A stretch of 64,000 nt of DNA, from positions 124,001 through 188,000 of the forward strand of contig NZ_NBYX01000007.1 in the NCBI RefSeq assembly GCF_002099195.1, given 5' to 3'. Source of the stretch: Burkholderia puraquae (GTDB lineage: Bacteria; Pseudomonadota; Gammaproteobacteria; Burkholderiales; Burkholderiaceae). Within the stretch, counting starts at the first letter, position 1; each line of letters starts with the position of its first letter. A program made the translations under genes and the position numbers. The notes below the pieces were generated by a model, which saw only the letters and a program-made list of their open reading frames with translations, made no database searches and was not told the origin of the DNA. Positions 1-64,000 of this stretch are shown piece by piece.

Positions 1-2074
1 GCTGGGGCGGAATCACCTGATGACGCAAACCGAGCAGCACCTGGATCACCGATACGACGCCGGCCGCCCAGCCCGTATGCCCCACCAGCGACTTGTTGGA
101 GGTCACCTGTACCGGGCGATCGCGCCGGATCGCGTCGCGCAGGCTCTGGAATTCGGCGAGATCGCCGGCCGGCGTGCCGGTGGCATGCGCCACGACCCAG
201 TCGACGTCGGCGGGCATCGTCGCGGTGCGCGCATACGCGCGGTCGATCGCGATGCGCTGGCCGGCCGAATTCGGCGCATAGATCGCCTTGCCCTTCCCGT
301 CCGACGATGAGCCGAACGACTTCAGCACGCCGAGAATGCGGTCGCCGTCCGCGCGCGCCCGCGTCAGGCGCTTCAGGATCACGACGCCCGCGCCATCCGC
401 GAACAGCACGCCGTCGCAGTTGCGATCGAGCGGCCGCACCTCGCCGCTGCGCGACAGCCCGTGCAGTTTCGAAAACAGGATCGAGCCGCGCGGTGCGAGC
501 GCGAACGCGCCGCCGCACGCAACCACGTCGTGCTTGCCGAGCAGCAGCGCCTTGATCCCGAGATCGATCGAATACAGTGACGACGAACACGCGGTGTCGA
601 CCATCATGTACTCCGCATCTTCCGGCAGCACGCCTTTCATCGCGTTCAGGCCAACACGGTGCGGAAAGAACGACGCAAGATCGCCCGCGCCGCGCGCATA
701 GCGCGCGCTCAGCACCGCATCGATCGCGGCCACGCGGCGCGCGCGCTCGGCCGCGTCGACGCCCGCGTCGGCCAGCACTGCGTTCAGGCGCTCGCGCGCG
801 GCGGCCAGCACCATTCCTTCCTCGAGATGCTGGCTGCCGTCCGCCGTGTAGCCGACCAGAAACGCGACGCGGTCGGCCTCGCACAGCGTCACGCCGTCGA
901 GCGCCTGGCACAGTGCGTGGCGCAACCACAGCGTCGTGAGTTCGCGCGGCGCGGTGCCGGCGTCGAGCTCGGCGCGCACCGTCGAGCACGGTTCGAACTG
1001 TTCGATGAAGACCGAGCGCGACTGGTAGCTCTTGTCTTCCGCCGACGTATCCGGCGAATAGAACGACCGGTAATCCCAACGATCCCGCGGCACGTTGCCG
1101 AACAGCTCGGGGCCGTCCAGCAACGCGCGCCAGAATGCGTCCGGATCGCTCGCGCCGGGCAATGCGAGACCCATGCCGACCACGGCGACGTCGTCGCTGT
1201 CCGGTGCGTCTTCGGCAGGCGCGGCCGTACGGGCGGCCGGTTGCGCGACGGCAGCGGCAGCGCCCGCATCCTGCCCGGCGCTCGCCCATTCCGCTCGCGG
1301 CGACAACCCTTCGCTGCACAGCGACAACCCGCCATCCGCGACGACCACCTGCCCGGTAATCCAGCGCGCGGCATCCGACGCGAGAAACACGACGAGATCG
1401 GCAAGATCCTCCGCGCGCGCGAGCCGCTTCAGCGGCGTCGCCGCGATGCTCGAGCGCTTCGTGTTCTCCGGGTCCGGAAACTGCGCGGCGACGTCGCCGT
1501 CGATCAGCGTCGACGATGCGCCGTTCACCCGGATCTCGCGACCCGCGTACTCGACCGCGAGATAGCGCGTCAGCGATTCGAGCGCCGCCTTCGCGGTGCC
1601 GACGACGAGATAGTTCGCGGGCACGAGCGTCGCGCCCACCGACGACACGTTGACGATCGCGCCGCCGCCCGAGCGCGCCATCAGCGCCGCGGCGCGGCGT
1701 GCGCACCAGAATGCGCCTTTCAGGTTGGTGTCGAGCGCGCGATCGAAATGCTCTGCGCCGATCTCGTCGACGCCGAGCAGCGCGCCGGACGCCGCATTGT
1801 TGACGAGCACGTCGAGGCGGCCGTAGCGCCGTTCGATCTCGTCGAACATCCGGTCGACCTGCGTCTGCTGCGCGACCGACGCACGGATCACGTCGACGGT
1901 CGCGCCGAGCGCGCGCAGTTCCTCGGCCGTCTCCTTCGACGCGTCGAGCGAATGGAAGAAATTCAGGATCACGTGCGCGCCCTGCTCGGCGAAACGCCTG
2001 CAGATCGCCTTTCCCACGTTTTTCGCACCGCCCGTCACGAGAACGAGCTTGCCGCGCATGCTGGTATTCGACAT
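1..2074 (-). CDS. FabL-like enoyl-ACP reductase fused to a ketosynthase (3' end beyond window)
   Basis: The open frame runs from an ATG at 2074 off the left edge (691 codons visible), so the C-terminus is unseen. Residues 1 to about 250 form a short-chain dehydrogenase fold with a glycine-rich VTGGAKNVGKA cofactor motif. The catalytic pair is Tyr155 and Lys162 with six residues between, the spacing of FabI/FabL enoyl-ACP reductases rather than the YxxxK of ketoreductases. The surrounding sequence also reads like FabL. After an Ala-rich linker, a beta-ketoacyl synthase begins near residue 293, with the active-site Cys496 in DTACSSSL, His630 in AHATGT and His666 in VGHTGW, so the condensation triad is complete. 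It follows the acyltransferase-ACP gene by 74 bases, so the two probably build an acyl or polyketide chain together. The product is unknown. Fusion of an ENR upstream of a KS is unusual. Confidence 0.85.
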   Translation of the reverse strand, partial: MSNTSMRGKLVLVTGGAKNVGKAICRRFAEQGAHVILNFFHSLDASKETAEELRALGATVDVIRASVAQQTQVDRMFDEIERRYGRLDVLVNNAASGALLGVDEIGAEHFDRALDTNLKGAFWCARRAAALMARSGGGAIVNVSSVGATLVPANYLVVGTAKAALESLTRYLAVEYAGREIRVNGASSTLIDGDVAAQFPDPENTKRSSIAATPLKRLARAEDLADLVVFLASDAARWITGQVVVADGGLSLCSEGLSPRAEWASAGQDAGAAAAVAQPAARTAAPAEDAPDSDDVAVVGMGLALPGASDPDAFWRALLDGPELFGNVPRDRWDYRSFYSPDTSAEDKSYQSRSVFIEQFEPCSTVRAELDAGTAPRELTTLWLRHALCQALDGVTLCEADRVAFLVGYTADGSQHLEEGMVLAAARERLNAVLADAGVDAAERARRVAAIDAVLSARYARGAGDLASFFPHRVGLNAMKGVLPEDAEYMMVDTACSSSLYSIDLGIKALLLGKHDVVACGGAFALAPRGSILFSKLHGLSRSGEVRPLDRNCDGVLFADGAGVVILKRLTRARADGDRILGVLKSFGSSSDGKGKAIYAPNSAGQRIAIDRAYARTATMPADVDWVVAHATGTPAGDLAEFQSLRDAIRRDRPVQVTSNKSLVGHTGWAAGVVSVIQVLLGLRHQVIPPQ

Positions 2075-2148
2075 GGATCGCCTGCCTATCGAGAACTTGT
2101 CATTACGGGCAGGGCCCCCCTGCCAACCGATGTTTCGGCCCACGGCCG

Positions 2149-3756
2149 TCAGGCGAGCGCCTTTCCCTGGTTCTCGTAGACGAAATCGACGATCTGTCCC
2201 ATCGCCTTGAAGTCGCCGCTGCGGAAATTCGCGGGCAGCGGCGGCAACGCATAGCGCGCCGTGATCCGCTGGATGATCTCCGTCTGCTTGACCGAGTCGA
2301 TACCGAGTTCGGCTTCGAGCTCGATCGATTCGGAGAACACCTCGGCCGGATATTCCATCGCCTGCGCGTAGATATCGACGAGCTCCGAGAACAGCCGCTC
2401 GCGCGGCACGTGCGCGGGCCGCGCCGCTGCAACCGCCGCGGGCGGCGCAGCCGCCGTCATCGGCTCACCCGGCGCATGCGGTGCCGCCGGCACCGGAACC
2501 GGCGTCAGCGCCGCCCCGCCCACTGCCGCGAGGCGCGGTGCGGGTGCGAGGATCGGGTCCGGCTGCGGCGCGAATGGCGTCGCCGCCGGTGCGGCGCCTG
2601 GCTGCACCGCGGCCGCCGCGTCGAACGCGTGACGCAGTTCGCCCTTGAGCCAGTCGACGAGGTGCGGTCCGCGCGCGCGCCAGAACGCGTCGAAGCCGAA
2701 GCTTGCGTTGCCGGTGCGGATATCGTCTTTCATGATGCTGTCCTCCTGGAAATAACGGATGATCGTCGTGACGACGCTCGATTCCTCTGCCACGTTCGAC
2801 GGGCCGCCGAACGTCCTGACCGCGCCCGGCCCCGCGATGCGCACGACGATGCGCGCCAGCGCATTGAGCGCGCCGCACTCGACGTAGCGGGCGATGCCGT
2901 CTGCGCGCGCGGCGCGAATCGCGTCCGCGAAGCGCACCGGCATCACGAAATGCGACGCGAGCCGCATGCCGGGATCGTCGGCGCCGCTATAGCGGCGGCC
3001 GAGGATCGGCGAATACACCGGAATCTCGAGTGCGCCGGGCCGATATTCGGCAAGCCGCGCGGCGAACTGCGCGCGCGCGCCGGCCAGATCGGGGTGATGA
3101 AAGCCATATGGAGACCTGAGCGTCTGCGCGGTCACGCCTTGCGCCGCGCAGATCGCGACGAAACTTTCCAGCGCGTCGCGCGGGCCGGACACGACGGTCT
3201 GCGACGCGTGGTTCTCGACCGCGATGCAGACGTTGCGCACCCCGTACGTGATCGCGCTCGCGTCGATCAGCGCGAGTGTCGCGTCGGCGCCGGCCGAAAT
3301 CGCGGCCATCATGCCGTCGGCCGGCGCTGCGGCCTGCAACGATGCAATCCTGTCGCATACGATCCGCGTGCCCTGCTCGATCGAATACATGCCGCCGCAC
3401 ACCAGCGCCGCGATCTCGCCGAAGCTGTGTCCGATCAGCAGGTCGGGGACGACGCCGCGTTCGCGCAGCACGCCGAACATCCCGACCGATGCCCCGAAGA
3501 TCCCGAGCTGCAACAAGTCGGGCGCCTCGCGCAGCCACGTATCGAGCCCCGCATCGTCGCGCCACAGCGCACCGGTCAGCGGATGGCCGAGCCGCTCGCT
3601 CGCAACCGCGTCGATCGCGTCGAGCGTCTGCCGCACACTGCGGTGTTCGCGCCCGAGTTGCCGCAACGCGCCCGCATAGAACGCCCCTTGTCCCGGGAAC
3701 AGGAACGCGCAGCCGCGCGCTTGCGCGTCGCCCGCGTTCAACCCGCGTCGTTCCAT
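2149..3756 (-). CDS. Malonyl/acyl-CoA acyltransferase with C-terminal acyl carrier protein
   Basis: A 535-residue protein. Residues 15-300 are an acyltransferase domain with a PGQGAF start, the nucleophile Ser111 in GHSFGE and a likely partner His220 in YGFHH. An Ala/Pro-rich linker (about 400-455) leads to an ACP domain with the phosphopantetheine site at Ser488 in LGIDSVK. The GIDSVK form resembles ACPs of polyunsaturated-fatty-acid and enediyne-type synthases more than primary FabD/AcpP. The ATG at 3756 was chosen because it is preceded by GGGAG/GGGAT and overlaps the end of the TolC-type gene by 19 bases. Much longer upstream readings run inside that gene. The role inferred is loading and carrying extender units for the adjacent ketosynthase. 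No ketoreductase or dehydratase gene is visible in the window. Confidence 0.85.
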   Translation of the reverse strand: MERRGLNAGDAQARGCAFLFPGQGAFYAGALRQLGREHRSVRQTLDAIDAVASERLGHPLTGALWRDDAGLDTWLREAPDLLQLGIFGASVGMFGVLRERGVVPDLLIGHSFGEIAALVCGGMYSIEQGTRIVCDRIASLQAAAPADGMMAAISAGADATLALIDASAITYGVRNVCIAVENHASQTVVSGPRDALESFVAICAAQGVTAQTLRSPYGFHHPDLAGARAQFAARLAEYRPGALEIPVYSPILGRRYSGADDPGMRLASHFVMPVRFADAIRAARADGIARYVECGALNALARIVVRIAGPGAVRTFGGPSNVAEESSVVTTIIRYFQEDSIMKDDIRTGNASFGFDAFWRARGPHLVDWLKGELRHAFDAAAAVQPGAAPAATPFAPQPDPILAPAPRLAAVGGAALTPVPVPAAPHAPGEPMTAAAPPAAVAAARPAHVPRERLFSELVDIYAQAMEYPAEVFSESIELEAELGIDSVKQTEIIQRITARYALPPLPANFRSGDFKAMGQIVDFVYENQGKALA

Positions 3757-5165
3757 AATCCCAATCTCCCAAGGCTCTCGGCCAGTTTCAGTCTCGCGGT
3801 GCGCCACCTCGACACCGCGAGCACCCGCTGCCGGCGCGCATCCGCGAGCGCCGACTGCGCATTCAGCAGTTCCGTGAACGTGCCAACCCCGGCCTTGTAG
3901 CGGCCGCGCGCGATGTCGAGCGAATGCAGCGCGGTGTCGAGCAGATGCTGCGAGTTGTCGAGGTTCGTCGTGTCGGTCTGCAGGCTCTGGTAGCTCTTCC
4001 ACACGTCGAGCGACACCTTGAGTTCGGTATTGCGCACGTCGGCTTCCTGCGCATCGGCCTGCGCCTTCGCCTCCGCGATGCGATACCCGGACGCGAATCC
4101 CTCGAACAGCGGAATCGAAATCTGGATGCCGACCGAATTGCTGTGACTGCTCTGCAACTGGAACAGCGACGGCTGCTGCTGGTATGACGGGTTGTTGCGC
4201 GCGAGGCTGCCCATCAGCGAAATCGTCGGCAGCGACTGGGCGCGCACCGCGCGGATCTGGTCGCGCGCCGCTTCGAGCCGCTCGCGTGCGGCGATCAGCT
4301 TTGGGTGATCGCGCTTCGCTTCGGCGATCAGGTTTGCGACGCCGCGCGTGAAGTCGTCGCGATCGGGCGACGGCTCCGCATCGGCGATGCGCAGCGGCGT
4401 ATCGGCGTCTGCGCCGAGCGTCGTCGCGAGCGTGCCGATCGCGTTCTGCAGGTCGCCCTCCGCGCTTACGCGATCGAGCAGCGCCTTGCGATAGGTCGTC
4501 TGCGCCTGCAACGCGTCGCCGAGCGTGCCCGCGCCACCGTCGTGCCGCGCGCTTGCTTCGGCCAGGCTCTCCTGTGCGGCATGTTCAACCGCCTGTGCCG
4601 CCTCGAGCGCCGCCTGCGCATCGCGCAGCGCATAGAACGCCTGCGCTGCGTCGTAGAAGACGCTCTGCAACGCGTCGTCGTGTGCCGCATTGGCCGCGCG
4701 CAGCAACGCACGCGCACGGTCGAGGTTCGCGCCGCGCTTGCCGAAATCGAACAGCACCCAGCTCAGGTTGAGCATGCCGTAGCGGCTGGTGCTGCGCTGA
4801 TCGCCGGAAAAACCGCCTGTATAGGTCGTGTTCACGTTGTCGCGCTCGATCCCGGCCGTCGCGTTCAGCGTCGGCAGGTACGCGGCCTTCGACACGCCGA
4901 CCTCGGCCGTCGCCGCGCGTGCGTCCGCCCACGTGCGGCTCAGTTGCGGATGGGAGCAGATCGCCAGCAGGATGGCGTCCTCGAGTGCGATCGGCCGGTC
5001 GTCGAGGCGCCGTGCGCCGCACGCGGTGGCCGATGCCATCGACCCGGCCTGCGTCGCCGCGACGTCGTCGCGCGTGCGATAGACGTCGAGCATCTGCGCG
5101 CCCGCGGGCAGTGCGGCGGCAAGCGCAACGGTGGCCAGCACGAGGGCGAACGATCGCTTCATCAT
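3738..5165 (-). CDS. TolC-family outer membrane channel of a type I secretion system
   Basis: A 475-residue protein with a typical Sec signal peptide (MMKRSF, then a hydrophobic stretch ending in AGAQ near residue 24). Two outer membrane efflux (OEP) repeats with long alpha-helical coiled segments follow, as expected for a TolC trimer tunnel. Its ATG abuts the stop of the ABC exporter with no gap, and its 3' end overlaps the acyltransferase-ACP gene, so it is almost certainly co-transcribed with both. Here it should form the outer membrane exit for the peptide exported by the adjacent C39 ABC protein and HlyD adaptor. That link of the export genes to the ACP gene by overlap is the main reason to treat the whole stretch as one unit. 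Confidence 0.9.
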   Translation of the reverse strand: MMKRSFALVLATVALAAALPAGAQMLDVYRTRDDVAATQAGSMASATACGARRLDDRPIALEDAILLAICSHPQLSRTWADARAATAEVGVSKAAYLPTLNATAGIERDNVNTTYTGGFSGDQRSTSRYGMLNLSWVLFDFGKRGANLDRARALLRAANAAHDDALQSVFYDAAQAFYALRDAQAALEAAQAVEHAAQESLAEASARHDGGAGTLGDALQAQTTYRKALLDRVSAEGDLQNAIGTLATTLGADADTPLRIADAEPSPDRDDFTRGVANLIAEAKRDHPKLIAARERLEAARDQIRAVRAQSLPTISLMGSLARNNPSYQQQPSLFQLQSSHSNSVGIQISIPLFEGFASGYRIAEAKAQADAQEADVRNTELKVSLDVWKSYQSLQTDTTNLDNSQHLLDTALHSLDIARGRYKAGVGTFTELLNAQSALADARRQRVLAVSRWRTARLKLAESLGRLGLWNDAG

Positions 5166-7388
5166 CTAGCGCCCCGCCACCGGCTGTACCGGATCGGCAT
5201 CGTGCGGCGCCGGCCGAGTCGCGGCCGGTACGCCCGCGTGCGACTTCGCCGCGGCCGCCGCGCGCATCGCCGCGGTCGACTGATCGAGCACGACCTTCCC
5301 GCCCTGCAGCATGATGACGCGCTGCGCGGACGCGATGGTCTCCGGCCGGTGCGCGACGATGAGCCGCGTCATCGCGAGCTGCGTGACGGCCGCATTGACC
5401 TGCATCTCGCGCTGAATGTCGAGATGGCTCGTCGCTTCGTCGAGCACCAGGATGCGCGGCCGCTTGTACAGCGCGCGCGCCAGCAGCACGCGCTGCTTCT
5501 GGCCGCCGGACAGTACGGTGCCCATGTCGCCGACGAGCGTGTTGTAACCCATCGGCATCGCCGCGATGTCGTCGTGCACGGCCGCGATGCGCGCGCATTC
5601 GGCGACCCAGTCCGGGTCCGCTTCCGGATCGAAGAAGCTGATGTTCTCGGCGATCGACCCCGCGAACAGCACGTCGTCCTGCAGCACCGTGCCGACCAGC
5701 GCGCGCAACCGCTCGATGCCGAGCCTGGCCACGTCGAGCCCGCCGATGCGCACGGCGCCGCCCGTCGGCTCGTGAATCCCGAGCAGCACGCCGATCAGCG
5801 TCGTCTTCCCGCAACCGGACTGCCCGACGATCGCGACCGATTCGCCGGCCGCGATCGTCGCATTGACACCGTCCAGCACAAGCGGCTCGCCGTCCGCATA
5901 GCGGAACGACAGCCCGTCGATCTCGATGCTCGCGTCGAGCGTGACCGCCTCGCCCGGCACGCTGCGCAGGCTCGCGTCGGGTTCCGCTTCGGTGAACACG
6001 ATGTCGGCCAGCCGCTCGCCCTGCAACTGCAGCATCTTGACCTCGAAATACTTGTCGATCAGGCTGCCAACCCGGCTGTCGAACTGATTCTTGTACGCGT
6101 TGAACGCCATCAGCACGCCGACCGTGAACTGGCCGTCCATCACCATCCGCGCGCCGAGCCAGATGACCAGCACGTTCTCGATGCCGAACAGCAGCCCGTT
6201 GAGCTGCTGGTAGAAGATCTGCAGCTTCTGCACGTGCAGGCTCGCGTTGACTTGCTCGACCAGCAGCGTGATCCAGCTCGCGCGACGCGCCGTCTGGCGG
6301 TTGAACAGCTTGATCGTCTTTACGCCGCGCACCGTTTCGAGGAAATGGCTCTGCTGCCTGGCCGCGTGCACGATCTGGTCCTCCGTCGCACGCCGCAACG
6401 GGCCGTACCACATCCAGCGGGCGAGCGCGTACAGCGCCATCGTCGCCATCGCGACGAGGCCGAGCGTGCGGCTGTATACGAACATCATCGCCAGCGTGAC
6501 GAGCGTCATCAGCCCGTCGATCACCGCACCGAGAAACGACGTGGTCAGCGTCTGCTGGATCGTGTCGATCGAGCCGAAGCGCGACACGACGTCGCCGAGA
6601 TGGCGGCGTTCGTAATAGCGCACCGGCAGGCTCAGCAGATGCGTGAACACGTTCGCCCGCCACTGGATGTTGAGCGTGACCCCGACATACATCAGCGCCC
6701 ACGCGCGAATCGCGCCGGTCGCCTGCTGCATCAGCAGCAGCAGGCCGAAGCCGAGCGCGAGCACCGTCAGCAGGTCGCGATCGGCGCTGACGATCACTTC
6801 GTCGATCACCCATTGCAGGAAGAACGGCTGCACGAGCATGAAGACTTCGAGCGCAATCGCCAGCACCAGAATCTGCGCGAGCGAACGCGACAACCCCGAC
6901 ACCGGGCCCAGCAGTTCGCGCAGCCTGACCGCCGGCCGCGCCGCGCGCGGCGCGAAGCCGGCGCTCGGCCACAGCTCCAGCGCGACGCCAGTAAACCCGC
7001 TCGAGACATCGGCGAGCGGCACCTTGCGAATACCGTGCGACGGATCGTGGATCGTCGCGGTCTTGCCGTTCACTTCCTTCAGCACGACGAAGTGGTTGAA
7101 ATTCCAGTGCAGCAGGCACGGCAGGCGCAACTGGCCGAGCTGCGCCATGTCGAGCTTCACCGCACGCGTGCCGAGCGACAGTAGCTGCGCGATCTCGATC
7201 ACGCGCCCCAGGCCCGCCCCCTTCAGCGAGACGGGAAACTGCGCGCGCAGCGTCGCGAGATCCATGTGATGGCCGTGATAGCCGGCCACCATCGCGAGAC
7301 ACGCGATGCCGCATTCGGCCGCTTCGGTCTGCAGGACCATCGGCAGCTTGCGGCCGAGGCCGAACGAGAGTCGATCGAGTAATCGCAT
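5166..7388 (-). CDS. Peptidase-containing ABC exporter (C39 domain, CvaB-like)
   Basis: A 740-residue inner membrane exporter. The N-terminal C39 peptidase has Gln20, Cys26 (QTEAAECG), His99 (WNFNHF) and Asp115 (HDPSHG), the complete cysteine-protease set that cuts behind a Gly-Gly leader. A six-helix membrane domain occupies roughly residues 160-440. The nucleotide-binding domain has a Walker A GQSGCGKTT, the signature LSGGQKQR and a Walker B VLVLDEATS-type segment. The ATG at 7388 starts 11 bases after the HlyD stop. A longer start at 7442 would lie inside the HlyD gene. Family knowledge says such proteins cleave and export GG-leader peptides, and the only such peptide gene in the window lies two genes upstream in the same operon. 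No catalytic residue appears to be missing. Confidence 0.93.
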   Translation of the reverse strand: MRLLDRLSFGLGRKLPMVLQTEAAECGIACLAMVAGYHGHHMDLATLRAQFPVSLKGAGLGRVIEIAQLLSLGTRAVKLDMAQLGQLRLPCLLHWNFNHFVVLKEVNGKTATIHDPSHGIRKVPLADVSSGFTGVALELWPSAGFAPRAARPAVRLRELLGPVSGLSRSLAQILVLAIALEVFMLVQPFFLQWVIDEVIVSADRDLLTVLALGFGLLLLMQQATGAIRAWALMYVGVTLNIQWRANVFTHLLSLPVRYYERRHLGDVVSRFGSIDTIQQTLTTSFLGAVIDGLMTLVTLAMMFVYSRTLGLVAMATMALYALARWMWYGPLRRATEDQIVHAARQQSHFLETVRGVKTIKLFNRQTARRASWITLLVEQVNASLHVQKLQIFYQQLNGLLFGIENVLVIWLGARMVMDGQFTVGVLMAFNAYKNQFDSRVGSLIDKYFEVKMLQLQGERLADIVFTEAEPDASLRSVPGEAVTLDASIEIDGLSFRYADGEPLVLDGVNATIAAGESVAIVGQSGCGKTTLIGVLLGIHEPTGGAVRIGGLDVARLGIERLRALVGTVLQDDVLFAGSIAENISFFDPEADPDWVAECARIAAVHDDIAAMPMGYNTLVGDMGTVLSGGQKQRVLLARALYKRPRILVLDEATSHLDIQREMQVNAAVTQLAMTRLIVAHRPETIASAQRVIMLQGGKVVLDQSTAAMRAAAAAKSHAGVPAATRPAPHDADPVQPVAGR

Positions 7389-7399
7389 GCGTGCGCCCG

Positions 7400-8671
7400 T
7401 CAGAGTTTGCCGGTCAGGCTGTAAAGCGGCTCGAGCACCCATTCGTACAGGCGCCTGCGTTCCTGCAGGATGTCCGCCTGCAACGTCATGCCGGCCTGCA
7501 GCGGTTGCTGCGCGCCGTAAGCGGTGACGTGCTGCGCGTCGAGCGCGACGATTACGCGGTAGAAAGTCGCGTCGCGCCCCTCTCCCGGCGTCGCCCCCGG
7601 GCCGCCGTCGTTCGCGAGTTCAGTCGCCGACAGCGCCGTGCGAGCGATCGACATGACCGTGGCCCCGTACTGACCGAATTTCTGATAAGGGAACGCCTGA
7701 TAGCGGACCAGCACCGGTTCGCCGACCCGCACGAAGCCGATCGCCGTGCTCGGCACGAACAGGTGTGCCTGCCAGCGCGCGCCGCCCGGCACGACACTCG
7801 CGAGCGGCCGCGACGTATCGACCGACTGGCCGACGTCGGCGATCGCGGCCGTGACGACGCCCGCCTCCGGCGCCGTGACGACGATCCGGCGCTTCGCCTC
7901 GCTTTCGATCAGGTTCTGGTCGACGTCGATCACGTTGCGGTCGATCTGCGCGAGCTGGTTCTGCTGCTTGAAGCCGAGCCCCGACAGTTCGTTGCTCGCC
8001 TCGGTGATCGACTGGAGCGTCGATGCACGGTCGCGCAGCAGCCCGTTCAGCTTCGATTGCTGGTCGAGCAAGTCGGCCTCGCGCTGCTGCGCCTGGTCCT
8101 TCGAGATGTAATCCTGCGCGAGCAGGCCGCGATAGCGCGTCGCGCCGTCGGCCGCGATCGACGTGCGCAGCCGCTGGGCCGCGAGCTGGTCGTCGATTTG
8201 CGCGAGCGTGCCTTTCAGGTTCACGATCTTCGCGCGCAGCGTGTCGCGTTCGTCCTGCTGCAGGCTGCGGGTCTTGTCCATTTCCGCGAGCAGCGACGCC
8301 TTGCGCTGCCGCGCCTGCGCGATCAATGCGGCCTGCGTCGCGCCTTGCGCCGCGCTCAGCAAGTCGGTCGACACCGTATAGAGCGTCTGCCCGCGCGTCA
8401 CGCGCTGCCCTTCCTTCACGTCGCGCTCGACAACGATGCCCGGCTGCAATGCATAGACCTTGACCAGCCCCGCATCCGGCATCACCACGCCGGAGACCGT
8501 CGTGCGCCGCGTATACGTACCAAACGTGAAGAACAGCACCACGCAGGTGGCCATGACCATCGCGACGACCGTCAGCAGCGTCATGGGCAGGGGGTGCACC
8601 AGCACGATGTCGCCCAGCACCCGCATACGCCGAGCCTGTGCCGCTTCAGAACGAAAGAGACCGAACTCCAT
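7400..8671 (-). CDS. HlyD/CvaA-family membrane fusion protein of the peptide exporter
   Basis: A 423-residue periplasmic adaptor with a short cytoplasmic N-terminus (MEFGLFRSEA), one membrane helix near residues 30-50, then lipoyl-like half-motifs flanking a long coiled-coil hairpin (about 100-290) and a C-terminal beta-barrel/membrane-proximal part. This is the usual HlyD layout, and it would bridge the ABC exporter to the TolC channel. The ATG at 8671 is preferred. An in-frame GTG 51 bases upstream is possible, but homologs of this family start close to the FRSEA block. The gene lies between the leader-peptide gene (164-base spacer) and the exporter gene (11 bases), the order of microcin-type export operons. 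Confidence 0.9.
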   Translation of the reverse strand: MEFGLFRSEAAQARRMRVLGDIVLVHPLPMTLLTVVAMVMATCVVLFFTFGTYTRRTTVSGVVMPDAGLVKVYALQPGIVVERDVKEGQRVTRGQTLYTVSTDLLSAAQGATQAALIAQARQRKASLLAEMDKTRSLQQDERDTLRAKIVNLKGTLAQIDDQLAAQRLRTSIAADGATRYRGLLAQDYISKDQAQQREADLLDQQSKLNGLLRDRASTLQSITEASNELSGLGFKQQNQLAQIDRNVIDVDQNLIESEAKRRIVVTAPEAGVVTAAIADVGQSVDTSRPLASVVPGGARWQAHLFVPSTAIGFVRVGEPVLVRYQAFPYQKFGQYGATVMSIARTALSATELANDGGPGATPGEGRDATFYRVIVALDAQHVTAYGAQQPLQAGMTLQADILQERRRLYEWVLEPLYSLTGKL

Positions 8672-8835
8672 TTTCACCAACGTGTCGCCAAATATCGGTA
8701 TCGACGTCCATTCCGCTTCCACGCGTCGGAACAGGCGAAAGCGATCCGGTATACAAAGAAGACCCGTGCATACCGGATCGTCAGTTCCATCATTGGGAGA
8801 CGCGGCGGCTACCGCGTCGCCTCAACGCGGGCAAC

Positions 8836-9078
8836 TCAGTACTGCGGGCCGCCGAAAAGGCCGTCCAGCAGGTTCACCGCGGCGGTCGTGATCGTCTCGC
8901 CGATGTTGTATGCCTGCTTGACCGGTGCGGCGAAGATGCCGAACGTCAGCGCATTGCCGATGCTCTCCGCGGTGCTGCCGCCCCATTCGATGATGTTGCC
9001 CAGTGCCGACGGGATGCCCGGGCCGCTGTAGTAGCCGCCGGAAACTTGTGCGATTTCCTGTTGATTCAGTTCTTGCAT
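8836..9078 (-). CDS. Double-glycine leader peptide, candidate substrate of the C39 exporter
   Basis: An 80-residue precursor. The first 15 residues (MQELNQQEIAQVSGG) match the consensus of Gly-Gly leaders: acidic/amide start, Leu4, Ile9 and VSGG at the cut site, as in microcin V-type precursors. The predicted core is 65 residues, begins YYSGPG, has no cysteine, is rich in Gly, Ala, Ile and Leu and has a slightly acidic net charge, so it looks amphipathic or membrane-active. The ATG at 9078 has a clear GGAG about eight bases upstream. It is the first gene of the export operon, with an inverted repeat just upstream of its Shine-Dalgarno. No neighbouring small gene resembles an immunity protein, so a bacteriocin role is only one option. 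A signal or acylated peptide would also fit. Confidence 0.82.
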   Translation of the reverse strand: MQELNQQEIAQVSGGYYSGPGIPSALGNIIEWGGSTAESIGNALTFGIFAAPVKQAYNIGETITTAAVNLLDGLFGGPQY

Positions 9079-9100
9079 TGCATTTCTCCAGTTTCAAAAT

Positions 9101-9119
9101 GCTAGATAATCCATCTAGC
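9101..9119 (-). promoter_or_regulatory. Perfect inverted repeat upstream of the leader peptide gene
   Basis: The sequence is GCTAGAT, five bases, ATCTAGC. It is a perfect 7-bp dyad lying 23-41 bases before the peptide start codon and just upstream of its Shine-Dalgarno. It could be an operator for a dimeric repressor or a short hairpin in the mRNA leader. The DNA is read directly. The function is inferred. Confidence 0.45.
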
Positions 9120-9812
9120 GGGGCATCGAACAACGCCGCAATTGCGACGCAGATCAACACGTTAAATAGATTTAAACTTTCGAACGACGTGACATATCGA
9201 CCAGGCGGAATTAAATAAATGCATCAGCCCTGCTCAAATGGCGTATAAAATCCCGTCGGCCGAGATGAATCGGTCGCTCTTTCTCAGCAATCGACAACCG
9301 GACGGCAATTCAGCGGCAATATGCGTGCATTCTCCGTCCCGCCCGGCGTCCGGCTGAAAGACGCCGAGTACGCCGAGTAACGGACGCGTAGATGCCCCGC
9401 GCATGGATGCCGCGGCACCCGCACGTCATGGAGTACGAAGTTTCAACGAAAAAGACTGCCCGACCGAGAATAATCGTGTGCCAAATGCCGCTCACCTAAT
9501 CAACGAAACGTCATTGGATGGCTGGTCGACATCAGATTTCACCTCGGAGATTCTTACAGCACTGAATCCGACGGGCCAATGATCCGTCACTTTTCCGGCG
9601 CTCTTTGTACGATACCGCACCATCTGGCAAACCAGATATTTTGAGGATTGACGGAATTTCCGGCTCACATACTGGCCGCCCTGATCCGAGTGGAACAGCA
9701 ATGGAAGAATTGCATTAAGACCGAAGTCAACGAAAATTGCGTACCAATTTAAGCTTGACGCCGCCCCGCAGCCGCATGGGCATGCGGAAAAACCGCTCGA
9801 GGCAAGGCAGCG
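9120..9812. other. Gene-poor, relatively AT-rich spacer
   Basis: No intact gene is seen between the peptide operon and the AsmA gene. Base composition between about 9120 and 9250 and again from 9500 to 9750 is clearly more AT-rich than the flanks. The first part probably holds the promoter of the minus-strand peptide operon, though no convincing -35/-10 pair was fixed. The second part contains a transposase remnant. Confidence 0.6.
9640..9730 (-). pseudogene. IS3-family transposase (OrfB) remnant
   Basis: A minus-strand frame reads LLFHSDQGGQYVSRKFRQ, the conserved segment around the second catalytic Asp of IS3-family DDE transposases (usual form HSDQGSQYTS). Upstream and downstream conserved parts (the first Asp and the final Glu region) are absent and the similarity stops after the RKFRQ block, so only a short piece survives. 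No terminal inverted repeats were found. The remnant marks past insertion-sequence activity at the edge of the peptide/PKS operon. Confidence 0.65.
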
Positions 9813-12299
9813 TTACCGGCCGTGAGAGGACGCCCGGTTCGACCGCTCCGCCTGCCCGGGTTCGGCGCTGGCCGGCGCGGAAGCCGCCGAGGCCGACGAA
9901 GCAGCCGACAGCGCGTTCATATACGCCGGTGCAGGCTTCGCCTTCTGCCGGATTCCCGGCGGTGGCGCCGTCGGGCGCTGCTCCATGCTGGCCAGCATCT
10001 GCTGGCACGGCAACGGGCGGTTGCGGCCCGGCTGCAGCAACGCGAGCAGACTCGCGAGCGGATTCAGCAAGCCCAGCCCGATCGCTGCCCCGCCACGCGC
10101 GATCAGCGCGCCGGCCTTGACCCCGACGTGCGGCTGCTTGAAGGAGCCGGTGACGTACAGTGGCGAGCGTAGCGATATCACGCGGAATCCCTTGGTATGG
10201 GGATGGATCGTGAGATTCATGGTCTCGTCTCGCAGGTTCACGTTACCGTCCATTCCGATCACCGCATCATCGGTGTCGAGCGCGAACACGCGCGAATCGA
10301 GCACGCCATTGGTGACCACGAAGTCGGCCACGCCGCAATTGATCCTGACGTCGCGTGTGCCGAACAATTTCTCGTACACCACGTTTGCAACGTTCAGCCC
10401 GGCGGCTTCCATCAACAAGAGACTCACCGTGCCGTCGGTCACCAACGTCTTCACTTCCCCGTTGGAAGTCGCTGCGAGTGCCGCCGGCGAATTGCCGGTG
10501 GCCGACAACGCGGCATCGCCGTTGACCTCGCCGAGCGCCGTTTGCATCACCGTGAATGTCGGGAACAGTTGCTTGAGTTTCAGATGTCGCGCCTGCAGCG
10601 AGAATCGCCCTTTGAGCGGCACGCCGCTGCCGTCCAGGTGAATGTTCGACGCAAGCGTCCCGCCCGCGACACCGAAGTTCAGCGGGTCGAGCGTCAGCAC
10701 ACCGTCATGCATGATGACGTGGGTCGACAAGTCGGTAATCGGCAAGCTCGAAGTCTTGACGATGCGCCGCCCGGTAAATCGAACATCGGCGTCGACCTTC
10801 TTCCAGCGGTCCGTGCGGAACGGCTCGACCGGCAACGCCTTGTTCGCGGGCTGCGCGACGGCGGCGCCCCGCCGCGCCTTGCTGGCATTCGTGTCGGCGC
10901 CGATGAGCGGTGCAAGGTCGGAGAACTGCAGCAGCTTTGACACCAGCGTACCGGACAAGAGCGGCCTCGGCTCGCGCGAAACGTACACCAGCGTGCCGTT
11001 GAGATCGCTGCCGCCGACGCGTCCCGTGAAGTCCTCGTACTTGAAGACGTTGCCGGACGCCCGGAACTGGCCGACCAGTCGGCCGTCGGTCGCATAAGGC
11101 GGGGTTTCGGGCAGGGTGATGCCCGTGACTTCATACAGGTGAGCCATGCTGGTGCCCGCGAGCCACAGTCGGAGATCCACCGCTGCCAGGTGAGACGGAT
11201 CGGTCAGCGTGCCGACGAGCGCCAGGTGCGTATCGCCAAAGCGCAAATCGGCCTGAACCGGAAACGGGTGTTGCGTACCCTGCACCTCCAGCAAATTGCC
11301 GATCTTGCCGGTGCCGACGACCTTCCCCTTCTTGTAGGTCCCCTTGACGGTCCAGCCGATCGTGTAAGTGCCAACGCCGGCAGATGCTGCGGGCGCCGCG
11401 CCCGCCGATGCGTTCGCTGCCGCGGAGGCCGTTGCGCCCGGTGCGGCAGCCGCGGGTGCGCTCGACGCCGCCGGCAGGCCAGATGCAGCCGGAGCGATCG
11501 CGGTGCCGGACGTCATCGCTGCAGCATGCGACGCAGCGGCCACCGCTTGCGAGGCCGCTGCCGATGCGCGGGACGCCGCTTCGGCACCCGACGCAGGCAC
11601 CACCGGTTGCGTCGAACCGGCGTGCGCCTGGGCCGCGAGCTTTTTTTGACCTGCCGGCCCGACGGCCTGTGCCGATTCGTGGCGCGCCGACGCCTCCTGC
11701 TGTTTCACCACCGCGCCGAACGGAATCGGCCGGCCGAGCGTGTCGATCACGGCGCTCAGATCGAATTGCTTTTGCTGGTCGTAGTAGCCGAGATTGCCTT
11801 GGGCAAACGCGATCTCATGCAGGTCGAGCGTCCATCGGCCGCGATGCGCGGGCTCCTTGAGCTTGATCGTCCAGTTGACTCGCCCGTCCCTGAGGCGTTC
11901 GAGGTCGACGGACGGATTGACCAGATCGATGGCCGGAATCACGATTCGGCGTGCCATCAGCGGCAGCGCCTCGACTTCGAAGCTGATCTCGTCCAGCGTG
12001 ACGAAATGCTTCGTGCGCGCCCAATCCGGGTTGGCGATCGTGACATTGCGTGCGCTGAATCGCGGCCATGGCACCCATGCACGCCAGCCCTGCTCGCTCA
12101 CGGGCCGACGCCACCCGATACGGAGGTCGCCGTTGATGGCGAACTGCCGTCCGATCGCGTCGGATACCTTGTCATCTACCCAAGGCCGGGCTCGATTCCA
12201 GTCGAACGTCACCATGAAGACAACCAGCGCTGCAAGCGCCAGCGTGACGATAACGGCAAGCCACGCGGCCGCCTTGCCGACGGTGTGGCCGATGTGCAT
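9813..12299 (-). CDS. AsmA-family envelope protein
   Basis: An 828-residue protein with one N-terminal membrane helix (about residues 12-32) followed by the DWNRARPWV block typical of AsmA-like proteins, and a C-terminal AsmA_2-like region ending near an IALGLL-type hydrophobic segment. Between them lies a low-complexity Ala/Ser/Pro insert (about residues 200-300) that is probably unstructured. AsmA relatives are bridge-like lipid-transport or outer-membrane-biogenesis proteins. The exact substrate here is unknown. The ATG at 12299 is preceded by GGGGGAG. The gene is monocistronic and divergent from the PhoD gene. Confidence 0.85.
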   Translation of the reverse strand: MHIGHTVGKAAAWLAVIVTLALAALVVFMVTFDWNRARPWVDDKVSDAIGRQFAINGDLRIGWRRPVSEQGWRAWVPWPRFSARNVTIANPDWARTKHFVTLDEISFEVEALPLMARRIVIPAIDLVNPSVDLERLRDGRVNWTIKLKEPAHRGRWTLDLHEIAFAQGNLGYYDQQKQFDLSAVIDTLGRPIPFGAVVKQQEASARHESAQAVGPAGQKKLAAQAHAGSTQPVVPASGAEAASRASAAASQAVAAASHAAAMTSGTAIAPAASGLPAASSAPAAAAPGATASAAANASAGAAPAASAGVGTYTIGWTVKGTYKKGKVVGTGKIGNLLEVQGTQHPFPVQADLRFGDTHLALVGTLTDPSHLAAVDLRLWLAGTSMAHLYEVTGITLPETPPYATDGRLVGQFRASGNVFKYEDFTGRVGGSDLNGTLVYVSREPRPLLSGTLVSKLLQFSDLAPLIGADTNASKARRGAAVAQPANKALPVEPFRTDRWKKVDADVRFTGRRIVKTSSLPITDLSTHVIMHDGVLTLDPLNFGVAGGTLASNIHLDGSGVPLKGRFSLQARHLKLKQLFPTFTVMQTALGEVNGDAALSATGNSPAALAATSNGEVKTLVTDGTVSLLLMEAAGLNVANVVYEKLFGTRDVRINCGVADFVVTNGVLDSRVFALDTDDAVIGMDGNVNLRDETMNLTIHPHTKGFRVISLRSPLYVTGSFKQPHVGVKAGALIARGGAAIGLGLLNPLASLLALLQPGRNRPLPCQQMLASMEQRPTAPPPGIRQKAKPAPAYMNALSAASSASAASAPASAEPGQAERSNRASSHGR

Positions 12300-12697
12300 T
12301 TCTCACTCCCCCGAGTTTGCTGCACCGTATCGAGCAATTCGTGTTCCTGATTACGCTTCGAATGGGCGGGTCTGACGATATCGACGCGCAATCGCGGTCG
12401 ACTTGTCGAACGCTTGCGCGAGCCATGAACGGGTGCCGCGACGCCAGGTTGCCGGACGATCCGCGACATGAGCAGGGACTTCGAGGGATTGCAGAAAAGG
12501 CGCACTCCGCCAGGGGTTGCGTGCGTGAACTCGAAATGGGGTTCTCACGACTTTTCAGGTGTCGATCTTCGCAGTAATGTTCCGGATCGACTGCTCTACC
12601 TGCCCGCGCAGTGTGGCAGTGGCACGCTTGTGAACGAGAGAAGCAAACGCCTGCGGCCGTGCTTCCCGCATCCACGAGATGTCGATCGGGAGGATCG
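12300..12697. other. Divergent intergenic region
   Basis: This is the space between the divergently transcribed AsmA and PhoD-type genes. It must hold both promoters, but no clear promoter hexamers, hairpin or small gene were found. Confidence 0.5.
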
Positions 12698-14500
12698 ATG
12701 GATCGTCGCCATTTCCTCAAGTCGTCGGCCTTTTTTACCATTGCGGCTGCCACCGCCGCTCACTGCGCGCCGCGGGCGGGCCTGGCGGTCAGCGCCATGC
12801 GCGAGAACCGCTATCGATTCCCGCAAGGTGTCGCGAGCGGTGATCCGCGCGATCGCTCCATCGTGTTCTGGACGCGATGCGTACCGGTATCGCCGGATGC
12901 TCGGCATCATGCAAAAGGCGCCGTGCGCGCGGTACCACTACGACTGGAAGTGTCGACGCTGCCGGATTTCTCGACGCTCGTCGCCAGCGTCCCGCTGACG
13001 GCGCTGGCCACCTACGACTTCACCGTGCGCGCGAAGGTGACGGCGTGCTTGCCGAAGACGACCTATCACTACAGGTTCGTCGCCGGCGACGACGTCAGCA
13101 TGACGGGCGTCGCGCGCACGGCGCCGGAGGCAAACGAGGCCAACGAGCAGGTTCGCTTCGCGTGGCTCACCTGCCAGGACTGGAGCGTCAACCACTGGCA
13201 GGCGATGACGCTGCTGGCTGATGAACGCGATCTCGATTTCGTCGTGCACGTGGGCGATTACATCTATGAAGCGGTCGGAACCACTCCCCCCGGCCGTGCC
13301 GAGCCCGCGCATTCGCCGCTGCGCTTGCCCGACGGCAAGCTGCTCGCGGACGGTCGCGCGTATGCCGATTCGCTCGAAGACTACCGGACGCTCTATCGCA
13401 CCTATCGTACCGATCCGCGCCTGCAGACGCTGCACCAGCGCCTGCCGATGATCGCGATCTGGGACGACCACGAATTTTCCGACGACTGCTGGCAGGACCA
13501 TCAGGTCTATACCAACGAGGAGCGGCAGGAAACCCGGCGGCGACGCAGCGCCAGTCGCGCGTGGGCGGAGTACATGCCGGTGGATTGGGGCGATGTGCGC
13601 TTCGAGCCGGACCATCCGTCTTACACGAACATCCGCATCTACCGTGATTTTCGTTTCGGCATGCTGATGCATCTGGTGATGACGGACGAGCGGCTGTATC
13701 GCGACGACCACGTCGTGAGCGAGGCCGCTGTCGCGCGCGCGCGTGGGCACGACCCGGTGCATGGAGACGACGCAGCCGGCTCGCGCTACTTCGTCAAGCA
13801 GGACGTGCTGCAACGTGACGAGGCGCGCGATACGGAGCAGCTTGGTCGCCCGCCGTCGATGCTCGGCCCGGAACAGACACGATGGTGGAAAGACATGATG
13901 AAGGGCTCGCCGGCAACCTGGAAGGTGTGGGGCAACGAGGTGATGTTGAACCGCCTGTGGTTGCTGATGCCTGGCGCACCCAAGACACCGGCAGCCCGCC
14001 TCGTGGCCGATTGCGACGCCTGGGACGGCTATCCCGCGCACAAGCACGAACTGCTCGCCTACTTGAAGGACCACGAAATCCACAACGTCGTCGCGATCAC
14101 CGGGGATCTGCATGCATTTCAGTGCGGCGTCGTGCGGGACGATCCCGATCCTGCGACGGGGATACCGGTGATCGTCGATTTCGTCTGTGCCGGCATCAGC
14201 AGCGCATCCTTCTATTCGTACCTGAAAACCGCATGGAAAGGTACGCCGCTCGCGTCGATGGTGGCCACCCCAGCCCGGCTGGACAGCTTCCTGATGGCGA
14301 ACAACCCCGATCTGTGCCACGCCGACCACGACGCACAGGGTTACGCATCGGCCACCGTCACGCCGGACCGTTTTTCCGTCACGTTCAACAAAGTGAAGCC
14401 GCTGAACCCGGACGGAACCGCGCCCGCGGATGCGCTGCTTGGACGCACGCGATTGACCGTGCCCAAGGATTCGGTCGAGGTACGGGTCGAACACATCTAG
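12698..14500 (+). CDS. phoD: PhoD-like alkaline phosphatase/phosphodiesterase, Tat-exported
   Basis: A 600-residue protein of the PhoD family. The N-terminus MDRRHFLKSS is a twin-arginine signal (RRHFLK), so the folded metalloenzyme is probably exported by Tat. An N-terminal beta domain carries the FPQGVASGDP segment typical of PhoD. The catalytic domain contains IWDDHEFSDD and HVGDYIYE metal-binding blocks and a late ITGDLHAF block, as expected for the Fe/Ca-dependent phosphoesterase centre. The ATG at 12698 is preceded by GGGAGG five bases upstream; readings from farther upstream lack this site and the Tat motif. The role is release of phosphate from phosphate esters in the periplasm. No pho box was identified. 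Confidence 0.9.
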   Translation: MDRRHFLKSSAFFTIAAATAAHCAPRAGLAVSAMRENRYRFPQGVASGDPRDRSIVFWTRCVPVSPDARHHAKGAVRAVPLRLEVSTLPDFSTLVASVPLTALATYDFTVRAKVTACLPKTTYHYRFVAGDDVSMTGVARTAPEANEANEQVRFAWLTCQDWSVNHWQAMTLLADERDLDFVVHVGDYIYEAVGTTPPGRAEPAHSPLRLPDGKLLADGRAYADSLEDYRTLYRTYRTDPRLQTLHQRLPMIAIWDDHEFSDDCWQDHQVYTNEERQETRRRRSASRAWAEYMPVDWGDVRFEPDHPSYTNIRIYRDFRFGMLMHLVMTDERLYRDDHVVSEAAVARARGHDPVHGDDAAGSRYFVKQDVLQRDEARDTEQLGRPPSMLGPEQTRWWKDMMKGSPATWKVWGNEVMLNRLWLLMPGAPKTPAARLVADCDAWDGYPAHKHELLAYLKDHEIHNVVAITGDLHAFQCGVVRDDPDPATGIPVIVDFVCAGISSASFYSYLKTAWKGTPLASMVATPARLDSFLMANNPDLCHADHDAQGYASATVTPDRFSVTFNKVKPLNPDGTAPADALLGRTRLTVPKDSVEVRVEHI

Positions 14501-14644
14501 ATGCCGACGCGCCCGAGCTCGTTGCCGAAGACCGTATAGCCGCCGCTTTTCCTCATTCCCGCCTGTCGACGCGTATCGTGCCTTCCCGCACATTCGCGTG
14601 AGTGACCCGGTCCGGTCGTGCACCGGGCCATTCCAGGCCGCTCG

Positions 14645-14791
14645 TCAGTGGAAATGTCCTCCGAAAAGTCCGAGCAATCCTATGACGATCAGGTAGATTG
14701 CGACGATGTAATTCAGCAGGCGCGGTACCACCAGAATCAGAATTCCGGCGATCAGCGAGACCAATGGACTCAAGTTCGCGAATACGTGCAT
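14645..14791 (-). CDS. DUF3096 small membrane protein
   Basis: A 48-residue protein with two hydrophobic helices (LVSLIAGILILVVP and an IVAIYLIVIGLLGL segment) joined by a short RLLNY turn and ending GGHFH. This is the normal size and sequence of DUF3096 proteins. The ATG at 14791 has AAGGGG seven bases upstream; a longer reading adds an unrelated N-terminus. Function is unknown. Relatives are often found with stress genes, as here. Confidence 0.85.
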   Translation of the reverse strand: MHVFANLSPLVSLIAGILILVVPRLLNYIVAIYLIVIGLLGLFGGHFH

Positions 14792-15417
14792 GGCATTGCC
14801 CCTTGACAATAGATCGCGACATCGCCGAGTGGAGCGCCTCTCCTTAAACACCGGAAACAATGCCGCCTGGAAGTGCATGCGCTGTCCATTGACATCCGGC
14901 TACCTGGCCGAGACAAGCGCTTGACCCGGAGCATGCCGACAACGGATCTCCGGGTACCGGGCAAACACGCCGCCGGCGGCCGCGGACCGTACTGCACCAA
15001 CTTGTGCTTCTTGGCTGCTCGCTTTCAACGCTGCACGCGATTCCCCGCCCATACGGAAGATTGTTTGCCGACACAGGCGAGGTGAACGACGGAGATTCGT
15101 CGTGCAGCGTTCAATTGCGGATCGGAGCGATTTCCGTACCTGGCTCAACGCGCGCTGCGTCGATTCTTCGAATTGGCGGCCTGCGCAATACGGGCCGGAC
15201 TACCGGCAAACGCCGAACTGCTCCGGCGAAATGCGCAACAGCGCCATCGGCCACACCGCAAGATTCGGCGCGCTCGGCACGGCGGCTTGCCGAGCGCGCC
15301 GACGAACGTGTCGCCCAGCCCCCCGTTCACGCGGCGACGCCGGGACAGAAATGACAAGCACTTGAAAAATCGTCCGCGGATCCCGTACCGGCCGTTCCGC
15401 AGTCGCGCTGCCGCCCG
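14792..15417. other. Intergenic region without a supported gene
   Basis: More than 600 bases lie upstream of the DUF3096 gene. The short open frames on both strands lack ribosome binding sites and recognisable domains. No terminator hairpin or sigma-54 element was seen here. Confidence 0.5.
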
Positions 15418-15930
15418 TCAGGATTCAGGCGAATGACCGGCCCGCTTGCGATCGCGATCGGCACCCTGTTTTTCCTCCCGGGCGGCCACCCGCTTCGCCA
15501 AGTCGAGGTAGGTCTGCGCCATCGCGCGCAGTTCTTCCTCCGACGCGTCCTCGATCCCGATCAGCCGGTCGCTTGCCGCGTGCGTGACGGCGACGAGTTC
15601 GTCGAGCTTCAGGTGCATCGCGACGCTGTCGCGATTCTGGTTGCGCTGCAGCAGGAACACCATCAGGAACGTGATGATCGTCGTCCCGGTATTGATGACG
15701 AGCTGCCACGTATCCGAATAGTGGAAAACCGGCCCCGTGACGAGCCACAGCGCCGTGACGGCCACGGCGCTGCCGAACGCGATTGGCGAACCGGCCCACA
15801 CGGTCACGTGCGACGCGAACCGTTCGAACGCGCGCGTGACCGGATGCCGTACCGTGACCGCCCGCGGATCGGCCGGGGGTCGGTCGTGCGCGCCCGACCG
15901 GACGCGGGATGGATGGTTCGCTTCACGCAT
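15418..15930 (-). CDS. Low-affinity iron permease family membrane protein
   Basis: A 170-residue protein. After a hydrophilic N-terminus there are two membrane helices (around IAFGSAVAVTALWLVTG and LVINTGTTIITFLMVFLLQ), then the conserved QRNQNRDSVAMHLKLDEL segment and a charged tail. That block is the signature of the low-affinity iron permease/PF04120 family, although bacterial members are not proven iron transporters. The ATG at 15930 is preceded by GGAGGCG; the frame extends about 320 bases further but without any binding site. A sigma-54-like element lies about 88 bases upstream. Confidence 0.82.
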   Translation of the reverse strand: MREANHPSRVRSGAHDRPPADPRAVTVRHPVTRAFERFASHVTVWAGSPIAFGSAVAVTALWLVTGPVFHYSDTWQLVINTGTTIITFLMVFLLQRNQNRDSVAMHLKLDELVAVTHAASDRLIGIEDASEEELRAMAQTYLDLAKRVAAREEKQGADRDRKRAGHSPES

Positions 15931-16017
15931 GGGCGCCTCCAGGAGACGGATGTCGATTTCGGCGCACGCGCAATGGCACGGGGTTCGATCCCGCGTGCGG
16001 GCGCCGCCGACTAACGA

Positions 16018-16031
16018 GCAGCTTGCGTGCC
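16018..16031 (-). promoter_or_regulatory. Sigma-54-like -24/-12 element (weaker) before the PF04120 gene
   Basis: The minus strand reads GGCACGCAAGCTGC, with GG and GC ten bases apart as required for RpoN promoters. The -12 part is CTGC rather than TTGC, so this is one of the weaker members of the series found in this region. Confidence 0.4.
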
Positions 16032-16309
16032 CGGTGACCTTACGCGCGCCGCACGGCACGCCCGCGCGGACCGCGTCGGCCCAGCGCCGCCCCACGTCGA
16101 GCGGCGCGTGGCGGCCGAACGGGCGCGACCGTAGCCGAAGCGCACGCCCAGCTCGACGTCGAGCGCGCCCCGTGCGGGCAGGCAGGCTCGCCGGCACGGA
16201 TCCTGGGTCACGACGCATACGTGCGCTGCCGATGACGAACACACGATGCATTCACCGCCGTCGCGCCGGCTCGTGCCATCACATGGCGCAGACGAGCCGC
16301 GTTTGCGTT

Positions 16310-16555
16310 TCACGACCACTCTTCAGGCGGCAACGACCCACCGTCGTCCTCCCACAACGGCTGGCCCGTCTCGCCGCCGCTGCCTGCGGTCACCGGCCCG
16401 CTCCTCGTTTCCCGCTCCCGAGCCGGCCGTGTGCCGCGCGACGTCGCCCTTGCCTTGCGCGTCCGCGTAGGCGTCACAGTGTGCTGCGCGCCACCACGCC
16501 CGTCGCCGATCGATTCGGCCTCCGTCGTCGGCCGTCCAGTCGAAGCCACGCTCAT
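16310..16555 (-). CDS. Small hydrophilic hypothetical protein
   Basis: An 81-residue, Arg/Thr/Gly-rich protein with no recognised domain and no membrane segment, ending in an acidic, Trp-containing tail (EDDGGSLPPEEWS). Two things support it as a real gene: a CGGAGAAG ribosome binding site directly before the ATG at 16555, and a sigma-54-like promoter 37 bases upstream. Its size and composition match other small proteins of this stress cluster. Function is unknown. Confidence 0.55.
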   Translation of the reverse strand: MSVASTGRPTTEAESIGDGRGGAQHTVTPTRTRKARATSRGTRPARERETRSGPVTAGSGGETGQPLWEDDGGSLPPEEWS

Positions 16556-16591
16556 GATCTTCTCCGGTATGAATGAAACAGCAGTCGATCC

Positions 16592-16605
16592 GCAAGATCG
16601 ATGCC
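16592..16605 (-). promoter_or_regulatory. Sigma-54-like -24/-12 element
   Basis: The minus strand reads GGCATCGATCTTGC, with GG-N10-GC spacing and a full TTGC at -12. It lies 37 bases before the small gene starting at 16555, leaving room for a short leader with the ribosome binding site. Confidence 0.6.
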
Positions 16606-16651
16606 TTCCCCGGGCAAGCGGCATGACATGACGGATGGCGGCCGGCACGGT

Positions 16652-17200
16652 TCACGCCCCCGGTTGCGCCAGCGAGTCGATCAGCGCGCCGTTGAAGGCG
16701 GGCAGGTCGTCCGGCTTGCGACTGGTGATGAAAGGGCCGTCACGTACGACTTCCTGGTCGACCCACTTGCCGCCCGCATGACGGATGTCGTCCTGAAGGC
16801 TCGGCCAGCTCGTCATCGTGCGGCCTTCCACGAGACCGGAGGACACGAGCAGCCAGCCACCGTGGCAGATCGCCGCGATCGGCTTGCCCGCACCGACGGC
16901 CGCCGTCACGAACTCGCGCGCGGCCGGCACCATCCGGATCGCGTCGCCGTTCACGACGCCGCCAGGCAGCACGACCGCGTCGTAATCGCCCTCGCGCGCA
17001 TCGTCGAACGTGCGGTCGACCTGCACGCGCTTGCCCTTCTCGACGTGCCTGAAGCCCTGGATCTCGCCGCGCTTCTGCGAAATCACGTCGACCTGCGCGC
17101 CTTCGGCTGCGAGTGCGCGCTGCGGTTCGACGAGCTCCGCTTCCTCGAAGCCGTCGACCGCGAGGATTGCCACCTTGCAATGAACCAGCCTTCCGCTCAT
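16652..17200 (-). CDS. DJ-1/PfpI family protein (type 1 glutamine amidotransferase-like)
   Basis: A 182-residue single-domain protein. The nucleophile elbow is AICHGGW with Cys112 followed by His113, and the conserved VLPGG segment lies near residues 77-81, as in PfpI/YhbO-type proteins. These act as stress-induced deglycases or chaperone/proteases. The substrate is not predictable from sequence. The ATG at 17200 follows GGAGGG; a longer frame to 17290 has no site. It has its own sigma-54-like promoter about 50 bases upstream, after the end of ligD. Confidence 0.88.
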   Translation of the reverse strand: MSGRLVHCKVAILAVDGFEEAELVEPQRALAAEGAQVDVISQKRGEIQGFRHVEKGKRVQVDRTFDDAREGDYDAVVLPGGVVNGDAIRMVPAAREFVTAAVGAGKPIAAICHGGWLLVSSGLVEGRTMTSWPSLQDDIRHAGGKWVDQEVVRDGPFITSRKPDDLPAFNGALIDSLAQPGA

Positions 17201-17250
17201 GAGGCCCTCCGTCAGTGACGCGGCACGGGACGTGCCGCGCCGGTGTCGCA

Positions 17251-17264
17251 GCAAGCGGCGTGCC
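17251..17264 (-). promoter_or_regulatory. Sigma-54-like -24/-12 element before the PfpI gene
   Basis: The minus strand reads GGCACGCCGCTTGC followed by T, an almost ideal RpoN promoter core. The identical 14-mer occurs again at 30678-30691. Confidence 0.65.
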
Positions 17265-17290
17265 GCTGCATGCGGGCGACGATGGCGCAT

Positions 17291-20029
17291 TCACGTTTCT
17301 GCACCCAGCCGCGCACGCATCGACGCGGTGATGCGCTGACGCGCCTGCGCATAGCCGTCCCACGGATCGCGCGTCAACGTGTCGAGGCGCTCATGGAGCG
17401 TATCGATCGTCCACTGTGCGCCGCCCGTCGTGTCGGGCACCTCGTCCCAGTCGAGCGGCACCGATACGCCCATGCCGGGCCGCGCGCGTACCGAATACGC
17501 GGCGATCGTGCTCGCGCCGCGCCCGTTGCGCAGGTAGTCGACGAAGATCTTGCCGCGCCGATGACGCGGCCCCATCGTCGCGGTGAAACGGTCGGGCAGC
17601 GCACCCGCGACGTGCTGCGCAATCGCGCGCGAGAAATCCTTCACGTCGTCCCAGCCCGCATGCCGCGTGAGCGGCACGACGACGTGCAGCCCCTTGCCGC
17701 CGCTCGTCTTGCAGAACGAGACGAGCCCCAGCTCGTCGAGCAGGCCGCGCACGAGCTGCGCAGCGTCGATCATCGCGCGCCACGGCAGCGACGGATCCGG
17801 ATCGAGGTCGAACACGATGCGGTCCGGCCGCTCGATGTTCGACGCGTGCGCGTTCCACGTGTGCAGCTCGATCGTGCCCATCTGCGCGGCACCGAGCAGC
17901 GCATCGACGCTGTCGATCGACAGAAGCGGCCCGTGGCCGGGGTCGAGCCCTTCGTGCTGCGTGACGAACGGGATCTCGCGGCGCTCTGCGTGCTTCTGGA
18001 AGAACAGTTCGCCGGCGATGTCGCCCGGTGCGCGCACGAGCGACACGGGTCGCCCCTTCAGGTCCGGCAGCAGCCACGGCGCGACCCATTGCCAGTAATG
18101 CGCGAGGTCGATCTTGCGCGTGCCGCTCTGCGGATCGAGCACACGATCGGGATGCGTGATGCGCACGCGGCCGACATGATCGGCGGCGGCCGCGCCGCGC
18201 GTCTTGCCGGAGGACGCGGACGACCGCGCGCTGCGCTTGCGGCCAGGCGCCGTATCGGTATGCGGTGCGTGCGAGGGTTGGTCGTGCGCTGCGCGGGGTT
18301 CGTTCATCGTCGCCTCCGTTTCGGTTTGCTGCGGCACCTCGCGGACGATCCGCCGCGCCGGCTTGTCTTCGCGCAACGCGACGAATGCCGCCTGCCGCAC
18401 GATTCCGCCGCCCGTCCATTCCGCGAATTCGCATTCGGCGACGAGCGTCGGCTCGACCCAGTGGACACGCGTGCGGGACCGTTCGCGCGGCGGTGGATCG
18501 AACGGCGTCGTGCTGCGTTCGTGCTTGCGCAGCGTCGCCGCGAGCCGGTCGAGCAGACGCGTATCGAACCCGGTACCGACGCGGCCGACATAGCGCAACG
18601 GCGGCGCGCCGCGTGGCCGCTTGCCGCCCGCGCTCGTGGCCGGCTCGTACACACCGAGCAGCAGCGCGCCGAAGCCATGCCGGCTGCCCGACGGCTCGGT
18701 GTAGCCGCCGATCACGAACTCCTGCCGCCGCCGGCATTTCAGCTTGATCCATGCGGACGAGCGGCCGCCCCGATAGCGTGAATCCGCGCGCTTGCCGATC
18801 AACCCTTCGAGCCCCGTGTCGCACGCGTGCGTGATCAGCGACGCAACGTCGTCGCCGAGATCGGGCGAGTAGCGCAGCCGTGCGGGATCGCTGCCGGCGA
18901 GCAACGGTTCGAGCAGCGCGCGACGCGCGGCGAGCGGCGCATCGCGCAGGTCGTATCCGTCGAGAAAGGGCAGATCGAACACGAACAGCGTCACCGCGTC
19001 CGAGCGGCCCGCGCCGAGCGCGATCTGCAGTGCCTGGAAATCGGGCAGTCCGTTCGCGCCCAGGACGACGGCCTCGCCGTCGAGCCACGCGTTGTCGATA
19101 TCGAGCGCCGCGAGCGCATCGCGCTGCACGCGCAGTTTCGCGGTCCAGTCGCGACCTTCCCGCGTCATCAGCGTGACGTGCCGCCGCGCACCACGGCCCG
19201 CGATGCGGGCAAGGATCCGGTAACCGTCGAATTTCACTTCGTAGCGCCAGTCTTCGTGTGCAGGCGGCGCATCGACGAGTGTCGCGAGTTGCGGCGTAAC
19301 GCGGTCGGGCAACGCACTACGCACGGCGCCTTCCACGCGAGACGGGTCGGCCGGCACAGCGACGGCCGGGTCGTCCTGCGGCCTGTGGGCAGGCTTCGCG
19401 CGCGTGGAGCGCGCTCGATCGCGATGCACGCTGCCCGGCTGCTGCGCGACGACATCGAAGCTTTCCGCATCGCGCGCATTGTCGTCGCGTTCCTTGATCA
19501 GCAGCCATTGCTCCTGGCGCTCCTGCCGCCGCCCGCTACGCACCAGCGCCCAGCCGCCATGCAGCTTCGTGCCGTCGAGCCGGAACGTCAGCTTGCCCGC
19601 GCGATAGCCGTCGCGTGCCCGGGCAATGCCACCGTCGGGCGTCCACGTGCCCTCGTCCCACACGGTGACCGAGCCCGCGCCGTAATGTCCGGCCGGGATC
19701 TCGCCTTCGAACGACGCATATTCGAGCGGATGATCCTCGACATGCACGGCCAGCCGTTTCACCGACGGATCGACGCTCGGCCCCTTCGGCACGGCCCACG
19801 ATTTCAGCGTGCCGTCGAGCTCGAGGCGGAAGTCGTAGTGCAGCCGCCGTGCATGATGTTCCTGGATCACGAAGCGCAGCGGCCGGGCCGTGCGCGCGGA
19901 CGGTCGCGCCTTGGGTGCCCTCTCCTCGTTCGCATCGGCGTGCGCGCGGCGGCGCCCGTGCGTACCTGCGGGTTCCGGCGTCGCATCGAAGCGGCGCTTG
20001 CTGCGATAAGGTTCGAGCTTGCCGGCCAT
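17291..20029 (-). CDS. ligD: Multifunctional DNA ligase D (NHEJ)
   Basis: A 912-residue enzyme with the Pseudomonas-type domain order. The phosphoesterase domain (about 50-190) includes HHARRLHYDFRLE. The ATP-dependent ligase domain has adenylation Lys266 in VKFDGYRI and extends to about residue 540. A low-complexity linker rich in Ser/Ala/Arg (about 575-615) precedes the polymerase/primase domain with its FDLDPDP metal-binding Asp pair. The ATG at 20029 is chosen because GGAGGGT lies just upstream; the alternative at 20044 is five codons longer. It follows ku by 24 bases, so the pair forms the two-component bacterial NHEJ system that joins double-strand breaks when no sister copy is available. 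Confidence 0.95.
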   Translation of the reverse strand: MAGKLEPYRSKRRFDATPEPAGTHGRRRAHADANEERAPKARPSARTARPLRFVIQEHHARRLHYDFRLELDGTLKSWAVPKGPSVDPSVKRLAVHVEDHPLEYASFEGEIPAGHYGAGSVTVWDEGTWTPDGGIARARDGYRAGKLTFRLDGTKLHGGWALVRSGRRQERQEQWLLIKERDDNARDAESFDVVAQQPGSVHRDRARSTRAKPAHRPQDDPAVAVPADPSRVEGAVRSALPDRVTPQLATLVDAPPAHEDWRYEVKFDGYRILARIAGRGARRHVTLMTREGRDWTAKLRVQRDALAALDIDNAWLDGEAVVLGANGLPDFQALQIALGAGRSDAVTLFVFDLPFLDGYDLRDAPLAARRALLEPLLAGSDPARLRYSPDLGDDVASLITHACDTGLEGLIGKRADSRYRGGRSSAWIKLKCRRRQEFVIGGYTEPSGSRHGFGALLLGVYEPATSAGGKRPRGAPPLRYVGRVGTGFDTRLLDRLAATLRKHERSTTPFDPPPRERSRTRVHWVEPTLVAECEFAEWTGGGIVRQAAFVALREDKPARRIVREVPQQTETEATMNEPRAAHDQPSHAPHTDTAPGRKRSARSSASSGKTRGAAAADHVGRVRITHPDRVLDPQSGTRKIDLAHYWQWVAPWLLPDLKGRPVSLVRAPGDIAGELFFQKHAERREIPFVTQHEGLDPGHGPLLSIDSVDALLGAAQMGTIELHTWNAHASNIERPDRIVFDLDPDPSLPWRAMIDAAQLVRGLLDELGLVSFCKTSGGKGLHVVVPLTRHAGWDDVKDFSRAIAQHVAGALPDRFTATMGPRHRRGKIFVDYLRNGRGASTIAAYSVRARPGMGVSVPLDWDEVPDTTGGAQWTIDTLHERLDTLTRDPWDGYAQARQRITASMRARLGAET

Positions 20030-20053
20030 CGTGTCACCCTCCATCGCGCGCCG

Positions 20054-21046
20054 TCACGCGGCGTGCTTGCGGCGCGCGGCGGTCTTCTTCGCCGCCTGCG
20101 TGCCGGTCGCGCCATGCTTCGCCGCCGCGCGCTTCGCCGGTGTCTTTGCCGCGCCTTTCGCGGACGTCTTCGCCGCCGGCTTGCGCCGCGCGCCCGTGGC
20201 AGGCGAAGGCGTCCGTGCATCCTCGTCGTCGTCCGCGCGTGCAGCACGCGCACCGCCGCCCTTCAGGCTGCGCTTGAGCAGCTCGGTCAGGTCGACCACG
20301 TTGGTCGCCGTGCGCGCTGTCTGCGCGGGCCGGTCCTCGATTTCCTCGATCCGGCCCGCGCGCACCTTGCGATCGACCAGCTCGAGGATGTCGTCGCGGA
20401 ACGTGTCGTGATACTCGTCGGGCGTCCACGATCCCGACATGTCGTCGATCAGCTTCTTCGCCATCGCGAGTTCGCGCGCACTGACGCCCGCGCGCTTCGC
20501 GTCGTCGGCCGGCACCGACAGCTCGTCGAGCGGGCGCAACTCCTCCTGCCAGCGCAGCGTATCGAGCGCGAGCAGCGGCCCGACCGGAATCAGCGCGCCG
20601 AGATGCTGGCGGTCGCGCATCACGACGTGTGCGATGCCGATCTTGCCGCTATCCTTCAGCGCGTCGCGCAGCAGCGCATAGACCTTCTCGCCCTTGCGGT
20701 CCGGCACGAGGTAGTACGGCGTGTCGAGATACAGGAACGACACGGCGTCCTCGTCGACGAACGTCACGATATCGACGGTCTGCGTCGATTCGGGGTTCGC
20801 CGCGCGGATCTCGTCGTCGGTCAGCACGACATAGCGCTCCTTTTCGTACTCGTAGCCGCGCACGATGTCCTCGCGCGTGACTTCCTTGCCGGTGCGCTTG
20901 TTGACCTGCCGGTAGCCGACCGGATCCATCGAGCGCTTGTCGAGCAGCCGGAACGACGGCTTCACGGTGCGCGTGGCCGGGAACAGCTGCACGGGCACGT
21001 GAACGAGCCCGAAGCTGATCGCGCCTTTCCAGATCATGCGTGTCAT
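20054..21046 (-). CDS. ku: Ku DNA end-binding protein
   Basis: A 330-residue bacterial Ku. The core starts MTRMIWKGAISFGLVHVPVQL and covers roughly residues 1-260 as a beta-barrel ring that threads onto DNA ends and recruits LigD. The C-terminal 65 residues are an Ala/Lys/Arg-rich tail (repeated AAKTxAKxAAK-type units) expected to bind DNA electrostatically. The gene is immediately upstream of ligD, and the two are likely translated from one mRNA. It is preceded on the same strand by DUF421 with a short gap. Confidence 0.95.
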   Translation of the reverse strand: MTRMIWKGAISFGLVHVPVQLFPATRTVKPSFRLLDKRSMDPVGYRQVNKRTGKEVTREDIVRGYEYEKERYVVLTDDEIRAANPESTQTVDIVTFVDEDAVSFLYLDTPYYLVPDRKGEKVYALLRDALKDSGKIGIAHVVMRDRQHLGALIPVGPLLALDTLRWQEELRPLDELSVPADDAKRAGVSARELAMAKKLIDDMSGSWTPDEYHDTFRDDILELVDRKVRAGRIEEIEDRPAQTARTATNVVDLTELLKRSLKGGGARAARADDDEDARTPSPATGARRKPAAKTSAKGAAKTPAKRAAAKHGATGTQAAKKTAARRKHAA

Positions 21047-21085
21047 CGAGGTCCTCCTTGCGGCGTCCGTCGCCGTATGCGACCG

Positions 21086-21589
21086 TCAGGGCTTCCGGCA
21101 ACGGCTGCGCCGCACGATGCTGACGTGACCGTTGCGCTCCAGGATCGCCGCGTCGACGTCGGACAGGTCGTTCGCGCCGAGCGCCTGACGCACGCTTTCG
21201 CGTATGTCCGTCGGCGTGATCAGGGCCGCGCGCATCTGCGCGTCGTCGAAGCGGCCGTTGCGATACACCTCGCGCTCCGCGCCGACCAGCAGCCGCTCGA
21301 GTCGGCCCGAGCGCACGCAGGCCCAGCCGATCATGCGATGCAGCAGCGCGATCGCGAGCGACGCGGCTACCGTCGCCACGAACGGCGACGCACCGACCAC
21401 CGCGCGGCTCAGGATCGCGCCGAGCAGGATCCCGACCACGTAGTCGAACGGCGAGCGCTGGCCGAACGCGCGCCGCCCGGCGATGCGGATCAACACCAGC
21501 GCGACCACGAACACGACGATCGCCCGCAGCACCATCTGCCCGGGGCCGAGCATCCGGCCTTGTCCGAACAGCGCGACGACGATGTCCAT
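21086..21589 (-). CDS. DUF421 (YetF-like) membrane protein
   Basis: A 167-residue protein with three hydrophobic helices in the first 90 residues (FVVALVLIRIAGRRAFGQ, a GILLGAILSRAVVG segment, then ASLAIALLH) and a soluble C-terminal domain. The RIAGRRAFGQ block is characteristic of DUF421/YetF proteins. Function is unknown; relatives are linked to stress and sporulation in Bacillus. It sits between ku and the catalase remnant with short spacers on the same strand, so it is probably in the same operon. Confidence 0.85.
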   Translation of the reverse strand: MDIVVALFGQGRMLGPGQMVLRAIVVFVVALVLIRIAGRRAFGQRSPFDYVVGILLGAILSRAVVGASPFVATVAASLAIALLHRMIGWACVRSGRLERLLVGAEREVYRNGRFDDAQMRAALITPTDIRESVRQALGANDLSDVDAAILERNGHVSIVRRSRCRKP

Positions 21590-21601
21590 GATCGCGCGGC
21601 G

Positions 21602-21925
21602 CTACGCCGGCAACGCGGCGGCCTGCTGCTCGCGTGCCCCTACGCGATGGCGGCCGATGTGGCCGGACAGCACATTCAGGACTGCGTCGAGATCGACGGC
21701 CTGCCCGACGTTGATCGCCTGCCGGTGCATCGCATCGCGCGGGTTTTTCGCGAACGGGCACACCGGCCGGTTGATCGGGACTTCGCGGAAGTTCGGCCCG
21801 CCGAGCCGGCTCAACTGCGTGTCCGTGTACAAGAACAGGCGCCCCTGCAGCAGCGGATCGTTCGAGATCGCGCGCGCGTGCTCGAGTTCCGCGATGCGCT
21901 GCGACCGGTCGGGCGCGCGGCTCAT
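21602..21925 (-). pseudogene. Catalase remnant (internal fragment in a 107-codon frame)
   Basis: The 107-codon frame contains [18 protein letters not shown], then [16 protein letters not shown] and a [10 protein letters not shown] block. This is the segment of heme catalases around the proximal heme-ligand helix (usual form GRxFSYxDTQxxRLG) and the following loop. A full catalase has about 480-700 residues; the N-terminal barrel with catalytic His and Asn and most of the C-terminus are missing. The flanks are unrelated Arg/Ala-rich sequence. The frame overlaps the stop of the DUF1328 gene by ATGA, so it may still be translated, but it cannot be an active catalase. Confidence 0.7.
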
Positions 21926-22083
21926 CGTCGCACGACGCCCAGCAGCAGCGTGACGAGGAAGATCACGACGAAGATATAGAACAGGATCTTCGCAATCTCC
22001 GCCGCGCCGGCCGCAATCCCGCCGAAACCGAACACGGCCGCGACGATCGCGATGATGAAGAAGATGATGGCGTATCGAAGCAT
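21922..22083 (-). CDS. DUF1328 (UPF0391) small membrane protein
   Basis: A 53-residue protein that is almost entirely two hydrophobic helices ([19 protein letters not shown], then an [17 protein letters not shown] segment) ending VVRR. It matches the UPF0391/DUF1328 family in length and in the [15 protein letters not shown] linker. The ATG at 22083 follows a GGAGGGCCCC-type site; a start 11 codons upstream is less likely. Its stop overlaps the next frame's ATG (ATGA). Function is unknown; relatives are stress-induced. Confidence 0.88.
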
Positions 22084-22129
22084 GGGGCCCTCCTGGATGA
22101 CAGCGGCCGCCAACACACGTCGGCGTCGA

Positions 22130-22318
22130 TCAGGCGTCGTGCTTGTGTTTCGGTTTGCCGCGGGCCGGCGTGGAGGCCATTTTCTCGAGCTCCTTCTCGC
22201 TCATCGATTTGGCCATCGACTTCGAAGGTGGTTTGAGGTCCTTCATTTTCGTTTCGCCGCGCTTGGCCGACAATGCCGCCCCCGCGGCGCGTTGCTGGGC
22301 CTGGGATTTTGCTGGCAT
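22130..22318 (-). CDS. DUF3008 family small protein
   Basis: A 62-residue basic protein starting [20 protein letters not shown] and containing [11 protein letters not shown], the two conserved blocks of DUF3008, followed by a Lys/His-rich tail. It has no membrane segment. Function is unknown. It lies 46 bases upstream of the DUF1328 gene on the same strand, and a sigma-54-like element sits about 147 bases before its ATG, so the whole run down to ligD may be read from there. Confidence 0.85.
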
Positions 22319-22846
22319 GGCTGTGCTCCTCTGGTTGACGTGCGCATCGACGCGAGCGGTGACACGCGCACGGGTGAATCACCTGGCGGTCGCGCGTCGT
22401 CGCGGTGCCGCACGGCAGCCGGCGAATCGTCATCGCCTGGCGGCACTTCGTCACCGTGCGACGCGCAAGAACGATGCCCCGGCCCGCGAGATCCGCCGCG
22501 AACGTGACATCGGACAGCGAATCGGCATGCCGCTCGGCCGCCATCCTGTTGCGGACCGGCACCTTCGCGGGCGCGGCGGCCGCCGAAGCGGCGGCGCAAG
22601 CGCCTGATGCTGGCGGATCTGCCGCACAAGCGAGAACGGCATCGAAAGCCGCCCGACCGTTCGGTTGCCAGCCGATCGTCTCCAGAGTAATGCAGCTATC
22701 GTGCCAACTCGACGAAGCGCGTCGCGTCGCGGCTGTCGCGAGCGTGTACCTGGCGTCGCCGCAGGCCGGGGCCGCTTATTTACAACGCAGCGGCAAGTTT
22801 GGGGCACGCATTCCGCGCGCCGGGCAGCGTGCCTGGTCGCCAGCCA
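22319..22846. other. Intergenic region with one promoter candidate
   Basis: No supported gene is present. The only feature noted is the sigma-54-like element at 22465-22478 reading toward the DUF3008 gene. The downstream end of the DUF892 gene shows no clear terminator. Confidence 0.5.
22465..22478 (-). promoter_or_regulatory. Sigma-54-like -24/-12 element before the DUF3008-DUF1328-ku-ligD run
   Basis: The minus strand reads GGCATCGTTCTTGC with correct GG-N10-GC spacing. It is nearly the same as the element at 16592. The leader to the first ATG would be about 135 bases, longer than for the other members. Confidence 0.5.
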
Positions 22847-23356
22847 TCATCGCTTCGCATCGATGCGGTCGACGGCCGAACGGTCGAGAAAGGCGGTCGT
22901 CAGCGCCGGCAGATGGCGCAGCAGCCATGCGGCCATGCTGCGCTCCTGTTGCAGGATCCGTTCGCAGCACGCGCGAATCTCCGCTTCGCCAGCCGCCTGC
23001 GCCGCTGCGACGAGCGAGGTATACGCGGCGATCTCGACCTGCGCGAACCCGTATCCGGCCAGCGCCCCCTTCACCACTTCGTCGGCTGACAGCATGCCGC
23101 TCGCGATCTGGCCGTACGCGGCAATTCGCGCGGCCAGGTCCTTGATCGCGGACGGCGTCGTGCCAAGCCGCATCAGGCACGCTTCGACGAGCGCCTGCTG
23201 GCCGACCGTGTCGTCGAGATGCAGGCGCAGCCGATCCTGCAACTGCGGATAGTGATCGAGCCGTTTCAGTTGCGCGGCGAGCAGCGTCTCGGCCTGCCGC
23301 TCCATCGCATAGGCATCGCGCAGCCAGTCTTCCAGATGTTCGCGCGGATTCGCCAT
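22847..23356 (-). CDS. DUF892 (YciE-like) ferritin-fold protein
   Basis: A 169-residue all-helical protein of the DUF892/YciE family. It opens with the usual HLEDWLRDAYAMERQAE block and carries acidic and His residues on successive helices (MERQAE, LRLHLDD, AQVEIAAY, CERILQQE), in keeping with a ferritin-like four-helix bundle. The ATG at 23356 follows GGAGGAAAG; a longer reading to 23419 has none. Homologs are stress-induced and may bind metal. The activity is unproven. Confidence 0.87.
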   Translation of the reverse strand: MANPREHLEDWLRDAYAMERQAETLLAAQLKRLDHYPQLQDRLRLHLDDTVGQQALVEACLMRLGTTPSAIKDLAARIAAYGQIASGMLSADEVVKGALAGYGFAQVEIAAYTSLVAAAQAAGEAEIRACCERILQQERSMAAWLLRHLPALTTAFLDRSAVDRIDAKR

Positions 23357-23469
23357 CGCTTTCCTCCGGCCGCATCGCGGTGCGGCATGCCATGCGCCGC
23401 AATGGGCGGCGCGCTGCACGGCGCACGCGATTCCGCGCGCATACCGTGGGTGATGTGCCCGGCGTCAGG

Positions 23470-23775
23470 TCAGTATTGCATCAGCGGCGGCGTGCCCGGC
23501 AGCGGCCGGTCGCCCTGCGCATCGTTCGAACCCGGTGGCGTCCCGTCGGCCGGTTCGCCGCCGGCGGCACCCTGCGGCATCATGTTGCCCGGCGGCGGAC
23601 GCGTGCCGTAGCGCGTATTCGCGTCGGGCATCGTCGTGGTCGACTGGGCCCCGCGGCCGTCGGGCGGCGCCGCACGCGTGCCGTAGGGACCGTTCGCCGG
23701 TTGCGTGCAGGCGCCCAGCACGCACGCGGCGGCGAACGCATGGATGCCCACGCGTATCGTCTGGATCGGCTTCAT
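23470..23775 (-). CDS. Small Pro/Gly-rich lipoprotein
   Basis: A precursor of about 101 residues. The N-terminus MKPIQTIRVGIHAFAAACVLGAC is a lipoprotein signal with lipobox VLGAC, so the mature protein starts with an acylated Cys. The rest is disordered, rich in Pro, Gly and Thr, with repeated YGTR-PPP motifs (GPYGTRAAPP, TRYGTRPPP). The ATG at 23775 has GGAGG at a good distance; the ATG six bases earlier is too close to it. It lies 28 bases after the gene at 23804 on the same strand. No function is assigned. Confidence 0.7.
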   Translation of the reverse strand: MKPIQTIRVGIHAFAAACVLGACTQPANGPYGTRAAPPDGRGAQSTTTMPDANTRYGTRPPPGNMMPQGAAGGEPADGTPPGSNDAQGDRPLPGTPPLMQY

Positions 23776-23803
23776 CGACATCTTCCTCCCTCCCATCGAA
23801 GGC

Positions 23804-24115
23804 TCATAGCCGGTTGAAATGGAAATCGCCTGCGTAGGCGGTCGGGGCGCGGCGCGCCATCATCTCGTCGAATTCCACGGCGACGCGCGTGAGCGCGCGG
23901 CGTTGCGATTCGATAGCGGCCTGCTCGAGCGCGGCGAACGCGCCGGCGTCGAACGTCACGGTCAGCGATGCCGGATGACCGTCGACGCGAAAGCCGATAT
24001 GCAACGCGCCGGCCGGCCCTTCCTCGACATGAAACGGCATCGCACGCGCCTCGAAATGACGGCCGAGCGTCTCGGCGATGTCGCGCAACATGCCGGGTTT
24101 CACACGGATGCTCAT
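23804..24115 (-). CDS. Conserved hypothetical protein
   Basis: A 103-residue soluble protein without signal peptide or membrane helix (MSIRVKPGMLRDIAETLG ... AYAGDFHFNRL). It looks like a small alpha/beta domain. No family was recognised. The ATG at 24115 follows GGAGGGG and overlaps the stop of the upstream proline-rich gene as ATGA, so the two are translationally coupled. The lipoprotein gene follows. Confidence 0.7.
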   Translation of the reverse strand: MSIRVKPGMLRDIAETLGRHFEARAMPFHVEEGPAGALHIGFRVDGHPASLTVTFDAGAFAALEQAAIESQRRALTRVAVEFDEMMARRAPTAYAGDFHFNRL

Positions 24116-24354
24116 CGCAGCCCCTCCTTGCGCATTCGCACGGCCGCGCCTGCCGGCGGCGCACGCACGGGCGGCTCGTGCGACGGCGGTTCGCGCTCGG
24201 GCGGCACCTGCCCCGGCGGGTCGCCCTCGGGCTGCCGGTACGGCTCGGGCGTGCCGGGCGGCACGTCGTCGGGAGCCGGCGGCTCGGGGTCCGGCTCGAT
24301 GTCGGGTAACGGCGGTTCGGGGCGCTGCAATCGCTGCGTGGTGTCGTGTGTCAT
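24112..24354 (-). CDS. Proline-rich acidic small protein
   Basis: An 80-residue protein with long Pro/Glu/Asp runs (LPDIEPDPEPPAPDD, PPGQVPPEREPP), surely disordered, ending in a basic RMRKEGLR tail. It has no known domain. The ATG at 24354 follows GGAG. It is the first gene of a three-gene unit (this gene, 23804 and the lipoprotein) and has a sigma-54-like element 67 bases upstream, which supports it as a real gene despite low complexity. Confidence 0.65.
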   Translation of the reverse strand: MTHDTTQRLQRPEPPLPDIEPDPEPPAPDDVPPGTPEPYRQPEGDPPGQVPPEREPPSHEPPVRAPPAGAAVRMRKEGLR

Positions 24355-24420
24355 CGGTGCTCCATCGTTGCGATGGCCGGCGAGTCGATAGCGGACGCGA
24401 CGGTCGCATACCGATCGCCC

Positions 24421-24434
24421 GCAAGGCGCATGCC
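24421..24434 (-). promoter_or_regulatory. Sigma-54-like -24/-12 element
   Basis: The minus strand reads GGCATGCGCCTTGC, with GG-N10-GC spacing and TTGC at -12, 67 bases before the ATG at 24354. Confidence 0.6.
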
Positions 24435-24541
24435 GCCCGGGCACGTCGCCCGCCTGTCCGCCGTGACGCGCATGCGAACAGCGCTGCGCGACATGCCGTG
24501 TCTTCGCTACACCGTCCGCTGCAAATCTTGCAAGCGGGTTG

Positions 24542-24850
24542 CTACACGTCGTAAGCGGCCATCACGAGCCACCGTTCGCGGCCGTCGTCGCGCACATGCG
24601 CGGCGAGCGCATACGGGTCGGCTGGCTCGCACGCACGCGGCAGCGCGAACCGCGCGGGCTCGGTCGAGCCGAACGTCTCGTGGCCGATTGGCCGCACATC
24701 GGCCTTGCCTTCGAACATCCGGCGCTCGGGCCGGTAGATCAGCGGTTCATGCTTCTTCCATTCGTTGAAATAGCTCTTCAACGAATCGAATCCGCCGCCG
24801 CATACGTTGACCTCGTAGCGCACGCCGGGCCGTCGTTTCGGAATCGCCAT
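24542..24850 (-). CDS. Conserved hypothetical stress-cluster protein
   Basis: A 102-residue soluble protein starting MAIPKRRPGVRYEVNVCGGG, with a KSYFNEWKKHEPLIYRPERR block in the middle and an aromatic C-terminus (WLVMAAYDV). No family was recognised. The ATG at 24850 follows GGGAGG. It is divergent from the gene at 25029, and each has its own sigma-54-like element in the 178-base space between them. Confidence 0.7.
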   Translation of the reverse strand: MAIPKRRPGVRYEVNVCGGGFDSLKSYFNEWKKHEPLIYRPERRMFEGKADVRPIGHETFGSTEPARFALPRACEPADPYALAAHVRDDGRERWLVMAAYDV

Positions 24851-24929
24851 CGTGCCTCCCGCTCGAAGTGTGCGGGGCGGGTCCCTGTTGCGCCACGCGC
24901 CGCCGTCATCGTCGGTCATCGTCTTTGCG

Positions 24930-24943
24930 GCAAGTCGCGTGCC
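24930..24943 (-). promoter_or_regulatory. Sigma-54-like -24/-12 element, reading left
   Basis: The minus strand reads GGCACGCGACTTGC, a full match to the core RpoN consensus, 80 bases before the ATG at 24850. It is back to back with the element at 24976. Confidence 0.68.
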
Positions 24944-24975
24944 GCCCATGTCCGGCGCGAACCCGTCGCGCACCG

Positions 24976-24989
24976 GGCACGGCCGTTGC
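24976..24989 (+). promoter_or_regulatory. Sigma-54-like -24/-12 element, reading right
   Basis: The plus strand reads GGCACGGCCGTTGC, a full match to the core RpoN consensus, 39 bases before the ATG at 25029. Confidence 0.68.
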
Positions 24990-25028
24990 GGAGGGGACAC
25001 GCCATCGCCATCGACACGGAGGCTCGCG

Positions 25029-25283
25029 ATGAAGGATTCGACCCGGTCCGGCCACGACGCGCCGGCACACGAGCGGCAACCCGATCCGTCGCCGCCGCTC
25101 AAGCACCGCGACCGCGCGCACACGCGCCATTCGGAGCGTCATATCGACAAGCAGCTCGAGGACACGTTTCCCGCGAGCGACCCGCCAGCGACCGGCGGCG
25201 TCACGCGCATCGAACCGGACACGCCGCCCGGCACGCACGACGAAGGGCCGTGGCAGGACAAGCGCGAACGCGGCGACGCATGA
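25029..25283 (+). CDS. Small hydrophilic hypothetical protein
   Basis: An 84-residue charged, probably disordered protein with an ERHIDKQLEDTFPASDPPA segment; this LxDTFPASDPP motif recurs in short Burkholderia and related proteins, and I know no function for it. The ATG at 25029 follows GGAGGCTC. A sigma-54-like promoter lies 39 bases upstream, and a second one sits just after the stop for the next gene. Confidence 0.7.
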   Translation: MKDSTRSGHDAPAHERQPDPSPPLKHRDRAHTRHSERHIDKQLEDTFPASDPPATGGVTRIEPDTPPGTHDEGPWQDKRERGDA

Positions 25284-25291
25284 CCGCCCAC

Positions 25292-25305
25292 GGCACGCGG
25301 CTTGC
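25292..25305 (+). promoter_or_regulatory. Sigma-54-like -24/-12 element before the CBS-domain gene
   Basis: The plus strand reads GGCACGCGGCTTGC followed by T, an almost ideal RpoN core, 59 bases before the ATG at 25364. Confidence 0.68.
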
Positions 25306-25363
25306 TGAACCGGACGCGCACGTGCCTATCCACTGCCCCACTCAACGCGCAAGGAGAATTTCA

Positions 25364-25795
25364 ATGCATCGCGTCAACGAAATCATGTCGCAGGACGTCG
25401 TGCGCATCGCGCCGACCGACTCGATCCGTCATGCTGCGCAACTGATGGAGCGCTACGACATCGGCGCGCTTCCCGTGTGCGAGAACAACCGGCTGGTCGG
25501 GATGGTGACGGATCGCGACCTCGCGGTGCGCGCGATCTCGGCCGGCAAGCCGCCGGAAACGCGAATTCACGAAGTCGCGTCGGGCCCGATCGAATGGTGC
25601 TTCGACGACGATTCGCTGGACGAGATCCAGCACTACATGGCCGACGCGCAGTTGCGCCGCCTGCCCGTCGTCGATCACGACAAGCGGCTGGTCGGCATGC
25701 TGTCGCTCGCGGACATCGCGACGCGCTCGGCCGGCCCCGAACGCGACGACGTCGCGAACACGCTCGAAGGCGTGTCGCAACCGAAGCAGACGTGA
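25364..25795 (+). CDS. CBS-pair domain protein
   Basis: A 143-residue protein made of two CBS motifs (about residues 7-60 and 72-125) with the usual IMSQDVVRI start, ALPVCENNRLVGMVTDRDL and RRLPVVDHDKRLVGMLSLADIA segments. Such stand-alone CBS pairs bind adenine nucleotides and act as energy or redox sensors. The partner is not known. The ATG at 25364 has AAGGAG eight bases upstream. The PRC-barrel gene follows after 91 bases and may be co-transcribed up to the terminator at 26413. Confidence 0.9.
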   Translation: MHRVNEIMSQDVVRIAPTDSIRHAAQLMERYDIGALPVCENNRLVGMVTDRDLAVRAISAGKPPETRIHEVASGPIEWCFDDDSLDEIQHYMADAQLRRLPVVDHDKRLVGMLSLADIATRSAGPERDDVANTLEGVSQPKQT

Positions 25796-25886
25796 CGGTG
25801 CGACCTTCGCCCCGTCACGACAACCCCGCGCGACCCGCAGGGCCCGCCCCGGGCACCGTCGCGCCCTACGCAGCCTGGAGGAAACC

Positions 25887-26369
25887 ATGCAGACTTCCCA
25901 TCAAGGTCAGACCCGCATCATCGGCAAGGGCGCCGCAACGGCGGCCGGCCCCGGCCCGGACGTGATGGCGGCCAATACACTGGAAGGCGACAAGGTCTAT
26001 ACGACCGACGGCGACGATGTCGGCAAGATCAAGGAGATCATGCTCGACGTGCGCTCCGGCCGCGTCGCATATGCGGTGCTGTCGAGCGGCGGCATCCTCG
26101 GCATCGGCGACAAGCTGCACGCGATTCCGTGGAGCGCGCTGACGCTCGACACCGAACGCAAGTGCTTCCTGTTGTCGGTGTCGTCGGAGCGGATCCGCAA
26201 TGCGCCGGGATTCGACAAGGACCATTGGCCGGCGATGGCCGATCCGCAATGGGCCGAGCCGCTGCACGAGTTCTACGGCAGCGCGCCGTACTGGAGCGCC
26301 GGAGACGAACTCGGGCTGACCGACCCGACCGAGGAACTGAACGATCCGCGCGCACGCGACCGTCACTGA
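25887..26369 (+). CDS. PRC-barrel domain protein
   Basis: A 160-residue protein. The PRC-barrel covers about residues 28-105 (NTLEGDKVYTTDGDDVGKIKE, then IMLDVRSGRVAYAVLSSGG). The C-terminal part is hydrophilic and ends near DPTEELNDPRARDRH. PRC-barrel proteins of this type are widespread among stress genes; their ligand is unknown. The ATG at 25887 follows GGAGGAAAC. A strong rho-independent terminator closes the unit 44 bases downstream. Confidence 0.88.
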   Translation: MQTSHQGQTRIIGKGAATAAGPGPDVMAANTLEGDKVYTTDGDDVGKIKEIMLDVRSGRVAYAVLSSGGILGIGDKLHAIPWSALTLDTERKCFLLSVSSERIRNAPGFDKDHWPAMADPQWAEPLHEFYGSAPYWSAGDELGLTDPTEELNDPRARDRH

Positions 26370-26412
26370 TCGCACCACAACTCGGTGCCGGTTCGCCGGC
26401 GCATCCGTTTTG

Positions 26413-26441
26413 AACGCCCCGCCCGCGCGGGGCGTTTTTTT
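26413..26441 (+). terminator. Rho-independent terminator after the PRC-barrel gene
   Basis: A perfect 7-bp stem CGCCCCG/CGGGGCG with a six-base loop is followed directly by seven T residues (26435-26441). Confidence 0.9.
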
Positions 26442-26480
26442 GCCTCCCGATGGCAGACGGGACGCGCGATGCGCGGGGCG

Positions 26481-27374
26481 CTACGCGCGATGCCGCAACG
26501 CGTCGATCACGACGGTGAATGCACGCGACGCCGGGCGACGGCTCGGATAGTACGCGTGGTAGCCGGGAAAGACCGGACACCAGTCGGGCATCACGATCTG
26601 CAGGTTGCCGTTGCGGACATGCTCCAGCACGACGTCCTCGGTCACGAACGCGATGCCGAACCCGTCGAGCGCGGCCTGAACCAGATGCGGCTGCGTGTTG
26701 CAGGTGATCCGGCCGTTCACGCGCGCCAGGACGTCGTTCTTGCCCTTCTTCAACTCCCACGCATAGATGCCCTTCGCCGTCGCGAGCCGCAACGTGACGC
26801 AATCGTGATCGAGCAGGTCCTGCGGCTTCCTCGGCGGCTTGCGGCCGTCGAGATACGAAGGCGCCGCGACCATTGCCATCCGGACATCCGGGCTGATCCG
26901 CACGGCGATCATGTCCTTCGCCACCTGATCGCCGTACCGCACGCCGATGTCGTAGCGCTCCTCGACGATGTTCGACAGCCCGTAATCGACCGACAGCTCG
27001 ACGCGGATATCCGGGTAGTCGGGCAGGATCTTCCTGAGTTTCGGCCAGATGATCGTATCGATCGGATGCTCGGTGGCCGTGATGCGCACCACGCCGGCCG
27101 GCTTGTCCCTGAAATCCGACAGCGCGGCCAGTTGTGCCGAGATCTCGTCGATGCGCGGCGCTACCGCCTGGAACAGCGCTTCGCCGGCGTCGGTCGTCGA
27201 CACGCTGCGCGTCGTACGCGTCAGCAGCCGCACGCCAACCCGCGCTTCGAGGTCGCGGACGGTCTGGCTCAGCGCCGACTGCGACACGCCGAGCCGCGTG
27301 GCCGCGCGCGTGAAACTGCGCTCGCGGGCCACCGCGAGAAAGACGAGCAGGTCGTTCAAATTTTCACGCGCCAT
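26481..27374 (-). CDS. LysR-family transcriptional regulator
   Basis: A 297-residue LTTR. The N-terminal winged helix-turn-helix (about 1-60) reads LLVFLAVARERSFTRAA, then VSQSALSQTVRDLEARVG. The rest is a periplasmic-binding-protein-like effector domain (about 90-295). It is divergent from the DUF4148 and MFS genes, the usual arrangement for an LTTR controlling its neighbours. The effector is unknown. The sequence is close to the group that regulates oxidoreductase or efflux genes. Confidence 0.9.
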   Translation of the reverse strand: MARENLNDLLVFLAVARERSFTRAATRLGVSQSALSQTVRDLEARVGVRLLTRTTRSVSTTDAGEALFQAVAPRIDEISAQLAALSDFRDKPAGVVRITATEHPIDTIIWPKLRKILPDYPDIRVELSVDYGLSNIVEERYDIGVRYGDQVAKDMIAVRISPDVRMAMVAAPSYLDGRKPPRKPQDLLDHDCVTLRLATAKGIYAWELKKGKNDVLARVNGRITCNTQPHLVQAALDGFGIAFVTEDVVLEHVRNGNLQIVMPDWCPVFPGYHAYYPSRRPASRAFTVVIDALRHRA

Positions 27375-27436
27375 GTCGAAAAGCTACTCCTGCGGGGACG
27401 GACGCCAATCGTAGCACCGCCGGCGGCGATTCATCG

Positions 27437-27457
27437 GATTGGCTAATAAGTCCAAGT
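27437..27457. promoter_or_regulatory. Possible LysR-type binding site
   Basis: Dyad TTGG-N9-CCAA (27439-27455) in the divergent LysR/DUF4148 interval, resembling the T-N11-A half-symmetric boxes of LTTRs. The element is short, so this is tentative. Confidence 0.3.
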
Positions 27458-27570
27458 GCGCCGTGCTACTTAATCATTCCGGCATGGCTCGCTAGACTGC
27501 GAAGCCATCGACCGACGCGTCGCGGCACAGCCCGGACGCACCGACTACCCGCTTTCCGGAGCCGCACCTC

Positions 27571-27831
27571 ATGAATATCCGCCTTCTTGCCGCCATCGCC
27601 GCACTTGTCGCCTACGGCCCGCTGTTCGCGCAATCCGCACCGGGCCTGACGCGCGAGCAGGTCCGCCAGGACATGCTTCGCTACGAGGCCGCCGGCTTCA
27701 ATCCCGCACGCATGAACCCGCGCACCTGGGTCGACGACGCACAGTCCGCCGCGGCCAGGGTGCAGGCCGGGCGCGACGACGATGCGCGCACACATCTGGC
27801 CGGGCGCGGCACGGCGACACGTTGCGATTGA
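27571..27831 (+). CDS. DUF4148 family secreted protein
   Basis: An 86-residue precursor with a signal peptide (MNIRLLAAIAALVAYGPLFAQS) and the DUF4148 pattern LTREQVRQDMLRYEAAGFNPA. Such proteins are abundant in Burkholderia and have no known function. It stands between the LysR regulator and the MFS transporter, 50 bases before the latter, and is probably co-regulated with it. Confidence 0.85.
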   Translation: MNIRLLAAIAALVAYGPLFAQSAPGLTREQVRQDMLRYEAAGFNPARMNPRTWVDDAQSAAARVQAGRDDDARTHLAGRGTATRCD

Positions 27832-27881
27832 GCGCGCAACCGCCCCTCCTTTCCGATCCTGTTCTTGTTCCCGTTCCCGAT

Positions 27882-29081
27882 ATGCAATCCGTCTCACCAC
27901 CCGATCGCGGCACGGCAGCGGATGGCGCTGCCGCGTGGGGCGCCGTCCTCGCGATGTCGCTCGGCGCGTTCGCGCTGGTCGCGTCCGAGTTCATGCCGGT
28001 CAGCCTGCTCACACCGATCGCGGGCGATCTGCACGTCAGCGAAGGCCAGGCCGGCCAGGCCATCTCCGTATCGGGCGCTTTCGCGCTGGTCACCAGCCTG
28101 TTCATCGCCTCGCTCGCCGGCCGGCGCGACCGCAAGCCGTTGCTGCTGTTGCTGACGCTGCTGACGATCGTGTCCGGAGCGCTCGTCGCATCCGCGCCGA
28201 ACTACGGCGCGTTCATCGCCGGCCGCGCGCTGATCGGCGTGGCGATCGGCGGCTTCTGGTCGATGTCGGCCGCTACCGCGATGCGTCTCGTGCCGGCGCA
28301 GCACGTGCCGCGCGCGCTGGCGATCGTGAATGGCGGCAATGCGCTGGCGACCGTCGTCGCGGCCCCGCTCGGCAGCTTTCTGGGCGGGATCGTCGGGTGG
28401 CGCTGGGCGTTCTTCAGTGTCGTACCGGTCGCCGCGGTCGCGTTCGGCTGGAAGCTCGTCAGCCTGCCGCCGATGCAGTCCACGCCGCGCGGCACGTCCA
28501 CCCACGCGCTCGGGCTGCTGGCCCGGCCGCCGGTCGCGCTCGGCATGGCCGCGGTCAGCGTGTTCTTCATGGGCCAGTTCACGCTGTTCACCTACCTGCG
28601 TCCGTTCCTCGAAACCGTCACGCATGCGGCCACCGTCACGCTGTCGCTGATATTGCTCGTCATCGGCATCGCGGGTTTCGCGGGAACGGTCCTGATCGGC
28701 GGTGTCCTGGAGCGCGGGCTCTACCGGACCCTCGTGGTCACGCCCGCACTGATGGCCGCGATCGCGGTGGCGCTGATGTTCTTCGGTGGATCCACGGCGG
28801 CAACCACCTGCCTGCTCGGCGCATGGGGCCTGCTCGGCACCGCGGCCCCGGTCGGCTGGTGGACGTGGCTCGCGCGCACACTGCCGCACGATGCGGAGGC
28901 CGGCGGCGGGTTGATGGTCGCGGTCGTGCAACTCGCGATCGGACTCGGCGCGACGATCGGCGGCATGCTGTTCGACCTGCACGGCTACCGCGCGACCTTC
29001 GCGATGAGCGCGGCACTGCTCGCGCTCGCCGGCGGGCTGGCCGTCGTCGCGGGCCGGTCAGCCGGGCGCGCCGGCGGTTGA
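27882..29081 (+). CDS. MFS transporter, DHA1 drug/metabolite efflux type
   Basis: A 399-residue protein with about 12 hydrophobic segments. The region MPVSLLTPIAGDLHVSEGQAGQAISV and the loop motif LAGRRDRKPLL (MFS motif A) are typical of the DHA1 sugar/purine efflux (SotB/NepI/AraJ-like) group. The ATG at 27882 (MQSVSP) is preferred over an upstream TTG inside the DUF4148 gene. Substrate is unknown. Control by the divergent LysR protein is inferred from position. It converges with the ferritin-like gene with only 23 bases between stops. Confidence 0.9.
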   Translation: MQSVSPPDRGTAADGAAAWGAVLAMSLGAFALVASEFMPVSLLTPIAGDLHVSEGQAGQAISVSGAFALVTSLFIASLAGRRDRKPLLLLLTLLTIVSGALVASAPNYGAFIAGRALIGVAIGGFWSMSAATAMRLVPAQHVPRALAIVNGGNALATVVAAPLGSFLGGIVGWRWAFFSVVPVAAVAFGWKLVSLPPMQSTPRGTSTHALGLLARPPVALGMAAVSVFFMGQFTLFTYLRPFLETVTHAATVTLSLILLVIGIAGFAGTVLIGGVLERGLYRTLVVTPALMAAIAVALMFFGGSTAATTCLLGAWGLLGTAAPVGWWTWLARTLPHDAEAGGGLMVAVVQLAIGLGATIGGMLFDLHGYRATFAMSAALLALAGGLAVVAGRSAGRAGG

Positions 29082-29104
29082 CGCCCGCACCCGGCTCACC
29101 CGGC

Positions 29105-29713
29105 TCACATCATCTTGCCGCGCGAACGTTCGGCGCGCGCTGCGTCGGCCGCCGATTCGACCTTCTTCACTTCCTCTGGCGGCGGCAGCACGGCCTTGAA
29201 GCCCATCGACCCGATCCACATCTCGCGCGCCCAGCCGCGCGTGTGATACAGGTGATGGTCTTCGTCGGCCTCGACCTCGTCGTGCGCGTCCTTCAGCGTC
29301 TTCGCGGCGTCACCCGACAACTGGTCGGCCGCATAGCCGATCAGTTCCCAGTTCAGGTGGTCCTTGGTCTCGGCGAGCACCACGCACTCCGCCGCGACGA
29401 TCTGCGCGGCGGCCGGATCGGCCTGCTTCCGTGCCTGCTCGATCGCATGGACGAGCGCCTTCCCGATGGCCGCCACCGCGCTGCGGCCGGGCGTCTGCGC
29501 GTCGGCGTCCATGCCGAACGTCTCGAACACCTTGCGCAGCACCGCCTGGTGATGCAACGTCTCGCGATGGTACTTCTCCCATTCCTGATGCAGATCCTCG
29601 TCGGTCGCGCATTGCAGCGCGGCCTCGTAGATCTTCGCGCCGCCAAGCTCGGTTTCGTACGCCTGGCAAAGCAATTCGCGGATGCCTTCGTGCTTCGGTT
29701 GCCGATGGGCCAT
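29105..29713 (-). CDS. Ferritin-like helical protein
   Basis: A 202-residue helical protein with acidic/His motifs spread over the bundle (AYETELGGAKIYE, EKYHRETLHHQ, LAETKDHLNWE, DEVEADEDHHLYH), consistent with a diiron or metal-binding ferritin-like fold. Homologs are common in Burkholderia stress clusters without assigned function. The ATG at 29713 follows TGGAGAG, which lies next to a terminator-like hairpin (29727-29752), so readthrough from the DUF4142 gene may be limited or controlled. Confidence 0.8.
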   Translation of the reverse strand: MAHRQPKHEGIRELLCQAYETELGGAKIYEAALQCATDEDLHQEWEKYHRETLHHQAVLRKVFETFGMDADAQTPGRSAVAAIGKALVHAIEQARKQADPAAAQIVAAECVVLAETKDHLNWELIGYAADQLSGDAAKTLKDAHDEVEADEDHHLYHTRGWAREMWIGSMGFKAVLPPPEEVKKVESAADAARAERSRGKMM

Positions 29714-29726
29714 GACTGACTCTCCA

Positions 29727-29752
29727 AAAAGACGGGCCGCACGCGCGGCCCG
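29727..29752 (-). terminator. Terminator or attenuator hairpin between the DUF4142 and ferritin-like genes
   Basis: On the minus strand, a perfect 8-bp stem CGGGCCGC/GCGGCCCG with a four-base loop is followed by TCTTTTT, which runs straight into the Shine-Dalgarno of the next gene. Confidence 0.6.
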
Positions 29753-29770
29753 GGGTTGAACGGGCACGCG

Positions 29771-30376
29771 TTACTGCGCGCCCACCTTGCGCTCGAGCGC
29801 CTGCGCCAGGCTCAGGTGATGCCGCAGCGTCGGCAGCGCGGCATTCGCAAACGCGCGTAACTGAGGATCCCTGCCTTCGCGCGCCTCGCCTTCGAACAGC
29901 GCGACGGCCTTGCGGTGCGCGTCCGGCCCGACCGCCGCGACATACGCGACGTCGAAGTCGTGCCCGCTCTTGCCGCGCAGCGCCTCGACGTCGGGATCCA
30001 GGATCTGTTCGACCTGCGGCTTCATGCCCTTGCGCGCGGCGATCTCGTTCAATTGCGCGTTCGCCTTGCCGTGATCGGCCACCATGCGCTGCGCGAACGC
30101 GCGCACGTCCGGCGACTGCGCCTGCTTCAGCGCGAGCTGGCTTGCCTGCACCTCGGCCTTGCCGGCAATCGCGGCCTTGTCGACAAATTCCGCGTCGCCG
30201 CCTTGCGGCGCCTTGGCGATTCGCGCGTCGCCCGCGCCCGACGACGGATTGATCATGCCGCCCGGCACATGTCCACTCGATGCGGGCGGCTCGCCCGGCA
30301 TCTGCGCGTGGGCGAGCCCCGCAGTGGCGAGCACGCCCGCGGCGAATGCCGCGATCGTCCAGTTGGGTCGTTTCAT
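29771..30376 (-). CDS. DUF4142 periplasmic protein
   Basis: A 201-residue precursor with a signal peptide (cleavage after LAHAQ, near residue 25), a Pro/Gly/Ser linker, then a DUF4142 four-helix domain (about 60-200) with ADHGKANAQLNEIAARKG and a late LPTLRHHLSLAQAL block. DUF4142 proteins are ferritin-like in fold; their function is unknown. The ATG at 30376 follows GGAGGAAG and overlaps the stop of the upstream SDR remnant as ATGA. Confidence 0.88.
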   Translation of the reverse strand: MKRPNWTIAAFAAGVLATAGLAHAQMPGEPPASSGHVPGGMINPSSGAGDARIAKAPQGGDAEFVDKAAIAGKAEVQASQLALKQAQSPDVRAFAQRMVADHGKANAQLNEIAARKGMKPQVEQILDPDVEALRGKSGHDFDVAYVAAVGPDAHRKAVALFEGEAREGRDPQLRAFANAALPTLRHHLSLAQALERKVGAQ

Positions 30377-30639
30377 GTGCTTCCTCCTTGCATGTGGCGT
30401 GAGGCGGCCGTCCGCCGCCGACGCTCGCGACGCCCGCCCCCTCCTTCGCGACACCCGAAACCCGTTGCGACCGCGTGGCCGATCCCGCTGTCGCCGCCCG
30501 TCACGTGCGCGACCTTGCCGGCGAGCTTGCCGCTCCCGACATAATCGGCCGCATCGTCGCGCGGCGGCAGATGCATGTCGCGCCCGGTGCCCGGCCGATG
30601 GTCCTGTTTCCGAGGCGGCGGGGTTTGTGCGGTAGTCAC
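30373..30639 (-). pseudogene. N-terminal remnant of a YghA-type short-chain dehydrogenase
   Basis: An 88-codon frame from a GTG at 30639 with a GGGAGGAA ribosome binding site. The first 57 residues match the start of SDRs of the YghA/glucose-dehydrogenase group: TPPPRKQDHRPG, then DYVGSGKLAGKVAHVTGGDSGIG, the last part being the cofactor-binding motif. After GHAVATGFG the frame turns to Arg/Gly-rich nonsense and the remaining 200-plus residues, including the catalytic Tyr and Lys, are gone. The promoter and leader look intact, so the remnant may persist as the leader of the DUF4142 operon. Confidence 0.72.
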
Positions 30640-30677
30640 GGGTTCGATTCCTCCCAGAACGGTGTCGTCGATACGTC

Positions 30678-30691
30678 GCAAGCGGCGTGCC
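30678..30691 (-). promoter_or_regulatory. Sigma-54-like -24/-12 element before the SDR remnant/DUF4142 unit
   Basis: The minus strand reads GGCACGCCGCTTGC, identical over 14 bases to the element at 17251. It lies 39 bases before the GTG of the remnant. Confidence 0.65.
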
Positions 30692-30741
30692 GTGCACGGC
30701 AAGGCCCTTATGCTTGCGTTGCGGCAAGCCGGCGTGAAAAT

Positions 30742-31311
30742 TCAGCGCTTGCCGACGCCCGACGCAGCCTCGTCGGGCCGGCGCACCGGATCGAAGTCGC
30801 TCCACTCACCGTCCCGCCAGTCTCCCTCGACGCGCTCGATCGACGTCGCGCCGGTCGCGCGCAGCACGTCCTCTGCGGTAGTCGCGGTATCGGGCACCAC
30901 GCGCACGGCGAGGATCACACCGGTTTCGCTTTGCGCGAGCGCGCCCTTGCCTTCGGCCCGCTCGCCGCGCATCCGGCCGAGCGCGCCGCCGAATGCGCCG
31001 AGATACGCGCCGGCCAGGGCGCCGGCGGCCGGCACGAACCAGTAGCGCATGCCGATCGCGTAGACGAGCAGCCCCGCGACGACGCCGATCAGCAACCCGC
31101 GCATCGCGCCGATCATCGCGCCGCGACCGCCCGGCTTCGCCGCCGTATCGGCATAGACATCGCCGCCGATCGGAAAGCGCGCGTGCTGTCCGCCCGGATT
31201 CAGGAAGAAGATCGATACGTCATCCGAACCGAATGCGCGCTCGTAAAGGTGACGCGCCCCACCTTCCGCTGCGTCGAACGTCGTAAAGCGGCCTGCGACG
31301 ATCATCGTCAT
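30742..31311 (-). CDS. Conserved membrane-associated hypothetical protein
   Basis: A 189-residue protein. The N-terminal 50 residues (MIVAGRFTTFDAAEGGARHL) look like the small alpha/beta domain of general-stress YflT/GS17M-like proteins. A Gly/Ala-rich double helix follows (about 68-112, GLLIGVVAGLLVYAIG then GALAGAYLGAFGGALG), similar to glycine-zipper membrane segments, and then a second small domain (VILAVRVVPDTATTAEDVL). The ATG at 31311 follows GAGGAG. It is 66 bases after the DUF2795 gene and probably its operon partner. Confidence 0.75.
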   Translation of the reverse strand: MTMIVAGRFTTFDAAEGGARHLYERAFGSDDVSIFFLNPGGQHARFPIGGDVYADTAAKPGGRGAMIGAMRGLLIGVVAGLLVYAIGMRYWFVPAAGALAGAYLGAFGGALGRMRGERAEGKGALAQSETGVILAVRVVPDTATTAEDVLRATGATSIERVEGDWRDGEWSDFDPVRRPDEAASGVGKR

Positions 31312-31377
31312 GGTCGTGCTCCTCGTGACGGTGGCTGCACCGCGCGCGGATCGCCCGCGGCGCAACGGGGGCGGCGC

Positions 31378-31677
31378 TTACATCAACCGCCCGAGTTCCT
31401 TCGACACCGACGCCGGCGTGCCGTACTCGCGATCGGGAATGCGGCGGAGCAGGTCGATCAGGTCACGGCCCGCCTGCGAGCGCTCGGCGCACTCGATGAC
31501 CTCCGACTTGCTGGCCGGATAGGCGATGCCCTTCAGTGCCTTCTGCACGTCGACCGGGCCCGGCGCCTTGCCGTGCCCGCCCTGATGGCCGCCCTTGTCA
31601 TGGTCTTGCTGCACGCGCTCGCCTTCGTGTGCGCGTGCGTGGCTGTATTCGTGGCCCGTATGTTGCCGGGACGTCAT
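31378..31677 (-). CDS. DUF2795 family protein
   Basis: A 99-residue protein. The N-terminal 40 residues are His/Gly/Lys-rich and probably disordered. The C-terminal half carries the DUF2795 domain (VDVQKALKGIAYPASKSEVIECA, then LLRRIPDREYGTPASVSKEL). Function is unknown. It lies between the SDR and the GS17M-like gene on the same strand with short spacers. Confidence 0.85.
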   Translation of the reverse strand: MTSRQHTGHEYSHARAHEGERVQQDHDKGGHQGGHGKAPGPVDVQKALKGIAYPASKSEVIECAERSQAGRDLIDLLRRIPDREYGTPASVSKELGRLM

Positions 31678-31704
31678 GGCAGTCTCCCTGGAAGACGAAC
31701 GAAA

Positions 31705-32733
31705 TCACGACGACGCATGGCGCGATCGCACAAGTGCGGCCACCACCAGCGCCGCCGCGCCGAGTGCGACCGCACCCGCCACCCTCGGCCGCTGAACCAC
31801 CGTGTTGTATGCGCAACCGCGCAACACGGGCCCGTCCATGCCTTCGCGCTCGTGCAACGCATGGCGCGGCGCGTAGAGTGCGTTGTCGTCGCGCGGGCGG
31901 GCGGGGCGATCCGTGCGCTGGCTGCGCCAGAAAAGCCGGGCCGCGACGCGATCGAACAGCCGCGGCGCGTGGTACGCGCTCGCCGACGTGAACTTCGCCG
32001 CACCGCCCACGAACAGCGTGCGGCGCGGATGCGCGGCCGCGAACAGGATCGCGTCGGCCACCAGTTCCGGGTCGTAGATCGGCGGCGGCAGCTTCGCCTC
32101 GACGTTCATGTAGTTTTTTGCGTGCATCACGAACATCGTGTCGATCGCAGCCGGCTTGATCAACGTGACGGACACCGGCAGATGGTCGCCCTCCATTTCG
32201 AGCCGCAGCGAATCGGTAAAGCCCTTCACCGCATGCTTCGACGCTGCATACGCGCTCTGCAACGGCACGGGCACGTCGGACGCCTCGCTGCCGATGTTGA
32301 TGATTGCGCCGCCGTGGAAGTCGCTTTTGCGCCGGAAGTGGTCGGACGCGACGAGCGATCCGTGCACGACACCCCAATAGTTGGTGTCGAACAGCCTGCG
32401 CTGGTCGTCGAGCGGCACCGCGGCGGCCGGGCCGAAGATCGACACCCCTGCGTTGTTGATCCACGTATCGAAGCCGCCGTAGGTCTCGACGGCCTGCGCG
32501 GCCGCGCGCTGCAGGTCTTCGAGGTTGCCCACGTCGCCCGCCACCGCCACCGCGAGGTCGCCATGCTGGCGAATCTCGTCGCACAACGTGTTGAGCGCCG
32601 CCTCGTTACGCGCGAACAGCACCAGCTTCGCGCCGCGGCGCGCAGCCTTGCGCGCGGTGACGAGGCCGATGCCGCTCGTCGCGCCGGTAATCACGATCGT
32701 CTGCTCGCCGACCGGTTTGAGCATGCAGTTCAT
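31705..32733 (-). CDS. Short-chain dehydrogenase/reductase with C-terminal membrane tail
   Basis: A 342-residue classical SDR: TGATSGIG cofactor motif near residue 17, NNAG in the middle, and a catalytic Tyr-x3-Lys in SAYAASKH. The C-terminal 90 residues extend past the usual 250-residue SDR core and end in a hydrophobic helix (AGAVALGAAALVVAALV) plus a basic tail, suggesting membrane attachment. Substrate is unknown. The BON gene lies 30 bases upstream, so a BON-SDR-DUF2795 operon under the sigma-54-like element at 33219 is likely. Confidence 0.87.
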   Translation of the reverse strand: MNCMLKPVGEQTIVITGATSGIGLVTARKAARRGAKLVLFARNEAALNTLCDEIRQHGDLAVAVAGDVGNLEDLQRAAAQAVETYGGFDTWINNAGVSIFGPAAAVPLDDQRRLFDTNYWGVVHGSLVASDHFRRKSDFHGGAIINIGSEASDVPVPLQSAYAASKHAVKGFTDSLRLEMEGDHLPVSVTLIKPAAIDTMFVMHAKNYMNVEAKLPPPIYDPELVADAILFAAAHPRRTLFVGGAAKFTSASAYHAPRLFDRVAARLFWRSQRTDRPARPRDDNALYAPRHALHEREGMDGPVLRGCAYNTVVQRPRVAGAVALGAAALVVAALVRSRHASS

Positions 32734-32763
32734 GGCTGAACTCCTTGTGCGGCGCCGCCGCGG

Positions 32764-33168
32764 TCACTTGGCCCGGATCGTCAACTGGTCGCGTACGTCC
32801 CGTACGCCGTCGATCTGCTTCACGACGCTGACGGCCTGCGTGCGCTGCTGCTCCTCGGGCACGCTGCCGGTGAGCGTCACGATGCCGTGCCGCGTCTTCA
32901 CGTGGATGTCGCCCGACGACAGGCCGTTCGCACCGACGAGTTCGGCCTTCGCCTTGGTCGTGATCGTCGCATCGCGGATCTTCATGCCGGTCGCCGAATG
33001 CGAAGCGGACGCCGACATCGACGCGGCGCTGTCGTCGCCGGCGGCGAACGCGTTCGGCACGATCGCCGCGCACGCGGTGGTTGCGGCAATCGCGATCGCC
33101 ATGCCGGTGCGCGTCGCCATGCGACGACGGAACCGCAGGGAGCGGGCTTGCAACGGAAATGCCTTCAT
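32764..33168 (-). CDS. BON-domain periplasmic protein
   Basis: A 134-residue precursor with a long signal sequence (basic start, hydrophobic GMAIAIAATTACAAIV, cleavage after AFA) and one BON domain (about 63-133) with the pattern AKAELVGANGL, then GIVTLTGSVPEEQQR. This is an OsmY-like organisation. BON proteins bind phospholipid or other envelope surfaces and are induced by osmotic stress. The ATG at 33168 follows AAGGAGG, and a sigma-54-like element is 51 bases upstream. Confidence 0.87.
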   Translation of the reverse strand: MKAFPLQARSLRFRRRMATRTGMAIAIAATTACAAIVPNAFAAGDDSAASMSASASHSATGMKIRDATITTKAKAELVGANGLSSGDIHVKTRHGIVTLTGSVPEEQQRTQAVSVVKQIDGVRDVRDQLTIRAK

Positions 33169-33218
33169 CGTGACCTCCTTTCGTCGAGCCGGCGTGGCCA
33201 GCGGGTGAACGGCCGAGC

Positions 33219-33232
33219 GCAAATCGCGTGCC
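33219..33232 (-). promoter_or_regulatory. Sigma-54-like -24/-12 element before the BON-SDR unit
   Basis: The minus strand reads GGCACGCGATTTGC, with GG-N10-GC spacing and TTGC at -12, 51 bases before the ATG at 33168. Confidence 0.66.
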
Positions 33233-33330
33233 GATGTCGTTGCCGATACGCGACAGACGCGCATCGCGACGCCGATCAGCTAGCGGATGCGCCAATCTGC
33301 AATGCGATTGCAGTTTTTGCGTGTCGGGCG

Positions 33331-33699
33331 TCACGGCGCGCCGTCATCGGCCGATTCGCCCCGGTCATTCAGTTCCTCCGTGCGATCCGGCCCGCTCAGC
33401 CGCTCGGTGCGATCCGGCGTGATGTCCGCGCCTTCGTCGAGTGTCGAATCGCCGTCCGCCGACGCGCGCTCGCCCGTACCCGCGCGGTCCGTATCGCTGT
33501 CGAGCGATGCATCGCCGCGTTCGAGCGCGTGATCGTCGAGGGGCGAATCGATGTCGAACGGATGACGCCGCGCGCCTGCCGTGTCGCTGCCGCTGTCGGA
33601 CGAGTCGCTCGGCCCGAGTGCGCGCCCGTCTCGGCCGCGACGGGCGTTGCCGTCGTCCGGGTCGGCCGGTTCGTTGTCGGGGTTCAGCGTGCTGTTCAT
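33331..33699 (-). CDS. Acidic, Asp/Ser-rich hypothetical protein
   Basis: A 122-residue strongly acidic protein (repeated PDRTE/LSGPDRTEEL and SDSSDSGSDT stretches) with no signal peptide or domain, predicted disordered. The ATG at 33699 follows AGGAGAG. It could be a desiccation or stress-protection protein by composition, but that is only an analogy. No clear promoter was found. Confidence 0.6.
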   Translation of the reverse strand: MNSTLNPDNEPADPDDGNARRGRDGRALGPSDSSDSGSDTAGARRHPFDIDSPLDDHALERGDASLDSDTDRAGTGERASADGDSTLDEGADITPDRTERLSGPDRTEELNDRGESADDGAP

Positions 33700-33831
33700 G
33701 TGGCTCTCCTTGCGAGTCTCGCGGCCGCTTGCGGCAGGGCAGCCGCGGCACGGCACGCGAACCGGCGGCCCGTGCAATCGTCATGCCGCGACGCGCGCCG
33801 GAACCGGTTGCTCGCTGCCCGCACGAAGATC

Positions 33832-33845
33832 GGCACAACCGATGC
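33832..33845 (+). promoter_or_regulatory. Weaker sigma-54-like element before the hybrid histidine kinase
   Basis: The plus strand reads GGCACAACCGATGC, with correct spacing but ATGC at -12, 131 bases before the likely start codon. This is the weakest call of the group along with 16018. Confidence 0.35.
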
Positions 33846-33975
33846 GCGCCCATTGATCAGCCGAATTGAGTTCGCTTATGCTTCCCGGGTGCCAATTCGA
33901 TTCGTATTGCCGCCGCCGGCACGCCCGACGGCGGCCGGGTGGCCCTTGTCCGCCCGCCTTCGACTCGCCGCTCCG

Positions 33976-35568
33976 ATGACGAAAGACGATACCGATCCTC
34001 GCTCGCATCCCCCCTCGCTCGGGCAGTCCGACGCGCGCGACCTGCTGCACCGCTTTGCCGAGTTCCGGTTCCAGACGGTGGTCGAATCGATCACCGACTA
34101 CGCGGTGTTCATGCTCGATCCGCACGGCAATGTCGCGACATGGAACGCGGGTGCTGAACGCATCAAGGGCTATCGTGCGGCGGAGATCGTCGGCCACCAC
34201 TTCTCGCGTTTCTATCCGCCCGACGCGATCGCGGCCGGCCGGCCGTCGCGCGGGCTCGACGAAGCGGCCCGAAACGGCCACTTCGAAGACGAAGGCTGGC
34301 GCGTGCGCAAGGACGGCTCGCAGTTTTGGGCGAACGTGACGATCACGCCCGTGCACGATCACACGAACCAGCTCTGCGGCTACATCAAGATCACGCGCGA
34401 CATGACCGAACGCAAGCGGCTCGAGGAGCTCGAAGCGTCGACGCACCGGCTCAGCGTGTTCATCGCGATGCTCGCGCACGAGCTGCGCAACCATCTCGCG
34501 CCATTGCGCCATTCGGTCGGCGTACTGCAGAGCCTGGCCGATCCGGCGCCCGCGCTCGCGCAGTGCCGCGACGCCGTGCATCGTCAGGTCACGCAACTGA
34601 CGCGGCTGGTCGACGACCTGCTCGACGTCGGGCGCATCACGGCAGGCAAGGTCGAGCTGGACGACCGGCCCATTACCGTGCGCGACATCGTGTGCCGCGG
34701 CGTCGAAAGCACCCAGCCGAAGCTTGCCGCGCGCGGGCAGCACATCCACGTCGATCTGCCATCCGATCCCGTGCCGCTGCAAGGCGACGATGCGCGGCTC
34801 GTCCAGGTGCTGCATAACCTGCTCGACAACGCGTCGAAGTTTTCGCCGCTTGGCGGACGAATCGACGTCGGCGCCCGGATCGAGGGGCCAGTCGTCGCGA
34901 TCCGCGTGACCGACCGTGGCGTCGGCATCGTGCGCGGCGCGCTCGAAACCATCTTCGATCTGTTCGAGCAGGAAGGCGGGGCGGGCCGGCGGCCGTCCGA
35001 GGGCTTCGGGCTGGGTCTTGCGATCTGCCGGACGTTCGTCGAACTGCATGGCGGGCGAATTTCAGCCGAAAGCGCCGGGCCCGGTCACGGTGCGACGTTT
35101 ACGGTGCGGTTGCCGATCGACCGGATAGCGCGCGCGGCACGCGGCGACGTGCGCGGGCCGGTCACGTCTGCGCAGACTGGCACCACGTCGCTACGTATCG
35201 TCATCGTCGACGACAACCGCGATTCGGCCGACACGCTCGCCATGCTGCTGCAGGTGAAAGGACACGCGCCGCGCGTCGCATACAACGCGAACGACGCACT
35301 GGCGCTCGCTCGCGACTACGCACCGCAGCTGATGATCCTCGACCTGACGATGCCCGACATCGACGGCTTCATGTTGCTGCGCGAACTGCGCGCGATCGAC
35401 GCGCTGCGCGACGCGACCTGCGTCGCGCTGTCCGGTCATGCCGGCGCGGCCGACCTCGCCCGCACCGAACGCGCAGGCTTCGACGAGCACCTCGTGAAAC
35501 CCGTCGAAATGACCGTGCTCGATGCGTTGCTGCAGCGCGTTGCGCGCCGGGTTCGACATACATCGTAG
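33976..35568 (+). CDS. PAS-histidine kinase-receiver hybrid sensor
   Basis: A 530-residue cytosolic protein with no membrane helix. A PAS domain (about 30-145; MLDPHGNVATWNAGAERIKGY and RDMTERK) is followed by a HisKA dimerisation helix with phospho-acceptor His168 (AHELRNHLAP), a HATPase domain with N box LLDNASK and GFGLGL, and a C-terminal receiver with VDDNRD and phospho-acceptor Asp456 (LDLTMPD). It lacks any DNA-binding output, so it must signal to another protein by phosphotransfer. The ATG at 33976 is the only start near the PAS domain, though its ribosome binding site is weak. It borders the stress genes and could sense the signal for them. Confidence 0.88.
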   Translation: MTKDDTDPRSHPPSLGQSDARDLLHRFAEFRFQTVVESITDYAVFMLDPHGNVATWNAGAERIKGYRAAEIVGHHFSRFYPPDAIAAGRPSRGLDEAARNGHFEDEGWRVRKDGSQFWANVTITPVHDHTNQLCGYIKITRDMTERKRLEELEASTHRLSVFIAMLAHELRNHLAPLRHSVGVLQSLADPAPALAQCRDAVHRQVTQLTRLVDDLLDVGRITAGKVELDDRPITVRDIVCRGVESTQPKLAARGQHIHVDLPSDPVPLQGDDARLVQVLHNLLDNASKFSPLGGRIDVGARIEGPVVAIRVTDRGVGIVRGALETIFDLFEQEGGAGRRPSEGFGLGLAICRTFVELHGGRISAESAGPGHGATFTVRLPIDRIARAARGDVRGPVTSAQTGTTSLRIVIVDDNRDSADTLAMLLQVKGHAPRVAYNANDALALARDYAPQLMILDLTMPDIDGFMLLRELRAIDALRDATCVALSGHAGAADLARTERAGFDEHLVKPVEMTVLDALLQRVARRVRHTS

Positions 35569-36028
35569 CCGCCGTGCTCAGGCCACCGCGCGGCACATCG
35601 CCGCGCATGCGTCACACGCGAGCGCGCAGCGTGCGCCCCCGGGTTCCGCCAGCCGACCCAACCGCGATGCGTCATCGTTCGTATTGACGACGCCGGAGAG
35701 CGTTCGGCTTCGCCGCGACGAAGCATGCGATCGTGAATCGAGTGGGACGCATCGATAGGTTCGTTTGTTTTGTAGTCGTCGATCGTCCAATCGCTGCATG
35801 CGGTGATTTTCGTCACCATGAAATCGAGACTTCTCAAGCCGCGCGCGCTCGTGCGCCGGTTTGCCGCCCGTCGTGAAGGTTCCCGAAACGGAACGGGCCA
35901 CCGGCAAGTCATGCGCCGGCGAAGCGACGCGCTCGTCGCGCGCCGTCATGCGCCCGCCGTCCGGCGGGTGCGTTTCACATGGATCGAATCAGGGAGAGCG
36001 GCCGGACGGCGAGATCCGCGTAACCGGA
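35569..36028. other. Intergenic region without a supported gene
   Basis: About 460 bases follow the hybrid kinase. No terminator with a T-run and no credible gene was found. The short open frames present are Arg-rich and lack ribosome binding sites. Confidence 0.5.
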
Positions 36029-36217
36029 TTACCGCTCGCTGACCTTCACGCGCGGCAGCCATTCGGCCTCGGCGCCCTGCGTGCCTTTCAGATACGCGGG
36101 AGTCGCGTCCTGCGCGTGCGCGTCGAAGCGGCGTACCGCCTCGGTGTCGATATGCCGGCCGTCGAACGTCGACTGGCGACGGGTCATCATGTTGATGCGA
36201 AGGCGTTTTGCCGCCAT
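36029..36217 (-). CDS. Small hypothetical protein
   Basis: A 62-residue basic soluble protein starting MAAKRLRINMMTRRQSTFDGRH-like and ending LPRVKVSER. No family was recognised. The ATG at 36217 has AAGGAA about nine bases upstream. The composition and small size are similar to the other short proteins of this cluster, but no sigma-54-like element precedes it. Confidence 0.55.
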   Translation of the reverse strand: MAAKRLRINMMTRRQSTFDGRHIDTEAVRRFDAHAQDATPAYLKGTQGAEAEWLPRVKVSER

Positions 36218-36651
36218 GATCGGTATTCCTTGAAAAACGGGACTCCGCCGACTGGCGAAGTGCCATAGATGTACGTGAGAAAGATGTCGCTGCGATGACG
36301 CGGGGTGCGACGCGAATCCCCCGCGATCACATGGCTGCGCGGCAGGCAGCTCAGCGCTCGGCGCCATGCCGGCCCGCTTGCTCCAGCGCCTCGAGGTAGC
36401 GATGGACTGGCACTGCAGCAAGCCACTCATCATGGACAAGAAACAACGCGTCGAGTTCAGTGCGCTCAGCGTCCGTCAAGACCCGCGAGTCACCGCTTTC
36501 TGCCCCCGTCGCCCTTGTGCTGCTCCTGGCGTTGCTTGCCGTCGGCGGGTCGTCGAAAGTGCACCGCACCGCGCCGCGATGCAGCAGCCGTCGATCGACC
36601 GCTTCGCCGCAGCGGCTGATGCGGCGACGAAATCGCTCGTCTCGTCGGCGC
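36218..36651. other. Intergenic region with a possible short minus-strand frame
   Basis: Between about 36354 and 36480 one minus-strand frame (LTDAERTELDALFLVHDEWLA, then VHRYLEALEQ) reads like protein, but it lacks an ATG and a ribosome binding site, so it is not called as a gene. Nothing else was identified. Confidence 0.35.
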
Positions 36652-38994
36652 TTACGCCCGCCTGGTCGTGGCCTGAGCCGCCTGCGCGGCCCGCTCGATC
36701 CAGCGGACGGCCGGCGCATCGTGCTCGCCCGGCGCGGGCTTGCCGATCAGGAAGCCCTGCACCTCGCGGCAGCCGGCATCCGTGATGCACGCCAGCTGCT
36801 CCTCCGTCTCGACGCCTTCCGCGACGGTCGTCACGCCGAGACGCTTGCCGAGATCGGCCACCGCGCACACGACGGCCGCACAGTCCGGGCGCGTAACCGC
36901 ATCGCGCACGAAGCTGCCGTCGATCTTGATCTTGTCGAACGGGAATGCGCGCAGATGCGCGAGCGACGAGAAGCCCGTGCCGAAGTCATCGAGGGCGACG
37001 CGCACGCCCATCGAACGCAGCGCGCGCAGGTCGGCGATGGCCTTGCCCTCGTCGTGCAGCAGCGCGGTTTCCGTCACCTCGATTTCCAGCCGGTCGGGCG
37101 TGAGGCCCGAGCCGGCCAGTGCCGCCGCGAAGGCCGGCACGATCGTGCCGTGGCCGAGCTGCCCCGCCGACACGTTGACCGCGACGCGCACGCCGTCCGG
37201 CCAGCGCGCCGCCTCCCGGCATGCCTGGTCGAGCACGAAGCGGCCGAGCCGGTCGATCAGGCCGCCGCGCTCGGCCACCGGAATGAAGCGGCCCGGCGAA
37301 ATCCAGCCGGAGCGCGGGTGATGCCAGCGCAGCAGCGCCTCGCGCGTCGTGATCTGGCGGGTCCGGACGTCGACGATCGGCTGGTAGAACACGTACAGCC
37401 CCTGTTTCTCGTCCAGCGCCACGCGCAGCTTCGATTCGAGCGCGACCCGCTCCTGCGCGCTCGTTTCCATGTCCGGCGAGAACATCCGGTAGGTGCCCTT
37501 GCCGGCTTGCTTGGCCGCATAGAGCGCCATGTCCGCGCGTGACAGCAGCACGCCGGCGTCGTTGCCGTGATGCGGCGCCAGCACGCAGCCGATCGACGCG
37601 CCGATGCGGAACTGCCGGTCGGGCGACGGCGCATAGGGGGCGGCGAGCGTGTCGACGAGCCGCGCGGCTGCGCCCATCGCACCGTCCGCGTCGGTGTCGC
37701 GCAGCAGCACCGCGAATTCGTCGCCGCCGATGCGCCCGAGCATCATCGCCGGCTCGGGGCACTGCCCGCGCAGGCGTTCCGCGACCTGGCGCAGCACCGC
37801 GTCGCCCGCCGAATGCCCGCACGCGTCGTTGATCAGCTTGAAGCCGTCGAGGTCGATGAAGAGCAGCCCGAGCACCTTGTCCGAGCGTCGCAGGCTCGCG
37901 TCGAATTCGTCAAGGAAGGTCGCGCGGTTCGGCAGGCCGGTGAGCGAATCGTGATGCGCGAGCTGGTGGATGCGCGCCTCCGCCTCGGCCTGCTGCGTGA
38001 CGATCGACCACGACAGCATCGGGCCGAGGTAGCGCCCCTGGGTATCGCGCACGGCCGAGACCTGGATGTCGAGCACTTCCGGCCCGAGCCGGATGCGGGC
38101 GCGATGCGGCAGGTTCGCCGGATCGGCGAGCAGGCGGCGCTGGTGCTGCGGGTGCGGGTGGAAGAAGTCGATCGGCGCGCCGAGCGCATCGTCCGCGCGG
38201 ATCGGCAGCAGGTGCTCGATCGAGCGCAGCAGGTTTCGCGACGCCGCGTTCAGGTAGTTGATGCGGAACGTCTCCGGGTCGACCGTCATCACGGCCACCG
38301 GCATGTCGTCGATCATCCGCATCAGCCGTGTCTGCGCCTGCTCGCGTATCCGCGATTCGGCCTGGGCATCGACGGTGCGCTGGAAGCCCCGGTAGTTGAC
38401 CGAGATGACGGCGATCAGCGCCGCCGACACGAAGGCCATGTTGACCGCGGTGGCGACGAGCGTCGGCTCGCGCGTCGAGAGGAAGAACCCGATGAACGCG
38501 ACGTTGACGATCGCGGCCACGCTCAGCGCGGCCGCGCGCAGGTACATCAGGCTGAAGATGCAGCCGATCACGGTGATCGCCATGTAGAACGCCACCTGGG
38601 CCTTTTGCCACGCATCGCCGTACGGGAACAGCAGCAGCGCCCAGGTGGTGAACGTCGCCGCGATCGGGATCACCAGCCAGTTCGTGACCGTGAGCGCGCG
38701 CAGCATGGCGTCCGGCGTCGGCTCCAGCAGCCGGGCGCGGCGCCAGTGCAGCAGCCGCGCGAGCGACACGAGCGTCATCGCGGCCGGCATCGCGACCGAC
38801 AGCCACCACGGCGTGCTGCCCAGGTGCGTGACGGCGAGGCTCCAGGTGCTCGAGATGAGGATCAGGTACATCACCGGGAACTGGCCGGCGAATACCCGGT
38901 ACTGCGCCGCGAGCAGGTCCGGGTTCCGGACCGGCGCCGCGAGGCTTGCCAGTCTTGCCATCCGTGCGTAGTGGGTTTTCATGTGAGCCTGCAT
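36652..38994 (-). CDS. Membrane GGDEF-EAL protein with PAS domain
   Basis: A 780-residue composite cyclic-di-GMP protein. The N-terminal 220 residues hold about five membrane helices (MASE-like sensor). A PAS segment follows (about 240-350, MTVDPETFRINYLNAASRNLL). The GGDEF domain has an intact catalytic motif (GRIGGDEFAVLL) and the EAL domain has REALLRWHHP and the DDFGTGFSSL segment, so both synthesis and hydrolysis are possible. The upstream ATG at 38994 was used; 38982 is an alternative. It lies 41 bases after the MHYT protein gene, and a continuous open frame through that gene is not a real fusion because the upstream protein is in a different frame. Confidence 0.88.
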   Translation of the reverse strand: MQAHMKTHYARMARLASLAAPVRNPDLLAAQYRVFAGQFPVMYLILISSTWSLAVTHLGSTPWWLSVAMPAAMTLVSLARLLHWRRARLLEPTPDAMLRALTVTNWLVIPIAATFTTWALLLFPYGDAWQKAQVAFYMAITVIGCIFSLMYLRAAALSVAAIVNVAFIGFFLSTREPTLVATAVNMAFVSAALIAVISVNYRGFQRTVDAQAESRIREQAQTRLMRMIDDMPVAVMTVDPETFRINYLNAASRNLLRSIEHLLPIRADDALGAPIDFFHPHPQHQRRLLADPANLPHRARIRLGPEVLDIQVSAVRDTQGRYLGPMLSWSIVTQQAEAEARIHQLAHHDSLTGLPNRATFLDEFDASLRRSDKVLGLLFIDLDGFKLINDACGHSAGDAVLRQVAERLRGQCPEPAMMLGRIGGDEFAVLLRDTDADGAMGAAARLVDTLAAPYAPSPDRQFRIGASIGCVLAPHHGNDAGVLLSRADMALYAAKQAGKGTYRMFSPDMETSAQERVALESKLRVALDEKQGLYVFYQPIVDVRTRQITTREALLRWHHPRSGWISPGRFIPVAERGGLIDRLGRFVLDQACREAARWPDGVRVAVNVSAGQLGHGTIVPAFAAALAGSGLTPDRLEIEVTETALLHDEGKAIADLRALRSMGVRVALDDFGTGFSSLAHLRAFPFDKIKIDGSFVRDAVTRPDCAAVVCAVADLGKRLGVTTVAEGVETEEQLACITDAGCREVQGFLIGKPAPGEHDAPAVRWIERAAQAAQATTRRA

Positions 38995-39035
38995 GCTGCA
39001 CCCCGGGTTCGGGTTGCCGTGTCCGACGACGCCGG

Positions 39036-41144
39036 TTACCCGCGCGGGCCCGCGTCCCTGTCGGCCTCGACAGCCGATTCGGACGCGAGAACCGGCGCGC
39101 CGGCGCGGTTGCCGCCGGTCAGCGCGATCTGCCCGCTGCCGACGATCTCGTTGAGTGGTGCGGGCCTGCCGAGCAGGAAGCCCTGCGCTTCGTCGCAGCC
39201 CTCGTCGGTCAGCAGCGCAAGCTGGTCGCGCGTCTCGATGCCTTCGGCCAGGATCGGAATGCCCAGGCTCTTGCCGAGCGCAAGCACGGCGCGGATGATC
39301 GCGCGATCCTGCGGTTTCGCTTCCGCGTCCGCGACGAACGACTGGTCGAGCTTGATGCGATCGAACGGGAACGAGCGCAGCGTGTCGAGCGACGAATAGC
39401 CGGTACCGAAATCGTCGAGCGCGATGCTCACGCCCAGCGCCTTGATCTGCCGCAGCGTGTCCAGCGCGCGCTCGCGGCCGGCGAAGATCGTCGATTCGGT
39501 CAGTTCCAGTTGCAGGCGCGACGCCGGCAGGCGGGTTGCTTCGAGCACGTCCGCCACCAGCGCCGTCAAGTCCGCGTGCATGAACTGCACGGCCGAAACG
39601 TTCACCGCGACGGCATAGGGCGGCTCCCACGTGGCCGCCCGCGCGCATGCCTCGCGCAGCACCCATGCGCCGATGTCCAGGATCACGCCGTTTTCCTCGG
39701 CGAGCGGAATGAACTCGGCGGGCGGAATCGTGCCGAGCGTCGCATGCTGCCAGCGCAGCAGCGCCTCGTAGCCGCGGATCTCGCCGGTCGCGAGCGAAGT
39801 CTGCACCTGGTAGTGGATGCTCAGCTGGTTGTCGGCCACCGCGCGGCGCAGGTCGGCCGCGAGGCTGCGGCGCGCGCGGACGATCAGGTCCATCGCCGGC
39901 TCGTAGAAGCAGATCGATTGCGAGAGGCTGCCCTTCGCGCGATACATCGCGAGGTCCGCGTTGTTGATGAGGATAGCCTTGTTGGTGGCGTCGTCCGGGT
40001 AGATGGCGACACCGAAGCTCGCGCCCGGCACGACCTCGTAGTCGTCCAGCCTGACCGGCTTGTAGAGTGCCGACTCGAGCCGCTCGAGCAGATCCATCAG
40101 GCGTGTGTCGTCGTTCATCCGGCAGAGCGCCGCGAATTCGTCGCCGCCGATGCGGGCGACGAATTCGCCTTCGCGCAGCAGGTTCGCCATGCGCCGTGCG
40201 AGGATGCGCAGCACCTCGTCGCCGGCGTGGTGGCCGCGCAGGTCGTTGATTTCCTTGAAGCGGTTCAGGTCGATGCCGACCAGCGCGAGCTTCGTGCCGC
40301 GTTCTTGCGCGAGCGCGATTTCGAGGTCCAGCCGCTCGTTGAAGCTGGCCCGGTTCGGCAGGCCGGTCAGCATGTCGCTCAGCGCCAGCCGGCGCAGGTG
40401 CTCGAGCGATTCGGCCCGCACGTTGCTGTCGATCAGGTAGCTCACGAGCCCTGTGCAGACGATCACGAGCGACGTACCCGCGACCGCCAGCGCCAGCGCC
40501 AGCGGGCGCAGCGTGCTCGCGTCGGTCCACGCGCCGTCGAGCGTCAGCGGCGTGATGCGTAGCGCGGACATCCCGGTGAAATGCAGGGCGAGGATCGCGA
40601 GCGACAGCACGCCGGCCATCTGGTTGACCGCGTGCGGCGACGGCCGCAGCGCGAGGTGCAGCGCGAGCGCCGCGAGGGTGATCGACAGGAACACCGACGC
40701 GATCAGGTAGCCGACGTCCCACGACACGATACCTTCGACCCGCCACGCGAGCATGCCGGTGTAGTGCATCAGCACGATCGCCACGCCGACAGTCGCGCCG
40801 CCGAGCGCGGGCGCGGCCCTGACGGTGCGGCAGGTCGTCAGCGCGAAGCCGATCGTGCTGCCGCCGACCGCGATGAGCAGCGACACGAGCGTGAGCGGCA
40901 GGTTGAAGTGCACGGGCGCGCCGGCTTCGAAGCCGAGCATCGCGATGAAGTGCGTGCACCAGATCGCCACACCGGCCGAAATGGCCGTCAGCACCTGCCA
41001 GCCGAGCCGCTGCGTGCCGGCGGTGTTGACCGTGCGCTGGAACAGGCGCGCGGTGACCCACGAGCCGCCCCCGCACAACAGTGCGGCAAGCAACACCAGC
41101 CAGTGATTGTGCCGATGAACGATGCACCCGAAAACTGTCGCCAA
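39036..41144 (-). CDS. MHYT-GGDEF-EAL cyclic-di-GMP protein
   Basis: A protein of about 702 residues. The N-terminal MHYT sensor (about 8-235) shows the repeated motifs THFIAM, MHYTGM and MHFTGM that are thought to bind a metal and sense a diatomic gas. A GGDEF domain (RIGGDEFAAL) and EAL domain (GYEALLRW, DDFGTGYSSL) follow, both with intact key motifs. No ATG fits: upstream ATGs at 41402 and 41474 lie inside or beyond the zmpA terminator. A TTG at 41144 gives the family-typical start ATVFGCIVHRHNHWLV with GGAAGAAAGG just upstream. It probably heads a two-gene operon of cyclic-di-GMP enzymes. Confidence 0.85.
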   Translation of the reverse strand: MATVFGCIVHRHNHWLVLLAALLCGGGSWVTARLFQRTVNTAGTQRLGWQVLTAISAGVAIWCTHFIAMLGFEAGAPVHFNLPLTLVSLLIAVGGSTIGFALTTCRTVRAAPALGGATVGVAIVLMHYTGMLAWRVEGIVSWDVGYLIASVFLSITLAALALHLALRPSPHAVNQMAGVLSLAILALHFTGMSALRITPLTLDGAWTDASTLRPLALALAVAGTSLVIVCTGLVSYLIDSNVRAESLEHLRRLALSDMLTGLPNRASFNERLDLEIALAQERGTKLALVGIDLNRFKEINDLRGHHAGDEVLRILARRMANLLREGEFVARIGGDEFAALCRMNDDTRLMDLLERLESALYKPVRLDDYEVVPGASFGVAIYPDDATNKAILINNADLAMYRAKGSLSQSICFYEPAMDLIVRARRSLAADLRRAVADNQLSIHYQVQTSLATGEIRGYEALLRWQHATLGTIPPAEFIPLAEENGVILDIGAWVLREACARAATWEPPYAVAVNVSAVQFMHADLTALVADVLEATRLPASRLQLELTESTIFAGRERALDTLRQIKALGVSIALDDFGTGYSSLDTLRSFPFDRIKLDQSFVADAEAKPQDRAIIRAVLALGKSLGIPILAEGIETRDQLALLTDEGCDEAQGFLLGRPAPLNEIVGSGQIALTGGNRAGAPVLASESAVEADRDAGPRG

Positions 41145-41361
41145 AACCTTTCTTCCCCTATCCGTCGCATGGGCTGATGCCGTTCCTGATCGACTCGGCG
41201 GGGGCGATGCCGCTTCGATCAGGCGCGCCTTCAAGATATCGGCATGCGATGAACAAACTGAACGCCGCGCGGCTGGGCGCAAACGATTGCCTGGAAGAAA
41301 TTTTTTTGGGGAAAAGTGCCGGAACGAGGCAGGCGTGGCGAACCTGATGAAAGCCGGCTCC

Positions 41362-41397
41362 AAAAGATCAACCGCCTGCAATCGCAGGCGGCTGATC
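41362..41397 (-). terminator. Rho-independent terminator of zmpA
   Basis: The minus strand has a 14-bp stem (GATCAGCCGCCTGC with GCAGGCGGTTGATC, one G-T pair) and a GATT loop, followed by TTTT. It lies about 115 bases after the zmpA stop and ahead of the MHYT gene. Confidence 0.8.
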
Positions 41398-41512
41398 GAC
41401 ATCTGTGCGTCATTCCCCTGAGCGTCGCGTGGCCTCGATCGGTTCGCACTTCCCCGAAGCGAAGGTACCGCCACGCGATCTCAGGGCGTTCAACGCACTG
41501 GCACAGGCGCCA

Positions 41513-43210
41513 TCAATTCACCCCGACCGCGCTCCAGGCACGTGCGACCGTGGCGCTTTCGGCCGAATTCGCGCCGTACAGGTCGTTCGCCGCCTGGATC
41601 GATGCACGTCGTGCGTTCGGGTAGCTGGAGTTGGCGTTCAGGTACACGGTCAGCGTCCGGTACCAGATCTTGCCGGCCTTCTCGCGACCGAGGCCGCTGA
41701 ATGTCGTGTCGCCGTTGCAGACCAGTTGCCCCTTCGTCAGCGAGGTATCGGTCGACGGCACCGTCGGGCCTTCGGCCAGCAGGTAGAACAGGCGGTTGCC
41801 GACGCCCGACGTGTAATGCGGATCATGGCGCGGATTCGACCACGAGAATCCACCGGACGGATAACAGCTGAACGACCGGCCGTCGAGATCCTGCTTGTAC
41901 ATCTTGCGCAGGCCGCCGCTCACCACGCGCGCACCGATCACGTAGTTGCCGGGATCGTTCGGGTTGTTGGCGTAGTACTTCACGAGCGTGCCGAATATGT
42001 CGGACGTCGATTCGTTCAGGCCACCCGCGTCGCCCGAATAGTTCAGGTTGGCCGTGGCCTCGGTCACGCCGTGGCTCATCTCGTGTCCGGCGACGTCGAC
42101 CGAAACGACCGGTTTCGGCAGACTGGTGCCGGGCTGGCCGTCACCGTACACCATCACATGCGACGAGAGCCATGCCGCATTCGCGCCGGTCGTGCCGCTG
42201 CCCGTATTGAATACGACGTGAGCGTAGCTCTTCACGCCGCGACCGTCGTTGAAAATGCCATTGCGGTTGTGCGTGGTCTTGTAGTAGTCCCAAGTTAACG
42301 CGAGACCATAATCGATGTCTGCGGCGACGGTCTGCCGGTCGGTGGTCGTATTGTTGCCCCACACGTTCGTGCTGCTCGTGAAGATCGGCAGGTCAGTCGC
42401 CTGCTCGACGTCGTCCGAGGTCAGGCCGCGGCCGTCGTAGACCGAGCCTGAGCCGCGGCCCGGATCGAGCATCCGGTACGCGTTCGTGCCGGTCTGGTCC
42501 GTGGTGAGCGTCAGGTTGCCGTAGTACAACGAGCGGCCGGTGCCGGTCGCGGCGGCGGTCTTGATCAGGTCCTGTGCGTCGAGCACGGTGCCGTTGCGCG
42601 CATCGACGTAGTACAGCACGGCATCGCCATGCGCATCGGTCGCCTTGCCGTATACGCGCACCGCGTAGGCCAGCGTCGGTGCGACGTCGCGTGCGAACAC
42701 GACGAGTTCCGCGTCGTCCACGCGGCGCACGTCCGAGTTGAAACGCGCGGCTGCGATGCGCTTGACCCGGGCGGCGCCGATGTCGGGTGCGTTGCGGACC
42801 ACGGAGCGGTCTCCGACCTTGCCGATCGTGCCGGCGAGGCTGATCGGTGCGAGCTGGGTCACGCTCGCCTGCTTCAACTGCCCCTTGCTCGAATGAACGA
42901 CAACGTCACCGCCGATCACGGGCAGCCCCGCGTAGAAGCGGTCGAAGCGCACGTGCTCGGTGCCGTCGGGATCGACGATCACGTCGCGTACCTGGAACTG
43001 ATCGCCATCCGTCGGCGCGCTCGCTTGCGGCCCCGCGAACTTCAACGTGCGTGCTGCGCCGCCGGCTGCGAGACTGAAGGCGGACGGGTTCTGCTGGATC
43101 AGTTGCAGGGCCTTGTCGACCGTGGCCGACTGGTCGGCGGCCTGGGCAAAAGCACTGAGACTCGCGACGGTAATCGCAGTGATGGACAGCAGACGAGACA
43201 GTTTCTTCAT
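41513..43210 (-). CDS. zmpA: Extracellular zinc metalloprotease ZmpA (M4, thermolysin family)
   Basis: A 565-residue preproenzyme. A signal peptide (MKKLSRLLSITAITVASLSAFAQAA) is followed by the FTP/PepSY propeptide region to about residue 210 and an M4 catalytic domain. The zinc motif HEMSH occupies residues 376-380, the third ligand is Glu400 (GGLNESTSD) and the active-site His lies in DPHYTSGVGN. Length and the positions E377 and H380 agree with B. cenocepacia ZmpA, in which these two residues were mutated to remove activity (from memory). It is a secreted virulence factor exported by type II secretion and, in that species, controlled by quorum sensing; no convincing cep box was found here. 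GGGGGA precedes the ATG. Confidence 0.9.
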   Translation of the reverse strand: MKKLSRLLSITAITVASLSAFAQAADQSATVDKALQLIQQNPSAFSLAAGGAARTLKFAGPQASAPTDGDQFQVRDVIVDPDGTEHVRFDRFYAGLPVIGGDVVVHSSKGQLKQASVTQLAPISLAGTIGKVGDRSVVRNAPDIGAARVKRIAAARFNSDVRRVDDAELVVFARDVAPTLAYAVRVYGKATDAHGDAVLYYVDARNGTVLDAQDLIKTAAATGTGRSLYYGNLTLTTDQTGTNAYRMLDPGRGSGSVYDGRGLTSDDVEQATDLPIFTSSTNVWGNNTTTDRQTVAADIDYGLALTWDYYKTTHNRNGIFNDGRGVKSYAHVVFNTGSGTTGANAAWLSSHVMVYGDGQPGTSLPKPVVSVDVAGHEMSHGVTEATANLNYSGDAGGLNESTSDIFGTLVKYYANNPNDPGNYVIGARVVSGGLRKMYKQDLDGRSFSCYPSGGFSWSNPRHDPHYTSGVGNRLFYLLAEGPTVPSTDTSLTKGQLVCNGDTTFSGLGREKAGKIWYRTLTVYLNANSSYPNARRASIQAANDLYGANSAESATVARAWSAVGVN

Positions 43211-44052
43211 GTAATCCCCCAGGTTATGTGTGGGTGACGTTAGAGGAATGCATCAAGTACAGACTTTGATGTAAGACATGTCACGAACCGCAGAGGGATG
43301 CTAGAAGGTCATTTTTATAATTACAAGATATTTTCTAACAGGTTAATTTTTTCTGTCGGCGGTGTTAATCGAGTCATGGTTTGGTGAGGAATTTGAAATG
43401 ATCTCGTCGGCCGCGATGGCGTTATCGGCAACGTTGCGTCGGCGGAATGTGCGTGGCGAGCCCGGTTTTGCTCGGCTATGCCATTGTGTGGCGTGGGTCG
43501 AGCAGGACCGGCGATGTGAAGCCGGGGGAAAGCGGCAGCTACTATTTGCTTTATTAAATATTGATTTTGATTGTTGCCTTTCCCGGCGCGTCATTGCAAT
43601 TTCCCAATGACGCTGCGATTCAGGCTTTGGATGGCGGCGCCTTTGAATTCGTAGTAAACGGCTGGCGAGCGACGCACAGGATTAATGCTTTCTACGAATC
43701 TTTCTTTCGGGCGACGCGGCGCAACTGATAGCGTGTGCGCGTCACACTTGCGCTTGCATCGGAAGATCCGCGCAAACAGGGCGTGGTTGATTTCGATGCG
43801 GTTTGCCGGAGTTGACCGATCTGGATCCGAGGGGATCCCCGCAGCGACGAACAGCGCGCTCGCTCCGCCGAAGACGTGCCCACGCCCGGTCAACGCTTGC
43901 ACGCGTTGCCGATCGCCTATCGCGCCAGCCATGCATGAAGCGGGGATGGCGCGCAACACGGCCGGCTGCCTGACACCGATCGAAGATCGCAGCATCGTTT
44001 CGGGGGCATGAGGCACAATAGGCGGCTTCAAGAATCAACCGCGGCCAAACAC
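43211..44052. other. Gene-poor region upstream of zmpA
   Basis: About 840 bases hold the zmpA promoter region and an AT-rich part (43300-43600). Open frames at 43591-44031 (minus) and 43685-44011 (plus) overlap each other and neither has a recognisable domain or ribosome binding site, so neither is called. Confidence 0.45.
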
Positions 44053-44583
44053 ATGCGCTTCGTCGTCGTTGGAACCAGCGGTGCGGGGAAATCCACCTTT
44101 TCCAGCCAGCTGGCGGCCGCGGCAGGCTGCCCGTACGTCGAGCTGGATCGACTCTACTGGGGCCCCGACTGGACAGCTGTGCCGCCGGAACAGTTCGAGC
44201 ACGCCGTGCTGGCCGCGACGGCCGGCGACCGATGGGTCGCCGACGGGAACTACAGCGCGGTGCGCGACGTGCTCTGGTCGCGCGCCACGCACGTGATCTG
44301 GCTCAACTTCGGGAGGCGGACGGTGTTCTCCCGGGTGCTCTGGCGCACGTTGAGCCGCGGGCTCATGCGCACCGAGCTTTCGCACGGCAACCGCGAGTCG
44401 CTGCGGATGGCATTCTCCCGCGAGTCGGTGCTGCTGTGGTCATACACCACGTTCGCAAAGAATCGCGTCAAGTTTGCCGCCCTGCGTGACGACCCGAAAT
44501 ACGCGCATCTGCACTGGACGGAAATCACCCGGCCTTCGCGCACCCGCGCGGTCATCGACATGCTGGCCCGTGCCAGCGGTTGA
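44053..44583 (+). CDS. Small P-loop NTPase (FlaR/topology-modulation-like)
   Basis: A 176-residue protein with a Walker A motif VVVGTSGAGKSTFSS at residue 4, a VELDRLYWGPDW block, and an IWLNF Walker B-like strand. This pattern matches adenylate-kinase-like AAA ATPases annotated as topology modulation or FlaR proteins. It probably phosphorylates or binds a nucleotide-like substrate, which is unknown. The ATG at 44053 starts directly before the P-loop; the open frame extends 15 codons upstream without a ribosome binding site. It stands alone and converges with the SDR gene. Confidence 0.82.
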   Translation: MRFVVVGTSGAGKSTFSSQLAAAAGCPYVELDRLYWGPDWTAVPPEQFEHAVLAATAGDRWVADGNYSAVRDVLWSRATHVIWLNFGRRTVFSRVLWRTLSRGLMRTELSHGNRESLRMAFSRESVLLWSYTTFAKNRVKFAALRDDPKYAHLHWTEITRPSRTRAVIDMLARASG

Positions 44584-44617
44584 GCGCAGCGCGACACGCC
44601 TTCGCGCCAACAGGAGA

Positions 44618-45367
44618 TTACTTCACGGCAGCATTGCCTCCGTCGGCGAACAGGGCCGAGCCGGTAACGAAACTGGCCATCGGGCTCGCCAGGAACAACG
44701 CTGCCGATGCGATCTCGTCGGGGCGGGCGATGCGCTTCATCGCGTGGAGCCCGGCCGCCCATTCCTTCTGCTCGCGGTCTCCACCCATCGCAGTGTCCAC
44801 ACCGCCCGGCAATAGGGCGTTTGCCCGAATCCCCCGTGCCGCATAGTCCGCAGTGATTCCCTTCACCAATCCCATCAGGCCGGCCTTGGACGCGCCATAC
44901 GCGGCCATGCCGGGAAGCCCGACGCTCGTTCCGACGAAGCTGGACGTGAAAACGATCGAACCGCCTCCGCGTTCGAGCATCACGGGAATCTGGTTGCTTG
45001 CTCCCAGGAAGGCCGCCGTCAGGTTGGTCGACAGCGTTTGCTGCCAATCGTCGAGCGAGATGTCGGCGAGTGGCTTGAGCGGCCCGACCGCCCCCGCGTT
45101 GTTGATCGCGATGTCGAGGCCGCCGAACTCGTGCAGGGCCGTCGCGACGAGCCTTCGATGCGTATCGACGTGACAGACGTCGCCGGCGCATGCACACGCC
45201 TGCCCGCCCTGACGACGAATCTCGTCGGCAACCTGATTCAGCGTGGCTTCGCTTCGCGCGCCCAGGACGATCGATGCGCCCTGCGCCGCGAACATCAATG
45301 CGATCGCCCGGCCGATTCCGGTCGAGGCGCCGGTGACGATAGCTACTTTCCCTTCGAGTACGGTCAT
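44618..45367 (-). CDS. Short-chain dehydrogenase/reductase
   Basis: A 249-residue classical SDR with TGASTGIG at residue 12, NNAG at about 88, and catalytic Tyr-x3-Lys in MAAYGASKAG, ending in a typical FVTGSALFADGG segment. It is of usual length and clearly functional, but the substrate is unknown. The ATG at 45367 is preceded by GGGATG and a run of eight A. The VOC gene lies about 150 bases upstream on the same strand. Confidence 0.9.
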   Translation of the reverse strand: MTVLEGKVAIVTGASTGIGRAIALMFAAQGASIVLGARSEATLNQVADEIRRQGGQACACAGDVCHVDTHRRLVATALHEFGGLDIAINNAGAVGPLKPLADISLDDWQQTLSTNLTAAFLGASNQIPVMLERGGGSIVFTSSFVGTSVGLPGMAAYGASKAGLMGLVKGITADYAARGIRANALLPGGVDTAMGGDREQKEWAAGLHAMKRIARPDEIASAALFLASPMASFVTGSALFADGGNAAVK

Positions 45368-45519
45368 TTTTTTTACATCCCGTGAGTTAGGTTCGTCACG
45401 GCAATGTATGTGACCGTACGCAGGCAGACACTCCGTTTCTTGCTCTTGAAGTCTTGCGCAACGGCAAACGGCGTGTAGGGTTGAGGTTGGTGCGGTTCGC
45501 CGCGCGACGCGTACCTGCG

Positions 45520-45927
45520 TCAGTCGTCGAACGTGCCGCGATATTCCGGCGCGGCATCCGCGCGCGTGTTCAGTTCGAACATCACCCCGCCCGGTGCGCG
45601 GCAGAAGAAGCGCGAACCGCGCCCGTTGTTGAAGATGTCCGTCACCATCTCGACGCCCTCTTCCCTGAAGCGCTCGAACAACGCGCGGACGGCATCGAGG
45701 CTCGGCAGTTCGAACCCGACGTGGAAACTCGTCGGCCATGCCGGCACGTCGTCGCCGACGTGATCGATCACGACGTCGAAGCCCGGGCGCTTGAGGATCC
45801 AGGATTTGTCCCAGCTGCCGGCGATCGTGAAGCCGAGGTATCGCTCGAAGAATCGGGCCGTCGCCAGTGTGTCGGCCGAGGGGAAGCTCAGGTGGTTGAG
45901 CTTCATGGTTTGCGTAATGGCAGTCAT
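45520..45927 (-). CDS. VOC-family (glyoxalase/dioxygenase fold) protein
   Basis: A 135-residue protein with the two beta-alpha-beta-beta-beta modules of the VOC fold: KLNHLSFPSADTLATARFFERYLGF near the start, FHVGFELPSLDAV in the middle and FFCRAPGGVMFELNT at the end. Possible metal ligands are His12 or 13 of the NHLSF block, His69 of FHVGF and Glu of FELNT, so it may be an active glyoxalase-like metalloenzyme. An alternative start at 45906 (MKLNHL) is equally plausible. Confidence 0.87.
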   Translation of the reverse strand: MTAITQTMKLNHLSFPSADTLATARFFERYLGFTIAGSWDKSWILKRPGFDVVIDHVGDDVPAWPTSFHVGFELPSLDAVRALFERFREEGVEMVTDIFNNGRGSRFFCRAPGGVMFELNTRADAAPEYRGTFDD

Positions 45928-46360
45928 TGCGAGTCTCTGTCATGCGTGGATCGGCGGAGGCCCCATGCCGTTCCGCCCGACGAATTCAGAATACGAGCCG
46001 AGGCTCACATTCGACAACTCGCATTGGACGCACGTTTCGGAAACGCGCGAATCCGCATGAAACCGTCGGCCAACGCGCGGGTGCCGAGCGCCGCGGATCG
46101 CGCTACTCGCATTCGGGCCGCGCGCCGCCGACGTCAGTCGTCCGCCCGATGCATGCGCAAACGAGCCGGTGCCCCGAAGCGCCCGGGACGCGACGCGCCG
46201 GCTACGCCCGGCGCAACCCCGTCGATCTTCATAACGCAACGCATCAAGCGTCGATGGCCCGGGGGCGACAGGCGCACCCCGGGCCGCGGAAGTCCCGCCG
46301 GTGCCGGGCATCACAACCGCTGCCCGGCACGACCGGTCCATCGATGCTGCGCGAACGACG
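45928..46360. other. Intergenic region without a supported gene
   Basis: The interval follows the adhesin stop on the minus strand and precedes the VOC gene. It contains no gene with a ribosome binding site and no clear terminator for the adhesin. Confidence 0.5.
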
Positions 46361-49300
46361 TCAGAACTGGTAACCCGCGCCCACCACCGCGCCGAAGTCC
46401 GAACGCGTGTTGCCCGTCACCGACGCCTTGACGACCCAGCGGTTGCTTTCCGTCACGTACGAGTAGCCGGCGGCGAAGCCCTGCTGGCCGTGATAGTTCG
46501 ACGTGGCTGCCGAGACCATCGAGCGGCCCGCGCCCGTCGGTTGCGGCAGGCCGGCCACCGCCATTGCCGATGCCACGCCGCCGTACATGTCCTTCTTCAG
46601 GTCGTTGAACGAGTTGTACACCTGGCCGATGCGCTGGTCGGTATAGCCCTTCGCCTGATTCGACGCGGCCGACAGGTTGTCGTTCAGCTGCTGCACGTTC
46701 ACCGCGTCGGTCGGCGCCGTGCCGGCCGCGACGTTCGTGACCTGGCGCTCGCTGCCCTTCGCGCCGACCGAGAACGAATTGTCGCGATCGGCGACGGAGC
46801 CCTGGCCGACCGCCACCGCGTTCTTGCCGGTTGCGGTTGCCGTCGCCCCGATCGAACCCGCATCGGCCCGCGCGATCCACGTGGTGTTCGCATCGGTCGC
46901 CGCCGCGCGGATCTGGTCGTTGGCCGCCGCGTTCTTCAGCGCCGTGTTGAACTGCCCCATGTTGACCGCGTCGTTGTCCTTCACGCCCGCCGCGACGCCG
47001 GTCAGCACGCGGTCGCCCGCCGTGCCGGAGAAGTTCACGCTGGTGCCGCCGCTGTCCTTCCCGACCGTGATCGCGCCGTTCGGATCCTGCTGCTGCACGA
47101 GGCCGGCCTTGCCGTTCGCGATGTTGGTCACGTTCCCCTGCAGGTTCGTGATATCGGTCGTGTTCTTCGCGACCTGCTGGTTGGTCGCGTAGAGCTGCGA
47201 GCCGTTCACCGCATCCGTGCTGGTTGCGCCGAGCGTGCCGGCCTGCACGTTGGTGATGCGCGTGCCACCGGCGCCGCCGAGCGTGATCGAGCTCTTCGAG
47301 CTGTCGTCGTACTGCACCGCGAGCGCGCCGAGCTGGTTGAGACTCGACTGCACGCCCTTCAGCTGCTTCACGTTCACCGCGTCCGTGTCGGCGGTGCCCG
47401 CCGCGACGTTCTTCAGCACGACGGCCGCATTCGTGTCGCCGCCGACGAGCGAGACCGAATTCATCCGGTTGCCGTTTGCGTCGACGTCATACTTGACGAC
47501 GTTCTTCACCGCCTCGCCCGCCTGACTGGACACCTGCGTGATCTGCTGTTCGAGCGACGATTTCACGCCCGACAACTGGCCGCCATTCACCGCGTCCGTG
47601 CTGCCTGCGGCGACGTTGCCGTCGGCCACGTTCGTCAGCTTCGTCGGTGCACCGCCGCGCGCCGCGTTGTATGCGCCGAGCTTCGGGTCGAACTGCAGCG
47701 CGTCCTGCTGCAGCCCGGCGATCGCGGCCGTGTTGCCGGCGATGTTCGTTTCGGCATTGCCGATGCGCGTTTCGTGATTCTCGAGCGTCGTCGTGTTGCT
47801 GCCGACGCGGCCGTCGAGGTTCGTGAGCGCGTCGCCGACATTGTTGAACGAACCGCCGCCGACTTTATAGGCCGGCGAGCTGATCGAGCCGTCCGGATTC
47901 GCCGTCGCACCGCCGCCCAGCGCGGCCGCCGTGCCGTCGGTCGCGCGGCGCAGTTGCGCGCCGTTCACCGCGTCCGTGCTGCCCGCCGCGACATTGCCTT
48001 CCGCGACGTTGGTCAGGCGCACCGGGCTACCGCCGTTGCCGGCGCCGAGCGAAACCTGCGTCTTGCTCGCATCGTCGTACTTCACGGCGAGCGCATCGAG
48101 CTGGCTCGTGCCGTTCTGAATCGCCGAGTTCAGCTGGTCGACGTTGACCGCGTCCGTTCCGTTCTTGCCGGCCGCGACATTGCCGATGCGTTGCGCACCG
48201 TTGCCGCCATGGCTCGCGTCGTAGGTGCCGAGGCTTGCGTTCCACTGGAGCGCGTCCTGCTGGAGCGCCGCGATGTTGCCCGTGTTCGTCGTCACCTGGT
48301 TGCCGAGCGTCGTCACGTTGTTGCTGACGGTCGTGATCGACTGATTCAGCGAGTCGGTTGCCTTGCCGAGCTGGCCGACGTTCACGGCGTCGCTCGCGGC
48401 CATGCCGTCCGCCACGTTGTGCAGGCCGACCGGCGACTGCGCACCCTTGCCGCCGAGCGTCACGCCGCCGTGTGCGTCATCGTCGTACTGCACGGCGTTC
48501 TTCGTCGCGTTGCCGATCTGGCTGTTGATCGACGTGCTCAGGTTGCCGAGCGTCGTGCTGAGGTTGTTCGTCACGCTCGTGCTGAGCGACGACAGCCCGC
48601 CGTTCAGTTGCCCGACGTTCACCGCATCGGTGTTCGCGACACCGGCTGCGACGTTGTGCAGCGTCGTGCCGTTCGTACCGACGAACGTCACCGAGTCGAA
48701 CCCGCTCTGGCCGTCGTACTTCACGTTGCGTGCGTCGGCCGCCTGCAGGTTGCTGATGTTGGTGGCCGCCGTGCTCAGCGACGTGTTGATGCCGGTGACG
48801 CTGGCCTGCAGGTTCGTGATGTTCGATGCCGCCGTCGAAATGGACGTCTGCAGCGGTGCGACGCTGCCCTTCAGCTGGCCGACGTTCACCGCGTCGGTGT
48901 CGGCGACACCCGCCGCGACGCCGCCGATCGTGGTGCCGTTGCTGCCGTCGAGCGCGATCGCCGCATGCGAATCGTCGGTGTATTTCACGACGTTCTTCGT
49001 CGCCGTCACGATGCTGGTGCTGAGGCTGTTGCCCACGCTGGTCACGCGCTGGTCGACGTTCGAGATCGTGGTCGACAGCGAATTGCCGACCGACGTCACG
49101 CGCGCGTCGACGTTGGCGATGCTCGTGCTGAGCGTGCCGTTCACGTTCTTCAGCTGCTGGACGTTGACGGCATCCGTATCGGCCGCGCCTGCCGCGACGT
49201 TCTTGAGCTGGCGTTCGTTGCCGGGTGCGCCGAACGACACCGCGCCGCCGACCGGCGCGGCCGTGCCGCCGAACACCGGCGTGCCGCCGTTGTTCGCGCC

Positions 49301-49975
49301 AACGCTGCCCGAGCCGATTGCCACCTGGTTGTTGTCGTTCGTCTGCGCGCCCGCGCCGATGGCCACGGATTGCGTGCCGCCTGCGCGCGTCTGCGTCGCC
49401 GCGTCGTACGCCGCGCCGTTCGATACGCCATCGCTCGACGTCGGGTTGGCGCCGCCGATCGCCACCGAGCGATCGCCGCTTGCCAGCGCCGAGTGGCCGA
49501 GTGCGATCGAGCTCGTGCCGCGCGCGTCCGCAACGTTGCCGACGGCCATCGAGAAGTCGCCGATCGCGGCCGACTGGCGACCGACGGCAAGCGACGTATT
49601 GCCTTGCGCGACGGCTACCGTGCCGATTGCCGTGGCGGAGTTCGCCAGCGCCTGCGCGCCGACGCCGACGGCAATCGAGCCACCGCTGCCGCTGCCGCCC
49701 TTGCTGCTTGCATTCGACTGGTCGCCGATCGCGATACCGCTGGTGCCGGCCTTGGCATTCGTGCCCATCGTCACGTTTGCCGTGCTCACCGCCACGTAGC
49801 TCCCGCTCTTGGTCGAGACGCACAGCGGATTCGTCCCGTCGATGCACTGACCGCTCAGCGCATTGTCAGGGTTGCCGCGGTCGACGAAGTTGTCCGCATG
49901 CGCGGCACCCGCGATCAGGACACCTGCACCCGTGAACATGGCGGCGGCCAACGCCGAAATCTGCTTCCTCTTCAT
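46361..49975 (-). CDS. Trimeric autotransporter adhesin (YadA-like)
   Basis: A 1204-residue surface adhesin. A signal peptide (MKRKQISALAAAMF... to AAHA) is followed by a head of left-handed parallel beta-roll repeats (SxAxGxxAxA pattern, about 50-240). The long stalk carries about eleven copies of the neck/connector motif AAGxxxTDAVNVxQL separated by coiled-coil segments. The C-terminal 70 residues form the YadA anchor (SNYHGQQGFAAGYSYV to VVGAGYQF), four strands per subunit that assemble a 12-strand barrel with outward passage of the stalk. Such adhesins mediate host-cell and biofilm attachment in Burkholderia. GGAGCAGAAG precedes the ATG. Confidence 0.95.
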   Translation of the reverse strand: MKRKQISALAAAMFTGAGVLIAGAAHADNFVDRGNPDNALSGQCIDGTNPLCVSTKSGSYVAVSTANVTMGTNAKAGTSGIAIGDQSNASSKGGSGSGGSIAVGVGAQALANSATAIGTVAVAQGNTSLAVGRQSAAIGDFSMAVGNVADARGTSSIALGHSALASGDRSVAIGGANPTSSDGVSNGAAYDAATQTRAGGTQSVAIGAGAQTNDNNQVAIGSGSVGANNGGTPVFGGTAAPVGGAVSFGAPGNERQLKNVAAGAADTDAVNVQQLKNVNGTLSTSIANVDARVTSVGNSLSTTISNVDQRVTSVGNSLSTSIVTATKNVVKYTDDSHAAIALDGSNGTTIGGVAAGVADTDAVNVGQLKGSVAPLQTSISTAASNITNLQASVTGINTSLSTAATNISNLQAADARNVKYDGQSGFDSVTFVGTNGTTLHNVAAGVANTDAVNVGQLNGGLSSLSTSVTNNLSTTLGNLSTSINSQIGNATKNAVQYDDDAHGGVTLGGKGAQSPVGLHNVADGMAASDAVNVGQLGKATDSLNQSITTVSNNVTTLGNQVTTNTGNIAALQQDALQWNASLGTYDASHGGNGAQRIGNVAAGKNGTDAVNVDQLNSAIQNGTSQLDALAVKYDDASKTQVSLGAGNGGSPVRLTNVAEGNVAAGSTDAVNGAQLRRATDGTAAALGGGATANPDGSISSPAYKVGGGSFNNVGDALTNLDGRVGSNTTTLENHETRIGNAETNIAGNTAAIAGLQQDALQFDPKLGAYNAARGGAPTKLTNVADGNVAAGSTDAVNGGQLSGVKSSLEQQITQVSSQAGEAVKNVVKYDVDANGNRMNSVSLVGGDTNAAVVLKNVAAGTADTDAVNVKQLKGVQSSLNQLGALAVQYDDSSKSSITLGGAGGTRITNVQAGTLGATSTDAVNGSQLYATNQQVAKNTTDITNLQGNVTNIANGKAGLVQQQDPNGAITVGKDSGGTSVNFSGTAGDRVLTGVAAGVKDNDAVNMGQFNTALKNAAANDQIRAAATDANTTWIARADAGSIGATATATGKNAVAVGQGSVADRDNSFSVGAKGSERQVTNVAAGTAPTDAVNVQQLNDNLSAASNQAKGYTDQRIGQVYNSFNDLKKDMYGGVASAMAVAGLPQPTGAGRSMVSAATSNYHGQQGFAAGYSYVTESNRWVVKASVTGNTRSDFGAVVGAGYQF

Positions 49976-51116
49976 GGTCTTCTGCTCCGTTTTGTATCGT
50001 TTGGTTTGAATACGGACTACTTACTTTTATTGAAGGCTTCAGCTGCGATTACGATTGCGATTACGACTTCAGTGCGGAACCCGATTCCAATGCCCGGCCC
50101 GAGCGTGCCGAAGGCGACACGCATCGTCCGCCCCGTAGCGACGGGGGCGTTCGAAAGCCCGGGCATGCCGTTCGTGTTACGGCCCGTTCCGTTAATCCAT
50201 AAAATGCATTAGGAATGCATATTGTTTTGCATGGGCGAATTCGCCCATCGGATGAATCCGGAGACTCAACCCGCCGTTATGAACACCCCTGATTTGATGT
50301 CGCGCCGACCGCGACCAACCCCGTTTCTTTTATTTCATCCACGGCAACCGGATTTCCGCTTGCGCGCAACGGACATGCGATCGGATAGGCATCAATTGAT
50401 GCCCTGCCCCCGAATCACACAACGTTCGTCACAATCCGCCGTGCCTTGTGTTGCTCTGTGCAACCCTGCATTCAAAGTTCGGACGAATTATGGGACACGA
50501 TCTAAAATTATTGAAGGCAACATTCTTTATAGATTGTAAAATTCAATATATTCAATGGGTTAAGTTAAAAATACACATCTCGCAAACGATTTCGCGCCAT
50601 CCAAATTAATTGAAGTGTTTTATTGGGCTGACAAATACTTTGCCGAGGCGGATTGAATGCAAATTCCGGAGAAGTTTTTTTCAAATAAAACCGCCGGACT
50701 GCGGAACTGCACTTGGGTTACGAACGAAAATGGCGGAAATTGACAGGCACCGGCGTGCCATACTGCAAACACAAGCCACGATACACGATGAAGCATCCGG
50801 AATTCGGAATGCGGCGAATAGTGTCAATGCGTCTGGCAGGAATCGAAATATGCCCCTACAATTCGGCTCGCATCGATACCGGCAGCAGTGCCCTTTTCAA
50901 TGCGCGACGACGGCAGCCCTCCGCGTCTTTACCGGATCAGTGACCAAAACAAGCAATACCGGGTACGACACCGAACGGTTGCCGGTCGCGTAGTGTGGCG
51001 AAATCCGAATGCCGATGCACGTGTGCGTCGCCATCGAGCGGCTTCCGACGATGATTCGGAACCGGGGCGGCCACCCGCAGGAACGCAGCCAGCAGCCATT
51101 CCAGAACAGGTGCACG
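49976..51116. other. Long AT-rich intergenic spacer upstream of the adhesin
   Basis: More than 1.1 kb lies between the divergent adhesin and response-regulator genes. The part from about 50470 to 50720 is strikingly AT-rich compared with the rest of the window. No supported gene is seen. It is likely to contain both promoters and may be a site bound by H-NS-type silencers. Confidence 0.5.
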
Positions 51117-51923
51117 ATGCATCCATCGATCTCCGCATTGGGCGACGCCCATATCCTGATCGTCGACGATCAGCCCGACCAGCTTCGCTTGCTGATCGAC
51201 ATCCTGCGCGGCACGGGGTGCCGGATCAGCATTGCATCCAACGGGCTGCAAGCGTGCCAGCGCGCGCAGGCGCTCGTGCCCGACCTGATCCTGATGGATG
51301 TCCGCATGCCGCGGATGGACGGTTTCACCGCGTGCCGGCTGCTTGCCGCCGATCCGCTGACATGCGCGATTCCGGTCATCTTCCTGACCGTGGCCGACGC
51401 CTTGCACGAACGCCTCGAGGGGTTCGAAATCGGCTGCGTGGACTATGTGGTGAAGCCGTTCGAGCCCGCCGAAGTGCTCGCGCGGATTCGCGTGCAGCTC
51501 GCGCGGGAGAAACGCGATCGGCCCGTCGACACGGAAAGCCCGTTCGCGGCCGGCAAGGACGACGACATCATCGTGCGCGCGGCCATCCGCCACCTGGCGC
51601 GCACGCTGAACGATCCGCCGACGGTCGAGCAACTGGCACGCGCGGTCGGCACGCATGAGAAGCGGCTGTCACGTGCGTTTCGCGACAATCTCGGCCAGAC
51701 GGTGTTCGAGTATCTGCGGCACGAGCGACTGCGGATCGCGCAGGATCTGCTGGATTCGACGTCGCTCAGCATTGCCAGCATCGCGAAGGAGATCGGTTTT
51801 TCCACACCGGCGAATTTCGCGACCGCCTTCCGCGAACGTTTCGGCCTGACGCCGACCGAATGGCGGCGCCAGCGCCACGCCGGCGAACGTGCCGCGCGCC
51901 GGGAGCCGCAGCGCGACGCGTAG
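51117..51923 (+). CDS. Response regulator with AraC-type DNA-binding domain
   Basis: A 268-residue regulator. The receiver domain (about 10-130) has VDDQPDQ, phospho-acceptor Asp61 (LMDVRMP) and the Lys in YVVKPFEP. The C-terminal part (about 165-255) is an AraC/XylS double helix-turn-helix (TVEQLARAVGTHEKRLSRAF, then IASIAKEIGFSTPANFATAFRERFG). Receiver-AraC fusions of this type act on a few target promoters after phosphorylation by a kinase; none is adjacent. It is divergent from the adhesin gene across the AT-rich spacer, so it may control it. The ATG at 51117 follows AGGTG. Confidence 0.88.
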   Translation: MHPSISALGDAHILIVDDQPDQLRLLIDILRGTGCRISIASNGLQACQRAQALVPDLILMDVRMPRMDGFTACRLLAADPLTCAIPVIFLTVADALHERLEGFEIGCVDYVVKPFEPAEVLARIRVQLAREKRDRPVDTESPFAAGKDDDIIVRAAIRHLARTLNDPPTVEQLARAVGTHEKRLSRAFRDNLGQTVFEYLRHERLRIAQDLLDSTSLSIASIAKEIGFSTPANFATAFRERFGLTPTEWRRQRHAGERAARREPQRDA

Positions 51924-51945
51924 GACGGGTTCCGCGCGTTCGCGA

Positions 51946-54138
51946 TTACCAGTTGTATTTCGCGCTGGCCAGCACGGTCCGCTCGTTGCCGAACACGCAG
52001 ATGGTGTACGACGTGCAGCCGCTGACGTAACGCCGGTCGAACAGGTTCGCGACGTTCAGCGCGAACCGCCAGTGCGGCATCTCGTAGTGCAGTGCCAGGT
52101 CATACAGCGTCGCGCTCGGCACGGTCAGCGAGTTGTCGGGCGCGCCGGCCGACGCGCTCTGGTAACGCACGCCGCCGCCGATCCCGAGGCCCGCCAGCGC
52201 GCCCGTGCGCCAGGTCCAGTCGGCCCACATCGACGCCATCTGCCGCGGCAGCGGTACGGCCACCGGCCAGTGGTTCAGCGATGCGTCGTTCGCCTGCACG
52301 TTCTTGACATCCTGATAGACATACGACGCGACGATCGACAGCTCGCGAGTGACCTTGCCGACCGCACTCAGCTCGATCCCGCGCGATCGCACCTTGCCCG
52401 TCTGCACGGACGTCGTGCCGGTCGGGTCGAGATTCACCGGTGCCGGCGTCGCGACGTTGGTCTGGTCGATCTGGTAGACGGCTGCGGTCAGCATCAGGTT
52501 CCTGCCGGGCGGCTGCCAGCGCAGGCCGGCTTCCGTCTGCTTGCCGCGCGTCGGCTTCGGCAAGCCGCCGCCAGCCATCCTCACGCCGATGACGGGATCG
52601 AACGACGTCGAGTAGCTCACATACGGCGACAGCCCGGCGTCGCCCTGATAGGTGAGCCCGACGCGTCCGGAGAACGCACTGACGTCCTGCTGTGCCTGCG
52701 TGCCGGCCGTCCGGTCGTCGAACCGCGCATTGACGAAATCCTCGCGGCCGCCGAGCGTCAGCATCCAGCGCTTCCAGCGAATCTGGTCCTGCGCATATAC
52801 GCCGAACGCGTTCATCGCCGTGTACTGGTCGACGTGGCCGAGCGACGTCGGGCCGGAGAAGATCGCGGCCGTGACGGGCCGGTAGACGGGGTGGTACAGG
52901 TTGAGCGACGGCGCCAGCGCGAGCCACACGCTGTGGGTCGTCGTCTGCCGGTCGTATTGCGCGCCGAGCAGCAGCGTATGCTCGAGCGGCCCCGTGCCGA
53001 AGCGCGCCTGCGCGTGGTTGTCGATATCGAGCCGGCTGTAGTTGAGCTGGAACAGCCCCGCGAAACGAATCATGTTGGTGGTGCTGCGGGGCGCGAAGCC
53101 GTTGCCGAACACCGTCGCATCGTCGAGCGACAGGTGCGACCAGCGCACGTCCTGGTGCAGCGACCAGATCGCATTCACGCGGTGCTCCAGCGTGTAGCCG
53201 AGCGACCACTGCTTCTTCCGGTAGTCGTTGAACCCAGGGGCGCCCATGTAGATGTCCTGCGACAGGCGGCCGTTCGGGTTCGGCAACACCGTGCCCGACG
53301 CGGGCAGGAAGTTCGACGAGATATCGCCACTGTCCTGCAGGAACGTCGCCGAAAGCGTCAGCGACGTGTCGGCGTTCGGCCGCCATCGGAACGACGGCGC
53401 CAGCGCGACGCGCCGGTCGCCGTTCGGGCCGGTTTCCGCATTGCCGTCGCGGGCCACGCCGACGAAGCGATATGCATATCGGCCGTCCGGGTCGAGCGCA
53501 TCGCCGACATCGACCATGAATTGCTTGCGTGCGTCATTGCCGACCTGCACGCCGGCCTCGCGGACGCGCTCGCCGTCGGCAAGTTTCGTGTGCGCATCGA
53601 CGATCGCGCCGGGCTCGCCCGCGCCGTACAGCACCGACGTCGGCCCGCGCAGCACGGCGATCGAGTCGATCGTGTACGGGTCGACGCGCCAGTTCGCAAT
53701 GACGGCCGTATTCGGCGCGGCCACGCCGTCGACATACAGCGTCGGCGTGAAGCCGCGCAGCGCCGCGTACCAGTCGGTGCGGCTGTCGGCGCCGAACGTC
53801 GCGAATCCCGGCACGTAGCGCAGCGCCTGGTTCAGATCGGTCGCGCCGGTCATCTCGATCTGCTGCGCGGTCACGAGATTGATCGTTTGCGGGATCTCGG
53901 CCACCGGCGTGTCGGTCTTCGTGCCGGCCGTGGTGCGCAGCCCGACGAGCCCGCTCGACGCGCCGTCGGCCTTTCCCGTCACGTCGATGGCCGGCAGCAC
54001 GGCCGCCGCCGCGCCGGCCGGCGGCGCCGCTGTCGAACCCGATACCTGTGCGTGCGCGCCGCCCGCCGCCGCCACGCACAAGCTTCCCCCGGCGGCGATC
54101 GCCCTCGCGCGTCGCGCCGCACCCGTCCCCGTTACCAT
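51946..54138 (-). CDS. TonB-dependent siderophore receptor (FhuA/FpvA-like)
   Basis: A 730-residue outer membrane receptor. It has a signal sequence to about residue 30, a TonB-box-like start before residue 60, a plug domain (about 75-185, EIPQTINLVTAQQIEMTG then VPGF and a LYVDGV segment) and a 22-strand barrel ending in YNW with a C-terminal aromatic. This is the TonB-siderophore-receptor subfamily of ferric hydroxamate or similar uptake. No Fur box or siderophore biosynthesis genes are visible nearby. It converges with the response regulator, with 22 bases between their stops. Confidence 0.92.
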   Translation of the reverse strand: MVTGTGAARRARAIAAGGSLCVAAAGGAHAQVSGSTAAPPAGAAAAVLPAIDVTGKADGASSGLVGLRTTAGTKTDTPVAEIPQTINLVTAQQIEMTGATDLNQALRYVPGFATFGADSRTDWYAALRGFTPTLYVDGVAAPNTAVIANWRVDPYTIDSIAVLRGPTSVLYGAGEPGAIVDAHTKLADGERVREAGVQVGNDARKQFMVDVGDALDPDGRYAYRFVGVARDGNAETGPNGDRRVALAPSFRWRPNADTSLTLSATFLQDSGDISSNFLPASGTVLPNPNGRLSQDIYMGAPGFNDYRKKQWSLGYTLEHRVNAIWSLHQDVRWSHLSLDDATVFGNGFAPRSTTNMIRFAGLFQLNYSRLDIDNHAQARFGTGPLEHTLLLGAQYDRQTTTHSVWLALAPSLNLYHPVYRPVTAAIFSGPTSLGHVDQYTAMNAFGVYAQDQIRWKRWMLTLGGREDFVNARFDDRTAGTQAQQDVSAFSGRVGLTYQGDAGLSPYVSYSTSFDPVIGVRMAGGGLPKPTRGKQTEAGLRWQPPGRNLMLTAAVYQIDQTNVATPAPVNLDPTGTTSVQTGKVRSRGIELSAVGKVTRELSIVASYVYQDVKNVQANDASLNHWPVAVPLPRQMASMWADWTWRTGALAGLGIGGGVRYQSASAGAPDNSLTVPSATLYDLALHYEMPHWRFALNVANLFDRRYVSGCTSYTICVFGNERTVLASAKYNW

Positions 54139-54591
54139 CGTTCCATGCTCCGTCGTGCTGGCGGCCGATTCGGCCCGATCGCGGCGCGACGCACCGCCGG
54201 CGTCCGCCCTGTGTTGTCATGCTTGCGAGATGGGTTACGCGCGAGTCGGCATGCTCCGGCCAATGGCGTCGTTCGCGAGCGCAGCGATCATACCGGGCGA
54301 ACGTAGCGCAGTCTTGAAAAAAAATGCACCCGCGGGCGACGCCGGTGCCCGGCGCCTGGCGCCTGGCAGGCAGGGCCGGCCGGGATCGACCCATGCGGCA
54401 GCCGGGCAAGGCGGATGAAAGACGGGAGCGCTAGACTGCGTGCGCCGCCGGAGCGGCCGCAGGCTGCACGCCCCTGCGCGTGTCACCCGGCTTCGTCGGG
54501 CTCTGCCGGCTGCGCACGTCCAGCGTCGCGACGTGGTTCGCTCCAGGGGCGGCATCCGTGTTTGCCGCCCCCCGTCACCACCGAGGACCGT
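54139..54591. other. Intergenic region between the receptor and the alginate-lyase-like gene
   Basis: About 450 bases hold the promoters of two divergent genes. A Fur box was looked for by eye but not found. A GC-rich, imperfect inverted sequence lies around 54340-54370 without a T-run. No gene is called. Confidence 0.4.
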
Positions 54592-55548
54592 ATGCACCGC
54601 ATGTCGATTCGAACGCTATTCGCCGCGTTGCTCGCCGTGAGCACGCTCTTCGGCGCCGTGCCGCCGGCCCGCGCCTGCGACATACCGGCGGCCGTCACGA
54701 CGATCGACCCGCCCGGCTACTATGACGACGCCGCCGGCTATGCGCGCGCCGTGAAGCCGATGCGCGATTTCATTGCCCGGCTCAACGCGTCGGCTGACAA
54801 GGGGGACTGGCCGTGCGCGTCGAGCCTGCTGGAAAGCTGGGCGCAGGCCGATGCGCTGATGGGCCGGATCTCCGGCTACCAGGGCTACTACGAGCGTTCG
54901 TGGGCCGGTACCGACTTCGCGATGGTGATCCTGCGCATGCCGCGCGACGTGCGCGAAGCCAACCGCTCGCGGTTCGATGCGATCGATCCGTGGCTCGAAC
55001 GCATCGCGATCGCCACCCGCGATGCGGAAGCGATCAATCATTTGCACAACAACCTCGTGTACTGGGCCGGACTCGACCTGATCGCCATCGGCACCGTGAC
55101 CGGCAACTCGAGCCTCATCGACTCGGGGCTGCTGCGGGTTCGCGAAGGCATCCGCGACATCGGCCCCGACGGGGCGCTCGCGCGCGAAGTCAAGCGCGGC
55201 AACCGCGCGCTGCACTATCACACGTTCGCGCTGCTCCCGCTCGTATTCGCGGCGGAACTCGTGCAGCGGCGCCGCATCGATCTCTATCGGGAAAACGACG
55301 GCGCGATCGGCCGCCTTGCGAACCTCGTCATCAACGCCGTCGAGAATCCCGCGAGCTTCACGGCCATCACGCCGGTCAGGCAGGACCTGTTTCCGTGGAC
55401 GTTCCGCGATGAACTGAGCTGGGTCGAGCCGTACTACGCGCGCTTTCACGACGCGCGGCTGCCGGCGATCATCGCGCCGCGCCGCCCGTTCGGTGAATGG
55501 CGGCTCGGCGGGGATGTGACGGCGGTCTGGGGTGTGCCGCTGCCGTAG
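54592..55548 (+). CDS. Alginate-lyase-family periplasmic protein (PL5-like)
   Basis: A 318-residue precursor with a signal peptide (MHRMSIRTLFAALLAVSTLFGAVPPARAC). The middle contains NNLVYWAGLDLIAIG and the later RGNRALHYHTFALLPL, the two blocks that in AlgL alginate lyases (NNHxYW and ALHYH) hold catalytic residues; here His is replaced by Leu in the first block (NNL instead of NNH), so enzymatic activity is uncertain. The length is a little shorter than AlgL. No alginate synthesis genes are present, so the substrate may be another exopolysaccharide. CGAGGA precedes the ATG. Confidence 0.78.
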   Translation: MHRMSIRTLFAALLAVSTLFGAVPPARACDIPAAVTTIDPPGYYDDAAGYARAVKPMRDFIARLNASADKGDWPCASSLLESWAQADALMGRISGYQGYYERSWAGTDFAMVILRMPRDVREANRSRFDAIDPWLERIAIATRDAEAINHLHNNLVYWAGLDLIAIGTVTGNSSLIDSGLLRVREGIRDIGPDGALAREVKRGNRALHYHTFALLPLVFAAELVQRRRIDLYRENDGAIGRLANLVINAVENPASFTAITPVRQDLFPWTFRDELSWVEPYYARFHDARLPAIIAPRRPFGEWRLGGDVTAVWGVPLP

Positions 55549-55601
55549 GCGATCCGCGGGCGATCCGCAGGTAGGCCGCGGGTAGGCCACCGCCTGCGTC
55601 G

Positions 55602-56627
55602 CTAGGCGCGCACGCGCCGCATCCTGAGCGTCGCCGACGGCGACTCGCCGAACGCCCGCTTGTACTCGATCGCGAACCGTCCGAGGTGCGCGAAGCCCCA
55701 TTTCAGCGCGATGTCCGTCACCGATGCGAGCCCCGGCGTAGCGTCGGCCAGCAGCTCCTCGCGCACATGTTGAAGCCGCAACTGCCGCACGAAGCCCATC
55801 GGCGTGATGCCGTGGCGATGGCGAAAGCCGGCGAACAGCGTGCTCGGGCTGACGCCGGCGAGTTCGGCGAGCCGTTCGATCGTCAGCGGCTCGTCGAGAT
55901 GCGCGCGGATGTAATCCTCGACGCGCCGCACATAGAACGGCGCGAGCGCCACCGGCAGGTGCCGCGTGCCATTGCGCGCGCTGTTCGGGTGGCCGTGCAG
56001 CAGCAGGTTGAGCAGCGTCGATTCGAGCTGCTCGAACGCGAGCGGGTGACGCAACGGATGCGCATCCGTCGAGATCGCGCCGGCGAGGATCGGCAGCATC
56101 TGCGCCAGACACGTCCCCTGCGGCGACGACAGGCTGAATTCAGGTTCGAATTCGACCGGTGCGCGCCGGTCGTCGCCGAAATGCCGCTGCGCGTGGCGCT
56201 CCATCACTTCGCGCTCGATGCGCAGGATGACTTGCGGACACGCATCGCCCCAACGCATCTTCAGCGACAGCGTCGGCGAGATCAACGATGCGGTGCCCGG
56301 CGACGACACGAAACGCGCCGGCCCGCATTCGATCTCCGCGTCGCCGCGCAGCGGGATCTGCAACAGGAAGAAGTGCTCGAGCGGGCCGGGTTCGATGCTG
56401 ACGCCACCGCCATAGTCGAGCAGGTTCAACGACAGGTTGCCCCAGCGCGCATGGTGCATGCAGCTGTGCAGCGCACGCGATGCGCCGATCGGCGTGAGCC
56501 GGTGCGGCTTGAATACGTCGGCGACGCGTGCGCGAACCTCGTCGACATCGTTCGACTGCAGCAGCAGGTTGCCGTGATTGAAACAGGCGTCGTCGGCCAG
56601 CCAGCCCGTTTCTGAAAATTGCGCCAT
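55602..56627 (-). CDS. AraC-family activator of the divergent indole-type operon
   Basis: A 341-residue AraC/XylS regulator with an N-terminal AraC_binding_2 (cupin-like, about 20-215) ligand domain and a C-terminal double helix-turn-helix (about 235-335; IERLAELAGVSPSTLFAGFR, then SVTDIALKWGFAHLGRFAIEYKRAFG). It is transcribed away from the five-gene oxidation operon. Its counterpart IifR/IndR regulates the indole operons of Acinetobacter and Cupriavidus, so control of this operon is inferred. The ATG at 56627 follows GGGAGAA; the frame continues upstream but has no support. Confidence 0.88.
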   Translation of the reverse strand: MAQFSETGWLADDACFNHGNLLLQSNDVDEVRARVADVFKPHRLTPIGASRALHSCMHHARWGNLSLNLLDYGGGVSIEPGPLEHFFLLQIPLRGDAEIECGPARFVSSPGTASLISPTLSLKMRWGDACPQVILRIEREVMERHAQRHFGDDRRAPVEFEPEFSLSSPQGTCLAQMLPILAGAISTDAHPLRHPLAFEQLESTLLNLLLHGHPNSARNGTRHLPVALAPFYVRRVEDYIRAHLDEPLTIERLAELAGVSPSTLFAGFRHRHGITPMGFVRQLRLQHVREELLADATPGLASVTDIALKWGFAHLGRFAIEYKRAFGESPSATLRMRRVRA

Positions 56628-56979
56628 CGATGTTCTCCCGTCATGCTCGATTGCACTCGCGCCGTGCATGCGTTCCCGGTATGGGGGCATCCGCCGCACG
56701 ATCCGGATAGCGCCCGGAGTATCCGGACAGTCCGGCCGCCAAAGCACGCAAGTCCCGCTCGAACGACGCAAGAAGCGGACCGTTCGCGCATCGTAGAAAA
56801 CTGTGCGGGCATTCCGCATCCGCACATACCCGCAGTCAGCCGTGCGCCTGCCCACGCGCGGCGGCCGGTGCAACAGGTTTCCGGAATTCCCGGATACCGG
56901 CCGAAGAAAGCGGATAGAAACGCCCGTTTCGTCCGCCAATACTGGGCCCGTCGCAGCAATGAACGCTATGGAGAGACAC
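56628..56979. other. Divergent promoter region of the AraC gene and the indole-type operon
   Basis: Besides the inverted repeat at 56702-56727, further CCGGATA/CCGGA sequences occur at about 56880-56905. No small gene is present. Confidence 0.5.
56702..56727. promoter_or_regulatory. Inverted repeat, candidate operator
   Basis: TCCGGATA, ten bases, TATCCGGA. The arms match perfectly, and the site lies about 75-100 bases from the AraC start and 253 from the operon start. It could be bound by a dimer of the AraC protein. The element is read directly and its role is inferred. Confidence 0.45.
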
Positions 56980-58227
56980 ATGAAAGGACGTCACATCGAG
57001 ATTCCGTCACCGGATGGCGGCACGTTTCGCGCCTACCTGAGCACGCCGGCCGGCGGCACGGGGCCCGGCATCGTGCTGTGCCACGAGATCTTCGGCGCGA
57101 ACGCGACGATGCGGGAAGCGGCCGACTACTACGCGGAGGAAGGCTATACGGTGCTCGTGCCCGACCTGTTCTGGCGCCAGGCGCCGGGCGTCGAACTCGG
57201 TTATGCCCCGGCCGAAGTCGAGCGCGCGATGGCCCTTTATCGCGAATACGACGAGAACAAGGGTGTCGAGGACATCGGCGCCGCGCTGGGCGTGCTCCGG
57301 CAGCGGCCGGAATGCACGGGCGAAGCCGGCGTGCTCGGCTACTGCCTCGGCGGCAAGCTCGCGTATCTCGCCGCGTGCCGGCTGCCGGGTGTGGCCGCGG
57401 CAGTCAGCTACTACGGCGTGGGTATCGAGCAGGCGCTCGACGAGGCGTCGCACCTGCACGGCCGGCTCGTGCTGCAGATTGCGGCGCAGGACCGCTTCTG
57501 CCCGCCCGACGCGCAGCAGCGCATTGCCGAAGCGCTCGCCGGGCGCGACGGCGTCGAAGTGTACGTGTATCCGGGCGTCGATCACGCGTTCGCGCGCGTC
57601 GGCGGCGATCATTTCGACAAGGCCGCCGCGGTGATGGCCCACCAGCGCGCGATCGCCGCGTTCCGTGCCGCGCTCGGCCCGCGCTACGACCTGTCCACAC
57701 TGTGGGAAGCGCACCTCAAACACGAATTCGACACGCGCAACGTCGATGCCACGATGGCGACGATGGTTGCCGAACCGTACGTCAACCATATTCCGACGCT
57801 AACGGGCGGCGTCGGCTACGACGAGCTCAAGCGCTTCTACACGCATCATTTCGTGCATGCGAACCCGCCGGATACGACGATCACGCCGATCTCGCGCACG
57901 ATCGGCGCGAGCCAGATCGTCGACGAGCTGCTGTTCTGCTTCACGCATACCACCGAGATCGACTGGATGCTGCCGGGCGTCGCGCCGACCGGCAAGCGCG
58001 TCGAGATTCCGCTCGTCGCGATCGTCAAGTTTCGCGGCGACAAGCTGTATCACGAGCACATCTACTGGGACCAGGCGAGCGTGCTCGTGCAGATCGGCCT
58101 GCTCGATCCGGCCGGCCTGCCGGTCGCGGGCGTCGAAACGGCCCGCAAGCTGCTCGACGAAACCGTGCCGTCGAACGGCCTGATGCGCCGCTGGCAGGAC
58201 AGCGAGCCGTCGACGGGTGCGCAGTGA
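56980..58227 (+). CDS. Dienelactone hydrolase fused to an NTF2-like domain (IifA-like)
   Basis: A 415-residue two-domain protein. Residues 1-235 are a dienelactone-hydrolase alpha/beta hydrolase with Cys122 (GYCLGGK), Asp171 and His202 (VDHAFARV) as a complete triad. Residues about 260-390 form an NTF2/SnoaL-like cone domain. The order hydrolase-NTF2, SDR, flavoprotein oxygenase, flavin reductase equals that of the indole-degrading iif cluster of Acinetobacter, where IifA is reported to convert 3-hydroxyindolin-2-one to anthranilate (from memory). ATG at 56980 has GGAGAG upstream; ATGs at 56959 and 56968 lack it. Confidence 0.85.
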   Translation: MKGRHIEIPSPDGGTFRAYLSTPAGGTGPGIVLCHEIFGANATMREAADYYAEEGYTVLVPDLFWRQAPGVELGYAPAEVERAMALYREYDENKGVEDIGAALGVLRQRPECTGEAGVLGYCLGGKLAYLAACRLPGVAAAVSYYGVGIEQALDEASHLHGRLVLQIAAQDRFCPPDAQQRIAEALAGRDGVEVYVYPGVDHAFARVGGDHFDKAAAVMAHQRAIAAFRAALGPRYDLSTLWEAHLKHEFDTRNVDATMATMVAEPYVNHIPTLTGGVGYDELKRFYTHHFVHANPPDTTITPISRTIGASQIVDELLFCFTHTTEIDWMLPGVAPTGKRVEIPLVAIVKFRGDKLYHEHIYWDQASVLVQIGLLDPAGLPVAGVETARKLLDETVPSNGLMRRWQDSEPSTGAQ

Positions 58228-58267
58228 CGCGCCCCTTCCCTCACCCAACGATTTCCGGAGACACCCC

Positions 58268-59056
58268 ATGACTGCCCTTGCTGGCAAAGTCGCGATCGTC
58301 ACCGGCGGCGCCACGCTGATCGGCGCCGCGGTCGCGCAGGACCTGACCCGCGCCGGTGCGTGCGTCGCGATCCTCGATCTCGATGCCGAGAACGGCGCGC
58401 GCGTGGCCGATTCGCTCGGCGAACGGGCGATGTTCGTCGCGCTCGACATCACCGACGATCATGCGATCGAGCATGCGGTATCGGCCATCGTCGAACGGTT
58501 CGGCGCAATCGACGTGCTCGTCAACCTCGCGTGCAGCTACGTCGACAACGGCATCCAGGCGACCCGCAACGACTGGCTCGCCGCGATGGACGTCAACGTC
58601 GTGTCGGCGGCGATGCTCGCGAAGGCCGTGCATCCGCACATGGTCCGGCGCGGCGGCGGCGCGATCGTGAACTTCAGCTCGATCTCGGCCCGGTGCGCGC
58701 AGACCGGCCGCTGGCTGTACCCGACCTCCAAGGCGGCGATCCGCCAGCTCACGCGCAGCATGGCGATGGATCTTGCGCCCGACCGCATTCGCGTCAACTC
58801 GGTGTCGCCGGGATGGACGTGGTCGCGCGTGATGGACGAGATGACGCACGGCGACCGTGCGAAGACCGATCGCGTCGCCGCGCCGTTCCACCTGCTCGGC
58901 CGGGTCGGCGATCCGTCCGAGGTCGCGCAGGTCGTGACGTTCCTGTGCAGCGACGCGGCGAGCTTCGTGACGGGCGCCGACTACGCGGTGGATGGCGGTT
59001 ACTCCGCGATGGGCCCCGAACAGGCGGTGCCGGCCATTCCGCGCCTCGCGGAATGA
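58268..59056 (+). CDS. Short-chain dehydrogenase (IifB-like)
   Basis: A 262-residue SDR. The cofactor motif reads TGGATLIGAAVA (a deviation from TGGxxGIG), with the catalytic Tyr-x3-Lys in YPTSKAA preceded by FSSIS, and a late FVTGADYAVDGGYSA segment. In the related iif pathway IifB oxidises the dihydrodiol-type intermediate of indole. The ATG at 58268 follows CCGGAGA. It is 40 bases after the hydrolase gene and 67 bases before the flavoprotein gene. Confidence 0.87.
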   Translation: MTALAGKVAIVTGGATLIGAAVAQDLTRAGACVAILDLDAENGARVADSLGERAMFVALDITDDHAIEHAVSAIVERFGAIDVLVNLACSYVDNGIQATRNDWLAAMDVNVVSAAMLAKAVHPHMVRRGGGAIVNFSSISARCAQTGRWLYPTSKAAIRQLTRSMAMDLAPDRIRVNSVSPGWTWSRVMDEMTHGDRAKTDRVAAPFHLLGRVGDPSEVAQVVTFLCSDAASFVTGADYAVDGGYSAMGPEQAVPAIPRLAE

Positions 59057-59123
59057 CCGCTGCCCGCCGCCGCTTTCCGCAACCCTTCTTCCGGCCGCAC
59101 GCCGGCCAACCAAGGACATACCC

Positions 59124-60362
59124 ATGAGACGCATCGCTATCGTCGGCGCCGGCCAGTCCGGCCTGCAACTCGCCTTCGCCCTGCTCGACCAGGGCTACCA
59201 CGTCACGCTTGCGACCAACCGCGACGCCGAACAGATCCGCACGGGCAAGGTCATGTCGAGCCAGTGCATGTTCCATACCGCGCTGCAGATCGAGCGCGAC
59301 CTCGGCCTGAACACCTGGGAGGAAGCGTGCCCGTCCGTCGAAGGGATCGGCATCGCGGTGCCGCATCCGGACGGCAACGGCCGCAAGGCGATCGACTGGT
59401 CGTCGCGGCTGACCCGCTATGCGCAGTCGGTCGACCAGCGCGTGAAAATGGCTGACTGGCTCGACGGCGTGCGGCGCCGTGGCGCGGACGTGCGCATTGG
59501 CGACGTTGGCGTACCCGAACTCGAGGAACTGGCGCGCAGCCACGACCTCGTGCTGCTCGCGGCCGGCAAGGGCGAGATCGTCAACCTGCTCGGCCGCGAC
59601 GACGCGCGCAGCGCGTTCGACCGCCCGCAACGCGCGCTGGCTCTCACCTATGTGAAAGGGATGACGCCGAGCCAGCCGTATTCGCGTGTGCGCTTCAACC
59701 TGCTGCCCGGCATCGGCGAGTATTTCGTGTTCCCCGCGCTGACCACGACGGGCCCGTGCGAAATCATGGTGTTCGAAGGCATTCCGGGCGGCCCGCTCGA
59801 CTGCTGGGCCGACGTGAAGACGCCCGAGCAGCATCTGGACCGGAGCCTGTCGTTCCTGCAGCACTACGTGCCGTGGGAATTCGAGCGCTGCCGCGACGTC
59901 GAGCTCACCGATCCGAACGGCACGCTGGCCGGACGCTTCGCGCCGACGGTGCGCAAGCCGTTCTTCCGGCTGCCGTCGGGCCGCACGGTGTTCGGGATGG
60001 CCGATGCGGTGGTCGTCAACGATCCGATCACCGGCCAGGGATCGAACAACGCCGCGAAATGCGCGAAGGCCTATTTCGATGCGATCGTCGCACGCGATGC
60101 CGCACCGTTCGGCGAAGACTGGATGCAGCAGACGTTCGAAGGCTACTGGGCCTATGCGCAGCATGTCGTGCGCTGGACCAACTCGCTGCTCACGCCGCCG
60201 CCGCCGCACATCCTCGAACTGCTCGGCGCGGCCGGCCAGCGGCCTTCGCTCGCCGCGGCGATCGTCGACGGCTTCGACGATCCGCGCCGGTTCTCGCCGT
60301 GGTGGTTCGAGCCGTCGGCCTGCGCGGCGATGATCCGCGAACACAGCGTGCGTGCGGAGTGA
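59124..60362 (+). CDS. StyA-type FAD monooxygenase, probable indole oxygenase (IifC-like)
   Basis: A 412-residue single-component flavoprotein of the styrene-monooxygenase (StyA) group. It has an N-terminal Rossmann motif IVGAGQSGLQLAFAL and a later VNDPITGQGSNNA segment that binds the flavin. It needs reduced FAD supplied by the next gene product. In iif/ind clusters this enzyme hydroxylates indole, so oxidation of indole or an analogous aromatic alkene is inferred. AAGGAC precedes the ATG at 59124. Confidence 0.88.
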   Translation: MRRIAIVGAGQSGLQLAFALLDQGYHVTLATNRDAEQIRTGKVMSSQCMFHTALQIERDLGLNTWEEACPSVEGIGIAVPHPDGNGRKAIDWSSRLTRYAQSVDQRVKMADWLDGVRRRGADVRIGDVGVPELEELARSHDLVLLAAGKGEIVNLLGRDDARSAFDRPQRALALTYVKGMTPSQPYSRVRFNLLPGIGEYFVFPALTTTGPCEIMVFEGIPGGPLDCWADVKTPEQHLDRSLSFLQHYVPWEFERCRDVELTDPNGTLAGRFAPTVRKPFFRLPSGRTVFGMADAVVVNDPITGQGSNNAAKCAKAYFDAIVARDAAPFGEDWMQQTFEGYWAYAQHVVRWTNSLLTPPPPHILELLGAAGQRPSLAAAIVDGFDDPRRFSPWWFEPSACAAMIREHSVRAE

Positions 60363-60367
60363 CCGGC

Positions 60368-60895
60368 ATGGAAACGACCGCTATCGATCGCCCGGCCCTC
60401 GACCCGATGCAGCTGCGCGCCGCGTTCGGGCAATTCCCGACCGGCGTCACCGTGATCACCACGCGCGCGGCCGACGGACGCAAGGTCGGCCTCACCGCCA
60501 ATTCGTTCTCGTCGCTGTCGCTCGATCCACCGCTCGTGCTGTGGAGCCTGCGCAAGGTCGCGCCGAGCCGCCCGGATTTCGTCGCGGCCACGCATTTCGC
60601 GATCAACATCCTCGCGCACGACCAGGTCGACCTGTCGCGCCGCTTCGCGACGCCCAGCGCCGACAAGTTCGACGGCGTGCTTCACGTCGATTCGGCGACC
60701 GGCGGCGTGCCCTGCCTCGACGGCGCGAGCGCATGCTTCGTGTGCCGTAACGTCGGCCATTACGAAGGCGGCGATCACCTGCTCTTCATCGGCCAGATCG
60801 AGCAGTTCGACGCGAACGGCCATGCGCCGCTCGTGTTCCATGCCGGCCAGTATCGCGCGATCGTCGATCATCCCGATCTTTTTCGCACCATTTGA
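60368..60895 (+). CDS. Flavin reductase partner (StyB/IifD-like)
   Basis: A 175-residue flavin reductase domain protein with FGQFPTGVTVITTRA near the start, GLTANSFSSLSLDPPLVLW, and the FHAGQYRAI block at the end, as in the HpaC/StyB group that uses NADH to reduce FAD. It starts only five bases after the oxygenase stop, so the two are translationally linked and form the two-component monooxygenase. Confidence 0.9.
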   Translation: METTAIDRPALDPMQLRAAFGQFPTGVTVITTRAADGRKVGLTANSFSSLSLDPPLVLWSLRKVAPSRPDFVAATHFAINILAHDQVDLSRRFATPSADKFDGVLHVDSATGGVPCLDGASACFVCRNVGHYEGGDHLLFIGQIEQFDANGHAPLVFHAGQYRAIVDHPDLFRTI

Positions 60896-60931
60896 TTAGT
60901 TATACAAATAAATCTCCAGGAGGTGGTGAAC

Positions 60932-61888
60932 ATGAAATTCGGCTCTCGCCTGCTCGTCGTCGCAGGCCTCACGATCGCCGGCGTGGCCGGAAGCGCGCCG
61001 GCCGGCGCCGCCGACCTGCCGGCGGTCAACCTCGGCATGACCAGCTTCCTCGACGGGACGCCGCCGGCCGGCTCCGGCTGGTACGGCACGCAGTACCTGC
61101 AGTACTACACGGCAAGCCGCGTCAACGACAATGCGGGCAACAAGGTCGGGCTGCCGAAGCAGGACATCGACCTGTTCGCGGGGCTGAGCCAGCTCGTCTA
61201 TCAGTCGCCGCTGACGTTCGCGGGCATGCACCCCGGCCTCGACGTGATCCTGCCGTGGATCGCGTCCGCACGGACCGATGACGGCATCGGCAACGTCGCG
61301 CTGAATGCACGTGCCGGCTTCGGCGACCTGCTGATCGGCCCGTTCATCCAGTTCGACCCGGTGATGGGCGCACAAGGCCCGCGCTTCGCGCAGCGCGTGG
61401 AATTCCAGTTCATCGCACCGACCGGCGCCTACGATCCGTCGCGCGCGATCAACCCCGGCAGCCATTTCTGGTCGTTCGATCCGTACTGGGCGGCAACGTT
61501 GTGGCTCACGCCCCAGTGGACCGTGTCGTGGCGGCTGCATTATTTGTGGAACACGGCCAACCACCAGCCGGCCACGTCGCTCGGCCCGGACGCGACGTCG
61601 ACGCAGGCCGGCCAGGCAATCCACGCGAACTTCGCGACCGAGTATGAAGTGCGCCCCGGCCTGCGGTTGGGGCTCAACGGCTACTGGCTGCGCCAGACCA
61701 CCGACATGAAGGAAAACGGGCAGGATGTGCCCGGCACGCGGGAGGCGGTGTTCGCGATCGGCCCGGGGGCCATGTATAGCTTCTCGCCGCAGGATCATCT
61801 GATGTTCAACGCATATTTCGAGACCTATGCGCGGAACCGGCCGCAAGGCACGCGGATGGTGCTGCGGTATGTGCATCACTTTCAGTGA
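60932..61888 (+). CDS. SphA/MetA-like outer membrane channel (phenol-degradation type)
   Basis: A 318-residue outer membrane protein of the phenol MetA/SphA group (PF13557). It has a signal peptide to about residue 28, many amphipathic beta strands, an internal RVEFQFIAPTGAYDPS block, and a C-terminal YVHHFQ anchor. Members occur beside aromatic-compound catabolic genes and are thought to import hydrophobic substrates. Its place as the last gene of the indole-type operon supports that role. The ATG at 60932 follows AGGAGGTGG; the GTG at 60923 is an alternative. Confidence 0.82.
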   Translation: MKFGSRLLVVAGLTIAGVAGSAPAGAADLPAVNLGMTSFLDGTPPAGSGWYGTQYLQYYTASRVNDNAGNKVGLPKQDIDLFAGLSQLVYQSPLTFAGMHPGLDVILPWIASARTDDGIGNVALNARAGFGDLLIGPFIQFDPVMGAQGPRFAQRVEFQFIAPTGAYDPSRAINPGSHFWSFDPYWAATLWLTPQWTVSWRLHYLWNTANHQPATSLGPDATSTQAGQAIHANFATEYEVRPGLRLGLNGYWLRQTTDMKENGQDVPGTREAVFAIGPGAMYSFSPQDHLMFNAYFETYARNRPQGTRMVLRYVHHFQ

Positions 61889-62207
61889 CGGCCGCGGCCC
61901 GGTGAACGGGCACGACGTGCCCGGCACGCGCACGATGGCCGCGAGACCCGCGCACAACGTGATGCCGGCAAGCTTCGCCGGCATTCAGGTTAGCAGTAGG
62001 GGGCAGCCGGTAAGGCGGTGGACTACGGCTCGCTCCATGGCCGACCATGGGTCCAGGATGCGTTGACGCCGCTATGGTCAACCTGTCTCGCGGCGCCGCC
62101 TGGGGAGAGAGTCTCCATGAAGCCTGTTGCCGTGCCGGCCGGCGGGGGTGGCCGTCCGGCACGCAAAAACCTTTATCGGCGATCCCGGCGCAATGCCGGT
62201 CCGTTGC
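61889..62207. other. Intergenic region between the operon end and tadC
   Basis: A dyad GTGCCGG-N17-CCGGCAC (62132-62162) is present without a T-run on either strand. No terminator or gene could be fixed. Confidence 0.4.
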
Positions 62208-63179
62208 TCACTGCGCGATGCCCACGAACGTCGGCAACAGCACGCGATAGACGTGAATCATCGCCGGCCCGAGCAGCACCAGCATCAGCGCGGGGAAGAT
62301 GCAGAAGATCAGCGGGAACAGCAGCTTCAGCGCGATCTTCGCGGCCCGCTCCTCCGCGCGCATGCGCCGCCGCGTGCGCAGCATGTCGGACAGCACGCGC
62401 AGCGATTCGCTGATGCTCGTGCCGAACCGGTCGGCCTGGATCAGCATCGCGCAGAACGACTCGATGTCCTCCACGCCGGTGCGCAGCGCGAGATTGCGCA
62501 GCGCCGTCTCCTTCGTGAAGCCGGAGCGCATCTCGAGCAGCAGCAGGTCGAGTTCGCTCGCGACCACCTCGCTGCTGAACCGCAGTTCCTCGCTGACCTT
62601 CATCAGCGCCGCATCGAGCCCGAGCCCCGCTTCGACGCACACCGTCAGCAGGTCGAGCGCATCCGGGAAATCCTCGAAGATCTTCTGCTGGCGCACCTTG
62701 ACCCGCTGCGACAGCACGATGTTCGGGATGTAGTAGCCAATCCCGGCGAGCGCGACGAGGATCACCGACAGGATCGCGCGCTCGTCGCCGAGCGACGTCG
62801 TGATCAGCACCAGCAGCGCGGCGCCCGGCAGCCCGAGCGCGAGCGCCGTCTTCGCGGTGAAGTACAGCGCGGCCGCGCTCTGGTTGCGCCAGCCGGCATT
62901 CATGAGCCGGATGCGCAGCGGAGAATTCTCCCAGCCCTCCTTCGGCACCGACAGCTTCGAGATCGGGGTGGACAGCTCGACCAGCTTCGCGACCCAGCGC
63001 GACGCCATGTCGTCGCCGTCGCCGGTGCCGGTCGCGCCCGCCCCGGCCCCGCCGGCCTGCTGGAGCCTGCGCTGGATGCTGCGCGGCGCGAACAGCAGCA
63101 TCGCGACGAGTACGCCGCCGGCCACGAAGATGAACAAGCCGCCCAGCATCACGGCCTGGACCACGCTCAGATTTTGCAT
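62208..63179 (-). CDS. tadC: TadC, inner membrane platform protein of a Tad/Flp pilus
   Basis: A 323-residue protein of the type II secretion GspF family. An N-terminal helix (about 10-30) precedes a cytosolic T2SSF domain with DFPDALDLLTVCVEAGLGLDAAL and two further membrane segments near 110-150 and 295-315. This is the TadC form. With TadB it forms the platform on which the TadA ATPase extrudes Flp pilin. TadB lies 36 bases upstream on the same strand. Confidence 0.9.
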   Translation of the reverse strand: MQNLSVVQAVMLGGLFIFVAGGVLVAMLLFAPRSIQRRLQQAGGAGAGATGTGDGDDMASRWVAKLVELSTPISKLSVPKEGWENSPLRIRLMNAGWRNQSAAALYFTAKTALALGLPGAALLVLITTSLGDERAILSVILVALAGIGYYIPNIVLSQRVKVRQQKIFEDFPDALDLLTVCVEAGLGLDAALMKVSEELRFSSEVVASELDLLLLEMRSGFTKETALRNLALRTGVEDIESFCAMLIQADRFGTSISESLRVLSDMLRTRRRMRAEERAAKIALKLLFPLIFCIFPALMLVLLGPAMIHVYRVLLPTFVGIAQ

Positions 63180-63215
63180 GACAGCCTCGAAATGGTTTGT
63201 TGTACGACTCGCGCG

Positions 63216-64000
63216 TCAGACGCGAATGCGGACGATGCGGCGGATCCAGAACAGGCCGAACAGCATCGACACCAGCATCCCGCCGACCATCCTGATCCCT
63301 GCCGGGTCCTCCCAGAGCACGGACAGGAACTCGCGGTTCAGCAGCGCCATCACCGCGGCGGTGCCGAACGGCAGCAGCCCGAGAATCCATGCCGACAGCC
63401 GTCCTTCGGCCGACAGCACGCGGACCTTGTCGAACAGCTTGAAGCGCTCGCGGATCAGCGCGGAGATGCAGTCGAGCAGCTCGGCCAGGTTGCCGCCCGT
63501 CTCGCGCTGGATCAGCACCGCGATCACGAAGTAGCGCAGGTCTTGCACCGGCACGCGCGTCGCAAGGTTCATCAGCGCATCGTGCAGCGACACGCCGTAG
63601 TTCACCTCGTCGAACGTGATGCGGAACTCGCCGCCCATCGGATCGGGAAACTCGTCGCCGACCATCCCGAGCGTGCTCGTGAACGAATGACCGGAACGCA
63701 GCGCACGCGAGATCATGTCGCAGATGTCCGGCAACTGCCGCTCGAGCTTGCGCATCCGCTTCCCGCGGCAGCGCATCACGTACATCGTCGGCCAGCATCC
63801 GGCAAACAGCGCGACCGGCAGCGTGGCGAGTTGCGGCAACGTCGCGAAGCTCAATGCAAGCCACGTAACCCCCGCGAACATCGCGCTGAGCATGATCAGC
63901 TTCGGGAGCGTCCAGGCGAGGCCCGACTGCTGGATCACGAGATCGAGCCGGTGCACGCGCGGCACGCGCAGCAGCAGCCGGTCGAACGGCTTCGATTCGT
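63216..64000 (-). CDS. tadB: TadB, Tad/Flp pilus platform protein (5' end beyond window)
   Basis: The visible 261 codons run to the right edge in the same frame (the codon at the edge is incomplete). They contain a T2SSF domain with QLPDICDMISRALRSGHSF and LIQRETGGNLAELLD, the GspF-family signature found in TadB, and membrane helices near the visible start and end (ILGLLPFGTAAVMALL and GGMLVSMLFGLFWI). The N-terminus lies in the next window. It pairs with TadC. Confidence 0.9.
   Translation of the reverse strand, partial: ESKPFDRLLLRVPRVHRLDLVIQQSGLAWTLPKLIMLSAMFAGVTWLALSFATLPQLATLPVALFAGCWPTMYVMRCRGKRMRKLERQLPDICDMISRALRSGHSFTSTLGMVGDEFPDPMGGEFRITFDEVNYGVSLHDALMNLATRVPVQDLRYFVIAVLIQRETGGNLAELLDCISALIRERFKLFDKVRVLSAEGRLSAWILGLLPFGTAAVMALLNREFLSVLWEDPAGIRMVGGMLVSMLFGLFWIRRIVRIRV

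Follow-up and report, generated by a model that had tools for sequence, protein, structure and literature searches.

Why should a ribosomally made double-glycine peptide and its export genes share an operon with the genes of a lipid synthase? The question is raised by a locus of Burkholderia puraquae (GCF_002099195.1, NZ_NBYX01000007.1, 124,001-188,000; this whole stretch of 64,000 nt is referred to as the window). The six minus-strand genes reported here in the initial annotation are all present, with their domains confirmed by Pfam, and the leftward extension of the contig that it had proposed revealed nine further genes beyond the window edge, giving an operon of 15 genes. They run in the order double-glycine peptide, HlyD, C39 ABC exporter, TolC, AT-ACP, SDR-KS-CLF-KR-DH, P450-KR-DH and FMO, and the remainder encodes a Lol-like exporter, equipped with an outer-membrane barrel of its own, as well as a secreted lipase and a foldase. 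The gene originally named "ENR-KS" does carry SDR and KS domains, but is actually the N-terminal part of a much larger protein. The features of the window are the following.

9079..9178, minus strand: conserved leader element preceding the peptide gene (20 upstream regions aligned)
9128-9155, minus strand: hairpin P1 of the leader element
9101-9119, minus strand: hairpin P2 of the leader element, GCTAGATGGATTATCTAGC, with the ribosome-binding site next to it
8836..9078, minus strand: double-glycine peptide (ORF), 80 aa, with leader MQELNQQEIAQVSGG and a 65-aa core without Cys
7400..8671, minus strand: HlyD-type membrane fusion protein (PF13437, HlyD_3, 5.2e-17; TIGR01843 5.8e-38, below its cut-off), start uncertain between 8626 and 8722
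5166..7388, minus strand: C39 peptidase-ABC exporter, 740 aa (PF03412, Peptidase_C39, 7.8e-34; PF00664, ABC_membrane; PF00005, ABC_tran; best NCBIfam match TIGR03796, below its cut-off)
3738..5165, minus strand: TolC-type outer-membrane channel (PF02321, OEP, 1.9e-65; TIGR01844 1.4e-62, just below its cut-off)
2149..3756, minus strand: AT-ACP, an acyltransferase with a single acyl carrier domain (PF00698, Acyl_transf_1, 4.3e-29; PF00550, PP-binding, 0.0021)
1..2074, minus strand: N-terminal part of the 1983-aa SDR-KS-CLF-KR-DH synthase (SDR, KS, KR, PKS_DH_N), which ends outside the window (L010:2123)

That these genes form one unit rather than a chance neighbourhood, as originally proposed, is supported by a gene order identical in nine genomes and by a differently arranged union of the same parts in Paraburkholderia ginsengisoli. 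The abutting and overlapping gene ends were found as described: the TolC start directly abuts the ABC stop (0 nt), and a 19-nt overlap between TolC and AT-ACP is seen in 8 of the 9 same-order loci, namely the window and seven of eight further loci; in the only locus lacking this overlap (G060), AT-ACP is split over two frames and its start was called late by the gene caller. A promoter and terminator dividing the operon, which the initial annotation would have counted against a single unit, were sought in positions 1-9900, and nothing exceeded chance, with no sigma-70-like sites against 1.4 expected (the scan covered this promoter type alone) and six terminator-like sites against 5.8 expected. 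In P. ginsengisoli, a soil bacterium, the parts lie on a 214-kb plasmid with transposases at both sides, the peptide with its leader element opening the island at the 5' end and the exporter closing it at the 3' end, and a phosphopantetheinyl transferase is the only extra gene listed between the transposases in an incomplete gene table. Its exporter falls into a clade separate from the linked exporters (97/99 support), although forcing it into the linked clade was only just rejected (p-AU 0.043, for a group named after the tree had been seen).

The peptide unit and the lipid cluster could nevertheless be functionally independent and travel jointly as useful accessory genes, against which the tight gene spacing maintained across nine genomes and the existence of two unions with different gene orders both argue. 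Co-occurrence was assessed in 398 genomes of the family and 13 further genomes, the synthase and exporter searches scoring only the top three and top two candidates per genome, respectively. The synthase is present in 17 and the peptide family in 15 of the 398 genomes, and all 15 are nested within the 17, with the genes unlinked in six; two of these peptide genomes, G006 and G051, are included solely through weak relatives (E 2-3e-7), and G419 and G480 hold the synthase without the peptide. Among the 13 further genomes, the peptide occurs in the same two that hold the synthase (G014 and G029). The expected co-occurrence of peptide and PKS genes thus holds at the genome level, where the peptide family is never seen without the synthase when both were sought; even the unlinked peptides of G030, G033, G034, G047 and G014 are found only in synthase-bearing genomes, which speaks against independent travel.

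At the level of loci, the situation comes close to what the initial annotation had named as counter-evidence, parts found apart as often as together: 10 of the 18 mapped synthase loci have the exporter and eight lack it. This finding, together with an exporter found far more often than the synthase (60 versus 17 of 398 genomes), is in line with functional independence, as is the small number of independent cases. On a gyrB tree without the nine linked-operon genomes, only four synthase and three peptide changes are needed, and the genome-level link therefore rests on about three independent cases; co-occurrence in the nine genomes themselves counts little, since the linked operon they share could have been inherited or transferred as a single block. 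A peptide search across the order (399 genomes) returned the window and three weak matches (E 7e-4 to 3e-3), the best of which is, by eye, a double-glycine peptide rich in glycine that has a similar leader and lies near a fragment resembling an exporter; no such gene was seen at the other two. On balance, we regard functional independence as rather unlikely.

The peptide itself resembles class II microcins (MccV, MccE492 group), with which the system shares the double-glycine leader of the precursor, the C39 ABC exporter with HlyD and TolC, and a hydrophobic core. For the window's peptide, Pfam gives no match at E<=1, and a PDB profile search with the peptides gave nothing below E 0.1; its relatives give sub-threshold matches to Bacteriocin_IIc (7 of 14 members, best E 0.007), to MccV (3 of 14, best E 0.0022) and to the E492 group. 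The double-glycine leader is retained in the 14 aligned family members, GA replacing GG in two. In the leader element upstream of the gene, 93.3% of cells are paired across the 20 aligned regions, and two-sided changes affect 23 cells versus 8.5 in shuffles. No known RNA family was recovered for it in Rfam. A model of the element (R1) matches only the 17 genomes with both peptide and synthase among 70, positives largely by construction, and no copy was found in 20-kb stretches at the eight synthase loci without exporter (L109-L116).

Gram-negative microcins are usually accompanied by dedicated immunity proteins. Here, unlike in the class II group, no immunity gene was found beside the peptide, the peptide shares its operon with a lipid synthase, and its core swaps (31% identity) while other operon genes show no comparable change. 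The immunity-gene search covered the peptide surroundings and the operon: the gap between peptide and HlyD (95-227 nt) contains no gene of at least 40 aa at the nine loci, conservation upstream of the peptide extends over about 110 nt only, none of the operon genes varies with the core in an allele-specific manner, and no immunity gene is listed in the P. ginsengisoli island, whose gene table is incomplete.

The presence of the exporter genes in the synthase operon might also mean that the C39/HlyD/TolC system transports the lipid, the peptide being an accessory of lipid export. Heterocyst glycolipids are exported via an ABC-HlyD-TolC route, and the LolD-like ATPase of the operon also matches DevA (TIGR02982, 1.3e-60, below cut-off). 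The exporter, however, has a C39 peptidase domain with the Cys and His motifs present by eye, and it handles peptides, because glycine-rich, microcin-like precursors sit at five exporter loci of synthase-free genomes (pattern search); the same family also serves other peptides. Furthermore, the eight synthase loci without the exporter keep the Lol-barrel genes. Lipid export by the C39 system is thus very improbable.

A separate exit for the lipid is suggested by the Lol-like genes, which encode a LolD-like ATPase, an FtsX permease and a LolA-like carrier, as in Lol lipoprotein sorting and MacB/DevA-type exporters; the operon differs from these in its dedicated outer-membrane barrel, whose fold resembles AlgE/Occ porins. 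In the scans, which covered all 15 proteins of the operon, the barrel matched no family. The four-gene Lol-barrel lipid-export set occurs in many Burkholderiales and can have other lipid or polyketide genes as neighbours. Elsewhere it stands alone or with other synthases, and a comparable pattern search found no double-glycine peptide with it.

The synthase shares with PUFA synthases (PfaA-E) and PUFA-synthase-like clusters a KS with CLF, AT, ACP, KR and DH. KS, KR and DH are assigned by Pfam (matches include adh_short_C2 and ketoacyl-synt), the CLF following the KS was read by eye as a KS-like stretch that lacks the active-site Cys, and the SDR is FabL-like, below the FabL cut-off. In contrast to PfaA-E, the protein scores far below the PfaA cut-off (TIGR02813, 315 versus 1010 bits), a P450 fusion is present, and tandem ACPs were not found: the AT-ACP match (E 0.0021) is the only PP-binding match, with none in the KS-CLF and P450-KR proteins at E<=0.001. 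Zeamine, fabclavine and megapolipeptin belong to PUFA-synthase-like specialised-lipid clusters, and such lipids are described together with nonribosomal peptides (PMC13291983), whereas the peptide partner in this operon is ribosomal.

Acyl or polyketide genes accompany a ribosomal peptide in lipolanthines, goadvionins and selidamides, as they do here. By analogy, the acyl chain of the synthase could be joined covalently to the peptide. The peptide is seen only with the synthase, while the synthase sometimes stands alone; the synthase proteins yielded no thioesterase domain in Pfam scans, which leaves room for different acyl acceptors, and acylation of the peptide at its N-terminus or at Ser, Thr or Tyr is conceivable. 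In contrast to those systems, no lanthionine or GNAT maturase was found, export is of the C39 type and some cores lack Lys. No acyl-transferring maturase, be it a GNAT, HlyC-type or condensing enzyme, was detected when the 15 operon proteins were scanned with Pfam, and Lys and Cys are both missing from the cores of the operon-encoded peptides of G002, G054 and G239, two findings that leave the original suggestion of a peptide carrying an acyl or polyketide group without support. The C-terminus of the P450-KR protein, considered as an acyl-transferring domain, was rejected, because its matches are to PKS dehydratases (with a mean pLDDT of only 62). A free N-terminus would, moreover, arise only on C39 cleavage at export, away from cytoplasmic acyl-ACP, and the Lol-barrel genes give the lipid its own exit. 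A covalent lipopeptide therefore appears improbable, and the other original reading, a lipid-making locus with a peptide partner, is the better of the two.

As judged from sequence, we lean towards two products that are exported in parallel and act together, a reading we consider somewhat probable and favour over the lipopeptide. The AT-ACP, the KS-CLF synthase (with KR, DH and the enoyl-reductase-like SDR), the P450-fused second KR-DH and the flavin monooxygenase would assemble a long-chain lipid, reduced and oxygenated, along an iterative route like that of PUFA synthases. The LolD/FtsX pair, the LolA-like carrier and the AlgE-like barrel would take it to or through the outer membrane, and the secreted lipase with its foldase would act outside the cell. 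The C39 exporter would cleave the peptide after the GG leader, and an unmodified, hydrophobic, microcin-like peptide would leave via HlyD-TolC. Lipid and peptide would be produced jointly because both act together: most likely, the lipid would shield the producer from its own peptide or partner the peptide at the target surface. More tentatively, the two products might form a weapon in which a polyketide-like envelope lipid, made and exported by this operon, replaces the immunity protein, rendering the producer tolerant whatever the core and thereby allowing free core exchange without a cognate immunity gene.

In the literature searched (titles and abstract openings, most subscription papers being beyond reach), no description of this combination of peptide, synthase and exporter was found. 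A unit in which a ribosomal, microcin-like peptide is coupled with a synthase and an exporter for a lipid, and which occurs in two arrangements, would represent another kind of peptide-lipid partnership, in which removal of the synthase should alter peptide activity or producer tolerance. The pairing in some Burkholderia and their relatives points to two jointly used products.

The operon lies in a genome of 8.1 Mb (window source G000:C57:124001-188000), and the six minus-strand genes named in the initial annotation were all recovered by gene calls and a Pfam domain scan. Extending the contig leftward, as proposed there, revealed further operon genes past the window edge, through to a lipase foldase. 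From the 5' end, the minus-strand order is peptide, HlyD, C39-ABC, TolC and AT-ACP (acyltransferase and acyl carrier domains), followed by the genes below.

Operon genes following AT-ACP (L009 and L010, fetched stretches)
L010:2123-8074, minus strand, SDR-KS-CLF-KR-DH protein, 1983 aa
L009:12125-16126, minus strand, P450-KR-DH protein, 1333 aa
L009:10722-12104, minus strand, flavin monooxygenase (FMO)
L009:10009-10725, minus strand, LolD-like ATPase
L009:8603-10012, minus strand, FtsX permease
L009:7771-8550, minus strand, LolA-like protein
L009:6455-7774, minus strand, 439-aa protein (predicted barrel)
L009:6022-6438, minus strand, DUF4345 protein
L009:4917-6029, minus strand, alpha/beta hydrolase
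L009:3888-4913, minus strand, lipase foldase, last operon gene

Here, the genes from HlyD to the foldase are spaced by -19 to 74 nt, and the peptide-to-HlyD distance is 209 nt, measured to the HlyD start picked by the gene caller. Past the foldase and a gap of 431 nt stands a Crp-like regulator, with a GGDEF-EAL protein after it. Between an AsmA-like gene and the peptide gene, a transposase-like fragment was seen by eye (window 9492-9701, minus strand).

The KS, CLF, ACP and P450 motifs were recognised by eye, and the C-terminus of the P450-KR protein resembles PKS dehydratases in a predicted structure (mean pLDDT 62). Among solved structures, the alpha/beta hydrolase has matches to triacylglycerol lipases (E 3.9e-144; 1oil, 2lip and others), which are Burkholderia cepacia lipases. 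The 439-aa protein is predicted to form an outer-membrane barrel: a model of its orthologue in locus L168 (mean pLDDT 84) has the alginate exporter AlgE as top PDB match, closely followed by Occ porins, MOMP and general porins, at TM-scores of about 0.4-0.6. The LolD-FtsX-LolA-barrel set recurs in most of loci L183-L247, mainly from Burkholderiales, standing alone or adjoining other PKS/NRPS-like genes, and looks like a general export module for a lipid or natural product.

A peptide search among 200 relatives gave matches in 16 genomes, and 17 places were fetched. At eight loci beyond the window, the order peptide, HlyD, ABC, TolC, AT-ACP, synthase, P450-KR and FMO is identical, and the LolD-to-foldase genes continue downstream at all eight. 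These linked genomes include B. seminalis (G060), B. cepacia LK29 (G012), B. metallica (G026), B. territorii (G002), Burkholderia sp. BCC0506 (G018) and a Burkholderia MAG (G029). The B. seminalis AT-ACP is broken across two frames (L032:6801-8634), which may reflect an inactive copy or a sequencing error.

A single sample of 398 genomes of the family was searched with AT-ACP, scoring the best three candidates per genome; 40 genomes matched at E<=1e-25, comprising 17 orthologue-like matches (E<=2.7e-100, identity 47-100%) and 23 generic acyltransferases (E>=1.1e-32). The peptide profile A1 matched 15 genomes, all within those 17; G419 and G480 carry the synthase without the peptide, and in G006 and G051 the peptide is represented by weaker relatives only (E 2-3e-7). 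The exporter, scored on the best two candidates per genome, matched 60 of the 398 at E<=1e-150. Among 13 additional genus genomes, one of them (G052) already present in the exporter search, the synthase occurs in two (G014, G029) and the peptide in those same two. Mapped onto a 70-genome gyrB tree, the traits are patchily distributed; judged by topology, G042, lacking both, comes out sister to the G030/G033/G006/G051/G034 clade, which has both unlinked. Parsimony requires 12 synthase and 11 peptide changes on this tree and only 4 and 3 without the nine linked genomes, so that the independent evidence for co-occurrence is modest.

The synthase-to-lipase order is found at eight more loci (G006, G030, G033, G034, G047, G051, G419, G480), where exporter and peptide are absent within the 32 kb inspected; G014, judged from contig positions alone, is a further unlinked genome with both synthase and peptide. 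By eye, a gene of about 245 aa resembling phosphopantetheinyl transferase precedes the lipase at six of the eight, the exceptions being G419 and G480. The other six gave no foldase match and carry an HpnN-type transporter and an MlaA lipoprotein divergently upstream of the synthase (L109-L112, L115, L116), classified for G047 and assigned by position and sequence start at the other five.

A second union occurs in Paraburkholderia ginsengisoli (G239), with the peptide about 0.3 kb ahead of AT-ACP and HlyD-ABC-TolC after the foldase. In a complete record, which is of the same species and not an independent case, this cluster sits on a 214-kb plasmid, in an island flanked by IS110 at one end and by IS66/IS21/IS6 elements at the other. 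The island holds the peptide (annotated hypothetical), the genes from synthase to foldase, a phosphopantetheinyl transferase and the exporter, and its incomplete gene table lists no others between the IS elements; HlyD, observed in G239, would straddle the plasmid record's origin. Across 72,556 plasmid records, the peptide matched this plasmid only, and AT-ACP (E<=1e-20) matched this one and a Streptomyces plasmid (35% match). In the exporter tree, G239 clusters with G047, G033a, G046, G051b and G023 (97/99), apart from the nine linked exporters, whose clade (100/100) also encloses that of G251, a genome without an AT-ACP match; constraining the G239 exporter into the linked clade gave a p-AU of 0.043.

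The peptides hardly vary in leader and cleavage region, but the cores of the nine linked loci form two alleles, with identity of 93-96% within and 31% between them. For the other genes, excluding AT-ACP because of its split in G060, the same groups show 62-95% between and 67-97% within; after the core, identity falls most in the foldase (62 between versus 74 and 67 within), the Crp-like regulator (73 versus 82 and 79) and HlyD (88 versus 95 and 93). Fourteen aligned cores have net charges of -1 to -4 and no Cys, and four lack Lys (G002, G054, G239 and one of G014); the G029 core is identical to that of G054. At 25 loci of the same exporter family, a pattern search found glycine-rich microcin-like precursors at six, five of them in synthase-free genomes; two more (G049, G051) have other double-glycine precursors, and pattern inspection recognised none at the remaining 17. 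Separately, L047, L048 and L121 carry paired MQEL-type peptides, possibly two-peptide microcins, with the same exporter family and adjoining genes that by eye resemble a type VI secretion cluster.

Most peptide genes are preceded by a two-hairpin leader with covariation (two-sided changes), matched 24 times in 17 of 70 genomes (window 9079-9178, minus strand, and 23 further places) and without an Rfam match. It is absent before the strong G034 peptide (L037) and the MQEL peptide of synthase-free G049, and none was seen at the exporter-less synthase loci. At two matches (G033:C85:85184-85288, apparently at a contig end, and G030:C83:136465-136574), the sequence inspected showed no peptide of the MQEL type. 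The element may be a cis-regulatory RNA not yet described, or else a dyad operator; a protein-bound DNA dyad would give a covariation pattern identical to that of an RNA hairpin.

Lipidated ribosomal peptides are already known. Among the titles and abstract openings listed by our literature search, none described a microcin-like peptide with C39 export and a PUFA-synthase-like synthase in one operon; PMC13291983 describes PUFA-synthase-like enzymes coupled to nonribosomal peptides. The operon would yield two products leaving by two routes, the peptide through the C39 exporter and the lipid through the Lol-like set. Co-occurrence runs one way, the peptide being found only with the synthase and the synthase at times alone. 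This pattern is consistent with a peptide dependent on the lipid, which could be its partner, its protection or a substituent on it. Against the lipid as a substituent, some operon-encoded cores lack both Lys and Cys, and no maturase was recognised. The swapping of cores without a partner would fit a general, lipid-based tolerance, and so would the finding of no immunity gene at these loci.
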